From Alicyclobacillus contaminans DSM 17975 (GTDB lineage Bacteria > Bacillota > Bacilli > Alicyclobacillales > Alicyclobacillaceae), in assembly GCF_000429525.1 (NCBI RefSeq), contig NZ_AUCA01000010.1:1-64000 (forward strand): a stretch of DNA of 64,000 nt. Direction: 5' to 3'. The notes under the pieces were generated by a model. It made no database searches. It had not been told where the DNA came from and was given only the letters and a program-made list of their open reading frames with translations. Shown piece by piece: positions 1 through 64,000 of the stretch (positions are counted from its first letter, which is position 1; every line of letters starts with the position of its first letter). A program made the position numbers and the translations under genes.

Positions 1-49
1 TCGGGCATATATTCGCTGGCGCAATAAGCACAGGCGAAACGCTAGCCTT

Positions 50-409
50 CTACGGGAACAAAAGAAGATCAAGGTTGCCTGAAGGGGCACTAGCAAACCC
101 GATCTCTCTCTGTTGTAACTCTGTCTCGGACTTTGTCGCTAACCAGGCACCCGCTTCCATTGAAAGCGTACTTGCGAGGGCACCGAAAAATCCACTGATA
201 AGCACGGTTGGCTATTTGCCGTATAACCGGCAACACCTGCAATAATCCCGAAAATTGCGCCCAAACCATCATTTACTCCGTAAATCGCGTCTCCAATCCA
301 TCCACCGGTCCGAGTCTTATGCCACCTTTCTTGTCCTAAGATGCGTTCAATCGACTCGGATATGGCAGAGATGGGGGGAAATGTGTTCTCCAACCATGTC
401 AGATTTCAT
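50..409 (-). pseudogene. VIT1/CCC1-family metal transporter remnant, frameshifted and truncated
   Basis: Reading the minus strand, a good ribosome binding site (GGAGG, about 418-422) precedes an ATG at 409. The first 12 codons run into a six-C run (373-378 on the plus strand) and shift frame. The next frame gives GGWIGDAIYGVNDGLGAIFG, the hallmark N-terminal motif of VIT1/CCC1 (iron/manganese vacuolar-type) transporters. A second shift near 205 leads into TVLISGFFGALASTLSMEAG and AWLATKSETELQQREI, the next conserved helix and loop of the family. A stop follows at 50-52, long before the remaining helices. No single frame encodes a working protein. It sits beside mntH, so it may once have shared metal homeostasis. 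Sequencing error could explain one shift, but hardly two plus the truncation. Confidence 0.75.
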
Positions 410-447
410 GGGACAACCTCCTTCAACAATCAGCATTGATCAAGTAC

Positions 448-1749
448 TTAGAACGGTAACGAACCGCCAAATGACAGGTACAGGAGCAGAATATTCAAAG
501 CTAGAATGACGACGGCGCAGAGTGTTGCGGTGACTGTCACAATTCGCTTGTTGACGAGAACCCCCATGATGTCGCGTCGTCTTGTAAAGTAAATCAGTGA
601 AATGATTGGCATTGGCAACACCAGGCTTAGGACGACTTGGCTGATGACGAGCGTCTGAGTGGGATCGATACCCATGGCGACGATAATAAAGGTTGGTAAC
701 ATCGTGATGACACGACGTAGCCATAGCGGAATGGAGAAGCCGACAAACCCTTGCATAATCACTTGGCCTGCCATCGTCCCGACAGCTGAACTTGAGATTC
801 CTGAAGCTAAGAGTGAGACCAAAAAGGCTGTTGCTGCGGCAGGTCCCAGAAGCGGTGTGAGCGTCTTATAAGCTGACGATATATCTGCGATTCCCGTTTG
901 CCCAGAACCATGGAATGCGGAAGCTGCCATGAACATCATCGAGAGATTGATAAGCCCCGCAAGGGTCATGGCGATAATGACTTCCTTGGTATGAAAGCGG
1001 GAAATGTTGCTTTTCTCCACGTCATTGCGGGGGACAATCCGATTTTGTGTCAAGCTCGAATGCAGATACACCGCATGTGGCATGACGGTTGCACCAATCA
1101 CCCCCACAGCCAGCAGAACCGCATCGCTGTTGCCCATCCAGGGCACCACGCTGTGGTAAACAATTTGGCTGAACTTCGGCTTCGCTAGAATCGTCTCTAG
1201 GACGTAACAAGCGGCGATCACAACCACGAAAGCAGCGATGAATTTTTCCAACGGTCGGAATCCCAAACGTTCCAGCATGAGAATGAGATATGTTGTGGCA
1301 CCCGTCAGCACGGTTGCAATCAGCATAGGTATATGAAATAGCAAATTTAACCCAAGTGTCGCCCCTAGGAACTCCGCGATGTCCGTCGCCATCGCAGCGA
1401 CCTCGGAGAATCCCCACATGATATACGACAGCCATTTGGGGCAGTACGCCCTGCACATTTCAGGAAGATTTTTACCTGTGGCGATACCCAATTTGGCAGA
1501 CATGTTTTGAATCAGCATGGCCATTAGGTTTGCCAGTACGACAACCCACAGCAGGTTATATCCAAACTCGGAACCGCTCTGAATATTGGTCGCATAGTTG
1601 CCGGGATCGATGTAGGCAACAGAAGCGATGAATGCAGGTCCCAAGAAGGGGAGTAGTGCACGGAGCCCCTTTCTTCGGTACGTGATGGAATCCCGCGCAG
1701 CAGAGACCACTTTGCTTTCCGTTTCCATTTGAACAGATGGTGTACTCAA
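448..1749 (-). CDS. mntH: Nramp-family divalent metal (Mn2+/Fe2+) transporter
   Basis: A membrane symporter of the Nramp family that imports Mn2+ (and often Fe2+) with protons. The protein has the metal-binding helix-1 motif DPGNYATNIQSG and the helix-6 motif MPHAVYLHSS, with about eleven hydrophobic segments over 433 residues, normal for MntH. The start chosen is TTG at 1749, preceded by an AGGTGG ribosome binding site 7 nt upstream. An in-frame upstream extension exists but has no such site and would cross the operator. A TATAAT box followed by an MntR-like operator lies just upstream, so manganese repression is expected. The VIT1/CCC1 remnant lies immediately downstream on the same strand. 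Confidence 0.93.
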   Translation of the reverse strand: MSTPSVQMETESKVVSAARDSITYRRKGLRALLPFLGPAFIASVAYIDPGNYATNIQSGSEFGYNLLWVVVLANLMAMLIQNMSAKLGIATGKNLPEMCRAYCPKWLSYIMWGFSEVAAMATDIAEFLGATLGLNLLFHIPMLIATVLTGATTYLILMLERLGFRPLEKFIAAFVVVIAACYVLETILAKPKFSQIVYHSVVPWMGNSDAVLLAVGVIGATVMPHAVYLHSSLTQNRIVPRNDVEKSNISRFHTKEVIIAMTLAGLINLSMMFMAASAFHGSGQTGIADISSAYKTLTPLLGPAAATAFLVSLLASGISSSAVGTMAGQVIMQGFVGFSIPLWLRRVITMLPTFIIVAMGIDPTQTLVISQVVLSLVLPMPIISLIYFTRRRDIMGVLVNKRIVTVTATLCAVVILALNILLLYLSFGGSLPF

Positions 1750-1816
1750 GCGGATACCACCTTTCTTTTGATTGGGCAATTTTCTGGACAGCCAAGTGTT
1801 TCTCTTGCGCAACATT

Positions 1817-1872
1817 TTTAGCCTAAGGAAACTTTCTGAAGTTATTATAATCTGTCCGTCGCAAAATGTGCA
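1817..1872 (-). promoter_or_regulatory. mntH promoter with MntR-like operator
   Basis: On the minus strand a TATAAT -10 (1849-1844) has a weak -35 TGCACA (1872-1867) at 17 nt. Positions 1832-1817 read GTTTCCTTAGGCTAAA, close to the DtxR-type MntR box known from B. subtilis mntH, and fall about +6 to +21, a repressing position. The match is seen in the sequence; binding by MntR is inferred. Confidence 0.6.
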
Positions 1873-1879
1873 CATCTTT

Positions 1880-2160
1880 TTTGTTGAAGGGCAAAAAAGT
1901 TTCCCAACGGCAACATGGTTGGCACAGAAATACAACGTATTTCAGGAAAACATCGTAGGATGGTCACTTCACGTCTCAAGGAGGATCTGATGGGGGTCTT
2001 GAACGACCGTCTGGGCTCTACGCTAGTTGCTGAATTGGGTTCGTTCGTTCCAATGCATAGCATCCGCATATGATAGCACGATGTCTTATGAAACATCAGG
2101 GGGGCTTCAGTTGAGGAAGACAGGCGCAGCAACGAGCGTTTACAGCTGCCTCACGCCAAC
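1880..2160. other. Intergenic, no gene seen
   Basis: Between the mntH promoter and the arg terminator hairpin I see no open reading frame with a convincing start, composition or family resemblance, and no repeat. Confidence 0.4.
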
Positions 2161-2166
2161 AGAACG

Positions 2167-2188
2167 CGGCACGCCCATCGGCGTGCCG
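2167..2188 (-). terminator. Hairpin downstream of argH
   Basis: A perfect 9-bp stem (CGGCACGCC / GGCGTGCCG) with loop CATC. It lies about 90 nt past the argH stop and probably ends the argFGH transcript, though the following U-tract is poor. An imperfect hairpin also lies at about 2240-2270. Confidence 0.4.
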
Positions 2189-2279
2189 TTGTCTTACTTC
2201 ACATAGGATGTTCATGGTGATACCTTTTGACCACTTGGTGCCTCACAACGGAACCTGTGAGAGGCACAAAATCCCGGGG

Positions 2280-3656
2280 TTAACCATTGGCCAGGGTCGC
2301 GCGGGCCATCGCCAACTGCTCAAGCACAGCTGCCTTGGCCGTACCACCGCGAATCGCGCGACGGTTCACCACCGTCTCCACCTGCACCGCGTGATAGATG
2401 TCTTCCTCAAACAACGCCGAGTGTTTCCGGTACTCCTGGATGGTCAGTTCACCCAGGTTCTTTCCCTGTTGCAGGGCGTACAATACCAGCTTGCCGATGA
2501 CCGCATGCGCCTCGCGGAACGGCAGCCCTTTGCGGACCAGGTAGTCCGCGGCATCGGTGGCGTTCGAAAAATCTCGCGCCAAAGCGGCGGCAATTTTGTC
2601 GCTTCGCACCTTCATCGTCTCCACCATGCCCTTGAACAGCCAGAGTGCGGGGAGCAGTGTGTCCAACGTGTCGAAGACACCCTCTTTATCTTCCTGCAAA
2701 TCCTTGTTGTACGCCAGAGGCAACCCTTTCAACACCGTCAGCAATCCCATCAGATGACCGTAAACACGGCCCGTTTTTCCGCGCACCAATTCCGGAACGT
2801 CCGGGTTCTTCTTCTGCGGCATCATGCTTGAGCCGGTGCAGTACGCGTCAGCCAGCTCAATGAAACCGAACTCCTCGCTGCTCCAGAGAATCAGTTCTTC
2901 CGACAGGCGCGACAGATGCATCATGATGAGACTCGCCGCGGCCAAAAATTCGACCAGGTAGTCGCGGTCTGAGACCGCGTCCAAAGAGTTTTCATACAAT
3001 TTTTCAAAGCCCAGTTCCGTTTGCACCTGGACGCGGTCAATGGGGAAGGTCGTCCCCGCGAGCGCACCCGCCCCGAGTGGAGACATGTCCGTCCGTCGCG
3101 CAGCATCCTTCAGCCTATCCGCATCTCGTTCCAGCATCCAGAAGTACGCGAGCAAATGGTGCGCCAACAGCACGGGCTGGGCCCGCTGCAGGTGCGTGTA
3201 ACCGGGGATGACGGTGTCCACGTGCTGTTCGGCGGTCTGCACGAGCGCGCCCTGCAATCCGCGAATGGCCTCCAGCACCTCCACTATCGCTGATTTCATG
3301 TACAGGTGCATATCCAGAGCAACCTGGTCGTTGCGGCTCCGGCCGGTGTGCAATTTTCCGGCCACCGGGCCAATCCGCTCGTGCAGCAGGCGCTCCAAAT
3401 TCATGTGGATGTCCTCGTCTTCCACCGAGAACGACACCTTGCCTTGTCTGACGTCGTCCAGCAGCGCTGCCAGGCCCGCCACCAGCAAATCCGCGTCCGC
3501 AGCGGGAATGATTCCGCATGTGCCGAGCATCTTCGCATGAGCGATGCTGCCGCGAATATCTACTTCAGCAAGCCGCTGATCAAACGGAATGGAGGCGGTG
3601 TACGCCTCCACCAACTCGTTCGTCGATTCGGTAAAGCGCCCGCCCCACAACTTCAT
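2280..3656 (-). CDS. argH: Argininosuccinate lyase
   Basis: Last enzyme of arginine synthesis: splits argininosuccinate into arginine and fumarate in the cytoplasm. The 458-residue protein has the fumarase/aspartase superfamily signature [12 protein letters not shown], with its flexible catalytic-serine loop, and the N-terminal KLWGGRFTE motif typical of ArgH. Its ATG overlaps the argG stop codon in an ATGA arrangement (3653-3656), so the two are translationally coupled. It is the last gene of argFGH and is followed by hairpins. Length and motifs are normal. Confidence 0.96.
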
Positions 3657-4978
3657 TGCGGCACCTTCTCGACGTTCGCTGTCAGGTTCTCCTGAGCGGG
3701 GGTTGTCGCCGGGCCGGACACCGTCGTGGCCGATTCGAGCACACTGAACGGGCTGGTCACCGCAACCGGGGTGGCGGCACCTTCCACAGCCTCATGCACA
3801 CCGGCGTACACCGTGGTCGGCATGCCCCACAGCGAGATGAAGCCGACGGCGTCGCCGTGCTGGAATGTGTCGCCGGTCGAGTAGGTGGCCAGGTCGTGCC
3901 GGTACAGAGAGTACGGAGACTTGCGGCCCACAGCTTGATAACTGCCTTTGTACAACTTGACGCGGACCACGCCGGTGACCGATTTTTGCGTTTCCTGAAT
4001 GAACGCGTCCATCGCAGATTTCAACGGCGAGAACCAGAGACCATTGTAAATCAGCTTCGCGTACTCCAGTTCCATGCTCGCCTTGTATTGGGCCACCTCG
4101 CGGGTCAGGGTGAGACATTCCAACTCCTTATGGGCGTGCACCAACACCAATCCGGCGGGGGATTCGTACACCTCGCGGGACTTGATGCCGACCAAGCGAT
4201 TTTCCACATGGTCAATGCGCCCCACCCCGTGTCTGCCGGCGATGACGTTCAGTCGATGAATCAGTTCGGAGAGCTGCATGACCTCGCCGTTGAGTGCAAC
4301 CGGCACGCCTTCATCGAAGGTGATTTCCACGTATTCCGGATCCGCTGGCGCGTTCTCCGGATTGGTGGTCCACAGGAACGCGCCTTCCGGAGCTTCTGCC
4401 CAAGGATCTTCGAGGACGCCGCATTCGATGGCCCGGCCCCACAGGTTGGCATCGATGCTGTACGGATTGTCCAGCGTGATGGGAATGGGAATATTGTGCT
4501 CCTTGGCATACGCAATCTCTTCGTCCCGCGTCCAATTCCATTCCCGAACCGGCGCTACCACGGTCAACTTCGGATTGAGCGCCTTGACCGAGACTTCGAA
4601 GCGCACCTGGTCGTTGCCTTTACCAGTGCAGCCGTGCGCCACGGCCTCGGCACCTTCGGCCGCTGCAACTTCCACCAGCAACTGTGAGATCAACGGGCGG
4701 GAGAGTGCTGAGGCGAGCGGGTACTTGCCCTCATACAACGCGTTCGCCTGAAGAGCCGGGAGAATGAATTCTTTGGCGAATCGTTCCACCGCGTCGACTT
4801 TGTAAGATTTCACGGCGCCCACCTGGACCGCCTTTTTCTGAACAAAGTCGAGATCCGCGCCTTCGCCGACGTCTACGCACATGGCAACGACGTCGTACCG
4901 GTACTTCTCTTTCAACCAAGCGATGGCAACCGATGTATCCAAACCGCCCGAATACGCGAGAACCAGTTTTTTACTCAT
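3653..4978 (-). CDS. argG: Argininosuccinate synthase
   Basis: ATP-dependent condensation of citrulline with aspartate. The N-terminus [13 protein letters not shown] carries the PP-loop (SGGLDTS) of the family, and motifs such as [17 protein letters not shown] are present. At 441 residues it is about 40 longer than the usual roughly 400. The excess is a C-terminal tail rich in Ala, Thr, Val and Pro with no recognised domain. The ATG lies 3 nt after the argF stop, and its ribosome binding site (GGAGGAA) lies inside the end of argF. Its stop overlaps the argH start. Confidence 0.96.
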
Positions 4979-4981
4979 TAT

Positions 4982-6046
4982 TTATTCCTCCCCGAATGCG
5001 CCGGCGTCGGCCATGAGCGCGCATAGTACAGCTTTTTGTGCATGGAGGCGGTTTTCCGCCTGATCAAAGATGATGGAGTGCTCACCGTCGATAATCTCGG
5101 CGGTCACTTCCTCGCCGCGGTGGGCCGGCAGGCAGTGCATGAACAGGTAGTTCGGGTTGGCCCAGCGGACCAAAGCGCTGTTGACCTGGTATTCACTGAA
5201 GATGCGCTTGCGATGCTCCGCCTCCGCCTCGGCGCCCATGCTGGCCCAGACGTCGGTGTAGATGACGTCGGCATTTTCCACCGCCCGCTGCGGATCTGTG
5301 GTGACCAGCACCTGCGAGTGGTTGCGGATGGCGTCTCTCTTGGCCTGCTCCACAATGTCCGCGTTGGGCAAATATCCGGCCGGCGCCGCAATCCGGATGT
5401 GAATGCCGAGCTTGGGTGCCAGTTGCAGCCAGGAGTGGGCCATGTTGTTTCCATCTCCCACGTAGGCGACGGTGAGGCCCTGCAAGCGGCCGGTGTGCTC
5501 CAGCAGAGTCAGGACATCCGCCAGCACCTGGCAGGGGTGATGGTCGTCCGTCAGGCCGTTGACCACGGGAACGGAGGCGAATTCGGCCAATCGCTGCACC
5601 GTGGCGTGTTCAAACGTGCGGATCATAATCCCATCCACATATCGAGACAACACGCGCGCCGTATCCTCTATGGGTTCGCCGCGACCCATCTGTGACGTTT
5701 CGCCCGGAACGAACAGGGCGTGCCCGCCCAGTTGAGCCATCCCGACTTCAAACGATATCCGGGTGCGCGTGGAGGCTTTGTCAAAGATCAATGCCAGCGT
5801 TTGTCCACCCAAAATGGCGTGTGGGAATTTCGTCTTCTGGGCTTCCTTCAACACCAGGGCCAATTTCAGCAGCGCGTGCACGTCTTCCGTCGTATAGTCG
5901 GAGAAGTCCACCAGGTCCCTGCCTCGCAGCCTCTGATGGGCCGCCATGAGGGCGGTCTGCAGGCGAACAGACAGATAGCCGTCACCAAGCGGCTGAATTC
6001 CGTTGCCAATTCCCAGTGGGCTTACTTCGTGCTTCCACGCATACAC
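4982..6046 (-). CDS. argF: Ornithine carbamoyltransferase
   Basis: Transfers the carbamoyl group to ornithine to make citrulline. It shows the carbamoyl-phosphate motif STRTRISFE, the ornithine-loop region with HHPCQVLAD, and the catalytic HCLPAHRG. The start is GTG at 6046, 7 nt after a GGAGGAGAA site. This gives 354 residues with an N-terminal extension of about 35 before the conserved LRGRDLVDFSDYT; an internal ATG (MAAHQRLRG) would give a more usual length but has no ribosome binding site. It is the first gene of argFGH, with its own promoter facing argA. Confidence 0.94.
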   Translation of the reverse strand: MYAWKHEVSPLGIGNGIQPLGDGYLSVRLQTALMAAHQRLRGRDLVDFSDYTTEDVHALLKLALVLKEAQKTKFPHAILGGQTLALIFDKASTRTRISFEVGMAQLGGHALFVPGETSQMGRGEPIEDTARVLSRYVDGIMIRTFEHATVQRLAEFASVPVVNGLTDDHHPCQVLADVLTLLEHTGRLQGLTVAYVGDGNNMAHSWLQLAPKLGIHIRIAAPAGYLPNADIVEQAKRDAIRNHSQVLVTTDPQRAVENADVIYTDVWASMGAEAEAEHRKRIFSEYQVNSALVRWANPNYLFMHCLPAHRGEEVTAEIIDGEHSIIFDQAENRLHAQKAVLCALMADAGAFGEE

Positions 6047-6098
6047 TTGGCATTCTCCTCCCAATCGTGGTTGAATCACGATACAGACTGTATGTATC

Positions 6099-6126
6099 AT
6101 TATACGCATTCATGCATAGGTATCAA
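6099..6126 (-). promoter_or_regulatory. argF promoter with ArgR-like half-site
   Basis: On the minus strand TTGATA (6126-6121), a 16-nt spacer and TATAAT (6104-6099) form a good sigma-A promoter. The spacer contains TGAAT within GCATGAATGC, an ArgR half-site. The arrangement would allow ArgR repression; this is inferred. Confidence 0.55.
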
Positions 6127-6208
6127 GATAGTAATGAGGGGTGGGCGAATATTTATTTTTATAAGCCATTGATTTTCAGTGGGATGATGAAGAAAATACA
6201 CATATTCA

Positions 6209-6238
6209 TTGCATATTCATTCGGTTGCGTGGTATAAG
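6209..6238 (+). promoter_or_regulatory. Promoter of the divergent argA-like gene
   Basis: TTGCAT (6209-6214), an 18-nt spacer and TATAAG (6233-6238). ATTCAT half-sites repeated at about 6204-6220 resemble ArgR half-sites, suggesting common arginine control with argF. Confidence 0.45.
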
Positions 6239-6308
6239 TAAAAGTATCCTCAGGAACGCGCGCAGGTTCTAAAAATGGGGGGGATGGTCCCCAAAGGAGG
6301 TCGTGTCC

Positions 6309-6812
6309 ATGCGGATTCGAGAGGCGACCGTCGATGACGTGCCGGATATGCAGCGTGTCATTGCACAGTTTGCCGCGGAGGGACTGATGCTACCGCGGAC
6401 GGAAAAGTCGTTGTATGAGACGCTGCATTGCTTCGTGGTAGCCGAAGAAGACGGCGTCTTTGCAGGGACGGCAGGCCTTCATCTGTTGTGGCGGGATTTG
6501 GCGGAAATCCGTTCGTTGGCGGTGAAATCGGATTTTCACGGACGTGGCGTCGGTCGCATGATTGTCCAAGCGCTGATTACAAAGGCGGAGCGGCTGCATG
6601 TTCCGCAGGTTTTGTCCTTGACCTACCAAACCGCCTTCTTCGACAAGCTTGGATTTCAGGTGGTCCAGAAGGAAATGCTGCCGCACAAGATTTGGGCGGA
6701 TTGCATACACTGCAAAAAGTTTCACCACTGCGACGAGGTGGCCATGCTGTACTACACCGCCGTATACGCGGAGAAACAACGCGAATTCACCAGTGTTTCT
6801 GTGGAAAGATAA
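6309..6812 (+). CDS. argA: Short-form N-acetylglutamate synthase-like GNAT acetyltransferase
   Basis: A single GNAT domain of 167 residues. It has the acetyl-CoA-binding motif GRGVGRMIVQ and the ending HKIWADCIHCKKF plus CDEVAMLY, seen in the short single-domain N-acetylglutamate synthases found with arginine genes. It would acetylate glutamate at the start of arginine synthesis. Start: ATG at 6309, with GGAGG 9 nt upstream; an in-frame GTG at 6303 is too close to that site. It is divergent from argF and lies between argF and argD. No argJ is visible, which fits a dedicated synthase. The substrate is inferred from family and neighbours. Confidence 0.78.
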   Translation: MRIREATVDDVPDMQRVIAQFAAEGLMLPRTEKSLYETLHCFVVAEEDGVFAGTAGLHLLWRDLAEIRSLAVKSDFHGRGVGRMIVQALITKAERLHVPQVLSLTYQTAFFDKLGFQVVQKEMLPHKIWADCIHCKKFHHCDEVAMLYYTAVYAEKQREFTSVSVER

Positions 6813-6853
6813 TCCTCATCGGTTGATTGTGCAATGGATGGATCATGGAGTGG

Positions 6854-6891
6854 CCGCGCATCCTCCCGGCCGGAGGGTGGGCGGTTTTTTG
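6854..6891 (+). terminator. Terminator of the argA-like gene
   Basis: Stem ATCCTCC / GGAGGGT with loop CGGCC, followed by GGGCGG and a six-T run at 6885-6890. Confidence 0.7.
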
Positions 6892-6928
6892 TGTTAGAAA
6901 GGGGCGAACAGCTTTCGCCATTCGCCCC
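6890..6928 (-). terminator. Terminator of argCBD
   Basis: Stem GGGGCGAA / TTCGCCCC (6901-6908 with 6921-6928). Reading the minus strand it is followed by a short T run. It lies directly after the argD stop and back to back with the argA terminator. Confidence 0.6.
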
Positions 6929-6938
6929 CTTCTCCAGG

Positions 6939-8081
6939 TCACACGAGTGCCTGAATTTTGGTCATGGCTTCGTCCACATGGGAGGTATCAATGATCAGCG
7001 GCGGCACCCACCGCACGCGTGTCGGAGCCACCGCGGTCAACAAGAGTCCCGCTTCTGCGGCCTTTTGAACAAACGCGGATGCATCGGGGACCGTGATTCC
7101 CCACATCAACCCTCGTCCGGTCACCTCCGGGAACCGGGATGTCAACTGCTGCTGAAGATAGGCGCCCACCCGTCGGACGTGCGCCAAAAAGTCGGGGGCT
7201 GCCACATGTTCCAGTACGGCTTGTGCGGCGGCCATCGCGAGCAGGTTGCCGCCGAAGGTGGAGCCGTGGCTTCCCGGAGTAAACGCGGCTGCCACGTCCT
7301 TCCGTGCCAATACAGCGCCGATGGGCACGCCGTTGCCGAGGCCCTTGGCCATCGTGACAATATCGGGCTCGAGCCCGATGGCTTCGTAGGCGAAAAACGT
7401 CCCGGTTCTGCCAACACCCGTCTGCACTTCGTCGATAATCAGCAGAGCTCCCTTGGCTCTGCACCGCGCCTGAATGGCCCGCAGCACCTCCGTCGGCACC
7501 GGATGAACGCCGCCTTCTCCCTGCACCACCTCGACGATGCACGCGGCCGTCCGTTCGTCAATGGCTTCCACCGCCGCCTCAAACGTCTCCGGCGCCGTGC
7601 ACTCGGGCAACAATGGCTCGAATCCGGCGTGGTAAGCGGGTTTCGGTGTCACTGACAACGCGCCGAAGGTCCGTCCATGAAACCCGCCGGGGAGGGAGAC
7701 GAAGCGCACTCTGTCCGCTTCCCCGCGCATCGCCGCCGCCTTTCGCGCCAGCTTCAGCGCCGCCTCGTTCGCCTCCGCGCCGGAGTTGCAGAAAAACACC
7801 TGGTCGAGTCTGGACAGTTCGGCCAAGCGGGCGGCCACCTGACCGCGCAGCGCATGTCCGTATAAATTGGAGGTGTGCACAATCAATCCCGCCTGGCGGA
7901 TGATGGCTTCCGTGACCGCCGGATGCGCGTGGCCCAAGTTGCACACAGCGATACCGGCCGTGAAGTCCAAGTACTCTCGTCCATCCGCCGAATATACGTA
8001 AGGCCCTTCGCCGCGAACAAGTTCGATGGCTGGCGGAGCGTAGTTGCCCATCAATGCACTGGTCTGCGTGGTTGGGGTCAT
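6939..8081 (-). CDS. argD: Acetylornithine aminotransferase
   Basis: PLP-dependent class III aminotransferase converting N-acetylglutamate semialdehyde to N-acetylornithine. It shows the class-III core LLIIDEVQTGVGRTG with the cofactor-binding Asp, the Schiff-base lysine in TMAKGLGNGVPIGA, and HGSTFGGN. The start is ATG at 8081, which overlaps the argB stop (ATGA, 8078-8081) and sits 8 nt after GGAG. That gives 380 residues, normal for ArgD. It is the last gene of argCBD. Confidence 0.95.
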   Translation of the reverse strand: MTPTTQTSALMGNYAPPAIELVRGEGPYVYSADGREYLDFTAGIAVCNLGHAHPAVTEAIIRQAGLIVHTSNLYGHALRGQVAARLAELSRLDQVFFCNSGAEANEAALKLARKAAAMRGEADRVRFVSLPGGFHGRTFGALSVTPKPAYHAGFEPLLPECTAPETFEAAVEAIDERTAACIVEVVQGEGGVHPVPTEVLRAIQARCRAKGALLIIDEVQTGVGRTGTFFAYEAIGLEPDIVTMAKGLGNGVPIGAVLARKDVAAAFTPGSHGSTFGGNLLAMAAAQAVLEHVAAPDFLAHVRRVGAYLQQQLTSRFPEVTGRGLMWGITVPDASAFVQKAAEAGLLLTAVAPTRVRWVPPLIIDTSHVDEAMTKIQALV

Positions 8082-8893
8082 ACCCATCTCTCCTCTTCTT
8101 TCGGTGCGATGTGCGTGCCAAGCGGCTGCCGCCATGGCGCGGTCGTATGCTGCACCGCCGCGACCGCAGTGGACACGTCGTTGCCTTGGATGACGTACGC
8201 ATGCGCCACACCGCCCGCCAACGCTTGCAGAACGGCGTTCACTTTCGGCAGCATGCCGGCCTGGAATCGGCCTTCCTCCGCCAGCGCGCGAACATCCGTC
8301 GCAGTAACGTCCTCCATCCGAATCCGGTTGGCAAAATCGGAATAAATGCCTGGAACATCTGTGAAAAACACAATTTTGTTCGCTTGCAGCGCGGCCGCCA
8401 CGGCGCTGGCCGCCAAATCCGCGTTAATGTTGTACCGGACTCCGGACTCATCCACCCCAATGGGGCACACAACCGGAATCTCACCGCGTGCCAGCACGTC
8501 CTCCAGGGGCTTCGGGTTCACGCGCTCCACGCGTCCGCTCCGCTGCAGGTTGGGGAGACCCCCTGCGAGCAGAATGCCTGACCAGCCGGCCATCGCCTGC
8601 GCGGGCTTGCCTGTGGCTCGCAGGTGCTGCACAATCGCCTGATTGACCTGTCCGTACAGCACCGCTTCCACCACGCCCATGGCTGCCGGTGTGGTCATCC
8701 GCTGTCCATCGATGAACGGCAGTTCAATCCCTCTTTGTTGGAGCGCCTCGGTAATGGCGGGACCGCCGCCGTGAACGATGACCACGTCCAGATTGGCAGC
8801 CTCCGCGGCCGCCAGCGCCGCCGATACCGCGTCCATCGCCTGGCCTTTCAGCGATCCACCAATCTTCAACACCAACCGCTGCCTCACGTCCAT
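8078..8893 (-). CDS. argB: Acetylglutamate kinase
   Basis: Phosphorylates N-acetylglutamate. It has the amino-acid kinase motifs LKIGGSL near the N-terminus, HGGGPAI for substrate binding, and NINADLAA with FFTDVPG later on. Length is 271 residues, a short form without an obvious long N-terminal arginine-sensing helix. It follows argC by 15 nt with a GAGGTGAA site, and its stop overlaps the argD start. Confidence 0.95.
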   Translation of the reverse strand: MDVRQRLVLKIGGSLKGQAMDAVSAALAAAEAANLDVVIVHGGGPAITEALQQRGIELPFIDGQRMTTPAAMGVVEAVLYGQVNQAIVQHLRATGKPAQAMAGWSGILLAGGLPNLQRSGRVERVNPKPLEDVLARGEIPVVCPIGVDESGVRYNINADLAASAVAAALQANKIVFFTDVPGIYSDFANRIRMEDVTATDVRALAEEGRFQAGMLPKVNAVLQALAGGVAHAYVIQGNDVSTAVAAVQHTTAPWRQPLGTHIAPKEEERWV

Positions 8894-8908
8894 TTCACCT
8901 CACTGATT

Positions 8909-9958
8909 TCACGGATACAGTGGTGTCGCGTGAAGCCCTGCGTCTTCCGGGAAACCAAAGATCACGTTCAAGTTTTGCACAGCCTGGCCCGCCGCACCCT
9001 TCTGCAGGTTGTCGATGACCGAGAACACCTGCAGCGTGCCATTCGCTTCGTGCAGGTGATAACCGATATGGCAATCGTTGCTGCCCCGCACATGCTTCAA
9101 TTGCGGGCTCTGACCGGCGGGCAGCACCCGTACGAACCGCGCATCGGCATAGGCTTGTTCAAACGCGTCCCGAATCTCCGCCTCCGTCACCCGCGCCGCC
9201 ACCGGCACGTAGATGCTGGCGAAAATGCCGCGGGCCACCGGCAACAGCTGAGTGGTCAGCAGCAGTTGAGATTCCGGCAAGCCCAGCTGCGCCGCAATCT
9301 CTGGCGTGTGTTGGTGGCTGCCAATTCGATAGGCATAGAAGTTTTCCTGCAGTTCTCCAAACATCAGATGCTGCAGCGGTTTGCGTCCTGCGCCGGAGAC
9401 ACCGGATTTGGCATCGACCACCAACGGCGACGCACCGGAATACAGATTGGCACGCACCACCGGCAGTAACGCCAACAGCACGGCCGTGGCGTAGCAGCCC
9501 GGATTGCTAATCAGGCGCGCGCTGCCGATGCGGTCGCGCTGCCACTCCGTCAACCCGTAGACGGCGCCGGCATCTTCCGGATGGTCCAGCAGGGCGGGTT
9601 TTCGATACCACGCTTCATAGGCGTTTCGAGGCAATCGCAAGTCTCCCGACAGATCAATCGCCGTCAAACCGCGGTCTCGCAACTGCAATGCGATGGCGCC
9701 GGCGGTTCCGGAGGGCAGGCCCACAAACACCGCGTCACACCGCTCCGCCGCGGCATCCGGTTCAAAAGCCTCCACGCGCCGATCACCGACCTGGCGCGGG
9801 AGAAAAGGCTCCAATTCACCGATGGACTGTTCACCGCCCTTCGATGCGGCCACATAGGTCACGTCCACATGCGGATGCTGTGACAAAATGCGCAGCAGTT
9901 CCAGCCCGGAATAGCCGGTGGCGCCAACAACACCGACGCGGACTCGGCGCATGGTCAT
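8909..9958 (-). CDS. argC: N-acetyl-gamma-glutamyl-phosphate reductase
   Basis: NADPH-dependent reduction of N-acetylglutamyl phosphate to the semialdehyde. It has the Rossmann motif VGVVGATGYSGLELLR at the N-terminus, the catalytic cysteine in SNPGCYAT near residue 150, and the HQHTPEI motif. I chose ATG at 9958 (349 residues). A second ATG two codons on is possible, and only a weak GCGAG site precedes either. It is the first gene of argCBD, with an ArgR box about 20 nt upstream. In many Bacilli argJ follows argC; here argB follows directly. Confidence 0.95.
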   Translation of the reverse strand: MTMRRVRVGVVGATGYSGLELLRILSQHPHVDVTYVAASKGGEQSIGELEPFLPRQVGDRRVEAFEPDAAAERCDAVFVGLPSGTAGAIALQLRDRGLTAIDLSGDLRLPRNAYEAWYRKPALLDHPEDAGAVYGLTEWQRDRIGSARLISNPGCYATAVLLALLPVVRANLYSGASPLVVDAKSGVSGAGRKPLQHLMFGELQENFYAYRIGSHQHTPEIAAQLGLPESQLLLTTQLLPVARGIFASIYVPVAARVTEAEIRDAFEQAYADARFVRVLPAGQSPQLKHVRGSNDCHIGYHLHEANGTLQVFSVIDNLQKGAAGQAVQNLNVIFGFPEDAGLHATPLYP

Positions 9959-9977
9959 GAATATCAACTCGCTTTAG

Positions 9978-9991
9978 TGTATTTATATTCA
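9978..9991 (-). promoter_or_regulatory. ArgR box upstream of argC
   Basis: TGTATTTATATTCA matches the arginine-repressor half-site pair TGAAT-WWWW-ATTCA with one mismatch. It lies just upstream of the argC start, where it would block transcription. Confidence 0.6.
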
Positions 9992-10183
9992 GACTACCAT
10001 ACCCGGCGGAAACTGGCCAGTGTTGTGGGGATTCAACGAGGGTGCGCCAGTCGAAGTGCGTGCGCGATGTCGGTGCCGACCAGTTCGGCGCCCGGAAACG
10101 GCGCGAATATGGCGGGGGCCCAGCCGTTGATGGGACTGACATTATCTTGTCACGATCCGTTCAGCGATTCGCCACAGGCCAAG

Positions 10184-10192
10184 TGTTACAAT
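10184..10192 (+). promoter_or_regulatory. Extended -10 promoter of the multicopper oxidase gene
   Basis: TGTTACAAT gives a TG-extended TACAAT -10 about 60 nt before the start codon, without a clear -35. The remainder of the gap from argC (9992-10183) shows no gene. Confidence 0.4.
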
Positions 10193-10250
10193 CGTCATGT
10201 CCGAGCTTCCTAAGGGACAAGCTGACTATCAGAGAAGAGAAGTGAATTCT

Positions 10251-11600
10251 ATGCGATCCATGATACAGCGGATATGGGTGATGGTCGCGGCGTTCGGACT
10301 GTTGGGAATGACCGTGGGCTGTCAACCGCAGGGCGCGTCACAGCAAACCGACAATACAGCATCGTCCGCGCCCATTCAGAGCCATGCTGTCACTGTTGAT
10401 ATCAAGAATTTCGCATACAGTCCCGAAACGATTCACATTATGACGGGGACAACCGTGACTTGGCGCAATGACGACAGCGTTTCGCACACCGTCACGAGCG
10501 GTGCCAATCAGAAGGCGGATGGCGTGTTTGACTCGAAGGACATGGCGCACGGCCAAACGTTCTCCTACACATTCAGCAAGCCGGGTACGTACCATTACTT
10601 CTGCGCATACCATCCCATCATGACCGGTACGGTCATTGTCACGGCTGGGTCATCTTCCTCCGGCGCAGACAACATGGCTGGGATGAACATGTCCAATGCG
10701 TCCCCGTCGTCTGGGACCGAAAAATACACCATCGCGCCGCTCGGCACCGGCACCTCCGGAGAACCGAAGCAGGCGGACGATTTGCGGCTCTTGCCATACA
10801 CCATGGAAGACGGGTACAAGGTCTTCCACCTGACGGCCGAGCCCGTGTGGTGGCAGGTGAAACCGGGACAGAAAGTGGAGGCATGGGCGTACAACGGCTC
10901 CGTACCGGGACCCGAGATCAAGGTGGATCAAGGCGACAAGGTGAAAATCGTGGTGACGAACAAACTGCCAGAGGGCACCACGGTTCACTGGCACGGTCTG
11001 GATGTTCCCTTCTCGCAGGATGGAACGGGCGGCGTGAGCCAACCGGACATCAAACCTGGCCAAACGTGGACGTACACGTTCACGGTGACGGCCCCGCCGG
11101 GGACCTACATGTATCACAGTCATCCCATGACGGACATGGAAAAACAGGAGGACATGGGGTTGTTCGGCCCGTTCATCGTGGAACCCAAAGGCACCGGTTG
11201 GACACAGGTACATCCGGGCTATCAGGATGAATACACGCTGGTGGTGAACGACTCGCCGCAGTTCGGATACACCATCAATGGCCTGTCCTATCCTGCAACG
11301 CCGGTGCTGCCGGCGAAGGTCGGTGACAAGGTGCTGGTGCACCTGGTGAACATCGGTTCCATGAATCATCCCATGCACCTGCACGGCATGCACTTTCAGC
11401 TTCTGGAACAGGACGGGTATCCATTGCCGGCGCCCCAGACCATGGATACGGTGGATACGGCGCCGGGCACGACCTACGACCTGGCGTTTGTGGCCAATCA
11501 GCCTGGTAAGTGGCTGTTCCACTGCCATATCACAGCGCATGTCACGGACAGTCAGGGAAATATGACCGGCATGATCACGATGTTTGACGTCAAGAATTAG
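10251..11600 (+). CDS. Lipoprotein with N-terminal cupredoxin and two-domain multicopper oxidase
   Basis: A 449-residue predicted lipoprotein: signal helix, then lipobox-like MTVGC with Cys24. Residues of about 45-130 form a plastocyanin-like cupredoxin with blue-copper ligands in SVSHTV and YHYFCAYHPIM. After a Ser/Asn/Met-rich linker comes a two-domain multicopper oxidase with four copper motifs: TVHWHGL, YMYHSHP, NHPMHLHGMHF and FHCHITAH followed by a Met. It should oxidise a substrate (phenol, Cu(I), Mn(II) or an electron carrier) outside the membrane and reduce O2; the substrate cannot be read. Start: ATG at 10251 after AGAAGAGAAG. The gene is monocistronic, followed by a strong terminator. 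Confidence 0.88.
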   Translation: MRSMIQRIWVMVAAFGLLGMTVGCQPQGASQQTDNTASSAPIQSHAVTVDIKNFAYSPETIHIMTGTTVTWRNDDSVSHTVTSGANQKADGVFDSKDMAHGQTFSYTFSKPGTYHYFCAYHPIMTGTVIVTAGSSSSGADNMAGMNMSNASPSSGTEKYTIAPLGTGTSGEPKQADDLRLLPYTMEDGYKVFHLTAEPVWWQVKPGQKVEAWAYNGSVPGPEIKVDQGDKVKIVVTNKLPEGTTVHWHGLDVPFSQDGTGGVSQPDIKPGQTWTYTFTVTAPPGTYMYHSHPMTDMEKQEDMGLFGPFIVEPKGTGWTQVHPGYQDEYTLVVNDSPQFGYTINGLSYPATPVLPAKVGDKVLVHLVNIGSMNHPMHLHGMHFQLLEQDGYPLPAPQTMDTVDTAPGTTYDLAFVANQPGKWLFHCHITAHVTDSQGNMTGMITMFDVKN

Positions 11601-11642
11601 CGGTCACCGTGATGGGCAACAATCCATCCGTTTGCACAGTGA

Positions 11643-11672
11643 GGGAAGCGCACATCGGTGCGCTTCCCTTTC
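11643..11672 (+). terminator. Terminator of the multicopper oxidase gene
   Basis: A perfect 11-bp stem GGGAAGCGCAC / GTGCGCTTCCC with loop ATCG, followed by TTTCT. Confidence 0.75.
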
Positions 11673-11810
11673 TCCATCGTTTGTGCCGATGAACGCCCAG
11701 TCTTCATCGGCGGACGGAGCCACTGCCAACGTATGCCACGGTCATGTACGAAGTTCCTGTGCTCGCAACCATCGTCGACATTTCCCGGGGAATGGCGACA
11801 GGTTTCTGTT

Positions 11811-13013
11811 CTATCCTCGCGAATGCACTTGGAAAATGGCGAACTTGAGATAGTGTCCCTCGGGAACTCCCGCGATTTCCGGGTGATCTTTCCCCGCCCC
11901 TGACCAATGTACCAACCGCAGAATTTTGTGGGCGTCCAATGCGGCGTCGAGCAGCGTCTCCTGGAACAAGTCGGGCAACATGTGATAGGAACAGCTGGCT
12001 GTGACGAGAAATCCTCCGTCGCGAAGGAGTTTCATACCGCGCAGGTTGATCTCTTTGTACCCGCGGATGGCACCTTCCAGCGCACGGCGAGATTTCGCGA
12101 AAGCGGGCGGATCGAGAATCACCACGTCGTAACGCTGCCCGTTTCGTTCCGCTTCGCGCAGGTAGTCGAACGCGTTGGCGACCACGAACTCCACGTTGTT
12201 GAACCCGTTCAGTGCGGCGTTCCGGCGGGCCACGTCGATGGCGGGTTCGGAAATATCGACCGCGGTGACGTGCGCGGCGCCGTAGTGCAGCGCGTGCACG
12301 GTGAAACCTCCCGTGTGGCAAAAACATTCCAGCACCCGGGCACCCTGTTGATTGGCCCCGCAGCGCATGAGGGGGGCAATGGCGGCGCGATTGTCACGTT
12401 GATCAAAAAAGTAACCGGTCTTTTGACCCTCTCGAACGTTGACCACGATTCTCAAACCGTTTTCTAAAATTTCCACCTCGTCAGGCACGTCTCCAAACCA
12501 AACGTCCGCTTCCAGCGAAAGTCCTTCGAGGCGGCGGACGGGAACATCATTGCGAAGATAGATGCCCCTCGGCTGCAACACGTCTTTCAACGCTTGGAGA
12601 ATCCAGTCTTTTCGAACTTCCATTCCATAGGACAGGATTTGGACCACGAGGATATCGTTATATTTGTCGACAATGAGTCCAGGCAGAAAGTCCGCTTCAC
12701 CGTAAATGGCGCGGCATGCACCGGTGTCCTGCAGAAATTGCTGGCGATACTCCCAGGCGGCGCGAATTCGAGTAAAAAATAGATTCTCGTCCACCGCCTC
12801 CGACGGACTGTATGTGAGCACTCTGGCGATGATTTGCGATTGTGGATTGGCGTAGCCTCTGGCTAAAAAGACACCTTGGTGATTGACAATTTCCACGGTG
12901 CATCCGGGGGTCAGGGTGCCTTCAACGCCCTCCACTTCGCTTTGATAGACCCATGGGTGGCCGTGTTCCAAGCGCTTCTTGCGCGATTTCTTCAAATAGA
13001 GTCGTACGGTCAC
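11811..13013 (-). CDS. rlmI: Class I SAM-dependent rRNA cytosine methyltransferase, RlmI type
   Basis: Similar to RlmI, which makes m5C in 23S rRNA. Layout: an N-terminal PUA-like RNA-binding domain (HPWVYQSEVEGVEG), a middle domain, and a Rossmann methyltransferase with VLECFCHTGGFTVHA (SAM loop), VTAVDIS and the catalytic-type VILDPPAFAKSR. Length is 400 residues from the GTG at 13013, which follows GAGGAGA; longer in-frame starts lack a site. It stands alone, converging on the oxidase gene. The exact target base is inferred from the family. Confidence 0.85.
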   Translation of the reverse strand: MTVRLYLKKSRKKRLEHGHPWVYQSEVEGVEGTLTPGCTVEIVNHQGVFLARGYANPQSQIIARVLTYSPSEAVDENLFFTRIRAAWEYRQQFLQDTGACRAIYGEADFLPGLIVDKYNDILVVQILSYGMEVRKDWILQALKDVLQPRGIYLRNDVPVRRLEGLSLEADVWFGDVPDEVEILENGLRIVVNVREGQKTGYFFDQRDNRAAIAPLMRCGANQQGARVLECFCHTGGFTVHALHYGAAHVTAVDISEPAIDVARRNAALNGFNNVEFVVANAFDYLREAERNGQRYDVVILDPPAFAKSRRALEGAIRGYKEINLRGMKLLRDGGFLVTASCSYHMLPDLFQETLLDAALDAHKILRLVHWSGAGKDHPEIAGVPEGHYLKFAIFQVHSRG

Positions 13014-13213
13014 ACAATCTCCTCTTTCTGTGGATTCGCAAGGTTGCAGCGTCATCTGTATCATATCTCATTCTTCCACATCGTTGAGGCGCTTCATTCG
13101 AGTGGAGACGCGCCTCGTCCGAATGACCGCGTGGGTTCGGGTTCATCATGCCTGCATTGCGGCGGGCGCGAGCCAGACTCCCGGCCGCCCTGCCGTGGGC
13201 AGAGGTGGCATGC

Positions 13214-13243
13214 TTGACGGACGAGGGCGAAACATGATATGGT
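13214..13243 (+). promoter_or_regulatory. Promoter of the tRNA cluster
   Basis: TTGACG (13214-13219), 18-nt spacer, TATGGT (13238-13243), about 30 nt before tRNA-Ala. The rest of the 13014-13213 gap holds no recognisable gene. Confidence 0.5.
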
Positions 13244-13272
13244 ACATGACGTTGTCTCACCGACACACACGT

Positions 13273-13348
13273 GGGGGTATAGCTCAGTTGGGAGAGCACC
13301 TGCCTTGCAAGCAGGGGGTCGTCGGTTCGAATCCGTCTACCTCCACCA
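13273..13348 (+). tRNA. tRNA-Ala (anticodon TGC)
   Basis: Complete cloverleaf: acceptor GGGGGTA / TACCTCC with one G-T pair, D-arm AGCTCAGTTGGGAGAGC, anticodon loop CTTGCAA, T-arm GGTTCGAATCC, encoded CCA. Confidence 0.95.
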
Positions 13349-13376
13349 CGCATCACTGGATGGTGTGCCGCGTATT

Positions 13377-13452
13377 GGGCGGTTAGCTCAGTTGGGAGAG
13401 CACCTGCCTTACAAGCAGGGGGTCAGCGGTTCGAGCCCGTTACCGCCCACCA
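13377..13452 (+). tRNA. tRNA-Val (anticodon TAC)
   Basis: Acceptor GGGCGGT / ACCGCCC, anticodon loop CTTACAA, T-arm GGTTCGAGCCC, encoded CCA. The D-arm and anticodon stem are nearly identical to the preceding tRNA-Ala. Confidence 0.95.
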
Positions 13453-13462
13453 AAATGTATAA

Positions 13463-13538
13463 CGCGGGGTGGAGCAGTTGGCAGCTCGTCGGGCTCATAA
13501 CCCGAAGGTCGCAGGTTCAAGTCCTGCCCCCGCAACCA
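13463..13538 (+). tRNA. Initiator tRNA-fMet (anticodon CAT)
   Basis: Acceptor starts with C opposite A (the C1-A72 mismatch of initiators), and the anticodon stem carries three G-C pairs (GGGCTCATAACCC). CCA is encoded. It is identical over its 76 nt to the copy at 16197-16272. Confidence 0.95.
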
Positions 13539-13541
13539 CGT

Positions 13542-13618
13542 GGAGCTGTGGTGTAGAGGCCTAACATGCCTGCCTGTCACGCAGGAGAACGCGGGTTCGA
13601 ATCCCGTCAGCTCCGCCA
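13542..13618 (+). tRNA. tRNA-Asp (anticodon GTC)
   Basis: Acceptor GGAGCTG / CAGCTCC, discriminator G, anticodon loop CTGTCAC, T-arm GGGTTCGAATCCC, encoded CCA. It lies 3 nt after tRNA-fMet and is the last tRNA before a terminator. Confidence 0.95.
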
Positions 13619-13626
13619 CAACGGAG

Positions 13627-13648
13627 AGGTACCTTTTGGTGCCTTTTT
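13627..13648 (+). terminator. Terminator of the tRNA cluster
   Basis: Stem AGGTACC / GGTGCCT (one T-G pair), TTTT loop, followed by a T run. Confidence 0.7.
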
Positions 13649-13775
13649 ATTTCAATGACAATTTTGTCTATTATTTTCGGGTTGAACTTCTGTCAAGGGT
13701 AGTATAGATTTTGAATTATAAATGCATTTACGTGCAGTGGAAAGATTCCGAAACAGAGACAAAGGGGGCAAATCC

Positions 13776-14621
13776 ATGCTGAAGAGGACTTCCATGCTGT
13801 TGGCATCCACGCTTGTCATGGGTGCAACGCTGGTCGGCTGCGGCTCATCCGGAGGCAACTCAACCGGCAATGATACCGCTAACAGCACGGGCGGCGGCTC
13901 CGCACAGCAGACCATCACGGTGGCTGCGGACACCACATTCCCGCCGTTTGAATCGATGCAAGGAAACAATGTGGTTGGCTTTGACATCGACATGATCAAA
14001 GACATCGCGAAGCTGGAGAACCTCAAGATTGATGAAATCAAGACCATGCCGTTCACCGGTCTGATTCCCGCGCTGCAATCCGGACAGGTCGACGTGGCGG
14101 TCGCAGGCATCACCATCAAGAAGTCCCGCATGGGCGCCGTGGATTTTTCCAACGCGTACTATAAATCCGGGGCATCCATTCTCGTCAAGAACAATTCCAA
14201 CATCACGGGATTGAACGACCTCAAGGGCAAGACCGTCGCGACCAAGAAGGGCACGTCCGCCGTCGATATTCTGACCCAAGCGGGGATCAGCGATATCAAG
14301 CAATTTGACAATATCGACCAAGCGTATGCCGCGCTCGAAAGTGGTCAAGCGGACGCGGTGGTCTTCGACAACCCCGTTAACATTAACTACAAGTCGACGC
14401 ACAACGATGTGAAAATCGTGGGCGGCCTGTTGTCCGGTGAATATTACGGCATTGCCATCAGCAAGCATGACGCGGGGCTGGTTGCGAAGATCAACGACGG
14501 CCTGCAAAAAATGCAAGCAAACGGCGACTACCAGAAGCTGTTTGATACCTGGCTCGGAGGCGACAAGAACGGCGTCGTGGACGGTGTGAAAGCACCGGCC
14601 GACGTCGCACTGAACGGTTAA
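13776..14621 (+). CDS. Polar amino acid ABC transporter, substrate-binding lipoprotein
   Basis: The 281-residue binding protein has an N-terminal signal with lipobox LVGC, a Ser/Gly/Asn/Thr-rich linker, and an SBP family 3 domain (TITVAADTTFPPFES, GFDIDMIKDIA, TTFPPFE-type ligand pocket). It resembles GlnH-like binders for glutamine, arginine or other polar amino acids; the ligand is not determinable. Start: ATG at 13776 after AAAGGGGGC. It is followed by a hairpin and then permease and ATPase genes. A GlnHPQ-type arrangement. Confidence 0.92.
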   Translation: MLKRTSMLLASTLVMGATLVGCGSSGGNSTGNDTANSTGGGSAQQTITVAADTTFPPFESMQGNNVVGFDIDMIKDIAKLENLKIDEIKTMPFTGLIPALQSGQVDVAVAGITIKKSRMGAVDFSNAYYKSGASILVKNNSNITGLNDLKGKTVATKKGTSAVDILTQAGISDIKQFDNIDQAYAALESGQADAVVFDNPVNINYKSTHNDVKIVGGLLSGEYYGIAISKHDAGLVAKINDGLQKMQANGDYQKLFDTWLGGDKNGVVDGVKAPADVALNG

Positions 14622-14653
14622 CCCTCGCGGAGTCGGCAAACGAAGACAGGTCA

Positions 14654-14685
14654 AACGGCGTAGCACAGAGGCTGGCTACGCCGTT
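14654..14685 (+). other. Intercistronic stem-loop between binding protein and permease
   Basis: AACGGCGTAG pairs with CTACGCCGTT around a 12-nt loop, with no T run. Such hairpins after binding-protein genes often stabilise that part of the message or attenuate the downstream genes; the role here is inferred. Confidence 0.5.
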
Positions 14686-14711
14686 GGTCTGCCGAGAAAG
14701 GAGAGGATGAA

Positions 14712-15395
14712 GTGGGAGGTCAAACATCTGATTTTTCGTCCTGGTTTCCGCAACTGCTGCAGGGACTCGGACACACTGTGGAATATTCCATCCTGGCCAT
14801 TGTCTTTGCCACCATTATCGGTCTGATTGTGGCTTTGATGCGGCTCTCGCGGTTTTGGCTATGGCGGGCCATCAGCACCGTGTACGTGGAGATTTTCCGC
14901 GGTACACCATTGTTGGTGCAGTTGACCTTCATCGTGTTCGGCCTGTCTCAGGCCATGCCGGTGTTGAATGATATCTTTGGCGCCAAGTCCTATCCGCTCA
15001 TCGGGGCGGCGGCGGGTCTGGCCCTGAACGAAGGTGCCTATATCACAGAGATTGTCCGAGCCGGGATTCTCGGTGTGGATCGTGGCCAGCGAGAGGCCGC
15101 CGAGAGCATCGGGATGACCCGTTATCAGACAATGCGTTATATCATTTTGCCGCAGGCGTTCAAGCGGATGATTCCGCCGCTGGTCAACCAGTTTGCCCAG
15201 ACCATCAAGGACACGTCGCTGCTGGCGCCGATTGGCATTGTCGAATTGATGTACCAGGGTCAGATTGTGGTGTCCAACAACTTCCAAAGTTTTGCCGTCT
15301 ACGGCACAGTGGCCATTCTGTATTTTGTCGTCATTTTCATCGTGACTCGCATTGCGGGTTATCTGGAGAGGAGGTTGCAAATTGATCAGCGTTGA
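14712..15395 (+). CDS. Polar amino acid ABC transporter, permease
   Basis: Inner-membrane subunit of 227 residues with about five transmembrane segments. It has the coupling motif [22 protein letters not shown], in which the EAA loop contacts the ATPase, and the HisM/GlnP-family region [14 protein letters not shown]. Start: GTG at 14712 after AAAGGAGAGG. It overlaps the ATPase gene start by 14 nt. Confidence 0.93.
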
Positions 15396-16104
15396 GAACC
15401 TCCGCAAATCGTTCGGACATCACGAAGTGCTGAAAGGGATCAGCAACGAGATTCGCGAGCAGGAGGTTGTTGTGGTCATTGGGCCGTCAGGAAGCGGCAA
15501 AAGCACCTTCCTGCGTTGCCTGAACGGATTGGAGACGGCCAGTTCAGGAAAGATTGTCGTCGCGGGCATGGAATTGACCAATCCCAAGACCGACATCACC
15601 AAGCTCCGTCAACACGTGGGCATGGTATTCCAGCGCTTCAATCTGTTTCATCACCTGACCGTGCTCGACAACATCACCATTGGTCCGCGGAAAGTCCTCA
15701 AGCGTTCGCGCGAGGAAAGCGAAGCCTTGGCTCGCGAATTGTTGGCAAAGGTCGGTCTGCAGGGCAAGGAGAGCAGTTTTCCCGATCAACTTTCCGGGGG
15801 TCAGCAGCAACGCGTGGCCATCGCCCGCGCGTTGGCGATGAAACCGGATGTGATGCTGTTTGACGAACCGACCTCCGCGCTCGATCCGGAAATGGTCGGG
15901 GAAGTCCTTCAGGTCATGAAGGATCTGGCCCGCGACGGCATGACCATGGTGGTTGTGACGCACGAAATGGGATTCGCGCGCGAAGTGGGAGACCGCGTGA
16001 TTTTCATGGACGACGGGGTCATTGTGGAAGAAGGCACGCCGGACCAGATCTTCAACAATCCCCAGGAAGCGCGCACCCAGTCATTCCTTAGCAAAATCCT
16101 GTGA
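15382..16104 (+). CDS. Polar amino acid ABC transporter, ATP-binding subunit
   Basis: 240 residues, GlnQ/HisP family. Walker [11 protein letters not shown]-loop region [13 protein letters not shown], signature [14 protein letters not shown], Walker [13 protein letters not shown] and H-loop VVTHEMGFA are all intact. Start: TTG at 15382, 7 nt after GGAGG, overlapping the end of the permease gene and so translationally coupled. It completes a three-gene importer operon and is followed by a hairpin. Confidence 0.94.
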
Positions 16105-16110
16105 TTGTCC

Positions 16111-16144
16111 GGGCTGAAGCCGCGATTTGCGCGAGCTTCAGCCC
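16111..16144 (+). terminator. Hairpin after the amino acid ABC operon
   Basis: A 10-bp stem GGGCTGAAGC / GCTTCAGCCC with a 14-nt loop; the T-tract after it is weak. Confidence 0.5.
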
Positions 16145-16149
16145 CTGAT

Positions 16150-16178
16150 TTGACTTCGCGTGTGGATTATGTTAAGTT
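16150..16178 (+). promoter_or_regulatory. Promoter of the second tRNA-fMet
   Basis: TTGACT (16150-16155), 17-nt spacer, TAAGTT (16173-16178), about 19 nt before the tRNA. Confidence 0.4.
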
Positions 16179-16196
16179 TGTAAACGTTCCAACCGA

Positions 16197-16272
16197 CGCG
16201 GGGTGGAGCAGTTGGCAGCTCGTCGGGCTCATAACCCGAAGGTCGCAGGTTCAAGTCCTGCCCCCGCAACCA
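16197..16272 (+). tRNA. Initiator tRNA-fMet (anticodon CAT), second copy
   Basis: Identical over 76 nt to the copy at 13463-13538, including the C1-A72 mismatch, GGG/CCC anticodon stem and encoded CCA. Here it stands alone between an ABC operon and a sortase gene. Confidence 0.95.
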
Positions 16273-16445
16273 CAAATCAGGAGCACTCCCGAAACAGCCG
16301 CATCGGCCGCCTGCGCAGGCCGGATGCGGCGGTTTTGCTTTGGGGCGTCTGTGGAAGGACATGGCGACCCCCAGTTGGCGAAGGAACGGATCGAACTCTA
16401 TCCAAAGATGTCTGGGAATTCTGGAATCTGAGGAGGGGATGTCCG

Positions 16446-17039
16446 GTGAATGTGGCGCTGGGTATGCGGCGCAACGGGTTGCCCGCGCTGTTGGTGGCCG
16501 TGGGGATGACACTGACGCTGGGATTTGGCTGGGACTACTTTCAACAAATTGTCGGACTCGGGCATCGGCCCGTGCCGGCGTACCGCGCGGGGAGTTCGCG
16601 CCATCGCTGGCCCGTCCGGCCCGCCATCGGCACCGGGATCGGTGTATTGAACATTCCTGCGATTCATCTCACGGCCCCCATCATCCAGGGGACGGGCGCG
16701 GCGCAATTGCGCGAGGGCGTCGGCCATGCGCCGGATACGGCGCTGCCCGGACAAGGCAGCAATGTGTTTCTCGCCGGACACCGCGATACGGTGTTTCGCG
16801 CTTTGGGAAGGATTCACACCGGGGATGTGGTGACCTTTGACACGCTGTACGGCAAGTTTGTGTACCAGGTCACCTTCTCGCAGGTGGTGACCCAGTACGA
16901 CACCCAGGTGATGAAGCCAACGCCGCAAGAGACCCTGACGCTGATGACCTGTTACCCGTTTCTGTTCTTTGGCTTTGCGCCAGACAGGTACATCGTGCAC
17001 GCGAAGCTGTTGTCCGCGCCCGCCGGGAACGCTCGCTGA
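16446..17039 (+). CDS. Class D sortase
   Basis: A membrane-anchored cysteine transpeptidase of 197 residues. It has an N-terminal hydrophobic anchor (about 11-30), then the sortase core with GVGHAPDTALPGQGSN, the catalytic His in VFLAGHRDTVF, the catalytic Cys in LTLMTCYPF, and the active-site Arg in APDRYIVHA. Sortases join LPxTG-type proteins to the cell wall or to each other; class D forms are common in spore-formers. No LPxTG substrate gene is seen in this window. Start: GTG at 16446, 7 nt after GGAGGGG. Confidence 0.88.
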   Translation: MNVALGMRRNGLPALLVAVGMTLTLGFGWDYFQQIVGLGHRPVPAYRAGSSRHRWPVRPAIGTGIGVLNIPAIHLTAPIIQGTGAAQLREGVGHAPDTALPGQGSNVFLAGHRDTVFRALGRIHTGDVVTFDTLYGKFVYQVTFSQVVTQYDTQVMKPTPQETLTLMTCYPFLFFGFAPDRYIVHAKLLSAPAGNAR

Positions 17040-17073
17040 GCCCTGTTGCTTCAACAACACCTCATCCGTCCTG

Positions 17074-19296
17074 TCACGGCACCAATGTGTCTTCGGCTTT
17101 GAGTCTGCGGACGCTGGGTTTGCCCACCGGCACGCCTATCATCAGCAGAAGCGGAGCGAGCCCATACAGCGCCGTGATGCCCATGCCCTGCCAGATGGCG
17201 GGCAGGTCGTGAATGGCGATGATGTTGCGCAGGGTGGCAACGCCATACGTCATGGGCAGCAGCGGATGCACCCAGTGGAAGAAGACCGGAACCAGGTTGA
17301 GGGGAAACGTCCCCGCGCTGGATGTGAGTTGCAACAGCAGCAGCACAATGCCGAGAAAACGGCCGGGCCCTGTTCCCAACCACGTGATGATCCACCCAAT
17401 GAGGGTGATGTCCGCCAGTGACAGCAGCACCACGTACAGGTAGAACAATAGGTTGCTCGTCACGGTCAGCCCCAGTCCGTATCGAAGGACCGTCGCCGCA
17501 ATCACGGCTTGCCCAATCCCGATGCACCACAGCACCCCCAGTTTGCCGATGACCACCTCCGCATACGGAACCGGGGACAGGCGCCAGCGTCCATCGCGCA
17601 TGGGGACCAGGAAGAACAACATCAGGGCGCCCACCCACAGGCTCAGCGGAATGAAATACGGGGCCAGCCCGGCGCCGTACTGATTCACCTGAAACAGGGA
17701 ATGGGACACCGGCCGAATGGGATGTGCCATGACGTACGCGCTGACGTTCGGCTCCGCGTTGGCGGTGTTCATCGCGTCCGACACTTTCCCCGCAAAGGTC
17801 TGCTGGCCGTTCGCCAATTGTCCCGCGCCGCTCGCCAGCTGCATGGCTCCCTGATGCAGCGAAGACGCCCCGTTCGCGAGCGTCTGACTACCAGCCGCCG
17901 ACTGTGCCAAACCGTGGCTGACCGCGGTAGCGCCGGATTGCAGCTGCGCCTGCGCGTGCTGCACCTGCGTCAATCCGCTCTGGAGTCGCGACAGTCCGGA
18001 TTGCACCTGGCCCAGCGCTGTATACAGCGGCGCAATGCCCTGTTGGAACTGGGACATGCCGAACGCCAGGGAGGAAGCACTCTGTGCCAAGGATTGACTG
18101 TTCGCGTACAGCGTTTGACTGCCCGATTGAAGCTCTGACAGCGCGCTCGACAGGGACGCGGCGCCCTCCCCGGTCTGGTTGAGCGCGTCGGACAGCTGCT
18201 GCAGTCCGCTCTCGGTTTGGCCCAGAATGGAGATGGCCTGTTGGACGCGTGGATCGGCGTTCGATCCCGCATCATTCGCGTACGTCTGCAGCAGACTCAG
18301 CGCCTGTGCCAGGCCGTTCTGCAGCGATTGCACCGCTGTTTTTTCGGATGCGGCGCCATCCTGAATTTGTTTGGCGCCCGCCGACGCCTGCTGGACGCCG
18401 TCGTTCAACTGTTTCACAGCGGTGCTGAACTGGTCGAGGCCGTTCGCCAACTGCTTGCTGCCGGTCACCAGTTGCCCCGCAGGGCTCGACACCGGCTGTA
18501 TCTGCTGCCGGATCTTCGCCAGTGCTTGCGTGGATTGCTGCATTCCCTGCTGCACCTGCGCGGTGCCGTGCTGGACCTGTGCGAGTCCGTTGACCACCTG
18601 GGTGCTGCCCGGCGCCAACGCGTGCAGACCGCTGTTCAATTGCGCGCTGCCACTTGCCACTTGCCCACTGGCTGAGGCGACTTTGTTCGCGCCATCCGCC
18701 ACCTGTCGGCTGCTGGCTGCCAGTTGGTTCGCCGCCTGGACGATTCGACTCATGTCTGATTTCGACTGACCGACCACGTCCAGCAGCCGTTGAATGAACG
18801 TCTGGCTGAAATTTTGTGCCATCGACGCGGCAATCTCACCCTGAACGCGACTCGTGATCTGACCCGCCAGGTAATTCTTCGCCGGATTCGATTCGAAATC
18901 CAGATTGGCGCGCCGCGGATGGCTGGTGCCCACGCTCAGGATGTCTTCGGTGAAGGTCTTCGGGATATCCAGCGTCATGTAATACGTGCCGTCGTGGAGA
19001 CCTTGGGACGCGGCGCTCGCGCTGACCATGTGCCAGTCCAGTGAGCGGTCCTTGAGCAGACTGGTCTGCAGGTCCTTGCCGAAGTTCACCGCTTTGCCGT
19101 CCTGTGTTCCGCCCGCGTCCTCGTTGACGATGGCCACGGGCAATTTGTCCAGGTGTCCGTACGGATCCCAGAATGCCCACAGATACAGACTGCTGTACAA
19201 CAGCGGGAGCACGAGCATGGACGCGAGGCCCACGCGACGCAGTTTATTTCCCCAGAGACGCGCCCATTCGACGCGGAAGATGGTCCACAGTCGCAT
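17074..19296 (-). CDS. YhgE/Pip-family membrane protein with ABC-2-type C-terminus
   Basis: 740 residues. One N-terminal membrane segment (LASMLVLPLLYSSLYLWAF) is followed by the conserved PVAIVNEDAGG of YhgE/Pip (phage infection protein) relatives. A long extracytoplasmic stretch (about 200-560) holds many repeats of the type LNSGLHALAPGSTQVVNGLA, which predict long helices or coiled coil. About five membrane segments of ABC-2 permease type end the protein. Start: ATG at 19296 after GGAGGGAG. The first 53 nt lie inside the end of the upstream gene, so the two are probably translated together. The function of the family is not settled; roles in type VII secretion, phage adsorption and export have been suggested. 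Confidence 0.85.
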   Translation of the reverse strand: MRLWTIFRVEWARLWGNKLRRVGLASMLVLPLLYSSLYLWAFWDPYGHLDKLPVAIVNEDAGGTQDGKAVNFGKDLQTSLLKDRSLDWHMVSASAASQGLHDGTYYMTLDIPKTFTEDILSVGTSHPRRANLDFESNPAKNYLAGQITSRVQGEIAASMAQNFSQTFIQRLLDVVGQSKSDMSRIVQAANQLAASSRQVADGANKVASASGQVASGSAQLNSGLHALAPGSTQVVNGLAQVQHGTAQVQQGMQQSTQALAKIRQQIQPVSSPAGQLVTGSKQLANGLDQFSTAVKQLNDGVQQASAGAKQIQDGAASEKTAVQSLQNGLAQALSLLQTYANDAGSNADPRVQQAISILGQTESGLQQLSDALNQTGEGAASLSSALSELQSGSQTLYANSQSLAQSASSLAFGMSQFQQGIAPLYTALGQVQSGLSRLQSGLTQVQHAQAQLQSGATAVSHGLAQSAAGSQTLANGASSLHQGAMQLASGAGQLANGQQTFAGKVSDAMNTANAEPNVSAYVMAHPIRPVSHSLFQVNQYGAGLAPYFIPLSLWVGALMLFFLVPMRDGRWRLSPVPYAEVVIGKLGVLWCIGIGQAVIAATVLRYGLGLTVTSNLLFYLYVVLLSLADITLIGWIITWLGTGPGRFLGIVLLLLQLTSSAGTFPLNLVPVFFHWVHPLLPMTYGVATLRNIIAIHDLPAIWQGMGITALYGLAPLLLMIGVPVGKPSVRRLKAEDTLVP

Positions 19297-19945
19297 GCTG
19301 TTCTCCCTCCTCTGCTTGTGAGATATCCACCACCACATTCGCTCTGGCCGCCTCCTCCGGTTGGGCGGCCGTGAAGAGGACACCCACGTCGGCTCGGTTG
19401 AGGTCTTCGAACAATCGCCAGGCGGTCTCGCGTTCGGCGGGAGTCAGGCTCGCCAACGGTTGATCCAACAGAATAAACCGGGGATCTCCCGCCATGGCGA
19501 CCGCCGTACCCACGCGAAATTGCGCAAAGGCGTCCAGGTCTTTGATTCGCTGCTTCGCCACGTCCATCAGATCGAACTGTTCCAGCAGCTGACGTGTCCG
19601 TTCCTGGATGGATTTTTGACGAAACAGGGCCAGTTGGCTGCGGACATGTTCGCGGACGGACAGCGTGTCGAACAGCGGGTTCAACGCGGCAACGGGCCCC
19701 AAGGCAACGGTTGCAGGCGATGGAGCGTGCCACGCGGCCTCGCGGCCGTCCGGTGCCTCTTGCACGAGACCCACGCGACCGTGCGTGCAGCGGATGATGC
19801 CGGCAGCGAGCAGCAGCACTTCGGTGAGGACGGATGCGGGGCCGCCGGTGACAGCCCCCGTGGTTCCGGAGCGCAGTTGAAAGGAAAGGCTGCCTTTGGG
19901 GGCGTGGTGCCCTGTCCAGCGCACCTGATCGAAGACGAAAATCAT
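19244..19945 (-). CDS. ABC-ATPase-like protein with degenerate catalytic motifs
   Basis: 233 residues that align with ABC-2-type ATPase subunits but lack their catalytic residues. The Walker A position reads GAVTGGPAS (30-38), with Pro-Ala in place of Lys-Ser/Thr. The signature is DAFAQ (138-142) in place of LSGGQ. Walker B is FILLDQP with Gln162 for the catalytic Glu, and the H-loop has Gln195 for His. Fold markers such as TLSVREHV and the helical spacing remain. Start: ATG at 19945, 7 nt after GGAGG. It overlaps the YhgE/Pip gene by 53 nt and is preceded by a palindromic operator. It is probably a non-hydrolysing partner; that role is inferred. Confidence 0.7.
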   Translation of the reverse strand: MIFVFDQVRWTGHHAPKGSLSFQLRSGTTGAVTGGPASVLTEVLLLAAGIIRCTHGRVGLVQEAPDGREAAWHAPSPATVALGPVAALNPLFDTLSVREHVRSQLALFRQKSIQERTRQLLEQFDLMDVAKQRIKDLDAFAQFRVGTAVAMAGDPRFILLDQPLASLTPAERETAWRLFEDLNRADVGVLFTAAQPEEAARANVVVDISQAEEGEQHATVDHLPRRMGASLGK

Positions 19946-19958
19946 CACCATTCCTCCT

Positions 19959-19975
19959 AATGACATTGTGTCATT
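19959..19975. promoter_or_regulatory. Perfect palindromic operator before the ABC-like/Pip operon
   Basis: AATGACATTGTGTCATT: 7-bp arms with a 3-nt centre, directly abutting the ribosome binding site of the ABC-like gene. The form fits TetR-family repressors. No TetR gene is adjacent. Confidence 0.5.
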
Positions 19976-20180
19976 TTGTGCTGGAAACATCATAGCATGC
20001 TGCTTGGGTTTGGCACATCCCGTGGTTGTCTTAGTTTGCGCTGAATCTTTGCGCGCCATGAGCCGGCGGTTCACGGACGGCGCCGGTCTGCTGGATGGCT
20101 CTCCTGCATTTACTAAGAGGAAAACGAAATGCGCAACGAGAAAAAATTGTAAGAGAAGTATGTCATTCGGGAGGCCGTGC

Positions 20181-20468
20181 ATGCTGTTCAGAGTCGGGAA
20201 GGTCAAACTGAGCCGAGCGGTGTTGGAGAGCGATGTCCAGGTGGAGGATCTGATTTCCGCGTTCGAACGGTACTTACGAGGGGATTGGGGAGACGGGGAC
20301 TTCGCGCCGGACATCTCGAACGATCTCGCCCTGACGTGTGGTGAACGGATTGTCGCGACGTACACGGCGGCCGACGGGCAGAAAATTTGCATGTCCACCG
20401 CGAACGGCCGCACGTACATCTGCTTCCCGCACGAGGTACAGTCCTTACGAAACACGGTGTTCACCTGA
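20181..20468 (+). CDS. Small conserved protein of unknown function
   Basis: 95 residues, predicted soluble. The order RYLRGDWGDGDF, NDLALTCGERIVATY and GQKICMSTANGRTYICFP resembles a widespread family of about 90-residue proteins (GDWG...N..AL..G.R..S.Y...DG.KIWI.T...R..T..LP) found on plasmids, phages and chromosomes, whose role is unknown. Start: ATG at 20181 after GGGAGG. It stands alone upstream of a LysR gene. The family link is by pattern only. Confidence 0.6.
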   Translation: MLFRVGKVKLSRAVLESDVQVEDLISAFERYLRGDWGDGDFAPDISNDLALTCGERIVATYTAADGQKICMSTANGRTYICFPHEVQSLRNTVFT

Positions 20469-20619
20469 ACCTGCGACAGACATCCGGCGATAACTCGCTC
20501 CTCCTCGCCAATCGGGTATAGACGGAACGCGTTTCTTGTTGTACAACAGGTATTGTTCTTCAAATGATATTGATGCAATGACTTTGTTCGTACGCGGAGA
20601 ACGTCGGAGGAGCGAGGGC

Positions 20620-21531
20620 ATGGAAGTTCGTCAGTTGCAGTATTTTCGGGCGGTGGCCGAATTGGAGCATGTGACGCAGGCGGCAGAACGGCTCCACGTC
20701 GCCCAGTCGGCCATCAGTCGCCAAATTCGCCTGTTGGAAGAGGAACTGGGAGCGCCCCTGTTTTACCGGGAGGGAACCGGCATTCGCCTTTCGGCGTTTG
20801 GGAAGCGGTTCTTGCCGCGCGCGCTTCGGATTCTGCGCGAAATTGAATTCGCGAGGCAGGACGCGGAGCACTTTCTCAATCCGGACACGGGGACTGTTCG
20901 CCTCGGGTTTCCACATAGCGTTGGCGTTCATTATGTGCCCTCTCTGATTGCCGCCTTTCGCAGCGAAGCGCCGAACGTGCAGTTCGATTTGGTGCAGACG
21001 CGCGTGCACAACTTGTTGGAAGACCTGCTGAACGGAGACTTGGAACTGGCCATCATCACGCCGTGGGAAGACATCGATGACGTTCCGCCGCTGACCGGGG
21101 AATACCTGTACCAGGAAGAGATGCGCGCCATCGTTCCGAGCAATCATCCCTTGGCCAAGAAGCCGGACATCCACCTGTCTGAACTACAGCCAGATCCCTT
21201 CATCCTGTTCAAGCCTGGCTACACGCTTCGCACGTTGGTTTGGGACGCCTGTCTGGCCGCCGGTTTTGAGCCGAACATCGCGTTTGAAGCCGAAGAAACC
21301 GACACCATTCGTGCCTTCGTTCAAGCCGGACTCGGTGTCAGCGTTTTGCCGATGGTCCATCCCAACGCTGGCAACGTGCCCGGCATCGCCGCGGTGCCGA
21401 TCCGCGGCGGAGGCTTTCTGCGGTCAGTGGGTATCGCCTGGCACCGAGAAGCGGGCCAATCTGGGCCTGCGCGCCGCTTCGCCCAGTTTGTGGTCGCGCG
21501 GGCGCGGGCGCACGGATCGTTGTCCCCTTGA
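20620..21531 (+). CDS. LysR-family transcriptional regulator, GltC-like
   Basis: 303 residues. The N-terminal winged helix (MEVRQLQYFRAVAELEHVTQ, AERLHVAQSAISRQI) is followed by an effector-binding domain (TVRLGFPHSVGVHYVPSLI ... PIRGGGFLRSVGIAWH). It resembles GltC, the regulator of glutamate synthase genes, but no gltAB or divergent target is adjacent. The next gene is panD, about 60 nt downstream. Start: ATG at 20620 after CGGAGGAG. The target and inducer cannot be read. Confidence 0.85.
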   Translation: MEVRQLQYFRAVAELEHVTQAAERLHVAQSAISRQIRLLEEELGAPLFYREGTGIRLSAFGKRFLPRALRILREIEFARQDAEHFLNPDTGTVRLGFPHSVGVHYVPSLIAAFRSEAPNVQFDLVQTRVHNLLEDLLNGDLELAIITPWEDIDDVPPLTGEYLYQEEMRAIVPSNHPLAKKPDIHLSELQPDPFILFKPGYTLRTLVWDACLAAGFEPNIAFEAEETDTIRAFVQAGLGVSVLPMVHPNAGNVPGIAAVPIRGGGFLRSVGIAWHREAGQSGPARRFAQFVVARARAHGSLSP

Positions 21532-21592
21532 TTTTCGGTTCGCAGCTGGCGTAGCATGGGTCTGGAAAGTCGGGCAGAGAGGGTGAGGGCGT

Positions 21593-21967
21593 GTGTTGCG
21601 CACGCTGATGAAGTCGAAAATTCATCGGGCCACGGTCACGCGGACCAACTTGAACTACAAGGGCAGCATCACGATTGATGCGGCGTTGATGGAGCAGGCC
21701 GACCTGGTGGAGAATGAACTCGTCCAGGTGGTCAATGTCAACAATGGGCAGCGGTTTGAAACGTACGTCATCGTCGGCGAACGGAACAGCGGGTGCATTG
21801 AGCTCAATGGCGCCGCAGCCCGGCTGGCGGAACCCGGGGATTTGGTCATCATCATTTCTTATGGCATGTACACGCAGGAAGAGGTCAGAGCTCATAAACC
21901 CATCGTGCTGATGGTTGATGAGAAGAATCGGCCCGCGGAGCGGCTCGACGTGGAGCAGAATCCGTAG
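21593..21967 (+). CDS. panD: Aspartate 1-decarboxylase (pyruvoyl enzyme)
   Basis: Makes beta-alanine from aspartate for pantothenate and CoA. The 124-residue proenzyme has the self-cleavage site in YKGSITID, where Gly-Ser cleavage yields the pyruvoyl group, plus the [12 protein letters not shown]-terminus and [19 protein letters not shown]. Start: GTG at 21593, giving the family's usual [12 protein letters not shown] beginning. panB and panC are not nearby. A strong shared terminator follows. Confidence 0.93.
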
Positions 21968-22022
21968 ACGGGCCCTTGTTGCTGCACGCGCTTCGGCCGG
22001 GGCGTCGGCGCGGTGGAATGAA

Positions 22023-22054
22023 AAAGAGCTGCCTAGCCGTGGGCAGCTCTTTTG
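22023..22054. terminator. Bidirectional terminator between panD and mtnD
   Basis: An 11-bp stem AAAGAGCTGCC / GGCAGCTCTTT with an 8-nt loop. A and T runs on its two flanks serve both converging genes. Confidence 0.75.
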
Positions 22055-22064
22055 TATGGGTGGA

Positions 22065-22604
22065 TTATGCTTGCTGAAACTCCGGATCGGCATACGGATG
22101 CGCCACCCAGCCGGATGGGTCGATGAACAGCCGAATGGCCACCACCTTGCGCTCGTCGGTCAATGTGAAGAAGTGGGGGTTGTTCTCCGGCACAGAAATC
22201 ACATCGCCCGCCTCGAGAACAACGTCAAAATAGCCGACCTGTTGGCTCTTGATGACGAATATGCCGCTGCCGGCCACGATAGCCCGCACTTCGTCCTCGG
22301 TATGGGTGTGCACCTGTTCGAATTTCTTGAGCAGGTCCTCAAGGTTCGGCGTGGCATCGGACAGGGAGATGACATCCCACTTCACGTAACCCCGCGCTTT
22401 CGCGAGAGATTCAATATCGGACTGGAACGCATCGAGCACCTGTTGCTTTTCGTCATCGCTCAGGACGAAACGGCCCCGCAGGTCAGCCGGCAGTTGGTCT
22501 GTGTCCCAGTGGTCGTAGTAGACGTTTTGATCCGCAAGGAATTGGCGGACCTTGGCCTCATCGGAAATCTGCTCTCCGGTGTTGCGTACGCGAATCGTTG
22601 CCAT
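22065..22604 (-). CDS. mtnD: Acireductone dioxygenase
   Basis: A cupin metalloenzyme of methionine salvage (179 residues) that oxidises the acireductone to formate and the keto acid precursor of methionine. Metal ligands are in HTHTEDEVRAI (two His and Glu), with a further His in NNPHFFTL. Start: ATG at 22604 after GAAGGAGG. It is separated from the mtnWXB operon and read in the opposite direction, about 600 nt from the mtnW promoter. Confidence 0.9.
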   Translation of the reverse strand: MATIRVRNTGEQISDEAKVRQFLADQNVYYDHWDTDQLPADLRGRFVLSDDEKQQVLDAFQSDIESLAKARGYVKWDVISLSDATPNLEDLLKKFEQVHTHTEDEVRAIVAGSGIFVIKSQQVGYFDVVLEAGDVISVPENNPHFFTLTDERKVVAIRLFIDPSGWVAHPYADPEFQQA

Positions 22605-23198
22605 GCGTGTTCCTCCTTCATGAGTGGTGCAAGTCGCGCCATGACTTGGATTCCATGTTAGGGCACTGTGTGGGAATTGTCTATCCTTTCTTAACATAGG
22701 GTACAGCAATTCCACAGGCGGATGTTATATCCACATGTGTCATCGGTGTGGGTGATACACCCGGAAGTGTCACGTGCCCTGTTCCACGTGGACGGATTGC
22801 AGCGCGGATAAGTCCTCGCGTTGGACGCAGAGAATCGGGCGCAAAGCGGGTTTGGCATTCCGACCAAAGTCGGAGGCCCGACGGGACCTGATGGCGGTTG
22901 TGTCCCGCAGATTCCGGAGGGTAAGATGAGAGCGCACAGAGCCGCCGAAGCGTGGCAAAGCCAGCAACATGAGCCGTCTGGATGAAGGTGCACATCCTCT
23001 CATTCAAGGTGGATCTGGAACTGGCCTGTGATTCTCAGCGCGGTGGAGGATGCGATGGTGATGGAGGCGCTGCGCGCAGGACAGGACACAGGCGGCGATT
23101 TACGCCATTCGCAACGGTCTGGATAGATGCTGAGGCCGTCCTCGAGACATGGCTCAAGACAATTGTGTCCCATCCCATGTTTTCATCCCTATGGAAGT
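22605..23198. other. Intergenic between mtnD and mtnW, no confident gene
   Basis: No full-length gene and no S-box (SAM) riboswitch are visible, although B. subtilis uses S-boxes for its salvage genes. One frame near 23025-23085 reads PVILSAVEDAMVMEALRAG, which looks like the middle of a response-regulator receiver domain, but neighbouring sequence does not continue the fold. It may be a gene relic or chance. Confidence 0.4.
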
Positions 23199-23227
23199 TT
23201 GACTTCTCTCCTGTCGATTCGTATAGT
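23199..23227 (+). promoter_or_regulatory. mtnWXB promoter
   Basis: TTGACT (23199-23204), 17-nt spacer, TATAGT (23222-23227): a strong sigma-A match about 90 nt before mtnW. Confidence 0.65.
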
Positions 23228-23251
23228 AAGTTTGAGTTTTCATGAAACGGT

Positions 23252-23279
23252 GCGCCTCTTTCTGCACAGAAGGAGGCGC
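23252..23279 (+). other. Leader hairpin between promoter and mtnW
   Basis: GCGCCTC-T-TTCTG-CA-CAGAA-G-GAGGCGC forms a 12- to 13-pair stem with a 2-nt loop, followed by only a few T residues. It could be an mRNA stabiliser or an attenuator. Confidence 0.5.
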
Positions 23280-23315
23280 TTGTCGTGCAGGGAATCACGG
23301 GAAGGAGCAATGGCC

Positions 23316-24542
23316 ATGAACGAAAAGCCCGGTTACGCGTTGGCGCGGTATCTGTTGGTGGACAAGCCGGATCAGTTGGAACGGCGCGCGGAGGGGATGG
23401 CCGTCGGCCTCACGGTGGGAAGCTGGACGGATCTTCCCGCGACGAGGCAGGCATCGATGCAGCCGTACTGCGGAACGGTCGAAGGGGTGGAAATTCAGGA
23501 GGAACTGGAGAACGGCAGGGTGCGTGCCGAGGTGACCATCGGCTACCCGACGCGGAACTTTGGCCCGAGCATCCCCGCGCTCCTCACCACGGTGTTTGGC
23601 AAACTGTCCATGGACGGGCAGATTCGGCTGGTGGATCTGCGGCTGCCAAAATCCTTCATCGCCGAATTCCCGGGGCCGAAGTTCGGCGTGGACGGGGTGC
23701 GGGAACGGGCGCGCGTCCACGGCCGTCCGCTCGTGATGAGCATTTTCAAGTCCTGCATCGGCCAGGACTTGGACGAACTCGCCGTTCACTTTCGGGAACA
23801 GGCGGCGGGTGGCGTGGACCTGATCAAAGACGATGAGATTTTCTTCAGCGAGCAGTTGGCCGCCCCGGAAACACGGGTGCAGCGGTTCCGGCAGCTGGCC
23901 GACGACATCGCCTCCACCACGGGCAAACCGGTGCTTTACGCGGTCAACCTGACGGGGCCCACGTTTGGCCTGCTGGAACGCGCCAAGCGCCTGTCTGACC
24001 TCGGGGCCGGCGCACTGCTCCTCAATGTGGTGGCCTACGGGTACGATGTGCTGCAGGCCTTGGCGTCCAATCCGGACGTGCACGTACCCATCCTGGCGCA
24101 TCCTGCGGTGGCGGGGGCGATGTACGGATCGGCCACCCACGGCATTTCCAGCCACATCTTGCTCGGCCAATTGCTGCGGCTGGCGGGGGCAGACATCGCC
24201 ATCTACCCGTCGCCTTACGGCTCGGTCACCCTGGCGGCGAAGGAAGGGGCGGCCCTGGTGGAATCACTGCGCGAGCCAAACGGCCTGAAGCCAGTGCTGC
24301 CGGCGCCGTCGGCGGGGATTCACCCAGGCTTGGTACCGACGCTGGTGCGCGACTTTGGCATGGACATCATCGTCAACGCGGGCGGCGCAATACACGGCCA
24401 TCCGCTCGGAGCCACCGGCGGCGGACAGGCGTTCATGGCGGCCGTGGCGGCGGTCGGCGCGGGACAAAGTCTGAAACAGGCCGCCGAACACAGTGAACCG
24501 CTGCGGTTGGCCCTGGACAAATGGGGGTATCCAAGCGCGTGA
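23316..24542 (+). CDS. mtnW: 2,3-diketo-5-methylthiopentyl-1-phosphate enolase (RuBisCO-like)
   Basis: 408-residue RuBisCO-like protein of methionine salvage that enolises diketo-methylthiopentyl phosphate. It has the RuBisCO large-subunit fold markers GPKFGVDGVRE and GGVDLIKDDE (the metal- and carbamyl-lysine-type region) and the phosphate-binding GGAIHGHPLGATGGGQAF. Start: ATG at 23316, 8 nt after GGAG; an ATG at 23310 is too close to that site. mtnX begins at GTGA over its stop. It is the first gene of mtnWXB. Confidence 0.93.
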   Translation: MNEKPGYALARYLLVDKPDQLERRAEGMAVGLTVGSWTDLPATRQASMQPYCGTVEGVEIQEELENGRVRAEVTIGYPTRNFGPSIPALLTTVFGKLSMDGQIRLVDLRLPKSFIAEFPGPKFGVDGVRERARVHGRPLVMSIFKSCIGQDLDELAVHFREQAAGGVDLIKDDEIFFSEQLAAPETRVQRFRQLADDIASTTGKPVLYAVNLTGPTFGLLERAKRLSDLGAGALLLNVVAYGYDVLQALASNPDVHVPILAHPAVAGAMYGSATHGISSHILLGQLLRLAGADIAIYPSPYGSVTLAAKEGAALVESLREPNGLKPVLPAPSAGIHPGLVPTLVRDFGMDIIVNAGGAIHGHPLGATGGGQAFMAAVAAVGAGQSLKQAAEHSEPLRLALDKWGYPSA

Positions 24543-25207
24543 CGGGGAATCGGTTGGCGTTTTATTGCGATTTTGACGGGACGATTGCGGAACGGGACAT
24601 GATTGGCGTACTGGTTCGGCGGTTCGCCCCTCCGGAGGCGCTGGACATCGTCCAGGACGTGAACGCGAAGCGGCGAACGGTCAAAGACGGGGTGGAGGCC
24701 ATGTTTCGCATGACTGCAGCATCCGTCTATCCGCAGATGGTGGAGTACGTGCGGGAACACACCGTCCTCCGGCCGGGATTCGCGGAGTTTGTCGAGCGCT
24801 GCCGCACCGCAGGGTGGCGGTTGACCGTGGTCAGCGGCGGCTTTGACTTCTTCGTGGTGCCCGCGCTCGCGCCTTTCGCAGACACCGTCGCGGTGTACTG
24901 CAATCGACTGGTGGAGGAGAACGGGCATTTGCAGGTGGTCTGGCGCGTTCCGTGCGATGAGACGTGCGAGGGGGGATGCGGTCTCTGCAAGCCCGCCGTC
25001 ATCCGGCGGACGCGCCGGCCCGGTGAGCGGCTGGTGGTGGTGGGCGATGGCGTTACCGATGTGAAACAGGCCCAACTCGCCGATTTCGTCTTCGCGCGGG
25101 ACAAGTTGCTGGCGGAGTGCCAAAGGCTGCATCTGCCGCACGCGTCGTTTGACACGTTCTACGATATTCTCGAACATCCTTGGGTATCTGAAACGGAGGT
25201 CCGGTGA
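24539..25207 (+). CDS. mtnX: 2-hydroxy-3-keto-5-methylthiopentenyl-1-phosphate phosphatase
   Basis: HAD-superfamily phosphatase of methionine salvage (222 residues). The nucleophile motif is FYCDFDGTIAERD, with VVSGGFDFF (motif II) and VVVGDGVTDVKQA (motif III). It has a Cys-rich DETCEGGCGLCKP, as in B. subtilis MtnX. Start: GTG at 24539, overlapping the mtnW stop (GTGA); ATG at 24521 is a longer option. The mtnB ATG follows the stop directly. Confidence 0.92.
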   Translation: MTGNRLAFYCDFDGTIAERDMIGVLVRRFAPPEALDIVQDVNAKRRTVKDGVEAMFRMTAASVYPQMVEYVREHTVLRPGFAEFVERCRTAGWRLTVVSGGFDFFVVPALAPFADTVAVYCNRLVEENGHLQVVWRVPCDETCEGGCGLCKPAVIRRTRRPGERLVVVGDGVTDVKQAQLADFVFARDKLLAECQRLHLPHASFDTFYDILEHPWVSETEVR

Positions 25208-25846
25208 ATGGTTCACGCGTTGGAACAACGGCGGCAGGTTCGCCAACTGGCGGCTGAATTGGCCGCCCGCGGGTGGCTGCCCGCGACGAGTGGGAATTTG
25301 TCCGTAAAGGTCAAGGCCGATCCGCTCTGCATCGCCATCACTCGCAGCGGCGCGGACAAACAGCAGTTGACGGAGGCGGACGTCATCCTCGTGAACGGAG
25401 ACAACCAGGTGGTGGATGAAACGCCGTACCGCCCGTCCGCGGAGACGGCGGTTCACACGCAGTTGTACAACAAGTTTGGCTGCGGGGCGGTTCTGCATGT
25501 ACATACCCAGTACAACAATCTGGTGTCTGACGCGTATTTTGAGGACGGAGGCGTCGAATTGACAGGGTATGAACTGTTGAAGGCGCTCGGTCACTGGGAA
25601 GAGAACGCGCGAATTCGGGTGCCCATTGTCGAGAATTTCCACGACCTGAACCGGTTGGCGTCCGCGGTGGCCGCCGTCGCGGATCCGGATGTGCCGGGCG
25701 TTCTCGTGCGCAACCACGGGATCTACGCGTTTGGCCAATCGGCGGATGAGGCGAAGCGTCACCTCGAAGCATTGGAATGGCTGTTTGAATACCACGTGCG
25801 GCGGATTCAATTCGCCGCTGCCAGGCGCCGCTTGGAGCAGATCTGA
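25208..25846 (+). CDS. mtnB: Methylthioribulose-1-phosphate dehydratase
   Basis: Class II aldolase-fold zinc enzyme of 212 residues that dehydrates methylthioribulose 1-phosphate. Zinc ligands are in LHVHTQYNN and in VRNHGIYAFG, with the phosphate-binding ATSGNLSVK near the N-terminus. It is the last gene of mtnWXB. mtnA and mtnK, the first salvage steps, are not in this window. Confidence 0.92.
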   Translation: MVHALEQRRQVRQLAAELAARGWLPATSGNLSVKVKADPLCIAITRSGADKQQLTEADVILVNGDNQVVDETPYRPSAETAVHTQLYNKFGCGAVLHVHTQYNNLVSDAYFEDGGVELTGYELLKALGHWEENARIRVPIVENFHDLNRLASAVAAVADPDVPGVLVRNHGIYAFGQSADEAKRHLEALEWLFEYHVRRIQFAAARRRLEQI

Positions 25847-25900
25847 GCAGAGGGCCGGGGGACAGACCGGCTGTCCAACCGGGCTGCGGGAGGGGACTGC

Positions 25901-28657
25901 ATGGTACGCATTTCGAAACGATTTCGCATACCGCGCGCGGTGTGGGTGATCTTGGTGCTCCTGTTGGCACTGTACGCCGCTCGCATCTGGGTGGACCAGC
26001 TGTACGCGCTGCGTCGGCATGTCGCGCTGGGGTACGGATCGGTCTACAGCCTCAATATGACCATTGCGTTGGTCAGCACCTATCTGGGCGGGCTCGTGTG
26101 CCTGCTGCTGGGCATTTTTGCGGTCCGGCCGTACCGGGAGGTGGCTCCGAAACCGCTGGTTCGCCTGCTGCAGGTGGTCGCCGCCGTGCTCGGATGGGTC
26201 ATCGGCACCGGACTGTGGCAGCTGAACCCGACCGACTGGCTGCTGTATGTCCACCACGCGCCGTTTCACCGGGTGGATCCGCTGTTTCACCTGGACCTGT
26301 CCTTCTACGTGTATCAACTGCCGCTGGACATCGGCATCTTGGCGCGGCTGTTGACCATGCTGGCGCTCTGGATGCTTGTTCGACTCCCCCTGCCGGCCAT
26401 CGCGCTGATGAAACAGTTCGCGGTTCGCCGCATCCGCCTGGGGGCTCCGGTTCCCGCAGCGCTGTTGCAGCGTCATTCGCGCGGGCTGCTGGTCTGCCTG
26501 GGTGTGCTGTTCGTCGGTTTCGCCGCGCTGACGTGGTTGCACCGCTTCACCCTGGCCTACACGACAGGGAATGGAACGTTTTTGGCGGGGCCGGACTTCG
26601 TGACCGCCCGTCTGACCATCCCCGTGTTCACGTGGGTGCACATCACGCTGCTGCTGATTGCGGCGCTATCCACGTGGTGGCTGGCATTCGGCAAGCACGC
26701 GTTGGTGGTGGAGCGGGACGGCTTTGCGGTGGTGTCCGTGAGCCGGGTGAAACCGCTGTTCTACGCCGGTGGCGGGTATCTCCTGTCGATGGTGGTGACC
26801 GGCGTGGTGGGCGCGTTGGTGAACGCGCTGTACGTTCATCCCAACCAGAGCACGGTGGAATTGCCGTACATTCAGCGCAGCATCGATGCGACGCGTTGGG
26901 CGCTCGGCATTGACCACGTGGCGGTGAAGCCGTTCAACCCGGCGACGACGCTGACGGCGTCCGCAGTTCAGGCGGACACTCCGACGTTGAACAATGCGCG
27001 CGTGAACGACCAGGGACAGACCACCACCATCTACAATCAGTTGCAGAGTTTCAAGAATTACTTCCAGTTCACACCGGCTGAGGTGGATCGGTATCAACAG
27101 GACGAGGTGTACATCTCGGCCCGCGAAATGGATGTGGATAAACTGCCCGTCCAGACCTGGGTCAATCGCACTTTGGTGTACACCCATGGTTACGGCATCG
27201 CGGCGAGTCCGGTGAATCGCTTTGACGCGGACGGCCTGCCGCTGTTATGGGCGAAGGACACGCCGCAGACCACACAGGCGCCCATTCCCGCCATCACGCG
27301 ACCGGAGATTTACTTCGGGATGATGCAGAACGACGTCATTGCGCCGTCCAAACAGGGAGAGTTCGACTACCCCGCCGGCGCCGCGGATCACACGTCGCAT
27401 TATCAGGGAGGCTATGGGTTGCCGGTGAACGGGAACCGCTGGCTGCTGGCTCTGGAGGAGAAATCGCTGAAATTCTTCACGAGTGATCAAATCACGGCCC
27501 AGTCCCAGTACCTGTTCGACCGCGACATCTACGACCGGGTAAAGGACATCGCTCCGTTCTTGGTGTATGACTCGGATGCGTTCCCGTTTATCGACAGCCA
27601 GGGCCATATCCAGTGGATGTTGGACGCGTTCACGGAAACCTCGAACATCCCGTACGCACAGACCTATATGAACACCAACTACGTCCGCAATTCCGTGAAA
27701 GTGGTGGTGGACGCCTACACCGGGAAGACGACGTTTTACGTGGTGGACCCGTCGGATCCGATGATTCAAAGCCTGATGCGGGTCTACCCCAAACTGTTCA
27801 CCACGCAGATTCCGGACGACGTGCGCGCGCACTTCCGGTATCCGATGGATCTGTTTCAGGTGCAGGCCACGGCGCTGGCCAGTTACCATATGACCGATCC
27901 GGCCGCGTTCTACAACCAGGAGGATCTCTGGGACCTGGCGGAGCAGGTGTACAACCAGAACGAGACCGCACCGCGTCCGCCGGTGTACCAGATGCTGCGG
28001 ATGCCGGATCGGACGCAGTTGAACTTTGTCCTGAGCGCGTTGTTCACGCCGCACCAGAAGATGAACCTGAACGGATGGCTGATTGCCGACAACGATCCGG
28101 GGAGCTACGGTCAGCTGACGCTCTACCAGTTCCCGCAGTCCAGCCTGATTTTCGGGCCGATGCAGGCGGAGAATCAGATTGACTCCAATCCGACCGTATC
28201 GTCCCAATTGACCCTGTGGAACCAGCAGGGTTCCCACGTTGTGCGCGGCGATCTGCTGATGATTCCGCTTGGCAACACGGTCCTGTATGTGGAGCCGATT
28301 TACATTGTCGCCAGCCGCGAGGGGTCTCTGCCGCAACTGCAGCGCGTGATTGTGGACTACAACAAGCAGGTCTACATGGATGATTCGCTCGGCGCCGCGA
28401 TTCAAGATCTGTTGGGCAGCGGCAGCAACGGGGCTGAGCCGTTGCCGAACACGCCCGCAGGCGGGGCGGGCGGAGCAACGCCAAGTGCAGGGACGGGCGC
28501 AACCGAAACGGTGGCGCAGCTGTCGGATCAGGCCAACCAGTGGTTCCAGAAGTACGAATCGGATACAGCGAAGGGAGACTTCGAAGCAGCCGGCGCGGAC
28601 CTGAAGCAGCTCGGGCAGGTTCTTCAGCAGCTGCAGAAAGCGAGCAAGACCGGATGA
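25901..28657 (+). CDS. UPF0182-family large membrane protein
   Basis: 918 residues. About seven hydrophobic segments lie in the first 300 (for example PRAVWVILVLLLALYAARIW), followed by a long soluble, presumably extracytoplasmic region with the family's VEPIYIVAS. A Gly/Ala-rich linker and a short helical C-terminus end it. UPF0182 (COG1615) proteins are widespread in Actinobacteria and Firmicutes and have no established function. Start: ATG at 25901 after GGGAGGGG. It appears to be its own unit downstream of mtnB. Confidence 0.85.
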   Translation: MVRISKRFRIPRAVWVILVLLLALYAARIWVDQLYALRRHVALGYGSVYSLNMTIALVSTYLGGLVCLLLGIFAVRPYREVAPKPLVRLLQVVAAVLGWVIGTGLWQLNPTDWLLYVHHAPFHRVDPLFHLDLSFYVYQLPLDIGILARLLTMLALWMLVRLPLPAIALMKQFAVRRIRLGAPVPAALLQRHSRGLLVCLGVLFVGFAALTWLHRFTLAYTTGNGTFLAGPDFVTARLTIPVFTWVHITLLLIAALSTWWLAFGKHALVVERDGFAVVSVSRVKPLFYAGGGYLLSMVVTGVVGALVNALYVHPNQSTVELPYIQRSIDATRWALGIDHVAVKPFNPATTLTASAVQADTPTLNNARVNDQGQTTTIYNQLQSFKNYFQFTPAEVDRYQQDEVYISAREMDVDKLPVQTWVNRTLVYTHGYGIAASPVNRFDADGLPLLWAKDTPQTTQAPIPAITRPEIYFGMMQNDVIAPSKQGEFDYPAGAADHTSHYQGGYGLPVNGNRWLLALEEKSLKFFTSDQITAQSQYLFDRDIYDRVKDIAPFLVYDSDAFPFIDSQGHIQWMLDAFTETSNIPYAQTYMNTNYVRNSVKVVVDAYTGKTTFYVVDPSDPMIQSLMRVYPKLFTTQIPDDVRAHFRYPMDLFQVQATALASYHMTDPAAFYNQEDLWDLAEQVYNQNETAPRPPVYQMLRMPDRTQLNFVLSALFTPHQKMNLNGWLIADNDPGSYGQLTLYQFPQSSLIFGPMQAENQIDSNPTVSSQLTLWNQQGSHVVRGDLLMIPLGNTVLYVEPIYIVASREGSLPQLQRVIVDYNKQVYMDDSLGAAIQDLLGSGSNGAEPLPNTPAGGAGGATPSAGTGATETVAQLSDQANQWFQKYESDTAKGDFEAAGADLKQLGQVLQQLQKASKTG

Positions 28658-28736
28658 AAGGGACGGTCATCCGTCCATTCACGGCACCCTCTGGGCACAT
28701 ATGCTGAAATCAGGCAACAGCTGGGGGGTGACCTGA

Positions 28737-28844
28737 GTGTACGACGGTGTACTTGGCGGATACACACGTTGGGCGATTGTGTTTCTCATCATCTTCGTCC
28801 TGTTTGTGCTGCTGGTCCCGTACGACGGAGCGACCACCTGCTGA
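28737..28844 (+). CDS. 35-residue membrane peptide, YjcZ-like
   Basis: GTG at 28737 opens a 35-codon frame, preceded by GGGGGGTGA and followed by a strong terminator. The peptide has an N-terminal MYDGVLGGYTRWA and one hydrophobic segment IVFLIIFVLFVLLV. The layout (short Gly/Tyr-rich head plus a single membrane helix) resembles small YjcZ-type sporulation peptides, but similarity is weak at this length. A CATATGCT at about 28699 could be a mother-cell sigma -10. Confidence 0.55.
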   Translation: MYDGVLGGYTRWAIVFLIIFVLFVLLVPYDGATTC

Positions 28845-28873
28845 CCGAGAGAACATTCTGGGATACAGTCATG

Positions 28874-28901
28874 GCGCACTCTTCGGGGTGCGCTCTTTTT
28901 T
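28874..28901 (+). terminator. Terminator after the small membrane peptide gene
   Basis: Stem GCGCAC / GTGCGC with loop TCTTCGGG, followed by TCTTTTTT. Confidence 0.75.
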
Positions 28902-28951
28902 CACCCAGGCGGCCCAGGCGTCGCTGCGACTGGCTTTTGGAGATCCGCCAC

Positions 28952-29007
28952 TATGACGGAGGAGGGAAACATGATATAATGGTGCACGTATTTTTCGATT
29001 ATCGAAA
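28952..29007 (+). promoter_or_regulatory. MFS gene promoter with palindromic operator
   Basis: TATAAT at 28975-28980 with a poor -35 (TATGAC, 28952-28957). The 15-nt perfect palindrome TTTCGATTATCGAAA (28993-29007) lies about 12 nt after the -10, over the transcript start, where a MarR- or TetR-type repressor could bind. No such regulator gene is adjacent. Confidence 0.5.
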
Positions 29008-29034
29008 TAAATGGTTGTGCGAGGTGTCAGGTGG

Positions 29035-30219
29035 ATGCATAAGTTGTTTCCTCCCGCAGTCTGGGCGACAGCATTCGCCGCGTTGATTGCTTTCATGGGC
29101 ATAGGGATTGTGGATCCGATTCTCGGATCCCTTCTGAACGCCTGGGGAATTTCCAAGTTTGCGGTGGAGTGGCTGTTCACCAGCTACATTGCGGTGATGT
29201 CCATCGCCATGTTGCTGTCCGGCGTGTTGGCGACCAAGTTCGGCGCACGCCGGGTGTTGTTGACCGGTCTCACGCTGGTCATCATTTTTTCGGCACTCAG
29301 CGGTCTTGCGCCGAACATCGGCTTTCTCGCGGTGTTTCGCGGCGGATGGGGCCTCGGCAACGCGTTCTTCACGTCGACGGCGCTCTCCATCATTGTGGGC
29401 GCCTCCACGCGCGGCATGGCGGCCGCCATCACGCTGTACGAAGCGGCGCTCGGGCTCGGCATGGCGTCCGGCCCGCTGCTCGGCGGATTTCTCGGCAGCC
29501 TGCACTGGCGTTTTCCGTTTTTCGGAACATCCACGCTGATGCTGATTGGCCTGCTGTTCACACTGTTTCTGGTGAAGGATTCCGGAAAAAAAGAGGCGCC
29601 GCGCAAGGCGCGGGATATCATTCGGGCGCTTGGGCACCCGGCGGTCCGGACCAACGCCTTGATTGGCCTGTTGTACAGTTTTGTCTTCTTCACAGTGCTG
29701 GCCTATTCTCCATTGACGCCGGCGTTTCAACAACTGGGCAGCATGAAAGTGGGCGTGGCGTTCTTCGGTTGGGGTGTGCTGGTTGGCGTCTCCTCCGTGT
29801 TTGTGGTGAATTGGCTGCGGCCGCGGCTGGGTCCGTTGCGGCTGCTCGAGTGGAACCTGCTGTGCATGTGTGTGCTGCTCATTTTTGCTGCGGTGGCGAA
29901 GGGCATGGTTCTGGTATGCCTCGTCGTGGTCTCCGGTTTCTTCTGCGGCATCGCCAATGCCGTGTTCACGTCGATGGCGATGGAGGTTTCGCCGTTCTCG
30001 CGTTCGATTTCGTCCGGCAGCTACAACTTTCTGCGTTGGGCCGGCGCGGCTCTGTCGCCCATCCTCTGCGGTTGGCTGGGTGACCACGTAGGGGTGCAGG
30101 CGCCTTTTTGGCTGGGTGCCATCCTGCTGCTGATTGCCTGGATGGGTCTTCGCGCGAGCCACGCGACGCTGAAACAAGGATTGCACGAAAACGGTGCGGC
30201 GGGGGCGGTCCACGGTTGA
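29035..30219 (+). CDS. MFS transporter, drug-efflux type
   Basis: 394 residues with about twelve hydrophobic segments. It has the loop 2-3 motif GVLATKFGARRVLL (MFS motif A type) and motif-C-like ALGLGMASGPLLGGFLG in segment 5, which marks drug/H+ antiporters. The substrate is unknown. Start: ATG at 29035 after CAGGTGG. A palindromic operator overlaps the promoter, suggesting inducible expression. Confidence 0.85.
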   Translation: MHKLFPPAVWATAFAALIAFMGIGIVDPILGSLLNAWGISKFAVEWLFTSYIAVMSIAMLLSGVLATKFGARRVLLTGLTLVIIFSALSGLAPNIGFLAVFRGGWGLGNAFFTSTALSIIVGASTRGMAAAITLYEAALGLGMASGPLLGGFLGSLHWRFPFFGTSTLMLIGLLFTLFLVKDSGKKEAPRKARDIIRALGHPAVRTNALIGLLYSFVFFTVLAYSPLTPAFQQLGSMKVGVAFFGWGVLVGVSSVFVVNWLRPRLGPLRLLEWNLLCMCVLLIFAAVAKGMVLVCLVVVSGFFCGIANAVFTSMAMEVSPFSRSISSGSYNFLRWAGAALSPILCGWLGDHVGVQAPFWLGAILLLIAWMGLRASHATLKQGLHENGAAGAVHG

Positions 30220-30271
30220 TGCGCCAAGTGGATGCCCGCCGGGATTTGCCGTTCCCGCACCTTTTCTCTTT

Positions 30272-32119
30272 TCACACCAGACGCACGTGAAATTCCTTCA
30301 GCCACGCGTTGACCTCCATGAGGTAGTGGAATAGCTGCGCCGTGGCCAGAATCTGCCCAAACCACGGGCGATGCTCCATGGGCTGCCGGCTCGCCTCGGC
30401 CAAAGCGCGGATGGCGGCCGTGTCGACGAGCGGGCGAACGGGCGCGTCTGGATTGTCCAGGATGGCGAGGATGCCGCTGCGGGTTGCCTCCAGATACTCT
30501 GGATTTGGCGTGCCCGGATACGGGCTCTTTTTCCGGTAGAGCACGTCTTCCGGCAGATAGTCGCGCATGGCGCGGCGCAGGAGCCCTTTCACCTCGTTGT
30601 CGCAGGTCTTCATGGACCAGGGCACGTTGAAGACGTATTCCACCAGGCGATGATCGCAAAATGGAACGCGGGCCTCCAGACTGGCGCCCATGCTCATGCG
30701 ATCCTTTCGATCCAGAAGGGTGGGCAGAAATCGCGTGATGCTCAGGTAGTTGATTTCGCGCACCCGGGCATCGTGGGCGGATTCTCCGGGCAGCCGCGGC
30801 ACCTCCGCCAGCGCTTCGCGGTATCGGTCCGCCACATATTCCTCCGGCCGAATGATCCGCTTCAGGTCTTCCGACAGGATGCTCACGCGCTCATGCAGCC
30901 GCAGCGACCACGGGAACGTGTCCGCCGCCAGGGCATCCTGTCGATGAAACCAGGGGTAGCCGCCAAACACTTCGTCCGCCGCCTCTCCGGTGAGCGCGAC
31001 GGTGTGGTTGCGCTTGATCTCGCGGCAGAACAGGTACATGGAGACGTCGATGTCCGCCATGCCCGGGACGTCGCGGTAGCGAAGTGGGTGCAACAGATGA
31101 TCTGTCATCTCGTCCATGCCGAACACCACCGAGTGGTGGACCGTTCCGAGAAAATCGGACACTTTCCGCGCCCACGGCGCGTCCAAGCTCTTCTGGAACG
31201 CGTTGGCCTGAAAGTACTTCTCCATGTCCTCAAACTCAATGGAGTAGGTGTGCAGAGGTGGCCGGCCCTGCGCCTGATAGTAACGCGCGGCGATGGCGGA
31301 GACGACGCTGGAGTCCAACCCGCCGGACAACAGCGTGCAGACCGGAACGTCCGATACCAGTTGGCGCGTGACCGTGTCCACCAACAAGTCGCGCACCGTC
31401 TCCAAGGTGGTGTCGAGATCATCGGTGTGTTCCCGGCTCTCCAGGCGCCAGTACGCTGAGGTCACGAATCGCTCCCGGGTCGCAAGCACCGAGTGCCCGG
31501 CTCGGACTTCTTCCAACCCCTTGAAAATCCCGTGTCCCGGCGTGCGTGCGGGGCCAATCGCAAAAATTTCCGCCAAGCCTTCTGCGTCCACCGCAGGCTC
31601 GATGTCCGGGTGGGCGAGAATGGCTTTGATTTCCGATCCGAACCAGACCCCGCTCCCGCGCCGCACGTAGAACAGCGGCTTGACGCCCAGCCGGTCGCGG
31701 GCCATGAACAACCGTTCCTTGGCTTCGTCCCAAAGGGCGAAAGCGAAAATTCCATTGAATTTTTTGACGCACTCGGGTCCCCAGCACACATAGGCGACGA
31801 GGACAACTTCCGTATCCGAGTAGGACTGGAAGGTGAAGCCCTGCGCCAGCAGTTCGCGCCGCACCTCTTCGGTGTTGTACAGCTCGCCGTTGTAGACGAG
31901 CGTGTAGGTCTTGCCGCCGAAGGTGCGGGACATGGGCTGCGTGCCGCCGCTCGGATCGACCACGATGAGCCGCCGATGCGCGAAGGCGGCGTGCAACGAC
32001 AGGTAATGGCCGCACGCGTCCGGTCCTCTGCAGGCGAGTGTTTCCCCCATTGCCTGGACGGCTTCGGCTTCTTGGGTCAGGTCGCGTTCCCAGTCAATCC
32101 ATCCTGCAATCCCACACAT
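30272..32119 (-). CDS. asnB: Asparagine synthase (glutamine-hydrolysing)
   Basis: 615 residues. The N-terminal class II glutaminase domain starts MCGIAGW with nucleophile Cys2, and contains RGPDACGHY and NGELYNTEEV. The C-terminal synthetase domain has the PP-loop LLSGGLDSSVVSA. It makes asparagine from aspartate, ATP and glutamine. The length matches AsnB/AsnO types (B. subtilis AsnO is a sporulation-linked form). Start: ATG at 32119, fixed by the required Cys2; GGGGGG precedes it. It converges with the MFS gene. Confidence 0.93.
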   Translation of the reverse strand: MCGIAGWIDWERDLTQEAEAVQAMGETLACRGPDACGHYLSLHAAFAHRRLIVVDPSGGTQPMSRTFGGKTYTLVYNGELYNTEEVRRELLAQGFTFQSYSDTEVVLVAYVCWGPECVKKFNGIFAFALWDEAKERLFMARDRLGVKPLFYVRRGSGVWFGSEIKAILAHPDIEPAVDAEGLAEIFAIGPARTPGHGIFKGLEEVRAGHSVLATRERFVTSAYWRLESREHTDDLDTTLETVRDLLVDTVTRQLVSDVPVCTLLSGGLDSSVVSAIAARYYQAQGRPPLHTYSIEFEDMEKYFQANAFQKSLDAPWARKVSDFLGTVHHSVVFGMDEMTDHLLHPLRYRDVPGMADIDVSMYLFCREIKRNHTVALTGEAADEVFGGYPWFHRQDALAADTFPWSLRLHERVSILSEDLKRIIRPEEYVADRYREALAEVPRLPGESAHDARVREINYLSITRFLPTLLDRKDRMSMGASLEARVPFCDHRLVEYVFNVPWSMKTCDNEVKGLLRRAMRDYLPEDVLYRKKSPYPGTPNPEYLEATRSGILAILDNPDAPVRPLVDTAAIRALAEASRQPMEHRPWFGQILATAQLFHYLMEVNAWLKEFHVRLV

Positions 32120-32272
32120 GTCGGTCTCAGCCCCCCAGCCTGTTGGTTGTGAGCTCCCGGTTCCGCGGCTTGCGGACACCCGGGCGAATGCCCATGTCAC
32201 GCAGTACCTTATGCGACCATGAGGAAAAAGGTGCAATGGGCGTACGCAGGAGAAAGGACGGGGGGCGTGGAC

Positions 32273-32302
32273 GCCGGCCACGCCGCGGGTGGCTTGGCCG
32301 GC
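32273..32302. terminator. Hairpin downstream of citA
   Basis: An 8-bp stem GCCGGCCA / TGGCCGGC with a 14-nt loop, just past the citA stop. A T run follows only on the plus strand, so its direction is uncertain. The rest of 32120-32316 holds the asnB upstream region, with no gene. Confidence 0.4.
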
Positions 32303-32316
32303 CTTTTGGGGAGTGG

Positions 32317-33435
32317 TTAGCGCGTGGTGGACAATGACGTGGCGTCGTCGATGGGCAGCGGACCGACGTATTCCGATTGCGGTCGAATCAGCCGGTTGCC
32401 GGCGGCCTGCTCCAGGATGTGCGCGGTCCAGCCGACAGCGCGGCTGACGGAAAACGTGGGGGTGTACAGCGGCTTTGGCATGTTGACCGTGCGCAGAATG
32501 GCGGCGGCCCAATACTCGACGTTGCTATACAGTTGACGGCCCGGCTTGTACTCGTTGAGCAGCCGAATGGCGGTGTCCTCAACGACGACCGAGAGATTGA
32601 ACAGGGGATCTTCGTCGCGCATACCCTGAACCACGCTGCGCAGCGCGACCGCGCGCGGATCTCTGGTCTTGTACACGCGGTGGCCGAACCCCATCAGCCG
32701 TTCTCCCCGCTCGAGCGCTTGCCGCAGCCACGGCTCCGCGTTCTCTGCCGTGCCAATCTCCTCCAGCATCGACATCACTTCGGCCGGGGCGCCGCCGTGC
32801 AGCGGTCCTTTCATGGCACCGAGCGCGGCAGCCAGCGCGGAGGCCATGTCGGACTGCGTGGACGTGACCACGCGGGCCGCGAAGGTGGACGCGTTCATGC
32901 CGTGCTCCATCGTGATGATGAGATAGGCTTCCAGCGCCCGTGCTTTCTCGGGGGACGGAACCTCTCCGCTCAACATGTACAGGTAGTTGGCCGCGTAGCC
33001 GAGATCCGGGTGCGGCGTCACCGGCGCGCGATGCTCCAGAAACGCCTGCCGATGGGCGATGATGCTGGGCATCGCCGCGGTCAGGCGTTTCGCGTCGGCC
33101 AGCGTCGGCGGCCACGCCGCCGCAGCACCGAGCGCGGAAATCGCGGTGCGCAGGACATCCATCATGCTCTGTTCCGGAGGCAGCGCTTGGATGATGTGTT
33201 TCACGTATTCCGGCAACGAAAGCTGGCTCCGCAGTTCGTCCACGAGCGCCGCGCGCTCCGCAGGATTCGGCAGCCGCCCTGCCCACAATAGATGGGCCAC
33301 CTCTTCGAAGGACCGGGTTTGCGCCAAATCCTGCGCGAAATGGCCGCGGTACACCAGTCGACCTGCCGTGCCGTCCACCAGACTCAAATCGGTCTGTGCG
33401 GCAACCACGTGCTCCAATCCGTTCGTACTCGCCAT
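32317..33435 (-). CDS. citA: Citrate synthase, CitA type
   Basis: Condenses acetyl-CoA and oxaloacetate; 372 residues. It has the family motifs EHGMNASTFAARV (catalytic His), KGPLHGGAPAEV (His) and GFGHRVYK. The third catalytic region reads NVEYWAAAIL with Glu, as in B. subtilis CitA (NVEFYAAAV). Together with the divergent CitR-like gene this makes it the CitA paralogue rather than CitZ. Start: ATG at 33435 after GAGGAGG. The flanking genes are not TCA-cycle genes. Confidence 0.92.
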   Translation of the reverse strand: MASTNGLEHVVAAQTDLSLVDGTAGRLVYRGHFAQDLAQTRSFEEVAHLLWAGRLPNPAERAALVDELRSQLSLPEYVKHIIQALPPEQSMMDVLRTAISALGAAAAWPPTLADAKRLTAAMPSIIAHRQAFLEHRAPVTPHPDLGYAANYLYMLSGEVPSPEKARALEAYLIITMEHGMNASTFAARVVTSTQSDMASALAAALGAMKGPLHGGAPAEVMSMLEEIGTAENAEPWLRQALERGERLMGFGHRVYKTRDPRAVALRSVVQGMRDEDPLFNLSVVVEDTAIRLLNEYKPGRQLYSNVEYWAAAILRTVNMPKPLYTPTFSVSRAVGWTAHILEQAAGNRLIRPQSEYVGPLPIDDATSLSTTR

Positions 33436-33556
33436 GGTCCATTCCTCCTCTTCCATTCACAGCTTCAGCATAGCGCTAACCTTTGATAATGTATAATGAA
33501 TAAACGTGAGTGAATTGATTGCGGATTGTAATCAGTTTTCGAAGGGGAGGATGTCG
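33436..33556. promoter_or_regulatory. citA-citR divergent control region
   Basis: An AT-rich stretch at about 33470-33505 holds a TATAAT at 33492-33497 for the regulator gene and overlapping minus-strand boxes for citA. A LysR protein such as CitR would bind here; the exact T-N11-A site is not certain. Confidence 0.45.
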
Positions 33557-34477
33557 GTGCTGGATTGGTTGCAGACGTTTGTTGTGGCGGCGGAAACGGA
33601 AAATTTTCGCCAGACCGCCGAGTTGCTGCATCTCGCGCAGCCGACGGTCACCCTGCACATTCAAAAGCTGGAACAACAACTCGGCATGTCGTTGTTTGAA
33701 CGTGTTGGCCGGCAGGTGCGCCTGAGTCCCGCCGGTCGCCAATTCCTCCCGCACGCGCTCGCAGTGGTTCGCCACTGGCGCGACGGTAGAGCACAGCTTC
33801 ACCGCTGGCGGGCGGGTTACGACACGACCGTGGTGGTGGGGACGTCACCGCTGATTGCCACCACCTATTTGCCTCGGTGGATTCAGCAGGCTTCACGCCG
33901 CAACCCGCGAATCCAGTTCTCCATTCGCGTTCGGGAATCTGCGGATCTGCTGTCCGACGTGCTCTCCGGCGCCTGCGACATCGCCTTCACCCGGCTCCCT
34001 GTGGCGCATGCACAGGTCCAGTGCCTGCCGCTGTATGACGATCCGCTGCTGTTCATCGTCCCAGCCGACGGCGCCGACCTGGACGGGCCTGCGCAGAGTC
34101 CGGAGGACTGGTTGGCCGACCATCCAGTGCTCACCCACAATCATCCGGGGTATTGGGATGCGCTGGTGCCTGCGCTGCAACGGTTCTATCCAGATGTGCG
34201 CACCCTGCCGGTCAGCCAGGTGCACGTGACCATTCACTGGATTGTCGAGCGCATGGGGGTCTCCTTTTTACCCGCCAGCACTGTGCAGCGCGAACTTCTT
34301 CGCGGCACGGTGGCGGAGGTTCCCTTTTCAGCGTTCGCGCTGCCGAAGGTGGCCACGTATCTGCTCCTTCGCACCGGCGCGTTGTCTCCGGCGGTGTCGG
34401 CGTTCGCGGAGGAGGTGCAGGCGTACATGCGGATCCGAAAGTTTGAAACAGGTCTATCAGCAAACCGCGGAGAATAG
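33557..34477 (+). CDS. citR: LysR-family regulator, CitR-like
   Basis: 306 residues. The winged helix (LDWLQTFVVAAETENFRQTA, QPTVTLHIQKLE) is followed by an effector domain. It is divergent from citA exactly as citR is in B. subtilis, where CitR represses citA, and it resembles CitR in sequence (LFERVGRQVRLS; a stretch beginning TSPLIATTYLP). Start: GTG at 33557, 6 nt after GGAGG; ATG at 33551 directly abuts that site. Confidence 0.85.
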   Translation: MLDWLQTFVVAAETENFRQTAELLHLAQPTVTLHIQKLEQQLGMSLFERVGRQVRLSPAGRQFLPHALAVVRHWRDGRAQLHRWRAGYDTTVVVGTSPLIATTYLPRWIQQASRRNPRIQFSIRVRESADLLSDVLSGACDIAFTRLPVAHAQVQCLPLYDDPLLFIVPADGADLDGPAQSPEDWLADHPVLTHNHPGYWDALVPALQRFYPDVRTLPVSQVHVTIHWIVERMGVSFLPASTVQRELLRGTVAEVPFSAFALPKVATYLLLRTGALSPAVSAFAEEVQAYMRIRKFETGLSANRGE

Positions 34478-34517
34478 TAGTATGAAGGTAACTTCCGAGA
34501 AGCACTGGCGATTTATA

Positions 34518-34531
34518 TGAAAACGTTTACA
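34518..34531 (+). promoter_or_regulatory. cre site (CcpA) before the acyl-CoA synthetase gene
   Basis: TGAAAACGTTTACA is a perfect match to the catabolite-responsive element consensus TGWAANCGNTNWCA. It lies directly upstream of the ribosome binding site, so CcpA binding would block transcription when sugars are present. Bacillus acsA is known to be CcpA-repressed. Confidence 0.75.
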
Positions 34532-34544
34532 TGAGGTGATGCGT

Positions 34545-36530
34545 GTGGCAGAAACGGAAACGCTGTCGCTCATTGCGCAGAGTGCAAAAGTGTCTCCACC
34601 GGATGCGTACGTTCGCACGTCGTACATCCGTTCCTGGGATGCGTACCAGGCCAAGTACGAACAGTCCATCTCACATCCGGAAGCGTTCTGGCGCGAGATT
34701 GCCGACGAACTGCGGTGGCAGCAGCGAGAAGAGGCCGTGATTCAGGGGCAGATGCCCGACTTCGCGTTCTTTCCCGGCAGCCGCATCAATGTCTGTGAAA
34801 ACTGCGTGGACAGACATGCGGAAAACCCGGCCACCACCAACAAAGTCGCGCTGTTTTTCGAGAGTGAACACGGAGACGCCAGAGCGGTGACCTACGGGCA
34901 GTTGCATCGCGACGTACAGAAGTTTGCGAATGTGCTGCAGGACCTCGGTCTGCAGCAGGGCGATGTGGTCAGCGTGTACATGCAGAACTTGATTGAAACC
35001 TACGTCGTGCTGCTGGCCTGTCTGCGCCTCGGCATTGTGTACAACACGGTCTTCGCCGGCTTCTCTCCGGAGGCCCTGCGGGAGCGCATTGTCAGTTCCA
35101 ACGCGAAGGCGGTCATCTGCAGCAATGGGAGTTATCGCAGGGGAAACATTCTTCGCCTGAAAGAAACGGTGGATCGCGCGCTGGAAGGGGTGGACGGCGT
35201 CCATCACGTCATTGTGTATCGCCGCATTCCCGACCTGGATACGCCGATGCAGGAGGGCAGAGACCTGGACTATGAGGCGTTGATGAAAGCGGCGAATGCG
35301 CGCTGTCCCGCCGCAGCGCTCGACTGCAACGATCCGGGGCTGCTCATCTTCACGAGCGGCACCAGCGGCAAACCGAAGGGCATTATACACGCCGGCGGGG
35401 GATTTCTGCTCGGCACCTACGCGTACACCAAATACCAGCTCGACCTGCAGCCAAACGACGTCTACTGGAATACGGCGGACATCGGCTGGCTGACCTCCCA
35501 CATCTTCGTGTTGGTGGGCGGCCTCGCGCTCGGCGCCACCACCATTCTGTACGAGGGGGCGCTCGACCATCCGGATTGCGGACAGGTGTACCGGATCATC
35601 GAACGGTATGCGGTCAACAAGTTGTTTTCCGCGCCAACCGCCTACCGCATGCTGGTCAAGTTCGGCGAAGAATTGACAAAACAGTTTGATTTGTCGTCTC
35701 TGCAGCTGCTGGCATCGGTGGGCGAACCCCTGAATCCGGAGGCGTGGCATTGGATACGGAGAGTGGTGGGAAAAGATCGGATCGTCATCAACAACACCTG
35801 GGGCCAAACGGAGACGGGCGGCACGCCATTGGCCTCCCTACCGGGTGCGGTGGACATGAAACCGGGCAGTTGCGGCGTTCCGTTCTTCGGCCACCAGCTG
35901 GAGGTCACGGACGTCGAAGGTCGTCCGGTTCCGGACGGCACACCGGGCTATCTGGTCATTCGCAACGTGTTTCCAACCCTCGCCCGCGACGTGTACGGAG
36001 ATAGAGCGCGGTACCTGTCCTCGTACTTCTCACAAATTCCGGGCGCGTACTTCACAGGCGACAGCGCGGTTCGGGATGAGGACGGCCACTTCTGGGTGCT
36101 TGGCCGCGTGGATGATGTGGTCAATGTGTCCGGCCACCGCATCAGCACCATGGAAATGGAGAGTTCGCTCATTCAGCATCCCGCGGTGGTGGAAGCGGCT
36201 GTCGTGGGACATCCGGACGAGATCAAGGGCACGGTGCCCATTGCGTTCGTGACGTTGGAGGCCTCCTACCAGGCGGGGGATGAACTGGCCGAGGAACTGC
36301 GAAAAAAAGTGGAATCAGACATCGGATCGTTTGCCCGGCCGGGGGCGGTCTACTTTGTGGAATCCATGCCGAAGACCAGGTCCGGGAAGATCATTCGCCG
36401 CATGCTCCGGGAAATCTTGCGGGAAGGCAAAGTGCAGGGCGACACCACGGGGCTCGAGGACAACGATATTCTGGACCGCTTGATTCAGGAATTGGGAGCC
36501 TTCGGCAGCCGAGACGAGAAAAATATGTGA
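34545..36530 (+). CDS. acs: Acetyl-CoA (acyl-CoA) synthetase
   Basis: 661 residues of the AMP-forming synthetase family. It has the N-terminal ACAS_N-type region (YIRSWDAYQAKYEQSISHPE), the P-loop-like LIFTSGTSGKPKGIIH, the adenylate motif NNTWGQTETGG, and the C-terminal catalytic lysine in PKTRSGKIIRRML. It resembles acetate- or propionate-CoA ligases; the exact acid is not certain. Start: GTG at 34545, 6 nt after AGGTG; ATG at 34539 and GTG at 34536 overlap that site. A cre box precedes it. Confidence 0.88.
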   Translation: MAETETLSLIAQSAKVSPPDAYVRTSYIRSWDAYQAKYEQSISHPEAFWREIADELRWQQREEAVIQGQMPDFAFFPGSRINVCENCVDRHAENPATTNKVALFFESEHGDARAVTYGQLHRDVQKFANVLQDLGLQQGDVVSVYMQNLIETYVVLLACLRLGIVYNTVFAGFSPEALRERIVSSNAKAVICSNGSYRRGNILRLKETVDRALEGVDGVHHVIVYRRIPDLDTPMQEGRDLDYEALMKAANARCPAAALDCNDPGLLIFTSGTSGKPKGIIHAGGGFLLGTYAYTKYQLDLQPNDVYWNTADIGWLTSHIFVLVGGLALGATTILYEGALDHPDCGQVYRIIERYAVNKLFSAPTAYRMLVKFGEELTKQFDLSSLQLLASVGEPLNPEAWHWIRRVVGKDRIVINNTWGQTETGGTPLASLPGAVDMKPGSCGVPFFGHQLEVTDVEGRPVPDGTPGYLVIRNVFPTLARDVYGDRARYLSSYFSQIPGAYFTGDSAVRDEDGHFWVLGRVDDVVNVSGHRISTMEMESSLIQHPAVVEAAVVGHPDEIKGTVPIAFVTLEASYQAGDELAEELRKKVESDIGSFARPGAVYFVESMPKTRSGKIIRRMLREILREGKVQGDTTGLEDNDILDRLIQELGAFGSRDEKNM

Positions 36531-36569
36531 GACACTTGGCAATATGAGTATAATGAGGAGTATCTCGGG

Positions 36570-37001
36570 ATGGCGGCCGCCGCGAAGCGGCCGCCAGCCA
36601 GACTGGGAGCTGGAGAGGGCGGTATTGCGTTGGTGTTGTACAATGTCACAGAAGTCTTGGTGCGGGCAATGCTGGAGGACGCCTATATTCATAAAGGCCG
36701 ACTGGCATGTGAATGTGATCAGTGCGTGGGAGACATCCTGGCGATTGCTTTGAATCACTTGCCGACGCGGTATGTTTCCACGGACCAAGGCACGATGTAC
36801 GTCAAGGCGCAATACTTCAATCCGCAGCTGCAGTCGGATATTCTTCGCGAATTGGCCGCTGCGGCGCGGATTGTCGCGGAACGGCCGCGTCATGCGGGAG
36901 TGGCCGCGAAGGCGACGGACGAGGCGGCCACGACCTCACGAGCGGAGGAGGCTGCGCCATCGGCGACGGAGGAGTCGTGGAAAGTTGATGTCGATACATG
37001 A
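36570..37001 (+). CDS. ComFB-like protein
   Basis: 143 residues with a core LYNVTEVLVRAML ... CECDQCVGDILAIALNHLPTRYV, the pattern of the late-competence ComFB family (short protein, CxCxxC metal-type motif, ALN.LP.KYV). An Ala/Glu-rich tail follows. I chose ATG at 36570 (GAGGAG 9 nt upstream). An in-frame GTG at 36633 would give the family's typical MLYNV start and leave the hairpin at 36571-36596 untranslated. The end overlaps tadA by 14 nt. The function of ComFB is not established. Confidence 0.65.
   Translation: MAAAAKRPPARLGAGEGGIALVLYNVTEVLVRAMLEDAYIHKGRLACECDQCVGDILAIALNHLPTRYVSTDQGTMYVKAQYFNPQLQSDILRELAAAARIVAERPRHAGVAAKATDEAATTSRAEEAAPSATEESWKVDVDT
36571..36596 (+). other. Strong hairpin at the start of the ComFB-like gene
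   Basis: TGGCGGCCGC pairs perfectly with GCGGCCGCCA around CGCGAA. It has no T-tract. If the gene starts at 36570 the hairpin encodes Ala/Lys/Arg and would hinder initiation; if it starts at 36633 this is a leader structure, perhaps ending acs transcripts. Confidence 0.5.
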
Positions 37002-37464
37002 ATCATTCATGCGGCGTGCGCTGGAGTTGGCGGCACACGCGAAGGCGCGCGGCGAGGTGCCGATTGGCGCTGTGGTCGTTCAGGGGGGGCGTATCATCGG
37101 CGAAGGTTGCAACTGGCGAGAGACCTGGCGGGATCCGACGGCGCACGCGGAGTTGATTGCGCTGCAGGCGGCGAGCCGGACATTGAATGGCTGGCGGTTG
37201 GAGGAGTGTGACCTGTACGTGACCCTGGAGCCGTGCCCCATGTGCGCGGGGGCCATTCTGCTCTCCCGGATTCGCCATGTGTACTACGGCGCAGCGGATC
37301 CGAAAGCGGGTGCGCTGGCGTCCCGCGTGGCATTGTTGGATGTCGACGGATGGAATCATTATCCGGAAATTACCGCTGGCATTTTGGCGGACGAGTGTGG
37401 TATGATACTGAAGGATTTCTTCCGGGAAATCCGAACGGCGCGACGGACACGGAGAGATGTCTGA
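36988..37464 (+). CDS. tadA: tRNA(Arg) adenosine-34 deaminase
   Basis: Converts A34 to inosine in tRNA-Arg(ACG). 158 residues with the zinc and proton-shuttle motif THAELIAL (His53, Glu55) and PCPMCAGAI. Start: ATG at 36988 inside the end of the ComFB-like gene. The stop codon lies inside the following tRNA-Ser gene, which begins at 37451, so the last 14 nt of the coding sequence are also tRNA sequence. The position before SRP RNA and dnaX matches B. subtilis yaaJ/tadA. Confidence 0.93.
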   Translation: MSIHESFMRRALELAAHAKARGEVPIGAVVVQGGRIIGEGCNWRETWRDPTAHAELIALQAASRTLNGWRLEECDLYVTLEPCPMCAGAILLSRIRHVYYGAADPKAGALASRVALLDVDGWNHYPEITAGILADECGMILKDFFREIRTARRTRRDV

Positions 37465-37540
37465 GTGGTCGAAAGAGCTCGCCTCGAAAGCGAGTAGGCC
37501 CGCAAGGGTCTCGTGGGTTCGAATCCCACTCTCTCCGCCA
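37451..37540 (+). tRNA. tRNA-Ser (anticodon CGA)
   Basis: A 90-nt class II tRNA: acceptor GGAGAGA / TCTCTCC, anticodon stem-loop CTCGC-CTCGAAA-GCGAG, long variable arm (TAGGCCCGCAAGGGTCT), T-arm GGGTTCGAATCCC, discriminator G and encoded CCA. Its first 14 nt overlap the 3' end of tadA. Confidence 0.93.
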
Positions 37541-37549
37541 CAATTGCAT

Positions 37550-37588
37550 GCGAGGAAAGGGCGGGCGTCGCGCTCGCCCTTTCCTCGC
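37550..37588 (+). terminator. Hairpin after tRNA-Ser
   Basis: A 14-bp stem GCGAGGAAAGGGCG / CGCCCTTTCCTCGC. No clear T run, but it is very stable and sits 10 nt past the tRNA. Confidence 0.6.
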
Positions 37589-37651
37589 CAATGTGTGTCC
37601 GCTCCGCAGTCCGGAGCAGAGCCAAGCGGCATACAGTACATGAGGAACGAA

Positions 37652-37800
37652 GGACGCATTCTGCGACCAGAAACCAAGTTGGGTCCCATGCGGCGGAAAC
37701 TTCCGAACCGTGTCAGGTCCTGACGGAAGCAGCACTAAGGGAGACCTTCCGGGCGACGTGGGGTCACCTGATTTGGTTTCTGGTCGGAGAGTGGCGTCCG
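37652..37800 (+). ncRNA. ffs: Signal recognition particle RNA (small bacterial type)
   Basis: Contains the SRP helix-8 core GTGTCAGGTCCTGACGGAAG followed by CAGCA, to which Ffh binds. Flanks fold back into one long hairpin: CGACCAGAAACCA (37664-37676) pairs with TGGTTTCTGGTCG (37774-37786), and outside it GGACGC (37652-37657) with GCGTCC (37794-37799), followed by a six-T run at 37801-37806. No obvious Alu domain is seen, unlike the longer B. subtilis scRNA. The position before dnaX is the usual one. Confidence 0.9.
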
Positions 37801-37820
37801 TTTTTTGTGTTGGAGCACGC

Positions 37821-39029
37821 ATGGACTGCGACGAGAATCTTGCAACTTGTTGTCGTTTGAATAGAGCTTTTGTCGACCAGGCAGGAGTCGTAGAGCGGGT
37901 GTCCAAATCAAGGCGTAACCCAGGGATGGAGGTCTTGAATTTGGCCGCAATCACACCGTTTGCCGAACAGGACTGGAGTTGGAGAGATTGGCGCGCAGTC
38001 GAGTGGCTGAACTCGGGCGTCCTGTATTTGACCAAGCAGTTGGAGTTGACCGTGTACAACGGGCTGGCGGCACAACTGCTGGACGCGGTTGTGCCGATTG
38101 GACAGCCGGTGGCGCTCCGAGAATGCCTGAATCCGGATCGGGAGGAGTATCAGGTCCTGTCCGCCATGGTGACGTTTGAACGGGAGTATCGGAACCAGGT
38201 GATGACGTGGGCTGTGGACGGCTCCATCCGGCATGTGCTGCTGGATTCCTTTCGCAAGGAGGCGCCGGCCGGGACGCTGGAAGGCATGTATGTGGTGATG
38301 AAAGACCTCGGCAACTTCACCATGTTGGAGCAGCATATGCAGCGGTCGGACAAGCTGGCGACGGTCGGTAAGATTGCCGCGGGCATCGCCCATGAGATTC
38401 GAAATCCGCTGACGACCATCAAGGGCTTCCTGCAGGTGATGGAAGAGCGATTCTCCCGACAGTCGATGCACGAAGAGTTGCATTACACTCGTGTCATGCT
38501 GCAGGAAATTGAACGGGTGAACGGATTGGTGGGCGAGCTGTTGCTGTTGTCGAAGCCGCACAAGGTGGAGATGGCGCCGTGCTGCTTGGGAACGGTGATT
38601 CAGGAGATCTGTCCATTGATTCAATCGGAGGCTCTGTTGTTGAGTATTGAGTTTGAATGTTCGGTCAAGCCGCTGCCGAGAATTGTCGCCGATTCCGGCA
38701 TGCTCAAGCAGGTGCTGCTGAACCTGGCCAAGAACGCGATGGAAGCCATGGAGAACGGCGGGATGTTGAAGATCTCGGCGTATCCGGAGAACGAATGGGT
38801 GCGCGTGGACGTGTCCGACACAGGCCCTGGCATTCCGTATTATTTGATGGATAAAATCTTCGACGCGTTCTACACCACCAAGGACAAGGGGACGGGGCTC
38901 GGCCTGCCCATCTGCCAACGCATTCTTGCGGATCACGGTGGGGAGATTCGCGTATCGTCCAAAGGCTTTGGTACCACCTTCAGCGTCCTGTTGCCGGTGA
39001 TGGCCACCGAACCGGATTTGACCAACTGA
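37821..39029 (+). CDS. Sensor histidine kinase (PAS-type input, soluble)
   Basis: 402 residues without membrane segments. The N-terminal region (about 1-170) resembles a PAS sensor. HisKA has the phospho-acceptor in GIAHEIRNPLTTIKGF (His191). HATPase has NLAKNAMEAM (N box, about 303), DTGPGI (about 333) and GTGLGL (about 357). It resembles KinE- or Spo0A-pathway-type kinases, but no response regulator is adjacent. Start: ATG at 37821, 5 nt after GGAG, just past the SRP RNA terminator; shorter starts at 37926 lack a site. Its signal and partner are unknown. Confidence 0.85.
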   Translation: MDCDENLATCCRLNRAFVDQAGVVERVSKSRRNPGMEVLNLAAITPFAEQDWSWRDWRAVEWLNSGVLYLTKQLELTVYNGLAAQLLDAVVPIGQPVALRECLNPDREEYQVLSAMVTFEREYRNQVMTWAVDGSIRHVLLDSFRKEAPAGTLEGMYVVMKDLGNFTMLEQHMQRSDKLATVGKIAAGIAHEIRNPLTTIKGFLQVMEERFSRQSMHEELHYTRVMLQEIERVNGLVGELLLLSKPHKVEMAPCCLGTVIQEICPLIQSEALLLSIEFECSVKPLPRIVADSGMLKQVLLNLAKNAMEAMENGGMLKISAYPENEWVRVDVSDTGPGIPYYLMDKIFDAFYTTKDKGTGLGLPICQRILADHGGEIRVSSKGFGTTFSVLLPVMATEPDLTN

Positions 39030-39056
39030 GGCACAGGCGCATCATCTCCGATGGAA

Positions 39057-39082
39057 CCCGCCAAACGCCCACAGAGGGCGGG
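39057..39082. terminator. Hairpin between kinase and TetR genes
   Basis: CCCGCC / GGCGGG with a 14-nt loop between two converging genes; no strong T run. Confidence 0.4.
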
Positions 39083-39090
39083 AATGAGTC

Positions 39091-39654
39091 CTACCTCTGC
39101 TCCATTCCCGCCAGGAACGCCGCGATGAGGCGGCGGTAACTCTCGTCCACGTCCAGCGCCATGCCGAAGGCTCCGGCGGCCTCCAATGCGGCAAAGCCGT
39201 GGCCGATGGCGCGAAACCCGCGCACGAGGTGAATGGCGTCGTTTTGTTGCAAGTGAAAGGGTTGAAGCACCGTGAGCACCGTGTCCACAATGGCGTGAGC
39301 AGCGGTTTCCAGCGCGGCGTCTTCGTTGTCCGGTGCGCGCAGGGTCGCCTCGTAGAGCGCCGGCCGCTCTTTGGCGAATGCACGATACGCGTGCAACATG
39401 GCTTGAATCGCATCCAATCCGGACCTGCCCATGGCCGCTCGCTGCAATCGGCCGTTCAACTCTTCCAACCCCAACAGTGACAGTTCTCTGCGCAATTCTT
39501 CCAGTCCATTCACATGGTTGTACAGGGACGGCGTGCGCACGCCGAGGTGCTCGGCCAGCAGCGACATGGTCAATTTGTGCAGGCCCAATGCATCGGCCAG
39601 TTTCCCTGCGGCACGGACGATGCCTGCCTTGTTGAGTCCATGGCGGGCGCTCAT
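39091..39654 (-). CDS. TetR-family repressor with WHG-type C-terminus
   Basis: 187 residues. The N-terminal HTH (KAGIVRAAGKLADALGLHKL, TMSLLAEHLGVRTPSLYNHV) is followed by a C-terminal domain with FRAIGHGFAALEAAGAFG, typical of the WHG-domain TetR subgroup. Start: ATG at 39654 after GGGGAGA. It lies directly downstream of a broken metallo-hydrolase gene whose promoter carries two palindromic sites, and it most likely represses that promoter; this is inferred from position. Confidence 0.88.
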   Translation of the reverse strand: MSARHGLNKAGIVRAAGKLADALGLHKLTMSLLAEHLGVRTPSLYNHVNGLEELRRELSLLGLEELNGRLQRAAMGRSGLDAIQAMLHAYRAFAKERPALYEATLRAPDNEDAALETAAHAIVDTVLTVLQPFHLQQNDAIHLVRGFRAIGHGFAALEAAGAFGMALDVDESYRRLIAAFLAGMEQR

Positions 39655-40079
39655 TCAAATTCTCCCCTTCAATTGACGTTCAGCTTTGGCGATGGCCTCA
39701 TCCATCGCTTTCAACGGGTGATTCACGACGCTGCCGTGTCCGACCGCGAGCCGAGCGGGGCGCAGTGCTCGCAACTGTTTGGCGCTCTGAAGCGCTGTCT
39801 CCGGATGCCAGGTGGCCCATGCGGGGAAGGGGAACAGCGGTCGCAGCGTACCGGATACAGCGACACCGCCTCGCACTTGAAAGGCATCCCCAGCGATGAG
39901 CGTGTTGTCACGAACGTCGAGGAACGCGAAATGGCCCGGTGTGTGGCCGGGGCACTGGACGGCAGCGCGGCGTCAATCAGTGTGAGACCATCATCGTCGC
40001 GAATGAGGTAGCAGTTGACCGGAAAGAGGGCAGGAAAAAACGTGATCTGAACACAGTGGCCGAAATTCGTGCAGCGCAT
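39655..40079 (-). pseudogene. Metallo-beta-lactamase-fold hydrolase, internally deleted and frameshifted
   Basis: From ATG at 40079 the protein begins MRCTNFGHCVQITFFPALFP then NCYLIRDDDGLTLIDAALP, the first strands of an MBL hydrolase. It then jumps, in another frame, to CPGHTPGHFAFLDVRDNTLI and AGDAFQVRGGVAVSGTL, and ends AVGHGSVVNHPLKAMDEAIA. The whole middle, including the metal-binding HxHxDH motif, is missing, and the join at about 39960 changes frame. So an internal deletion of roughly 90-100 codons (by comparison with usual MBL length) has inactivated it. The promoter and operators upstream remain intact. Confidence 0.8.
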
Positions 40080-40098
40080 GGCGGACGCCCCCTGTAAG

Positions 40099-40140
40099 CT
40101 AATGTTATTAGATTATAAACTAATATAATTAGTTTGTCGA
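40099..40140 (-). promoter_or_regulatory. Promoter with tandem TetR-type operators
   Basis: On the minus strand TCGACA (40140-40135), 17 nt, TATAAT (40117-40112). Two palindromes share the core CTAAT-N3-ATTAG: AAACTAATATAATTAGTTT (40117-40135) fills the spacer between -35 and -10, and CTAATGTTATTAG (40099-40111) covers the start of transcription. Binding of the neighbouring TetR protein would shut the promoter. The 40141-40302 stretch leads to dnaX and has no gene. Confidence 0.65.
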
Positions 40141-40302
40141 ACTTTTTGAGGCCCTTTCAAGCCGAAGGTGGCACTTCGGGTCTGCGTTTGGGTAGAATGG
40201 TCTACGTCAGTCGTCATGCACGGGGATGAACGGAGCGCGTGCAGAGGGGCAGTTCGCTTCGCGGACGGCACTCGAAGTGGCCACGGGGAAGGAGGGGTCT
40301 TG

Positions 40303-41952
40303 TTGTCCTATCAAGCACTGTACCGAGCCTGGCGGCCACAGACCTTTCAGGACATCATGGGACAACCGCACGTGACACAAACGTTGACCAACGCCATTGC
40401 CCGTGGGCAGGTGGCTCACGCATACCTGTTCTCCGGGCCACGGGGCACTGGAAAAACCAGTGCCGCGAAAGTTCTTGCCAAAGCGGTCAACTGCCTTCAG
40501 CCGGACGGCGTGGAGCCGTGCAACGAATGCGCAGCGTGCCGAAGCATCAATGCAGGAAGCAGCGTGGATGTGGAGGAAATTGACGCGGCCTCCAACCGCG
40601 GCGTCGATGAAATTCGCCAACTCCGGGACAAAGTGCAATATGCGCCTGCGGAGCTTCAGCGCAAAGTGTATATCGTGGACGAAGTCCACATGCTGACCAC
40701 GGAAGCGTTCAACGCGCTGCTGAAAACGCTCGAGGAACCGCCCGCGCATGCCCTGTTCGTGCTCGCCACCACGGAGCCGCACAAAATTCCCGGCACCATC
40801 GTATCCCGCTGTCAACGCTTCGATTTTCGCCGGATTGCGCCGGAGGTCATTGTGGATCGCCTGCGCAAGGTCTGCGACGCGGAAGGGCTGCAGTATGAGG
40901 AGGACGCGCTGTGGCGCCTGGCGGAGGCGGCGGACGGTGGACTCCGGGATGCGCTGGGGCTGTTGGAGCAAGCGGTGGCGTTCGGCCAAGGGGTCGTGAC
41001 CGCCGAGACGGCCGCGCATGTGATGGGCGGAGTCGCCACGGCAGATCTCCTGGGGTTGGTTCGTCAACTGGCCACCCGGGATGTGCTCGGCGCCCTGCAG
41101 CAGCTGATGGCGTGGTATTCAGCCGGGAAGGACGCGCAGCGGATCGTTCACGAGATCTTGCAAGTGCTTCGGGATTTATTTATCGTCAAGGTATCGCGCG
41201 GGGAAGGGCAGACCGCGCGACCTGGATATCGGGAGACGGCCGAGCAATGTTCCGTGGAGTGGTTGCTGCACGCGGTTGAAAAGCTCGGTGAGACGTACAT
41301 GAACCTTCGCTTTGTCGACCAGCCCCGGCTTGCACTGGAAGCGGCGTTGATGGGATTGGCCGTGACAGTTCCGACGGAAGCGCCAAGCCCGCCGGCGGCT
41401 GGGCAAAGCGTTCAGGAAGCGGCGCCGGCCAGCGGATCAACGCATGCCCCCGTCGTGGAGGCAAGTGCCGTGGCCAAGCCCGCCACGCGGCGGACGACTG
41501 CCACCGGTTCTGCGGCGCGCAAGCTGGAGGTCCTCAAACAACTGCACGCCGCGGCCGATAATGCGTTTTTACAGATGGTCCGCAGCCGGTGGGACGACCT
41601 GTTGCAAGCGGTCAAGGACCGGCGGATTCAAACGCACGCCTGGTTAATCAATGGAGAAGTCGTTTTGGCGACGCCCGATACGGTGGTTTGCGCGTTCAGC
41701 AGTCCGGTGCATCGCAACGCCGTGATGAAACGGGAGGAACGGGAAACCATCCAGGCCGCATTCTCCGAGGTGTTTCAACGGGACGTTCAGGTCCTGGCCT
41801 TGGTGCACAGCGACTGGACAGCGTTTCAGCAAACCTTGCAGCCTCGGGAGGAGGCTGTGGCGGCAGAACCGGCATCCGCGCCGCACGCCGACGTGGTGGA
41901 GCGGGCGAAGCAGCTGTTCCCACAGGAACGAATCGAAGTTCGCGAGGAGTGA
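40303..41952 (+). CDS. dnaX: DNA polymerase III subunits gamma and tau
   Basis: Clamp-loader ATPase of the replisome, 549 residues. Walker [10 protein letters not shown] near residue 45, zinc cysteines in [10 protein letters not shown], Walker [10 protein letters not shown], and the SRC motif VSRCQRFDF. An Ala/Pro-rich linker follows, then a C-terminal tau-like domain. Start: TTG at 40303 after GGAGGGG, giving the expected [15 protein letters not shown]. It opens the conserved dnaX-ebfC-recR unit. A programmed frameshift for gamma is not evident. Confidence 0.95.
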
Positions 41953-41959
41953 ACGTCCT

Positions 41960-42271
41960 ATGAAAAACATGAATCAGCTGATGAAGCAAGCGAAAAAGAT
42001 GCAGGAAGAGTTGTTGAAGGCGCAGGAGGCTCTGGCTGAGCAAACCGTGGAGGGGACGGCCGGCGGCGGTGCCGTGAAGGTGACGATGTCCGGGCACAAG
42101 CAGGTGACCGCGGTGTCGATTGACAAAGACGTGGTCAATCCCGACGACGTCGAGATGCTCCAGGATCTGCTGGTCGCCGCACTGCAGGACGCGACGGCAA
42201 AAGTGGACCAACTCACCGAATCGACCATGGGCAAATACACGCGTGGCCTGAATATCCCAGGACTGTTTTAA
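41960..42271 (+). CDS. ebfC: YbaB/EbfC nucleoid-associated protein
   Basis: 103-residue DNA-binding protein between dnaX and recR, as in most bacteria. [20 protein letters not shown] forms the N-terminal helix; the conserved [20 protein letters not shown] and [15 protein letters not shown] follow. It binds DNA as a dimer. Its ATG is 7 nt after dnaX. Confidence 0.94.
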
Positions 42272-42274
42272 GAT

Positions 42275-42874
42275 ATGTGGGGATTTCCTGAACCCATTCA
42301 GCATCTCGTAGAACAGTTCATGAAATTGCCGGGCATCGGTCCGAAAACCGCCACGCGCCTGGCGTTCTGTGTGCTGGACATGAGCGCCGAGGATGTCCAC
42401 GAGTTTGCCGTTGCCCTGGAGGACGTCAAGCGGAAATTGACGGAGTGCGCCATCTGTTGCAATATCACCGAGGACAGTCCGTGCTCCATCTGTCGGGATC
42501 CATCTCGCGACAATCACGTGCTCTGCGTCGTCCAAGATGCCAAGGACGTCGCCGCCATGGAGAAGACGCACGAGTTTCATGGCCGCTACCACGTGTTGCA
42601 CGGTGCGATTTCCCCACTGGAGGGCATCGGCCCGAATGATATTCGAATGAAGGAACTGGTTCAGCGCATTGGAACCAGCGACATTCGGGAAGTGATTGTG
42701 GCCACCAATCCGAATGTGGAAGGCGAGGCCACGGCCATGTATATCGCGCGTCTGCTGAAGCCGTTTTCGGTGATGGTCACCCGCATCGCCCACGGCCTGC
42801 CTGTCGGTGGAGATCTGGAGTATGCCGACGAAGTCACGCTGGCAAAAGCGCTGGAAGGACGACGCCAAATCTGA
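42275..42874 (+). CDS. recR: Recombination protein RecR
   Basis: Loads RecA with RecF and RecO at gaps. 199 residues: HhH region [15 protein letters not shown]4 zinc finger [16 protein letters not shown], and Toprim domain ([14 protein letters not shown] ... [15 protein letters not shown]). Start: ATG at 42275, 3 nt after ebfC stops. Confidence 0.95.
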
Positions 42875-42928
42875 CGCATCCGGCGTCCCGACAGGCGGTC
42901 TCTATAACTCTATAAATATGAAGGAGAA

Positions 42929-43303
42929 ATGCTTGTCATAAACGCCCGTCCCACTGTCTATGATCTAGTGACTCTGGACAGAGGGGGGCGTTTTCTCGTG
43001 CGTGATCGACAATCGGGAACCGAATTCCGCGAGGAGCCGTTGGCCTTGCACACACCGGGGAGCGGTGATGTGACGCCGACAGAAAGTGTGCAGGAATTCC
43101 TGGCCGCGCTCCGCCGGTCAAAGCGGGAACTGGACATTGCCCGGCAGCAGTTCGACAGCGTGGTGGATCCACTCCTGATTGACCATGTGGTGTTCCGGCT
43201 CGGCGCCGCAGAGCGTCACTTCAATTATCTGTTCCAGCTCGCCCGCCGGTGGAACCTGGCCTTGGAAGACATGGACTGGTACTGGGCGGAGCGGGCGGAG
43301 TGA
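42929..43303 (+). CDS. YaaL-like DUF2508 protein
   Basis: 124 residues. The C-terminal part (SVQEFLAALRRSKRELDIAR ... LIDHVVFRLGAAERHFNYL) is the DUF2508/YaaL pattern, a small helical protein encoded between recR and bofA in Bacillales. The first 50 residues are extra compared with YaaL and have no recognised motif. Start: ATG at 42929 after AAGGAG; a shorter start inside is possible. Function unknown. Confidence 0.75.
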   Translation: MLVINARPTVYDLVTLDRGGRFLVRDRQSGTEFREEPLALHTPGSGDVTPTESVQEFLAALRRSKRELDIARQQFDSVVDPLLIDHVVFRLGAAERHFNYLFQLARRWNLALEDMDWYWAERAE

Positions 43304-43375
43304 TGTTCGTGCGCCGCCGGACGCTGTGGGGAATGACGCGTTTTGGCGATGCCGACGATAGGAGGCGGACGAGCC

Positions 43376-43648
43376 GTGTCTGAACAGCATTTGCTGATTG
43401 GAATTGGGCTTTTTCTCATTGGCGTCTACGCTGTGGCGCAGGTGGTGCGCTATCCGCGGCAAATGGCGTGGAAATTGGTGAAGAGTGCAGTGCTGGGGTG
43501 TCTGTTCGTCCTGGCGGTCAACTGGATAGGCGGCTATTTTCACTTCCATCTGCCGTTCAATCCGGTGACGGCACTGACCGCAGGCTTTCTCGGCATTCCC
43601 GGTGTGGCAGCTCTGATTGTGATGAAGTTGTGGCTGGTCTCCGGATGA
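43376..43648 (+). CDS. bofA: Pro-sigma-K processing inhibitor BofA
   Basis: Holds the SpoIVFB protease inactive in the outer forespore membrane until the forespore signals, delaying sigma-K. 90 residues with two or three hydrophobic segments, including the family end NPVTALTAGFLGIPGVAALI. Start: GTG at 43376 after GGAGG. It follows recR-yaaL as in B. subtilis. Confidence 0.88.
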   Translation: MSEQHLLIGIGLFLIGVYAVAQVVRYPRQMAWKLVKSAVLGCLFVLAVNWIGGYFHFHLPFNPVTALTAGFLGIPGVAALIVMKLWLVSG

Positions 43649-43679
43649 AGCGGAGCGGATGGGGCCGATGATGATGGCG

Positions 43680-45341
43680 TCAGCGCCGGGCGCCGGTGGC
43701 CGGTGTTCGACGCTGAAGGCGAGCCGCCCATGGGGAAAGGCGGCGGCCAATCATGGGAATTCGCTGGAGTTCCGATGGGGTCACGGCCCGCATCCGAATG
43801 GCGGCGGTCACGTACAGGACACCGCCGAATGCCACGCCCAGAACCACTTGGAACAGTGCCTGAACATCGGCGGACGGAATGCCGTGTGCAACCGCCATAC
43901 CCAGCCGATTTCCGAGGAACAGGCCCACAGCGCACAGCACGCTGGCCACCATCAGCGGGGCGCTGAGCCTCCACACGGAAACCCGGCTGTGGGCGTACTT
44001 TTTGACAGCGAGTACGTTCAACGTTGTGGAGACCAGATAGCCCACGCTGGTCGCCACAGCGGCTCCAAGAATATGGAACGGAAGAATCAGGACGAGGTTC
44101 ATCACGATTTTGACGCATACCCCGAGAAACATATTCCGAACCGGCCGATACATTTTCCCAAGGCCCTGCAGCAAATACGTGGACAGCGTCTCCAAACTGC
44201 TAAAAATACCCATAAAACAAACGCTGGAGACGATGACCGCCCCTTTGGTATCTCCCGCGAGCAGTTGATCCAGTGGTCGTCCGAGGACAAGCAGAGCCGC
44301 CGCCACAGGCAGTGTCATGAACAGCATGGAGCGAAAGGCGTCCCGGATCCGCGCCTCCACCGCTCCCTCATCTCGTTTGGCGCTGGCTTCCGCAATCGCC
44401 GGCAACACCGATACCCCGAGCGCCATGGCGAACGCCAGCGGGAGTTGGATGAGCTGCATCGCCTGGCGCGAAAAAATGCCATACTGGGCATTGGCAACCT
44501 GGTAGCTGTCACCCGCCCACATCAGAAAATTCGTGATGGTCAGCGAATCGACCAGGCCGGAGATGGGAACCACCAAGGACCCGAGACACACCGGCAGCGC
44601 GTAACTGGCCAGCAGTCGCAGCGCCTGACGAGGTGTCAACTGGCTGCGTTGGCGCTGGACTTGGGGACGAAACCGCCGCCGCAGCGGGACCACCGCGAAG
44701 ATCAACAAGATGACGCCGGCGACCGCGCCGGTCACCGCGCCAAAGGTGGCCGCCGCCGCACCTTCCGCGATAGTGCCTCCGGCTTTTATCACCCCATAGG
44801 CCCCCAACACAATGGTGGCAACTCGAACCAACTGTTCAACCGCCTGGGAATACCCCGAAGGCTCGAGGATCTGAAATCCGTTCAAATACCCCCGGAGTGT
44901 GCTGAGCACCGGGATCACCAGCATGGCCGGTGCCAACGCGCGAATGGACAACGTCACCGCGCTCTGCGCCTGGTGCGTTTCCCGGATGGCCGTCAACGCA
45001 CTGTACAGCGGCGCGCCGAACCAGGTCAGCAGGAAGAGGAGCACGCCGAGCAGCATCACCGTGCGAAGGGTGGTTCGGTACAATTGCTCCACTTCGGCGT
45101 ACCGCCGCAGCGCCAATCGCTCCGCGACCAATTTGCCCATGGCGGTTGGGAAGCCCGCCGTCGACAGGGTCAATACAAACACATACAGTGAATACGCTTG
45201 TGAGTAATAGCCAATTCCGTCCTCGTGAATCAGTCGTGACAGCGGGACAATCCAAAGCAGCCCAAGCACCTTTGAGAGCGTCACCATGAGCACCATGATG
45301 GACGCTCCGCGCGCCAGATTTGTCCCGGTCTGCCCTGCCAC
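43680..45341 (-). CDS. SpoVB-like polysaccharide/lipid flippase (MOP family)
   Basis: 553 residues with about fourteen hydrophobic segments. ASIMVLMVTLSKVLGLLWIV and GIGYYSQAYSLYVFVLTLST at the start are typical of the MurJ/SpoVB/YtgP branch of the MOP superfamily, which moves lipid-linked precursors across the membrane. It probably serves cell-wall or spore-cortex synthesis; which one is not decided. Start: GTG at 45341, 8 nt after AGGAGG. It is read against the surrounding core genes, so it is an insertion in the bofA-csfB interval. Confidence 0.82.
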   Translation of the reverse strand: MAGQTGTNLARGASIMVLMVTLSKVLGLLWIVPLSRLIHEDGIGYYSQAYSLYVFVLTLSTAGFPTAMGKLVAERLALRRYAEVEQLYRTTLRTVMLLGVLLFLLTWFGAPLYSALTAIRETHQAQSAVTLSIRALAPAMLVIPVLSTLRGYLNGFQILEPSGYSQAVEQLVRVATIVLGAYGVIKAGGTIAEGAAAATFGAVTGAVAGVILLIFAVVPLRRRFRPQVQRQRSQLTPRQALRLLASYALPVCLGSLVVPISGLVDSLTITNFLMWAGDSYQVANAQYGIFSRQAMQLIQLPLAFAMALGVSVLPAIAEASAKRDEGAVEARIRDAFRSMLFMTLPVAAALLVLGRPLDQLLAGDTKGAVIVSSVCFMGIFSSLETLSTYLLQGLGKMYRPVRNMFLGVCVKIVMNLVLILPFHILGAAVATSVGYLVSTTLNVLAVKKYAHSRVSVWRLSAPLMVASVLCAVGLFLGNRLGMAVAHGIPSADVQALFQVVLGVAFGGVLYVTAAIRMRAVTPSELQRIPMIGRRLSPWAARLQRRTPATGARR

Positions 45342-45369
45342 ACTGTTCACCTCCTGAAAATGCAACGCA

Positions 45370-45378
45370 ATTATAGCA
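45370..45378 (-). promoter_or_regulatory. Extended -10 promoter of the flippase gene
   Basis: TGCTATAAT on the minus strand, about 30 nt before the start codon, with no clear -35. Confidence 0.4.
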
Positions 45379-45453
45379 CACCCCGCCAGGCCTCGCCGGG
45401 TAAACAACAACAAGCCATACACATAAGGTGTATGGAGTCGGGAGGGGTGCTCC

Positions 45454-46074
45454 ATGGGGGCGACGTTCGTCACCATCATCGCGATTGCTGTGGCTTCCAA
45501 TCTGGACAATGCGGGCGTTGGCATCGCGTACGGAGTTCGCCGAATTGCCATTTCCCGGTTGGCAAACGTCTGGATTGCCCTGATTTCAGGGTTGGCTACG
45601 TATGTGTCGGGGGTGGCGGGAGACACGGTGACTCGCTACGTCACGCCGTGGGCCGCTGCCTGGATTGGCGGCACCGTGATGCTCGCGGTGGGGGCGTGGG
45701 TGTGCTCTGAACCATGTCGCAAACGGCGTCAGCAACGACTGGAGAAGGAGAAGACGGGGAAAGCAAACGTGGTGAAGCGTATCCTGGAAGATCCGGTCGC
45801 GGCCGACTTTGACCGTTCCCAAACCATCAGCTTGAAAGAAGCCACCGTGCTCGGCATTGCCTTGGCCATCAACGCGTTGGCCGGCGGGTTCGATGCCGGA
45901 GTGGTGCATATTGGGATTGTCTGGACGGCGTTTTCCGTGGCGCTCTGCAGCTACGCGCTGTTGGGGGCCAGCGCCTGGGTGGGGCGCAAGTATGCGGCGA
46001 GGGCCCTCGGGGACAGAGCTACCTACATCGCCGGGCTGTTGCTGATGTTTATTGGACTCCATCAAATCTGGTAG
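45454..46074 (+). CDS. ytaF: Sporulation membrane protein YtaF (MntP-like)
   Basis: 206 residues with about six membrane segments. Two halves each carry the Asp/Asn-containing helix of the MntP cation-exporter superfamily (AVASNLDNAGVGIAYG and LAINALAGGFDAGV). The central DPVAADFDRSQTISLKEA matches YtaF of B. subtilis, a mother-cell sporulation protein. Start: ATG at 45454 after GGGAGGGG. An inverted repeat CCATACAC / GTGTATGG (about 45415-45435) lies just upstream. Confidence 0.82.
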   Translation: MGATFVTIIAIAVASNLDNAGVGIAYGVRRIAISRLANVWIALISGLATYVSGVAGDTVTRYVTPWAAAWIGGTVMLAVGAWVCSEPCRKRRQQRLEKEKTGKANVVKRILEDPVAADFDRSQTISLKEATVLGIALAINALAGGFDAGVVHIGIVWTAFSVALCSYALLGASAWVGRKYAARALGDRATYIAGLLLMFIGLHQIW

Positions 46075-46201
46075 TATTTTCGATCCCCAAACAAGACATA
46101 CTGATTGCTAGATGGGATCTGCCGAAACCAGGCGGATTCGCTGGAATTGCGGAGTGGATGCGGTACTGCCGGTGTCCAACTCTTTAGGTTGGTGAGATTG
46201 A

Positions 46202-46387
46202 GTGGAAGAGCAGCCGAAAACATCCTGTCTGGTGTGTCATCAAGAAAAAGCGATAGGTCTGCGGATTTGCGGCCAGTTTCTCTGCGCGGATTGTGAACGG
46301 GAAATTGTCGCAACGGACGTTTCCGACGCACGCTATTCGTATTACGTCGAGTGTATGAAAAAGATCTGGTTGGCCGCCATCTCCTGA
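46202..46387 (+). CDS. csfB: Sigma-G inhibitor Gin (CsfB)
   Basis: 61-residue zinc-binding anti-sigma factor that keeps sigma-G (and sigma-E) in check during sporulation. CLVCHQEKAIGLRICGQFLC and ADCEREIV give the four-cysteine pattern, and YYVECMKKIW the usual ending. Start: GTG at 46202 after GGTGAGA. The position downstream of bofA is like B. subtilis, but two genes intervene. Confidence 0.85.
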   Translation: MEEQPKTSCLVCHQEKAIGLRICGQFLCADCEREIVATDVSDARYSYYVECMKKIWLAAIS

Positions 46388-46461
46388 CGGCGGCCTTCGG
46401 TGGCCGCGATGCGACGCCTGCAGGCGCATCTTTGCTGCGGAGGTCGGCGCTGAAAAACGAG

Positions 46462-46485
46462 AAAGGGGGGAATCCCCCCCCCTTT
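46462..46485 (-). terminator. Terminator of the malic enzyme gene
   Basis: AAAGGGGGG pairs with CCCCCCTTT across a short loop; on the minus strand it leads into TCTCGTTTTT. It lies directly past the malic enzyme stop. Confidence 0.6.
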
Positions 46486-46488
46486 GCA

Positions 46489-47919
46489 TCAAACCAAGCC
46501 TGGGATGGCGTGCGGCGATTCGCGACGAGCCACGCCGGTTTGGTACGCGGCCTCCGTGACCGCGCGGCTGACGGCTTTGACGACTTCCGCGTTGAAAACG
46601 CTCGGGATGATGTATTGTTCGTTCAGTTGGCTCTCCTGCACGCATCCGGCGATGGCGTGGGCAGCGGCCAGCTTCATCTGTTCGTTGATGTCCCTTGCGC
46701 GCGCTTTTAGGGCGCCGCGGAAGATGCCCGGGAAGCACAGAACGTTATTGATTTGGTTGGGATAATCGGAACGGCCTGTGGCCAAGATCCGAACGTACGG
46801 CTCGGCTTCCTCGGGCGCAATTTCCGGAATGGGGTTGGCCATCGCGAACACGATGGGATCGCGGGCCATTCGCTTCAAATGTTCCACCTTCAGCACACCG
46901 GGGCCGGACACGCCGATGAACACGTCGGCGCCGTCGATGGCTGCCGCGAGGTCTCCCGTCCTTCCCTCCGGATTGGAATGCTTTGCATACCAATCCCACA
47001 TCGGGTTGTCGTAGCTGCGGTTTTGTTCAATAATCCCGGCTCTGTCCACCCCGATGATGTTTTTTACGCCCGCGGCCTGCAGAATCCGCGTGCAGGCGAT
47101 GCCTGCGGCGCCGATGCCGCACACCACCACGTGCAAATCCTCCATACGTTTGTCAACGATTTTCACAGCGTTCAACAGGCCCGCCAATAGCACCACTGCG
47201 GTACCGTGTTGATCGTCGTGGAATACGGGAATATCCAGCTCTTCGCGCAATCGCTGTTCAATTTCGAAGCAGCGTGGCGACGAGATGTCCTCCAGGTTGA
47301 TCCCGCCGAACGCCGGTGCAATCGCTTTGACGATGGCGACAATTTCGTCGGGATCTTTGGTGTTGAGGCAAATCGGGAAGGCGTCCACTCCGGCGAATTG
47401 CTTGAACAGCATGGCCTTTCCTTCCATCACCGGCAGGGCCGCTTCCGGCCCAATGTCCCCGAGGCCGAGCACTGCGGTGCCATCGGTCACCACGGCCACC
47501 GTGTTTCGCTTGATGGTCAATTGGAACGCTTTGGATGGATCCCGGTGAATTTCCTCGCACACCCGGGCAACCCCCGGCGTGTACACGCGCGACAGGTCGT
47601 CGCGGTTCTTCACAGGGGTCTTCGGCGTGACCTCAATCTTGCCGCCCAGGTGGACCAGGAAGGTCCGGTCAGAAACGTTGATGACCTGAATGCCGGGGCG
47701 CCGCGACAGCGATTCCACGACCTTTTGACGGTGCGCGTCATTGTGGACGTTGACGGTGATGTCGCGAATGACGCTGTCCTTCCCCACGTGAATGACGTCC
47801 ACGGCGATGATATCGCCTCCGGCTTCGCCGATGGCCGAGGCAACTTCGCTGAACGCTGAACTGGAGTGAATCTTCAACCGCAGAATCAGGCTGAGTCCGC
47901 TGGTTTGTTGAATGGACAC
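46489..47919 (-). CDS. NAD(P)-dependent malic enzyme with N-terminal ACT domain
   Basis: 476 residues. An ACT-type domain (about 8-80, LSLILRLKIHSSSAFSEVAS) precedes the malic enzyme: VYTPGVARVCEEI, VTDGTAVLGLGDIGPEAALP, the metal site FHDDQHGTAVV, and the Rossmann VVCGIGAAGIACTRIL. It decarboxylates malate to pyruvate; cofactor choice is not certain, and the ACT domain suggests allosteric control. Start: GTG at 47919 after AGGAGG. It is read against its neighbours, an insertion between csfB and yaaO. Confidence 0.9.
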   Translation of the reverse strand: MSIQQTSGLSLILRLKIHSSSAFSEVASAIGEAGGDIIAVDVIHVGKDSVIRDITVNVHNDAHRQKVVESLSRRPGIQVINVSDRTFLVHLGGKIEVTPKTPVKNRDDLSRVYTPGVARVCEEIHRDPSKAFQLTIKRNTVAVVTDGTAVLGLGDIGPEAALPVMEGKAMLFKQFAGVDAFPICLNTKDPDEIVAIVKAIAPAFGGINLEDISSPRCFEIEQRLREELDIPVFHDDQHGTAVVLLAGLLNAVKIVDKRMEDLHVVVCGIGAAGIACTRILQAAGVKNIIGVDRAGIIEQNRSYDNPMWDWYAKHSNPEGRTGDLAAAIDGADVFIGVSGPGVLKVEHLKRMARDPIVFAMANPIPEIAPEEAEPYVRILATGRSDYPNQINNVLCFPGIFRGALKARARDINEQMKLAAAHAIAGCVQESQLNEQYIIPSVFNAEVVKAVSRAVTEAAYQTGVARRESPHAIPGLV

Positions 47920-48070
47920 GGCTGGTTCCTCCTAGTCTTCGATGATGCGCCTGCGCGCATGGATTCCTGCGAATCTCTTCGGTGCACTCGTGCAGCGCGG
48001 AATGTATCCGTATTGTATCATAGTGAGGAATTGGATTCGGTTGCGGAATGAACAGAAGGAGTCAGTAGAA

Positions 48071-49471
48071 TTGGCGAAAACCCCGATTTTGGACGCGTTG
48101 ATGGAGATGGTGCGGCAACTGCGCGTTCCGCTGCACGTACCGGGTCACAAACAGGGGCGGATGCTGCCCGCGGAGTTGGCGGCGTGGCTGGGCCAGGCGG
48201 GCCGCCTCGACCTCACCGAACTTCCCGGATTGGACAACCTGCATCAACCCGAAGAATGCATTCTGCATTCCCAGCGCTTGGCCGCAGAATACTACGGCAG
48301 TCAACACTGCTTTTACAGCGTCAACGGATCGTCGGCGGCGGTGATGGCGGCGATTTGCTCGGTGGCGGCGGGACGGAAGATCCTCTTGGCGGGCCCCTTC
48401 CACCAAAGTGCGTGGCGGGGCATTGTGCTGGCGGATGCGGAACCGGTCATTCTGCCGACGTCATTTCACCGGGCTTTGCATCGCCCGAATCCGCCGGCTG
48501 TGGCGGACGTGGCCGCCGAGCTCGCGAAACATCCAGATTGCGCAGCGGTGTTTGTGACGTCCCCCAACTACCAGGGGGCGGTGGCGGACGTGGCGGCACT
48601 GGCGGACGTGTGCCACCGGGCGGGGGTGCCGCTCGTGGTGGACGAGGCGCACGGAGCACACTTCGGCCTGATTCCTGAGCTGCCGCCGCACAGTGTGGCT
48701 GCCGGGGCGGATGTCGTCATACACAGCGCTCACAAAATGCTGCCAGCGTTGACGCAGACCGCGTGGGTGCATGTGACCGGACCGCGCGTGGATGCGGAGA
48801 CGCTTCAGCGTTGGCTGTTGACGTTTCAGACCACCAGCCCGTCCTACTTGTTGTTGGCATCTCTCGACGCCGCGCAGGCCTGGCTCCGGTCAGACGGACC
48901 TCGGGCCGCAGCGGAAGCGCTGGCTGTGGTTCGCGATGCAGGGATCGTGGTGGCGGGGCAGACCGGGGTAGATCCGCTTCGGCACTGGCTGCCGACCTCC
49001 GGTCTTAGTGAGAGTTTGGCTGTCCAAGCTGCGCTCGCAGATGCGGGGATTCAGGTGGAGATGGCGGACGGGCAAGGCGTGTTGGCCGTGTTCGGGTTTG
49101 GCATTCGGCCTCGCGAAGCAGAGCGGTACATGGAGATTGTCCGCCAGACGGTGTCCGAGGTGCCGCCGGAGGCAAGGGAAGACGAGGCCGCATGGTCACT
49201 TCCGGCGCTGGCTCCCGACTTCGCCTGTCGCCCCCGGGCAGCGTACGGACAAGCGATGGCGTGGGTGCCACTGGCGGAGGCGGAGGGACGGACGGCGGGC
49301 GTGATGGTGACACCGTATCCGCCGGGCACGCCGCTGATTGTGCCGGGCCAACGCCTGGACGCTGCGGCGGTGGCGACCCTCCGCGCACTGCTGGCGCAGC
49401 ACGTGCACATCCACGGAATGCGCGGGGACCGCGTGGGCGTGCTCTGCCATTCAGGTGCGGCAACCGGATGA
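48071..49471 (+). CDS. yaaO: Orn/Lys/Arg decarboxylase-family PLP enzyme (YaaO-like)
   Basis: 466 residues, fold-type I PLP enzyme. The N-terminal VPLHVPGHKQGRML, YSVNGSSAAVMA, PLVVDEAHGAHFG (PLP Asp) and HSAHKMLPALTQTAW (Schiff-base Lys) are all family motifs. B. subtilis YaaO lies in the same place before tmk. The amino-acid substrate is unknown. Start: TTG at 48071, about 9 nt after GGAG; longer frames upstream lack a site. Confidence 0.85.
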   Translation: MAKTPILDALMEMVRQLRVPLHVPGHKQGRMLPAELAAWLGQAGRLDLTELPGLDNLHQPEECILHSQRLAAEYYGSQHCFYSVNGSSAAVMAAICSVAAGRKILLAGPFHQSAWRGIVLADAEPVILPTSFHRALHRPNPPAVADVAAELAKHPDCAAVFVTSPNYQGAVADVAALADVCHRAGVPLVVDEAHGAHFGLIPELPPHSVAAGADVVIHSAHKMLPALTQTAWVHVTGPRVDAETLQRWLLTFQTTSPSYLLLASLDAAQAWLRSDGPRAAAEALAVVRDAGIVVAGQTGVDPLRHWLPTSGLSESLAVQAALADAGIQVEMADGQGVLAVFGFGIRPREAERYMEIVRQTVSEVPPEAREDEAAWSLPALAPDFACRPRAAYGQAMAWVPLAEAEGRTAGVMVTPYPPGTPLIVPGQRLDAAAVATLRALLAQHVHIHGMRGDRVGVLCHSGAATG

Positions 49472-49505
49472 AGGTGTCGTTCACGTTGACGAAATAAAGG
49501 GTGGG

Positions 49506-50141
49506 ATGAGTGTGTTCATCACGTTTGAAGGCATTGACGGTGCGGGGAAAAGTACACAGATTGGGCGCCTGCAACATAGATTGCAATCACAGGGACAAAA
49601 AGTGCTGTGCACGCGGGAACCCGGCGGCACAACGCTCGGAGACGGGCTGCGCACGCTTCTGTTGACACCGACGGACACCCCCATGGTGCCGCAGGCGGAG
49701 GCGCTGCTCTACGCGGCGTCCCGTGCGCAGGTGGTTCACCAGGTGATTCTGCCGGCGCTGGCGAGAGGGGAAATGGTGCTCTGCGACCGGTACGTGGACG
49801 CGAGCCTCGCATACCAGGCGGCGGGACTGGGGCTCCCGTGGGAGGACGTGTGGCAGATGAATCAGCTGGCCACCAGTCACCTGCAGCCGGATTTGACGTT
49901 TCTGTTTGACATTCCGGTGGCAACGAGTCTCGACCGCGTCCGGAAGGTGCGCGGAGAGGGTGGACCGGATCGAATTGAACAGCGAGACGAGGCGTATTTT
50001 ACGCGTGTGCGCGAAGCGTTCCTGCGGATTGCCAAGGAGCATCCGGAGCGGGTGGTGACGCTGGATGCGTCCAAAGCCCCAGATGAACTCGAGCAGGAAA
50101 TATGGAAGGTCGTAGCGAATCGATTAGAAACCCGGCGTTGA
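49506..50141 (+). CDS. tmk: Thymidylate kinase
   Basis: Phosphorylates dTMP. 211 residues: P-loop FEGIDGAGKSTQIG, TREPGGTTLGDGLR (LID/DR-type), CDRYVDASLAYQ, and the LID region RKVRGEGGPDRIEQRD. Start: ATG at 49506, with AAAGG 5 nt upstream; GTG at 49512 is an alternative. It is followed by yaaQ as in Bacillus. Confidence 0.95.
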   Translation: MSVFITFEGIDGAGKSTQIGRLQHRLQSQGQKVLCTREPGGTTLGDGLRTLLLTPTDTPMVPQAEALLYAASRAQVVHQVILPALARGEMVLCDRYVDASLAYQAAGLGLPWEDVWQMNQLATSHLQPDLTFLFDIPVATSLDRVRKVRGEGGPDRIEQRDEAYFTRVREAFLRIAKEHPERVVTLDASKAPDELEQEIWKVVANRLETRR

Positions 50142-50157
50142 ACAGGGGGAATCACCT

Positions 50158-50487
50158 GTGAAGATGATCATTGCAGTGGTGCAGGACAAAGATAGTCCTC
50201 GCTTGGCCCAAAACCTCGTGAAGGAAGGCGTGCGCGCCACCAAGCTGGCGAGCACGGGCGGTTTTCTCCACGCCGGCAACACCACGTTCATGATTGGCAC
50301 CAGTGAAGACAAGGTGCAGCAGGTGTTGGATTTGATACGGACCAGCTGCAAATCCCGAGAGCAGGTGGTCACGCCCATGTCCCCGATGGGGAGTCAGCTG
50401 GAGTCGTATGTTCCCTATCCGGTCAGCGTCCAGGTTGGCGGCGCGACCGTGTTTGTCATTGATGTGGAACAATTCGAGCAGTTTTGA
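50158..50487 (+). CDS. darA: Cyclic-di-AMP receptor protein (DarA/PstA, YaaQ)
   Basis: 109-residue PII-like protein. MIIAVVQDKDSPRLAQNLVK, ATKLASTGGFLHAGNTTFMI and the C-terminal ATVFVIDVEQFEQF are diagnostic of the YaaQ/DarA family, which binds c-di-AMP. Start: GTG at 50158 after GGGGG. It lies between tmk and holB; yaaR, which follows it in B. subtilis, is absent. Confidence 0.9.
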   Translation: MKMIIAVVQDKDSPRLAQNLVKEGVRATKLASTGGFLHAGNTTFMIGTSEDKVQQVLDLIRTSCKSREQVVTPMSPMGSQLESYVPYPVSVQVGGATVFVIDVEQFEQF

Positions 50488-50496
50488 GGAGCGAAC

Positions 50497-51441
50497 ATGT
50501 CAACCATTGCACCGTTTTCCACTTGGCCGATTCAAACGGAGACGCTGCGGCCGCTGTATGCGGCATTGGCGGAGGGCCGTGTGCCCCACGCCGTCCTGTT
50601 GGCCGGATCTTCGGAAGACACGGCAGAGCTGGCTGCCTTTATCACCCGATTGTTGCTCTGCACGGCGCCGGGGGCGCCGTGTGGTCGTTGTTGGGCGTGT
50701 TTGCAAGGCGACCGTCACCCGGATGCCATTCGAGCGGTGCCCGATGAGCACGGTGTGGTGAAAACAGCCGCCATTGAGCAGGTTCAGCAGCGCTTGTCTC
50801 GGACGAGCCATACGGGGGGGCGCTTGGTCTACACCATTCCCGGCGTGGATTTGTTGAACGCCGTGGCGGCCAATCGGCTGCTGAAGACGCTTGAGGAACC
50901 GAATCCGTCCGTCGTGGCGCTGCTGACGGCGACCCAGCCGCAGAACGTTCTGCCTACCATTCTCTCCCGATGCTTCATTTACTCCGTTCAACCGCGTGGC
51001 ACCCACGCGGTTTGGGATGATTTGCTTCCAGAGATTCCAGCAAAAGAGGAAACGCTGTCCGCCGAGGAATCGTTTGCGGCTGCTTCGAAGGCAGTGGTAC
51101 AATGGGCACAGACGCTGCTGCAGGGCCGCGAGGGGCCCGTTTTGTTGGCGGACAGCCTCTTGGAGGCGGCAGCGGAGATGGGGGTCGACGTATTCTTGCG
51201 GCTCCTGGCGATGTATCTGCGCGACGTCGCCCATGTGCAGGCGGGGGACCGCGAGCACGTGGCAGTCAGCGATTGGCAAGCGGATTTGACGAGGCATGCT
51301 CGGACAGTTCCAATGGATAGATTGTACAGGGCAATTCCGATTGTCCTTGAGGCGCGCGTGCGCCTGCGGTCACATGTTGCTCCGGCTTTGAATTTGGAGC
51401 GGATGTGCATCCGACTACGGGAGGTTTTACATGGTGTATAG
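50497..51441 (+). CDS. holB: DNA polymerase III subunit delta'
   Basis: Clamp-loader subunit of 314 residues. The zinc cysteines are in CTAPGAPCGRCWAC; the SRC motif is ILSRCFIYSV and the core reads [16 protein letters not shown]. The P-loop position (LLAGSSEDTAE) is degenerate, as is normal for delta'. Start: ATG at 50497. The end overlaps ricT by 11 nt. Confidence 0.9.
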   Translation: MSTIAPFSTWPIQTETLRPLYAALAEGRVPHAVLLAGSSEDTAELAAFITRLLLCTAPGAPCGRCWACLQGDRHPDAIRAVPDEHGVVKTAAIEQVQQRLSRTSHTGGRLVYTIPGVDLLNAVAANRLLKTLEEPNPSVVALLTATQPQNVLPTILSRCFIYSVQPRGTHAVWDDLLPEIPAKEETLSAEESFAAASKAVVQWAQTLLQGREGPVLLADSLLEAAAEMGVDVFLRLLAMYLRDVAHVQAGDREHVAVSDWQADLTRHARTVPMDRLYRAIPIVLEARVRLRSHVAPALNLERMCIRLREVLHGV

Positions 51442-52090
51442 CGTGGTTGGCGTTCGCTTCAAGCCCGCTGGAAAGATCTATTACTTTGATCCGGGGCACC
51501 TGCCGATAGAACGCAAAGACCACGTCATTGTGGAGACCGCCCGTGGCATCGAGTACGGGGAGGTTATCGTCGGTCGCAAAGAAGTGACGGAGGACGATGT
51601 CGTGCTTCCTCTCAAACAGGTGATTCGAATCGCCACGGAGAAGGACGCCGAAACAGTGGCGGTCAATCGGCGGTTGTCCAAAGATGCCATGGCTGTGTTT
51701 AAGCAGAAAGTGGCCCAGCGCGGCTTGGAAATGAAACTGGTGGATGCGGAGTATACGTTTGATAGAAACAAATTGATTTTCTACTTCACCGCGGAAGGCC
51801 GGGTGGATTTCCGGGAACTGGTCAAGGACCTGGCTGCGGTGTTTCGAGTGCGCATTGAGCTGCGTCAAATCGGCGTCCGTGACGAGGCGAAGCTGCTTGG
51901 CGGCATTGGACCCTGCGGACGCCTGTTGTGCTGCAGCACATGGATGGGGGAGTTTGATCCGGTTTCAATTCGGATGGCAAAGGATCAGAGCCTGTCGCTC
52001 AATCCGACAAAGATTTCCGGACTTTGCGGTCGCCTCATGTGTTGTCTGAAGTTTGAAAACGATACCTATCAGGAGCAGGCGGCACCCTGA
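51431..52090 (+). CDS. ricT: RicT (YaaT) regulator, PSP1 domain
   Basis: Member of the Fe-S-containing RicAFT complex, which stimulates mRNA processing and helps Spo0A phosphorylation and competence. 219 residues with both cysteine clusters GPCGRLLCCSTW and LCGRLMCCLKF. B. subtilis YaaT is about 275 residues; here the protein ends soon after the second cluster (ENDTYQEQAAP) and lacks the usual tail of about 50. No continuation is seen in other frames. Start: ATG at 51431 inside holB. Confidence 0.85.
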   Translation: MVYSVVGVRFKPAGKIYYFDPGHLPIERKDHVIVETARGIEYGEVIVGRKEVTEDDVVLPLKQVIRIATEKDAETVAVNRRLSKDAMAVFKQKVAQRGLEMKLVDAEYTFDRNKLIFYFTAEGRVDFRELVKDLAAVFRVRIELRQIGVRDEAKLLGGIGPCGRLLCCSTWMGEFDPVSIRMAKDQSLSLNPTKISGLCGRLMCCLKFENDTYQEQAAP

Positions 52091-52239
52091 TGTCCCACGG
52101 CGGCGGGGGTCGTTTGAGCCATCGGCATGGGCGATGGCGCGCAGCGTTCCGGTTCCGGGCGGCTGACGGATAGACACCGATTACGGGTTGCGGCGTGCGG
52201 TCGGCTGGCCGCAGCCGCATCTGCGACAGGAGCGTCATC

Positions 52240-52545
52240 ATGGACAAACAATCGCTGTTTGTACAAGTGGCCAATTTGGAAGAGCGGATTGGCGAACTCT
52301 ACGTCGAATTGGGCAGTCTGAAGCAGAAGATCCAGGAGCTGATTGAAGAAAATCAGCGGTTGTCGCAGGAGAATGAGCGCTGGAAACAGGTGTTGGTCAG
52401 TGGGGAAACGACAGCGCATGCGGGAGAAGGCATCGATAATCTGTACAAGATTTATCAGGAGGGCTTCCATATTTGCCACCTCAAATACGGAAGTCTTCGC
52501 ACAGAGGGTGAATGCCTGTTCTGCATGTCGTTCCTGAACAAGTAA
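52240..52545 (+). CDS. yabA: Replication initiation control protein YabA
   Basis: Restrains DnaA by bridging DnaA and DnaN. 101 residues: an N-terminal leucine-zipper-type coiled coil (about 1-55, heptads such as [16 protein letters not shown]), a linker, and the C-terminal zinc-binding [17 protein letters not shown]. Start: ATG at 52240 after AGGAG. The 150 nt before it hold no gene. Confidence 0.9.
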
Positions 52546-52570
52546 CGCGGCTGTCGCCATGGGGGAGATG

Positions 52571-52594
52571 CCCGACCCGGGAGGGTCGGGTTTT
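52571..52594 (+). terminator. Terminator after yabA
   Basis: Stem CCCGACCC / GGGTCGGG with loop GGGA, then TTTT. Confidence 0.75.
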
Positions 52595-52639
52595 CCATAT
52601 GGATGAACTGGCACGGCGCAGCGCCGGAAATGGAGGCGA

Positions 52640-53548
52640 ATGAAAGTGACGGTGCGCGTGATGGAAAACGTTCGAGACGAAGGCCCGGTCCTGTACATAT
52701 GCAGCACGCCCATCGGGAATCTCGGCGATGTATCTGAACGTCTGCTGGAGGTCCTCCGGTCGGTGGACGTGGTGGCCGCAGAAGACACGCGTCACACGAG
52801 GAAGCTGTTGACGCATTTCGATATCCACCCGCCGCTCGTCATCAGCTGCCACGAACACAATCAACGATCCCGGCGCGATACGTTCGCCAAGTGGTGGTCA
52901 GAAGGCAAGCGGATTGCCCTCGTCTCGGATGCTGGTACCCCGCTGATCTCGGATCCCGGGGACAGCATTGTGGAACTGGCGGTGGCCACCGGCGTGCCGG
53001 TGGTGCCCGTACCGGGGCCGAGCGCTGTGTTGTCGGCGCTGGTGGCCAGCGGATTCGCCGCCGCAACCTTCACGTTTCTGGGGTTTCTGCCGAGGCATCG
53101 GAAAGAGGCCGTCGCTGTGCTCTCCGCCCACGCCGAGCTGCCGGGGGCGCTCATTTTGTACGAGGCTCCGCACCGGTTGAGGGACACCCTGGCGCTGCTT
53201 GCCGAACAGTTCCCGCACCGGCCGGTGGCTGTGGCCAAGGAATTGACCAAGCGGCACGAAACGCTTTACTACGCCGACCACTGCGGCGAACTGGTCGAAT
53301 ACTTCGCTGCGCAGGCGCCGCGCGGTGAGTATGTGATTGTGCTGGGTCCGTTGAATGGCTTGCAGCGGAGGCGTTCCGCGGAGGAAGGCGAGGCCGAGTT
53401 GATCCAAAGCGCCGAGGCGGAGGTGCGGCGGCGGATGGCGGCCGGTGCGTCTCATGCCCGGGCGGTGAAGGATGTGGCGGCCGAACTGGGGGTTCATCGG
53501 AAGACGCTGTACCAGGTTACGCTGGCATCCGCGGATGACCGCGAGTGA
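52640..53548 (+). CDS. rsmI: 16S rRNA cytidine-1402 2'-O-methyltransferase
   Basis: 302 residues of the tetrapyrrole-methylase fold. CSTPIGNLGDVSERLLEVLR at the start and EDTRHTRKLLTHF, VSDAGTPLISDPG and VPVPGPSAVLSALVASG are RsmI motifs; a C-terminal HTH-like end (RKTLYQVTL) follows. It modifies C1402 of 16S rRNA with RsmH. Start: ATG at 52640 after GGAGG. yabB and yazA, which precede it in B. subtilis, are absent. Confidence 0.93.
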   Translation: MKVTVRVMENVRDEGPVLYICSTPIGNLGDVSERLLEVLRSVDVVAAEDTRHTRKLLTHFDIHPPLVISCHEHNQRSRRDTFAKWWSEGKRIALVSDAGTPLISDPGDSIVELAVATGVPVVPVPGPSAVLSALVASGFAAATFTFLGFLPRHRKEAVAVLSAHAELPGALILYEAPHRLRDTLALLAEQFPHRPVAVAKELTKRHETLYYADHCGELVEYFAAQAPRGEYVIVLGPLNGLQRRRSAEEGEAELIQSAEAEVRRRMAAGASHARAVKDVAAELGVHRKTLYQVTLASADDRE

Positions 53549-53558
53549 ATAACAAAAG

Positions 53559-53580
53559 GGGTTGCCGATGCCGGCAACCC
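53559..53580 (-). terminator. Terminator shared by abrB and rsmI
   Basis: A 9-bp stem GGGTTGCCG / CGGCAACCC with loop ATGC. On the minus strand CTTTTGTT follows, serving abrB; it also lies just past the rsmI stop. Confidence 0.65.
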
Positions 53581-53619
53581 GAACCGCATGATTTCGACTC
53601 CTGCATGAAACGACGTTGC

Positions 53620-53859
53620 TCAAGAACTCATTTCCGCAATGCAGGACGGGCAGATGTTCTTCCCCTTGAAGTGGATGATTTCATCTGCTTGTCCGCAGAA
53701 AATGCAGGCTGGCTCATACTTTTTCAGAATGATACGATCTCCATCCACATAGATTTCCAGCGCATCCTTTTCGCCGATGCCCAGCGTGCGACGCAATTCA
53801 ATTGGAATGACGACGCGACCGAGTTCGTCCACCTTGCGCACAATGCCCGTTGATTTCAT
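53620..53859 (-). CDS. abrB: AbrB-family transition-state regulator
   Basis: 79 residues: an N-terminal swapped-hairpin DNA-binding domain (MKSTGIVRKVDELGRVVIPI, ELRRTLGIGEKDALEIYVDG) and a C-terminal part with four cysteines (CIFCGQADEIIHFKGKNICP), a pattern of AbrB rather than SpoVT. It normally represses post-exponential genes. Start: ATG at 53859 after GGGGGTG. It is upstream of metS in the B. subtilis order and read against it. Confidence 0.9.
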   Translation of the reverse strand: MKSTGIVRKVDELGRVVIPIELRRTLGIGEKDALEIYVDGDRIILKKYEPACIFCGQADEIIHFKGKNICPSCIAEMSS

Positions 53860-54069
53860 TGTCCGGCACCCCCGAAATGAAAATGTTCCCTTTTCTGTAA
53901 TCCCGCCAGTCTCTGTTGTCTATCAGCGAGTCTGCATGCTGGTGACTCAGGCAGTCACTATCATCACATGCAAATTCTTGAATTGCTTTAACTATACAAC
54001 ATAGCACCAATTTTGCAAGACCCTGTTGTATGAGAAACACAGGCTTTAGGATAAACCTTTACCAGTGGA
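53860..54069. other. abrB and metS upstream region
   Basis: An AT-rich stretch between divergent genes. TTGTAT (about 54029) with an 18-nt spacer and GATAAA (about 54053) could drive the metS leader. No gene seen. Confidence 0.4.
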
Positions 54070-57321
<3,252 letters not shown>

Positions 57322-57325
<4 letters not shown>

Positions 57326-57882
57326 AGATTCAGGAGATCATTGTGGTGGAAGGCATTCACGACAAGCAGGCGGTGCAGCGGGTGGTCGAGGCGGACATCT
57401 GGGTCGTCGGAGGAGATAGGGTGGCGGAACGGTTTCTGCGAGAATTGGAGCGGGCGAGCCGCACGCGTGGCGTGCTTGTTCTGACCGATCCGGACGGCCC
57501 CGGAGAACGGATTCGCCGTCGCATCGCCGCCCGGGTGCCCCATTGCAAGCACGCGTTTCTGCCGCGTAAGCTCGCCGCGTCGCCGCATGGGCTGGGCGTT
57601 GAGCACGCCAGCGGGGAAGCGATTGTCGAGGCGTTGCGGAGGGCTCGGCCCACCCCGCCGAAGGCGGACGGTGGCGGTGAGTTCACCATGGATGACCTGC
57701 GGGTGAACCGGCTGGCGGGCGGCGCGGACAGCGCGGCTCGTCGAGCTGCTGTGGGTGAACAACTGGGCATCGGGTACGGAAACGCGAAAGCGTTTCTGCA
57801 CAAGTTGAACGCGCTGGGCGTGGCCCGATGGGAATGGGACGCTGCGCTGAAGACGGTGGAAAGGGACCAGGTGGATGATTGA
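57322..57882 (+). CDS. rnmV: Ribonuclease M5
   Basis: Matures 5S rRNA. 186 residues with a Toprim domain at the start: VVEGIHDKQAV (catalytic Glu), LVLTDPDGPGERIRRRIA (the DxD region). The C-terminal part has FTMDDLRVNRLAGG. Start: GTG at 57322 in a GTGA overlap with tatD. yabE, which separates them in B. subtilis, is missing. Confidence 0.93.
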
Positions 57883-58741
57883 TTGGGATGTGGCGAAGCC
57901 GAGCCAGCTCAAAGCGTTGCTGGCGCAGCACGGGTTTTCGTTCAAGAAACAGTTGGGGCAAAACTTTCTGATTCAGCCGCACATTCTGGATCAAATTGTG
58001 GAAGCCGCCGAGTTGACCAAGGAGGACGGCGCGTTCGAGGTGGGGCCGGGAGCCGGAGTGGTCACCCAGCGGTTGGCCCGTGCCGCCAAGCGGGTGGTCA
58101 GTGTGGAAAAGGACAGAGCGCTCACCCCTGTCTTGGCGGATTCACTGGCGGCGTGCGCCAATGTCGAGGTGCTCTACGAGGATGTCCTCAACCTCCATTT
58201 GTCGGACGTTTGGCAGCGGTATGCCGACTGCCGCTCGGTGTCCATGGTGGCCAATCTGCCGTATTACATTACGACGCCCATCCTGTTTCACGTGCTGGAG
58301 TCCGGCGTCTCTCTGCGGAATGTGGTCATCATGGTGCAGCGCGAGGTGGCCGAGCGCATGGCCGCCGCCCCGGGCAGCAAAGATTATGGCGTTCTGAGCA
58401 TCGCCGTGCAGTATCGGGCCCAGGTGGAAAAGGTGACGACGGTGCCACCATCCGCGTTCCTGCCGCCACCGAATGTGGAATCCCAGGTCGTGCGGCTGCG
58501 GATTCGGGAGCAGCCGGCGGTGGCCGTGGCCGATGAAAAGACGTTCTTCCGCGTGGTACATGCCGCCTTTTCGATGCGTCGGAAAACCTTGCTGAACACG
58601 CTGTCGGCAGGCATGGGCGCCTCGAAAGCACAGGTTGCCCGCTGGCTGGAGGAGGCGGGGGTGGACGGCCGGCGCCGGGGGGAGACACTCACCTTGGCTG
58701 AATATGCACGGCTGTCCAATACCTGGTCTTCCCGGGGGTGA
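57875..58741 (+). CDS. ksgA: 16S rRNA dimethyladenosine transferase
   Basis: Dimethylates A1518 and A1519 of 16S rRNA. 288 residues: KKQLGQNFLIQPHILDQIVE, the SAM site FEVGPGAGVVTQRLA, catalytic NLPYYITTPIL, and a C-terminal helical domain. Start: ATG at 57875, overlapping the end of rnmV by 8 nt. Confidence 0.95.
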   Translation: MIDWDVAKPSQLKALLAQHGFSFKKQLGQNFLIQPHILDQIVEAAELTKEDGAFEVGPGAGVVTQRLARAAKRVVSVEKDRALTPVLADSLAACANVEVLYEDVLNLHLSDVWQRYADCRSVSMVANLPYYITTPILFHVLESGVSLRNVVIMVQREVAERMAAAPGSKDYGVLSIAVQYRAQVEKVTTVPPSAFLPPPNVESQVVRLRIREQPAVAVADEKTFFRVVHAAFSMRRKTLLNTLSAGMGASKAQVARWLEEAGVDGRRRGETLTLAEYARLSNTWSSRG

Positions 58742-58804
58742 ATCTTCCGATTTTTCTTCCGTTGGCATATACTGTAGCCAAGCGGTGGAAGGAGGAGATG
58801 CCCA

Positions 58805-59290
58805 GTGGATTGGATGTTTCACAGCCCCAGCCGCGGTATGATGACCTTGCAGGAGGTCGCTGAGGACATTCTCAGTCAGGTCAGTTCCTTTCCGAAGGAC
58901 GAGTTTCGGTTGATGGTCGGCACCGACTCTCAGCCCAAACCGGGGACTCGGTCGGTGACGTTTGTCACAGCTGTGATTGTACATCACGTGGGGAAAGGCG
59001 CCCGCTATTACATTCATCGAGAACATCAGCAGCACATGTATTCCCTGAGGCAGCGGATGTTCACGGAGGCGTCGTATTCGCTTCAGGCGGGTGGCATGTT
59101 ATCAGAATATCTGAACCAGCGCGGGGCCCATTGGGGATGGGAGGTTCACCTGGACATCGGCCAGAAGGGTGCCACCCGCAAGCTGGTGCGCGAAATTGTC
59201 TCCTGGATCACACAAAGTGGATATGAAGCGAGGATTAAGCCCGATTCATTCGGCGCCTCGAAAGTAGCCGACCGGTACACCAAGCACTGA
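58805..59290 (+). CDS. YkuK-like DUF458 protein (RNase H-like)
   Basis: 161 residues. FRLMVGTDSQPKPGTRSVTF is the DUF458/YkuK pattern with an Asp in a possible RNase H-like fold, and LDIGQKGATRKLVREIVSWI plus IKPDSFGASKVADRYTKH end the domain. Its role is unknown, though YkuK relatives are often sporulation-linked. Start: GTG at 58805, 7 nt after GGAGGAG. Confidence 0.75.
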   Translation: MDWMFHSPSRGMMTLQEVAEDILSQVSSFPKDEFRLMVGTDSQPKPGTRSVTFVTAVIVHHVGKGARYYIHREHQQHMYSLRQRMFTEASYSLQAGGMLSEYLNQRGAHWGWEVHLDIGQKGATRKLVREIVSWITQSGYEARIKPDSFGASKVADRYTKH

Positions 59291-59301
59291 GTCGGCTTTG
59301 T

Positions 59302-60123
59302 TTATGGCGGCAGATGGATGGTGATGGAACCGGCGAAGGCGTCCAGCGCGTCAAACCGCCGGGCAGTGTGATAGCCGTTCCAGAGGCGTCCGCGCCACGT
59401 GCGACCGGGCCTCTGGCAGAGCATCAGGCGGCAGCCGTCCAGCGCGTCGCCGAGCAGTGTGGCGCGCATGGCAGCCTGATGGTGTCCCGATTTCACGGGA
59501 TTTCCCGCATAGCGCGCGGACCAGGCACGGCTGACGCCGAGCCGCAGCGGCGGGCGACGGTGCGCGGCAAGCAGGGCCAGCCATCGGCCGGGGTGGGCCA
59601 ACCAACGCGGAGACACCCATTCGAACACCGCGCGGTCGACCAACAGCGGCAGCTCGTTGGGCGCCACATCGGTTAAATGGGGATGTTGGTGGTGCAGGGT
59701 GTCCTGCCAAAGCGCGATGTCCGGGCGGGGGTCTCCGCTGTGGGCCACCCACAGACAATCCAGCGCATCATCCCGCCCCTCCTTCAGAAACTCGGCCAAT
59801 GCCGGACCGAAGCTGCCCATCCAATCACCGTCGACGTACAACAGTCGCTTGGCATTCGGGAAAGTCCGCAGGGCTGCGTAGGTTCCGACGGATCGACCGA
59901 TGTCCGGGCCGAGTCCGTGCTCAAACGAGACTTCGTGAAGACGCATGGCCAACGCCGCAGCGGTTTCCTCCGCGGCGTTCAGTGCGGCGGCGGGCTCGAT
60001 ATGGTTCACCACGACCACACAGGTGGTGACCCCCGCGCGGTGCAGTTGGCGAAGCACGTTTTTCAGGGAACTCGTCTCGTTCTGTACGGCAATGATGCCG
60101 CAGACGTTCTCCTCGGACGTCAT
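59302..60123 (-). CDS. Glycosyltransferase-2-like protein
   Basis: 273 residues. GIIAVQNETSSLKNVLRQLH and RLLYVDGDWMGSF give the family 2 N-terminal strand and a DxD-like site, and the middle reads LDCLWVAHSGDPRPDIALWQ. No membrane segment is seen. The donor and acceptor are unknown. It lies between ykuK-like and yabG and is divergent from yabG; the two start about 85 nt apart. Start: ATG at 60123; no strong ribosome binding site. Confidence 0.65.
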   Translation of the reverse strand: MTSEENVCGIIAVQNETSSLKNVLRQLHRAGVTTCVVVVNHIEPAAALNAAEETAAALAMRLHEVSFEHGLGPDIGRSVGTYAALRTFPNAKRLLYVDGDWMGSFGPALAEFLKEGRDDALDCLWVAHSGDPRPDIALWQDTLHHQHPHLTDVAPNELPLLVDRAVFEWVSPRWLAHPGRWLALLAAHRRPPLRLGVSRAWSARYAGNPVKSGHHQAAMRATLLGDALDGCRLMLCQRPGRTWRGRLWNGYHTARRFDALDAFAGSITIHLPP

Positions 60124-60146
60124 CCGGCGTTTCGCCTCCCCTCGTC

Positions 60147-60174
60147 ACAACCGGCTTCACCGGGCCATATGCTA
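60147..60174 (+). promoter_or_regulatory. Sigma-K-type promoter before yabG
   Basis: AC (60147-60148), 17 nt, CATATGCTA (60166-60174): an exact match to the mother-cell sigma-K consensus AC-N17-CATANNNTA, about 35 nt before the yabG start. B. subtilis yabG is known to be sigma-K dependent. Confidence 0.65.
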
Positions 60175-60208
60175 GGGTGTAATCGCCCCGCTGAAGGAGG
60201 ATGCGGCC

Positions 60209-61069
60209 TTGTGGAAGTCCGGAGATTTGGTGGCGCGCAAGTCGTACGGAAAAGATCTCTGTTTTGTCATCGTTGAAGTGGATGAAGCGTCGGAAACGGC
60301 CATTCTGAAGGGAATCGACGTGCGGCTGATGGCCGATGCGCCGTTTTCCGACCTGGAGCTGTTGAGTGAAGAAGAGCGGCAGCAATTTGAAGCGAACCGC
60401 AAGCACGTCGAGGACGAGTGTCTACGCTTGGTGCACACTCGCCGCGCCATGGAATCCGAGAAACGATCCTTGCGCAAGGAAGCGCGTTTTCACTCCAATC
60501 CGGATTTTTTTGAGCGGCCCGGACAGGTTCTGCACTTGGACGGTGACGGCACCTATCTGCAGAAATGTTTGAACATGTACAAGGAACTGGGCATCCGGGC
60601 CATCGGACATCATGTGCGGGAAGCCGAAATGCCGGGGACGGTCAAGGGCTTGTTGGAAAAGTATGAACCGGACATTCTCATTATCACTGGCCATGACGGT
60701 TTAATCCGCAAAGGTAAGTCGTGGACCGACCTGTTCAACTACCGCAATTCCGGTCACTTTGTGAAGACGGTGCAGACCGCCCGCAAGCACTCGCGAAACA
60801 TGGATGATCTGGTGATCATCGCGGGCGCCTGCCAATCCCATTTTGAAGCGATTCTCGACGCCGGCGCGAATTTCGCCAGCTCTCCGCAACGCATCATGAT
60901 CCACGCGCTCGATCCGGTGTTCATTGCGGAAAAAATCGCCTTCACCCCCATCAATGAAACGGTCAACGTGTACGACGTCATCCGTTCCACCTACACTGGT
61001 ACGGACGGCGTCGGAGGATTGGAGTCCAGAGGCAAGTACCGGCTGGGCCTGCCGAAGTCGCTGTACTGA
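60209..61069 (+). CDS. yabG: Sporulation-specific protease YabG
   Basis: Processes spore coat proteins in the mother cell. 286 residues: [20 protein letters not shown] (start), [35 protein letters not shown] and [20 protein letters not shown] are YabG motifs. Start: TTG at 60209 after GAAGGAGG. It stands upstream of veg as in B. subtilis. Confidence 0.92.
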
Positions 61070-61142
61070 GTCTGCGTCAAGTGAACTTCATCCACCGCAA
61101 TGGAAAGACACGTCGTTCGACAAAAGTAGTGAGGAATACCCA

Positions 61143-61213
61143 TTGACAATAGAAATCATGCGTTGCTATAATTATAAACCTTTGTTGACAATACCCTTCT
61201 TCCATGGTACAAT
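61143..61213 (+). promoter_or_regulatory. Tandem veg promoters
   Basis: First: TTGACA (61143-61148), 18 nt, TATAAT (61167-61172). Second: TTGACA (61185-61190), 17 nt, TACAAT (61208-61213). Both are near-perfect sigma-A sites; B. subtilis veg also has two promoters, with the same TTGACA-17-TACAAT in the strong one. Confidence 0.85.
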
Positions 61214-61238
61214 GTCGGATGGAAAGAGGTGGTGTGTG

Positions 61239-61514
61239 TTGACGAGAAATGCGCTCCACGAAATTAAGAAGAGCCTCGATGGACTCATCGGGGAAAAAGT
61301 CCTTCTACGTGCGAACGGCGGACGTCGGAAAACCGTCGAACGCACTGGGGTGCTCGAGGAGACATATCCTTCTGTGTTCGTAGTCAAACTCGATCCACCC
61401 GATGGCACGTTTAAACGTGTTTCCTACAGCTATGCAGATGTTCTTACAGAGACGGTGGAACTCATGGTCTGCCGAGATGGGGATAACGTTCGAATCACGT
61501 ATACCCAAGCGTAA
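61239..61514 (+). CDS. veg: Veg protein
   Basis: 91 residues, highly conserved and strongly expressed in Bacillales; linked to biofilm formation and possibly spore outgrowth. [40 protein letters not shown] and [16 protein letters not shown] match Veg. Start: TTG at 61239, 6 nt after GGTGG; GTG at 61236 is an alternative. Confidence 0.9.
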
Positions 61515-61540
61515 GATACATTCCCAAAATGTTATGACAA

Positions 61541-61566
61541 GCGACTGGCTGTTCAGTCGCTTTTTT
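61541..61566 (+). terminator. Terminator of veg
   Basis: Stem GCGACTG / CAGTCGC with a 6-nt loop, then six T residues. Confidence 0.85.
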
Positions 61567-61709
61567 GTTTGTGCGCCCGGCATGGGCGACAGCGTCGGTG
61601 CTTCGGTTTTGGAAAACCCTGAAGGCGGCTGGAACAATCCTCCTGTGTTTGCCAACCGGAGACGGGCAGGCTAATCCTGCCGTCACTCTGCAAAGGAGGC
61701 GTTGTTCAG

Positions 61710-61904
61710 ATGGGAAGACGACGGGGCATCATGTCCGAGGAATTCAAGTACGAATTGGCGAAGGAGCTTGGGTTCTACGATACCGTGCAGCGTGAGGGGT
61801 GGGGAGGCATCACCACCCGCGATGCCGGGAACATGGTGAAACGCGCCATCGAGATTGCCGAACAAGCGTTGGCAGAGCAACAACGACCGCACGGACAGGA
61901 GTGA
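61710..61904 (+). CDS. sspF: Alpha/beta-type small acid-soluble spore protein, SspF-like
   Basis: 64 residues. [40 protein letters not shown] and [11 protein letters not shown] are the SspF/alpha-beta SASP pattern; the protein coats and protects spore DNA. The germination protease site lies in the [10 protein letters not shown] region. Start: ATG at 61710 after AAAGGAGG. The 61567-61709 gap holds an imperfect hairpin (GACGGGCAGG / CCTGCCGTC, 61661-61684) and presumably a forespore promoter. Confidence 0.92.
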
Positions 61905-61912
61905 GCACGGCC

Positions 61913-61937
61913 GGGCCGGGGATTTCCCGGCCCGTTT
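61913..61937 (+). terminator. Terminator of sspF
   Basis: Stem GGGCCGGG / CCCGGCCC with loop GATTT, followed by GTTTG. Confidence 0.65.
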
Positions 61938-61951
61938 GACGTCGCGGTCAT

Positions 61952-61981
61952 GCATACCGGTATCCTGCGGCGGTTAGGCTA
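61952..61981 (+). promoter_or_regulatory. Forespore-type (sigma-F/G) promoter candidate before cphBA
   Basis: GCATA (61952-61956), 15 nt, GGTTAGGCTA (61972-61981). It fits the sigma-F/G pattern GYATA / GGNNANAHTR with one mismatch. A TTGACA at 61997 has no good -10 partner. Candidate only. Confidence 0.4.
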
Positions 61982-62042
61982 AGGCCGATTGTGGCTTGAC
62001 ATCCTGCGTTAGGCAGAGAACAAAAAGCGAGGTGGATTCTCC

Positions 62043-62885
62043 TTGCGAGGTGAGCCTGGCCCGTTAATGATCATCGGCGGTGCCGAGGACAAAACCGGGG
62101 AGTGCCGGATTCTTCGGGAGTTTCTCCGGTTAGGCGGCGGCTCTGCAGCGAAAGTTCTCGTGATGACCGTGGCAACGGAACTGCCTATTGAAGTGGGCAT
62201 GGACTATGTGGAGGTGTTCAAGCGACTCGGGGCGGCAGATGTCCGGACGTTTGACGTCTCGGATCGAAAAGCGGCCAATCGAGACAGCGCGGTGGAGATG
62301 ATCCGCGATGCGACCTGCATCTTCTTCACGGGCGGAGACCAACTGCGCATCACCAAGCTGCTCGGCGGCACCCGAATTGATGCCATGCTGCACGAGGTTC
62401 GCGCGGACGGGGTCCCACTGGGTGGTACGAGTGCAGGGGCTTCCATGATGTCCAGCACCATGATTGTGGACGGGGAGGCCGAAACCAACCCGCGCATCGG
62501 GATTGTGCAGATGGCACCGGGCATGGAGTTTGTGGATGGCGTGGTGATTGATCAGCACTTTGCCCAGCGAGGCCGGTTGGGCCGCCTGTTGTCCGCGGTC
62601 GCCCAATACCCCCACCACCTGGGCCTCGGCATTGACGAGGACACAGCGGTGGTGGTGGGACGGGACGCATTCAAGGTGATTGGCAGGGGAGCGGTCAGTG
62701 TGGTGGACGCAGGGGCGCTCGACCACAGTAATCTTGAACGCGTACGCAGCGACGAATCGCTGGCACTGTGCGGCGTAAAACTCCACATTCTCCCAGAAGG
62801 GTATGGCTTTCACCTGCGGAATCGGGCGCCCATCGTCCATTGGCAGCAGTGGGAAACCAGCCGGAGCAAGGAGCTGACACCATGA
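62043..62885 (+). CDS. cphB: Cyanophycinase
   Basis: Serine peptidase (S51 family) that cleaves cyanophycin to beta-Asp-Arg dipeptides. 280 residues: PLMIIGGAEDKTGECRILRE at the start, IFFTGGDQLRITKLLGGTRI, the nucleophile in GGTSAGAS (Ser130), and QHFAQRGRLGRLLSAV. Start: TTG at 62043, about 7 nt after AGGTGG. The cphA ATG overlaps its stop (ATGA, 62882-62885). Confidence 0.92.
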   Translation: MRGEPGPLMIIGGAEDKTGECRILREFLRLGGGSAAKVLVMTVATELPIEVGMDYVEVFKRLGAADVRTFDVSDRKAANRDSAVEMIRDATCIFFTGGDQLRITKLLGGTRIDAMLHEVRADGVPLGGTSAGASMMSSTMIVDGEAETNPRIGIVQMAPGMEFVDGVVIDQHFAQRGRLGRLLSAVAQYPHHLGLGIDEDTAVVVGRDAFKVIGRGAVSVVDAGALDHSNLERVRSDESLALCGVKLHILPEGYGFHLRNRAPIVHWQQWETSRSKELTP

Positions 62886-64000
62886 AGATTCTTTCGGTAC
62901 GCCATGTGGAAGGTCCGAATGTATATATACGCAAGCCGGTGCTGATTGCCCGGATCGACTTGGAGGAATTGGCCGAACGGGAAAGCTACGAATTTCCAGG
63001 ATTTGTGGATCATTTGTTGCGCACGCTGCCCGGGTTGCGCGACCACCATTGCGCGAAAGGGGAACCGGGCGGATTTGTGGAGCGTTTGTACGGCGGCACA
63101 TATTTCGGCCACATCGTTGAGCACGTGGCGATTGAGTTGGCGCACTGTTCGGGATTATCCGTCCACTTTGGAAAGACGGTGTACGCTGGGGGCGTCGGTT
63201 TGTACGACGTGGTCATGGAGTGCCAGGTCTACCCGGCTCAGGCCTGGCTTCTGGAACAGGCCATGCTGTGGGTGGACCGGCTGCTTCACGGACAACTGCC
63301 GGAGGCGCCATCGGTGATTGCGGAGGCGAAGCGGCGCGTGGGAGAGGCCGGTCTTGGGCCGAGCACCCAGGCGATTGTGGATGCCGCGCTGCGCCGGAGG
63401 ATTCCGGTCCGCAGGCTGAACGCTGGCAGTCTCATTCAACTCGGCTATGGACGCCATCGCAAGCTGGTGGAGGCGACTATCACGCAACAGACATCCGCGG
63501 TCGGGGTGGACATCGCCTGCGACAAGGAGTTGACGAAGCGCGTTCTGCAGGAAGCGGGGATTCCCGTGCCGAGCGGCGGGGTTGCCAGATCGGCTGCGGA
63601 AGCGGTGGCGCAGTTCGGCGAGATTGGGGCGCCTGTGGTGGTCAAGCCCTACAACGGGAACCAGGGACGAGGCGTTTGCTTGAACCTGTGCTCGCCGCAA
63701 GACGTGTTGGAGGCTTACGGCATTGCGGCGCAGTACTCCGACAAGGTGATTGTGGAGCGTTACGTCAACGGGCGCAATGTCCGTCTTCTCGTGGTGGGCG
63801 GCAAATACGTGGCAGCCAGTGAGCGCTTGCCAGCCCGCGTCTGCGGCAATGGCCGCGACAGCATTCGGGCGTTGATTGACGCCATCAACCGGAACCCGCT
63901 GCGCGGAGAGGGACACGAGAAACCGCTGACCAAAATTGTGGTGGACTCCGTGGTTGAAGCGACGCTGCGGCGACAGAACCTGACGCTGGACGACGTTCCG
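62882..64000 (+). CDS. cphA: Cyanophycin synthetase, 5' part (runs off the window)
   Basis: ATP-dependent polymerisation of aspartate and arginine into cyanophycin. The visible 373 codons stay open to the window end. They give the CphA N-terminal domain (MKILSVRHVEGPNVYIRKPV, FGHIVEHVAIELAHCSGLSV) and the start of the ATP-grasp domain (VGVDIACDKELTKRVLQEAG, VVVKPYNGNQGRGV). The Mur-ligase-like C-terminal domain would lie beyond the window. It is translationally coupled to cphB. Confidence 0.92.
   Translation, partial: MKILSVRHVEGPNVYIRKPVLIARIDLEELAERESYEFPGFVDHLLRTLPGLRDHHCAKGEPGGFVERLYGGTYFGHIVEHVAIELAHCSGLSVHFGKTVYAGGVGLYDVVMECQVYPAQAWLLEQAMLWVDRLLHGQLPEAPSVIAEAKRRVGEAGLGPSTQAIVDAALRRRIPVRRLNAGSLIQLGYGRHRKLVEATITQQTSAVGVDIACDKELTKRVLQEAGIPVPSGGVARSAAEAVAQFGEIGAPVVVKPYNGNQGRGVCLNLCSPQDVLEAYGIAAQYSDKVIVERYVNGRNVRLLVVGGKYVAASERLPARVCGNGRDSIRALIDAINRNPLRGEGHEKPLTKIVVDSVVEATLRRQNLTLDDVP

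Follow-up and report, generated by a model that had tools for sequence, protein, structure and literature searches.

Proteins of the YhgE/Pip family, which include phage entry factors and EsaA, resemble ABC-2 permeases yet have no recognised motor. The window analysed here, a 64,000-nt stretch of the Alicyclobacillus contaminans DSM 17975 genome, holds a gene for such a protein together with an overlapping gene for an NBD-like protein, a pseudo-ABC ATPase with degenerate catalytic motifs. The locus raises the question of whether the NBD-like protein is a maintained partner that does not hydrolyse ATP, as an earlier note on this DNA proposed, or a subunit in decay. Known members of the YhgE/Pip family (TIGR03061/TIGR03062) include Lactococcus Pip, enterococcal PIP-EF, B. 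subtilis YhgE and EsaA, the last of which acts in type VII secretion. YhgE/Pip proteins function in phage DNA entry (PMC4999554).

Both genes lie on the minus strand. The NBD-like gene (19244–19945) begins at the ATG at 19945 and encodes 233 amino acids plus a stop codon that ends at 19244, while the YhgE/Pip gene (17074–19296) encodes 740 amino acids from an ATG at 19296, giving an overlap of 53 nt (19244–19296). A Shine-Dalgarno sequence located by eye, AGGAGG (19953–19958, minus strand), stands 7 nt upstream of the NBD-like ATG, and YhgE has a strong ribosome-binding site of its own, GAGGAGGG, inside the NBD-like gene. The intact frame, the good ribosome-binding site and the 53-nt overlap described in the earlier note were all recovered. 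Because the frame of the NBD-like gene extends open far past the start codon (489 codons), its being open is weak evidence when taken alone. The partner is a clear YhgE/Pip family member, with scores of 186.8 bits for TIGR03061 and 179.1 bits for TIGR03062, both above cut-off, and 59.2 bits for ABC2_membrane_3; the EsaA profile TIGR03929 gave 84.2 bits, under its cut-off of 122. Its AlphaFold model was of low confidence (pLDDT 67, pTM 0.40) and was not used as evidence; no match below E 0.001 was found for it in the PDB, and the one relevant weak hit was 3cni, an ABC-2 transporter domain. A defence system was also considered for this locus and rejected, as the PADLOC matches were weak and involved only coiled-coil or ATPase look-alikes.

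The 233-residue protein is predicted to have a real ABC NBD fold. It scores 26.4 bits against Pfam ABC_tran (PF00005; gathering cut-off 25), and AlphaFold, supplied with a 17-row family alignment, returned a confident NBD (pLDDT 87.7, pTM 0.85). In a Foldseek search with this model, the nearest solved structures included LptB and FtsE (E to 8e-17, TM about 0.73). FtsE itself is an active ATPase with consensus motifs, unlike the pseudo-NBD.

Motifs were assigned from the family alignment, with residues numbered from the ATG at 19945 and genomic positions obtained by arithmetic (all on the minus strand). The degenerate Walker A is GGPASVLTE in place of GxSxSGKST (residues 34–42, 19820–19846) and aligns with GPSHSGKST of A. 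pomorum, so that Lys is replaced by Leu40. The signature region reads KDLDAFAQFR (residues 135–144, 19514–19543), with LDAFA at the position of LSGGQ, and in the degenerate Walker B, LDQP (residues 160–163, 19457–19468), Asp161 is kept and Glu is replaced by Gln162. The H-loop His position is occupied by Ala193 and the Q-loop Gln position by Val85, and the D-loop Asp is lost as well. The alignment thus bears out the claimed loss of every catalytic motif, including the Glu to Gln162 change, and corrects three details: the Walker A Lys had been read as Pro, the signature as DAFAQ (one residue off) and the H-loop His as Gln195. The Q-loop and D-loop losses are additions to the earlier reading. 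By alignment, the window protein is an NBD fold without any usable catalytic motif.

Profile searches identified the NBD-like and YhgE/Pip pair in 21 genomes from five Bacilli families: 6 of 41 Alicyclobacillaceae genomes, 2 in the sister family f2, 7 in f37 (the family that includes Tumebacillus), 2 in f31 and 4 in f18. The NBD-like gene is directly upstream of YhgE/Pip in every case, adjacent or overlapping. The pairing is therefore conserved among homologues, and we propose from these sequence comparisons a small, previously unremarked family of putative pseudo-NBDs paired with YhgE/Pip. The nearest relative of the window genome, A. pomorum DSM 14955, shares its genus code within Alicyclobacillaceae and carries the pair in the same syntenic place. 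To look for the family beyond Bacilli, 398 genomes sampled from the phylum were searched at E 1e-40, and nothing was detected apart from the window's own member. No YhgE neighbour was found for the far genome-contig matches outside Alicyclobacillus and Tumebacillus (L025–L073). The 12 orphan YhgE loci read in sister genera had no NBD-like gene alongside. Two further arrangements were seen among the pairs: Tumebacillus lacus has a second, unpaired YhgE placed divergently beside its pair (L024 3657–5717, minus strand), and one paired YhgE (G048; L104 5786–9160, plus strand) is 1124 amino acids long against the usual 590–760.

All 20 paired rows of the YhgE tree fall on one side of a branch that separates them from the orphans (support 93/89, not starred), and the paired YhgEs form their own clade within the wider YhgE/Pip family. 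The NBD-like proteins are monophyletic with respect to eight canonical NBDs (100/100) and sit on a long stem. The two trees agree on the main groups, as they should if the NBD-like and YhgE genes travelled together.

Motif loss across the family is graded. None of the 21 NBD-like proteins has LSGGQ, a Q-loop Gln, a D-loop Asp or an H-loop His. Canonical Walker A and B motifs are present in 12 of the 21, including A. pomorum, and the Walker B Glu in 15. Walker A Gly-Lys has become Ala-Lys in the two f2 members, and Lys has become Arg in the two f31 members, one of which also carries Asp for the Walker B Glu. The four f18 members have no Walker A and have His in place of Glu; the window member has Leu for the Walker Lys and Gln for Glu. 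The NBD-like tree requires the Walker Lys to have been lost two or more times. Loss of the Walker A Lys and Walker B Glu was secondary in the window species and happened separately in f18. The idea that the degenerate motifs are conserved in homologues holds for LSGGQ and the Q-, D- and H-loops and fails for Walker A and B.

The retained Walker motifs bear on the possibility that most members act as functional, if non-canonical, ATPases or as ATP switches that drive YhgE, with Walker A and B active, a KDLDxF-like signature replacing LSGGQ, and the window protein a case of local loss. Twelve members do have GKS/T together with DE, and the KDLDxF-like residues are conserved among the Alicyclobacillaceae members. 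We nevertheless consider this explanation quite unlikely, as none of the 21 has the H-loop His or the Q-loop Gln, and strong constraint persists even in members that lack Walker A entirely. Given both observations, the conserved role cannot need hydrolysis in every lineage.

That constraint is clearest in f18. Among three f18 species, whose NBD-like proteins have no Walker A and carry His for the Walker B Glu, omega for the NBD-like gene was 0.08–0.105 (bootstrap maximum 0.18), comparable to the values of about 0.09–0.15 among intact members; YhgE gave about 0.06 in the same comparison. No other result argues as strongly for the maintenance of a catalytically dead member. A protein-level omega near 0.1 also argues against a reading in which the NBD-like frame survives solely as a leader whose translation is coupled to that of YhgE, and not for its protein. 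The 53-nt overlap and the overlaps in other pairs examined are what such a leader would produce, but the protein fold is conserved, YhgE has a strong ribosome-binding site of its own, and orphan YhgEs are translated alone; we regard this reading as highly improbable.

For the window gene itself the evidence is more divided. The intact Walker motifs of A. pomorum and other relatives beside the same gene are the pattern that the earlier note took to point to recent decay, and the gene could be an early-stage pseudogene: the ancestral pair would have been functional, YhgE would no longer need the NBD-like protein, and selection would have relaxed. Several results fit this scenario. The existence of orphan YhgEs shows that the NBD-like protein is dispensable for YhgE, and the sister species has Walker A and B intact in the same syntenic place. 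The NBD-like protein is the fastest-evolving in its neighbourhood, with 42.5% identity to its A. pomorum counterpart compared with 64% for YhgE and 66–90% for the other neighbours. Its terminal branch is 1.48 in the window species and 0.45 in A. pomorum (3.3-fold), the corresponding YhgE branches being 0.38 and 0.18 (2.1-fold). In a codon branch model, the window branch omega was 0.48, a value that is compatible with 1, is not separable from 1 or from the background, and was obtained with dS saturated.

Other features of the window gene are harder to reconcile with a pseudogene. It has no stop or frameshift, and its ribosome-binding site, operator (see below) and overlap are all intact; in a simple neutral simulation, an uninterrupted frame survived in just 2.8% of runs after 0.2 substitutions per site and in 1% after 0.3. 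Moreover, the changes cluster at catalytic positions. The window protein retains 33 of 44 conserved non-catalytic columns and 1 of 6 catalytic ones (Fisher p 0.0098), and so keeps the former as well as A. pomorum does, which in a leave-one-out comparison retains 40 of 54 non-catalytic and 6 of 7 catalytic columns. Column retention and the neutral simulation favour, indirectly, maintenance of the window gene. Relaxed constraint after the loss of nucleotide binding is likely and complete neutrality is possible, but we judge the early-pseudogene scenario as a whole to be unlikely. Simple decay is not the whole story despite the intact Walker motifs of relatives, because the Walker-less f18 genes remain under strong constraint and the window protein keeps most of its non-catalytic columns. 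The proposal of a maintained, non-hydrolysing partner therefore stands at the level of the family, with its 21 pairs and purifying selection in f18, and does not hold in its original form for the window gene, whose relatives keep Walker A and B.

A palindrome, TGACACAATGTCA (19961–19973, no strand assigned), lies immediately upstream of the operon, between it and a TATGAT-like box, and is one of seven such sites in the window genome. TGACA-N3-TGTCA also stands upstream of this gene in seven other genomes examined (A. pomorum, A. kakegawensis, A. shizuokensis, A. herbarius, G040 and two Tumebacillus-family genomes), and the genomes with the palindrome have only 2–8 such sites each. This putative repressor operator, probably of TetR type, supports a regulated operon, although it cannot separate the roles of the two genes. 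In line with an operator of this type, the pair is flanked by TetR-like regulator genes in Tumebacillus avium (L023 8677–9252, minus strand) and overlapped by one in another genome (G043; L105 3488–4084, minus strand). Two tandem copies of the palindrome mark the beginning of an MMPL-like exporter gene in a Tumebacillus-family genome (L204, positions 1501 and 1546; G207 C1), which suggests one regulon for YhgE and MMPL exporters there. Divergent from the operon in the window is a small ORF, MLFRVGKVKLSRAVLESDVQ... (20181–20468, plus strand), for which A. pomorum has a relative in the corresponding position.

Canonical ABC NBDs of the ABC-2 and LptB/FtsE types (PF00005) are alike to the pseudo-NBDs in fold, in motif order and in gene position beside an ABC-2-like membrane protein; they differ in that LSGGQ and the Q-, D- and H-loops are gone in all 21 members here, and Walker A and B in some. 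A precedent for lost catalytic motifs is offered by heterodimeric ABC exporters (TM287/288, TAP, CFTR, Pdr5), in which the degenerate domain is under selection as a hinge or regulator (PMC7756269). Those exporters keep one catalytic composite site (PMC7756269), whereas here, with only one NBD-like gene, both sites would be degenerate. Alternatively, an intact NBD from another locus might be the heterodimer partner of the pseudo-NBD, which would then resemble the degenerate half of such an exporter. Pairs of degenerate and consensus sites are common in ABC exporters (PMC7756269), and other ABC ATPases are present in the window genome. However, none of the loci read contained a second NBD gene belonging to the overlapping pair, and the Walker A and B motifs usually contributed by the degenerate half are missing from the window protein as well, which makes this arrangement very doubtful. 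FtsEX is a further parallel, with an ABC-fold subunit that signals through its membrane partner and does not serve transport (PMC11627006). We found no description of an NBD partner of YhgE/Pip or EsaA in the papers searched, which is weak evidence given thin coverage of subscription journals.

Taken together, we favour, at a probability of roughly 0.6, a reading in which the pseudo-NBD would be a non-hydrolysing, dedicated structural or regulatory cytoplasmic subunit of the ABC-2-like YhgE/Pip protein. The two proteins would bind each other, with the pseudo-NBD docked on YhgE as a structural part or nucleotide sensor and not as a motor. We infer that most members do not hydrolyse ATP because any homodimer would lack LSGGQ and the Q-, D- and H-loops in each of its halves; these members probably bind ATP, and would do so through the retained Walker A and B. 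ATP binding is improbable for the window and f18 members. In these lineages nucleotide binding would be dispensable, and a docking or assembly role may remain. YhgE would then work without ATP hydrolysis from the pseudo-NBD, as the orphan YhgEs of sister genera must. The earlier suggestion that YhgE works without hydrolysis from this subunit, or that the ABC-like part is structural, accordingly finds support in the family and less in the window gene for which it was made.

More tentatively, at odds we would put somewhat short of even, these loci may represent an ABC-2-fold membrane protein acting with a dedicated pair of NBDs that never hydrolyses ATP, with at least two lineages unable to bind it and surviving relatives showing the stages of loss. 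A lineage that retains a motor-shaped subunit with its catalysis stripped in graded steps offers a test of whether YhgE is a former ABC exporter. The same lineage lets one ask what YhgE does without ATP and what an NBD does once it is not an enzyme. In the window species the loop that would hold ATP is lost too, which suggests a membrane machine with the form of a motor but no use of fuel. If this reading is true, an ABC-type complex would have kept the form of its motor, now in a structural or regulatory capacity, once ATP had been lost altogether.
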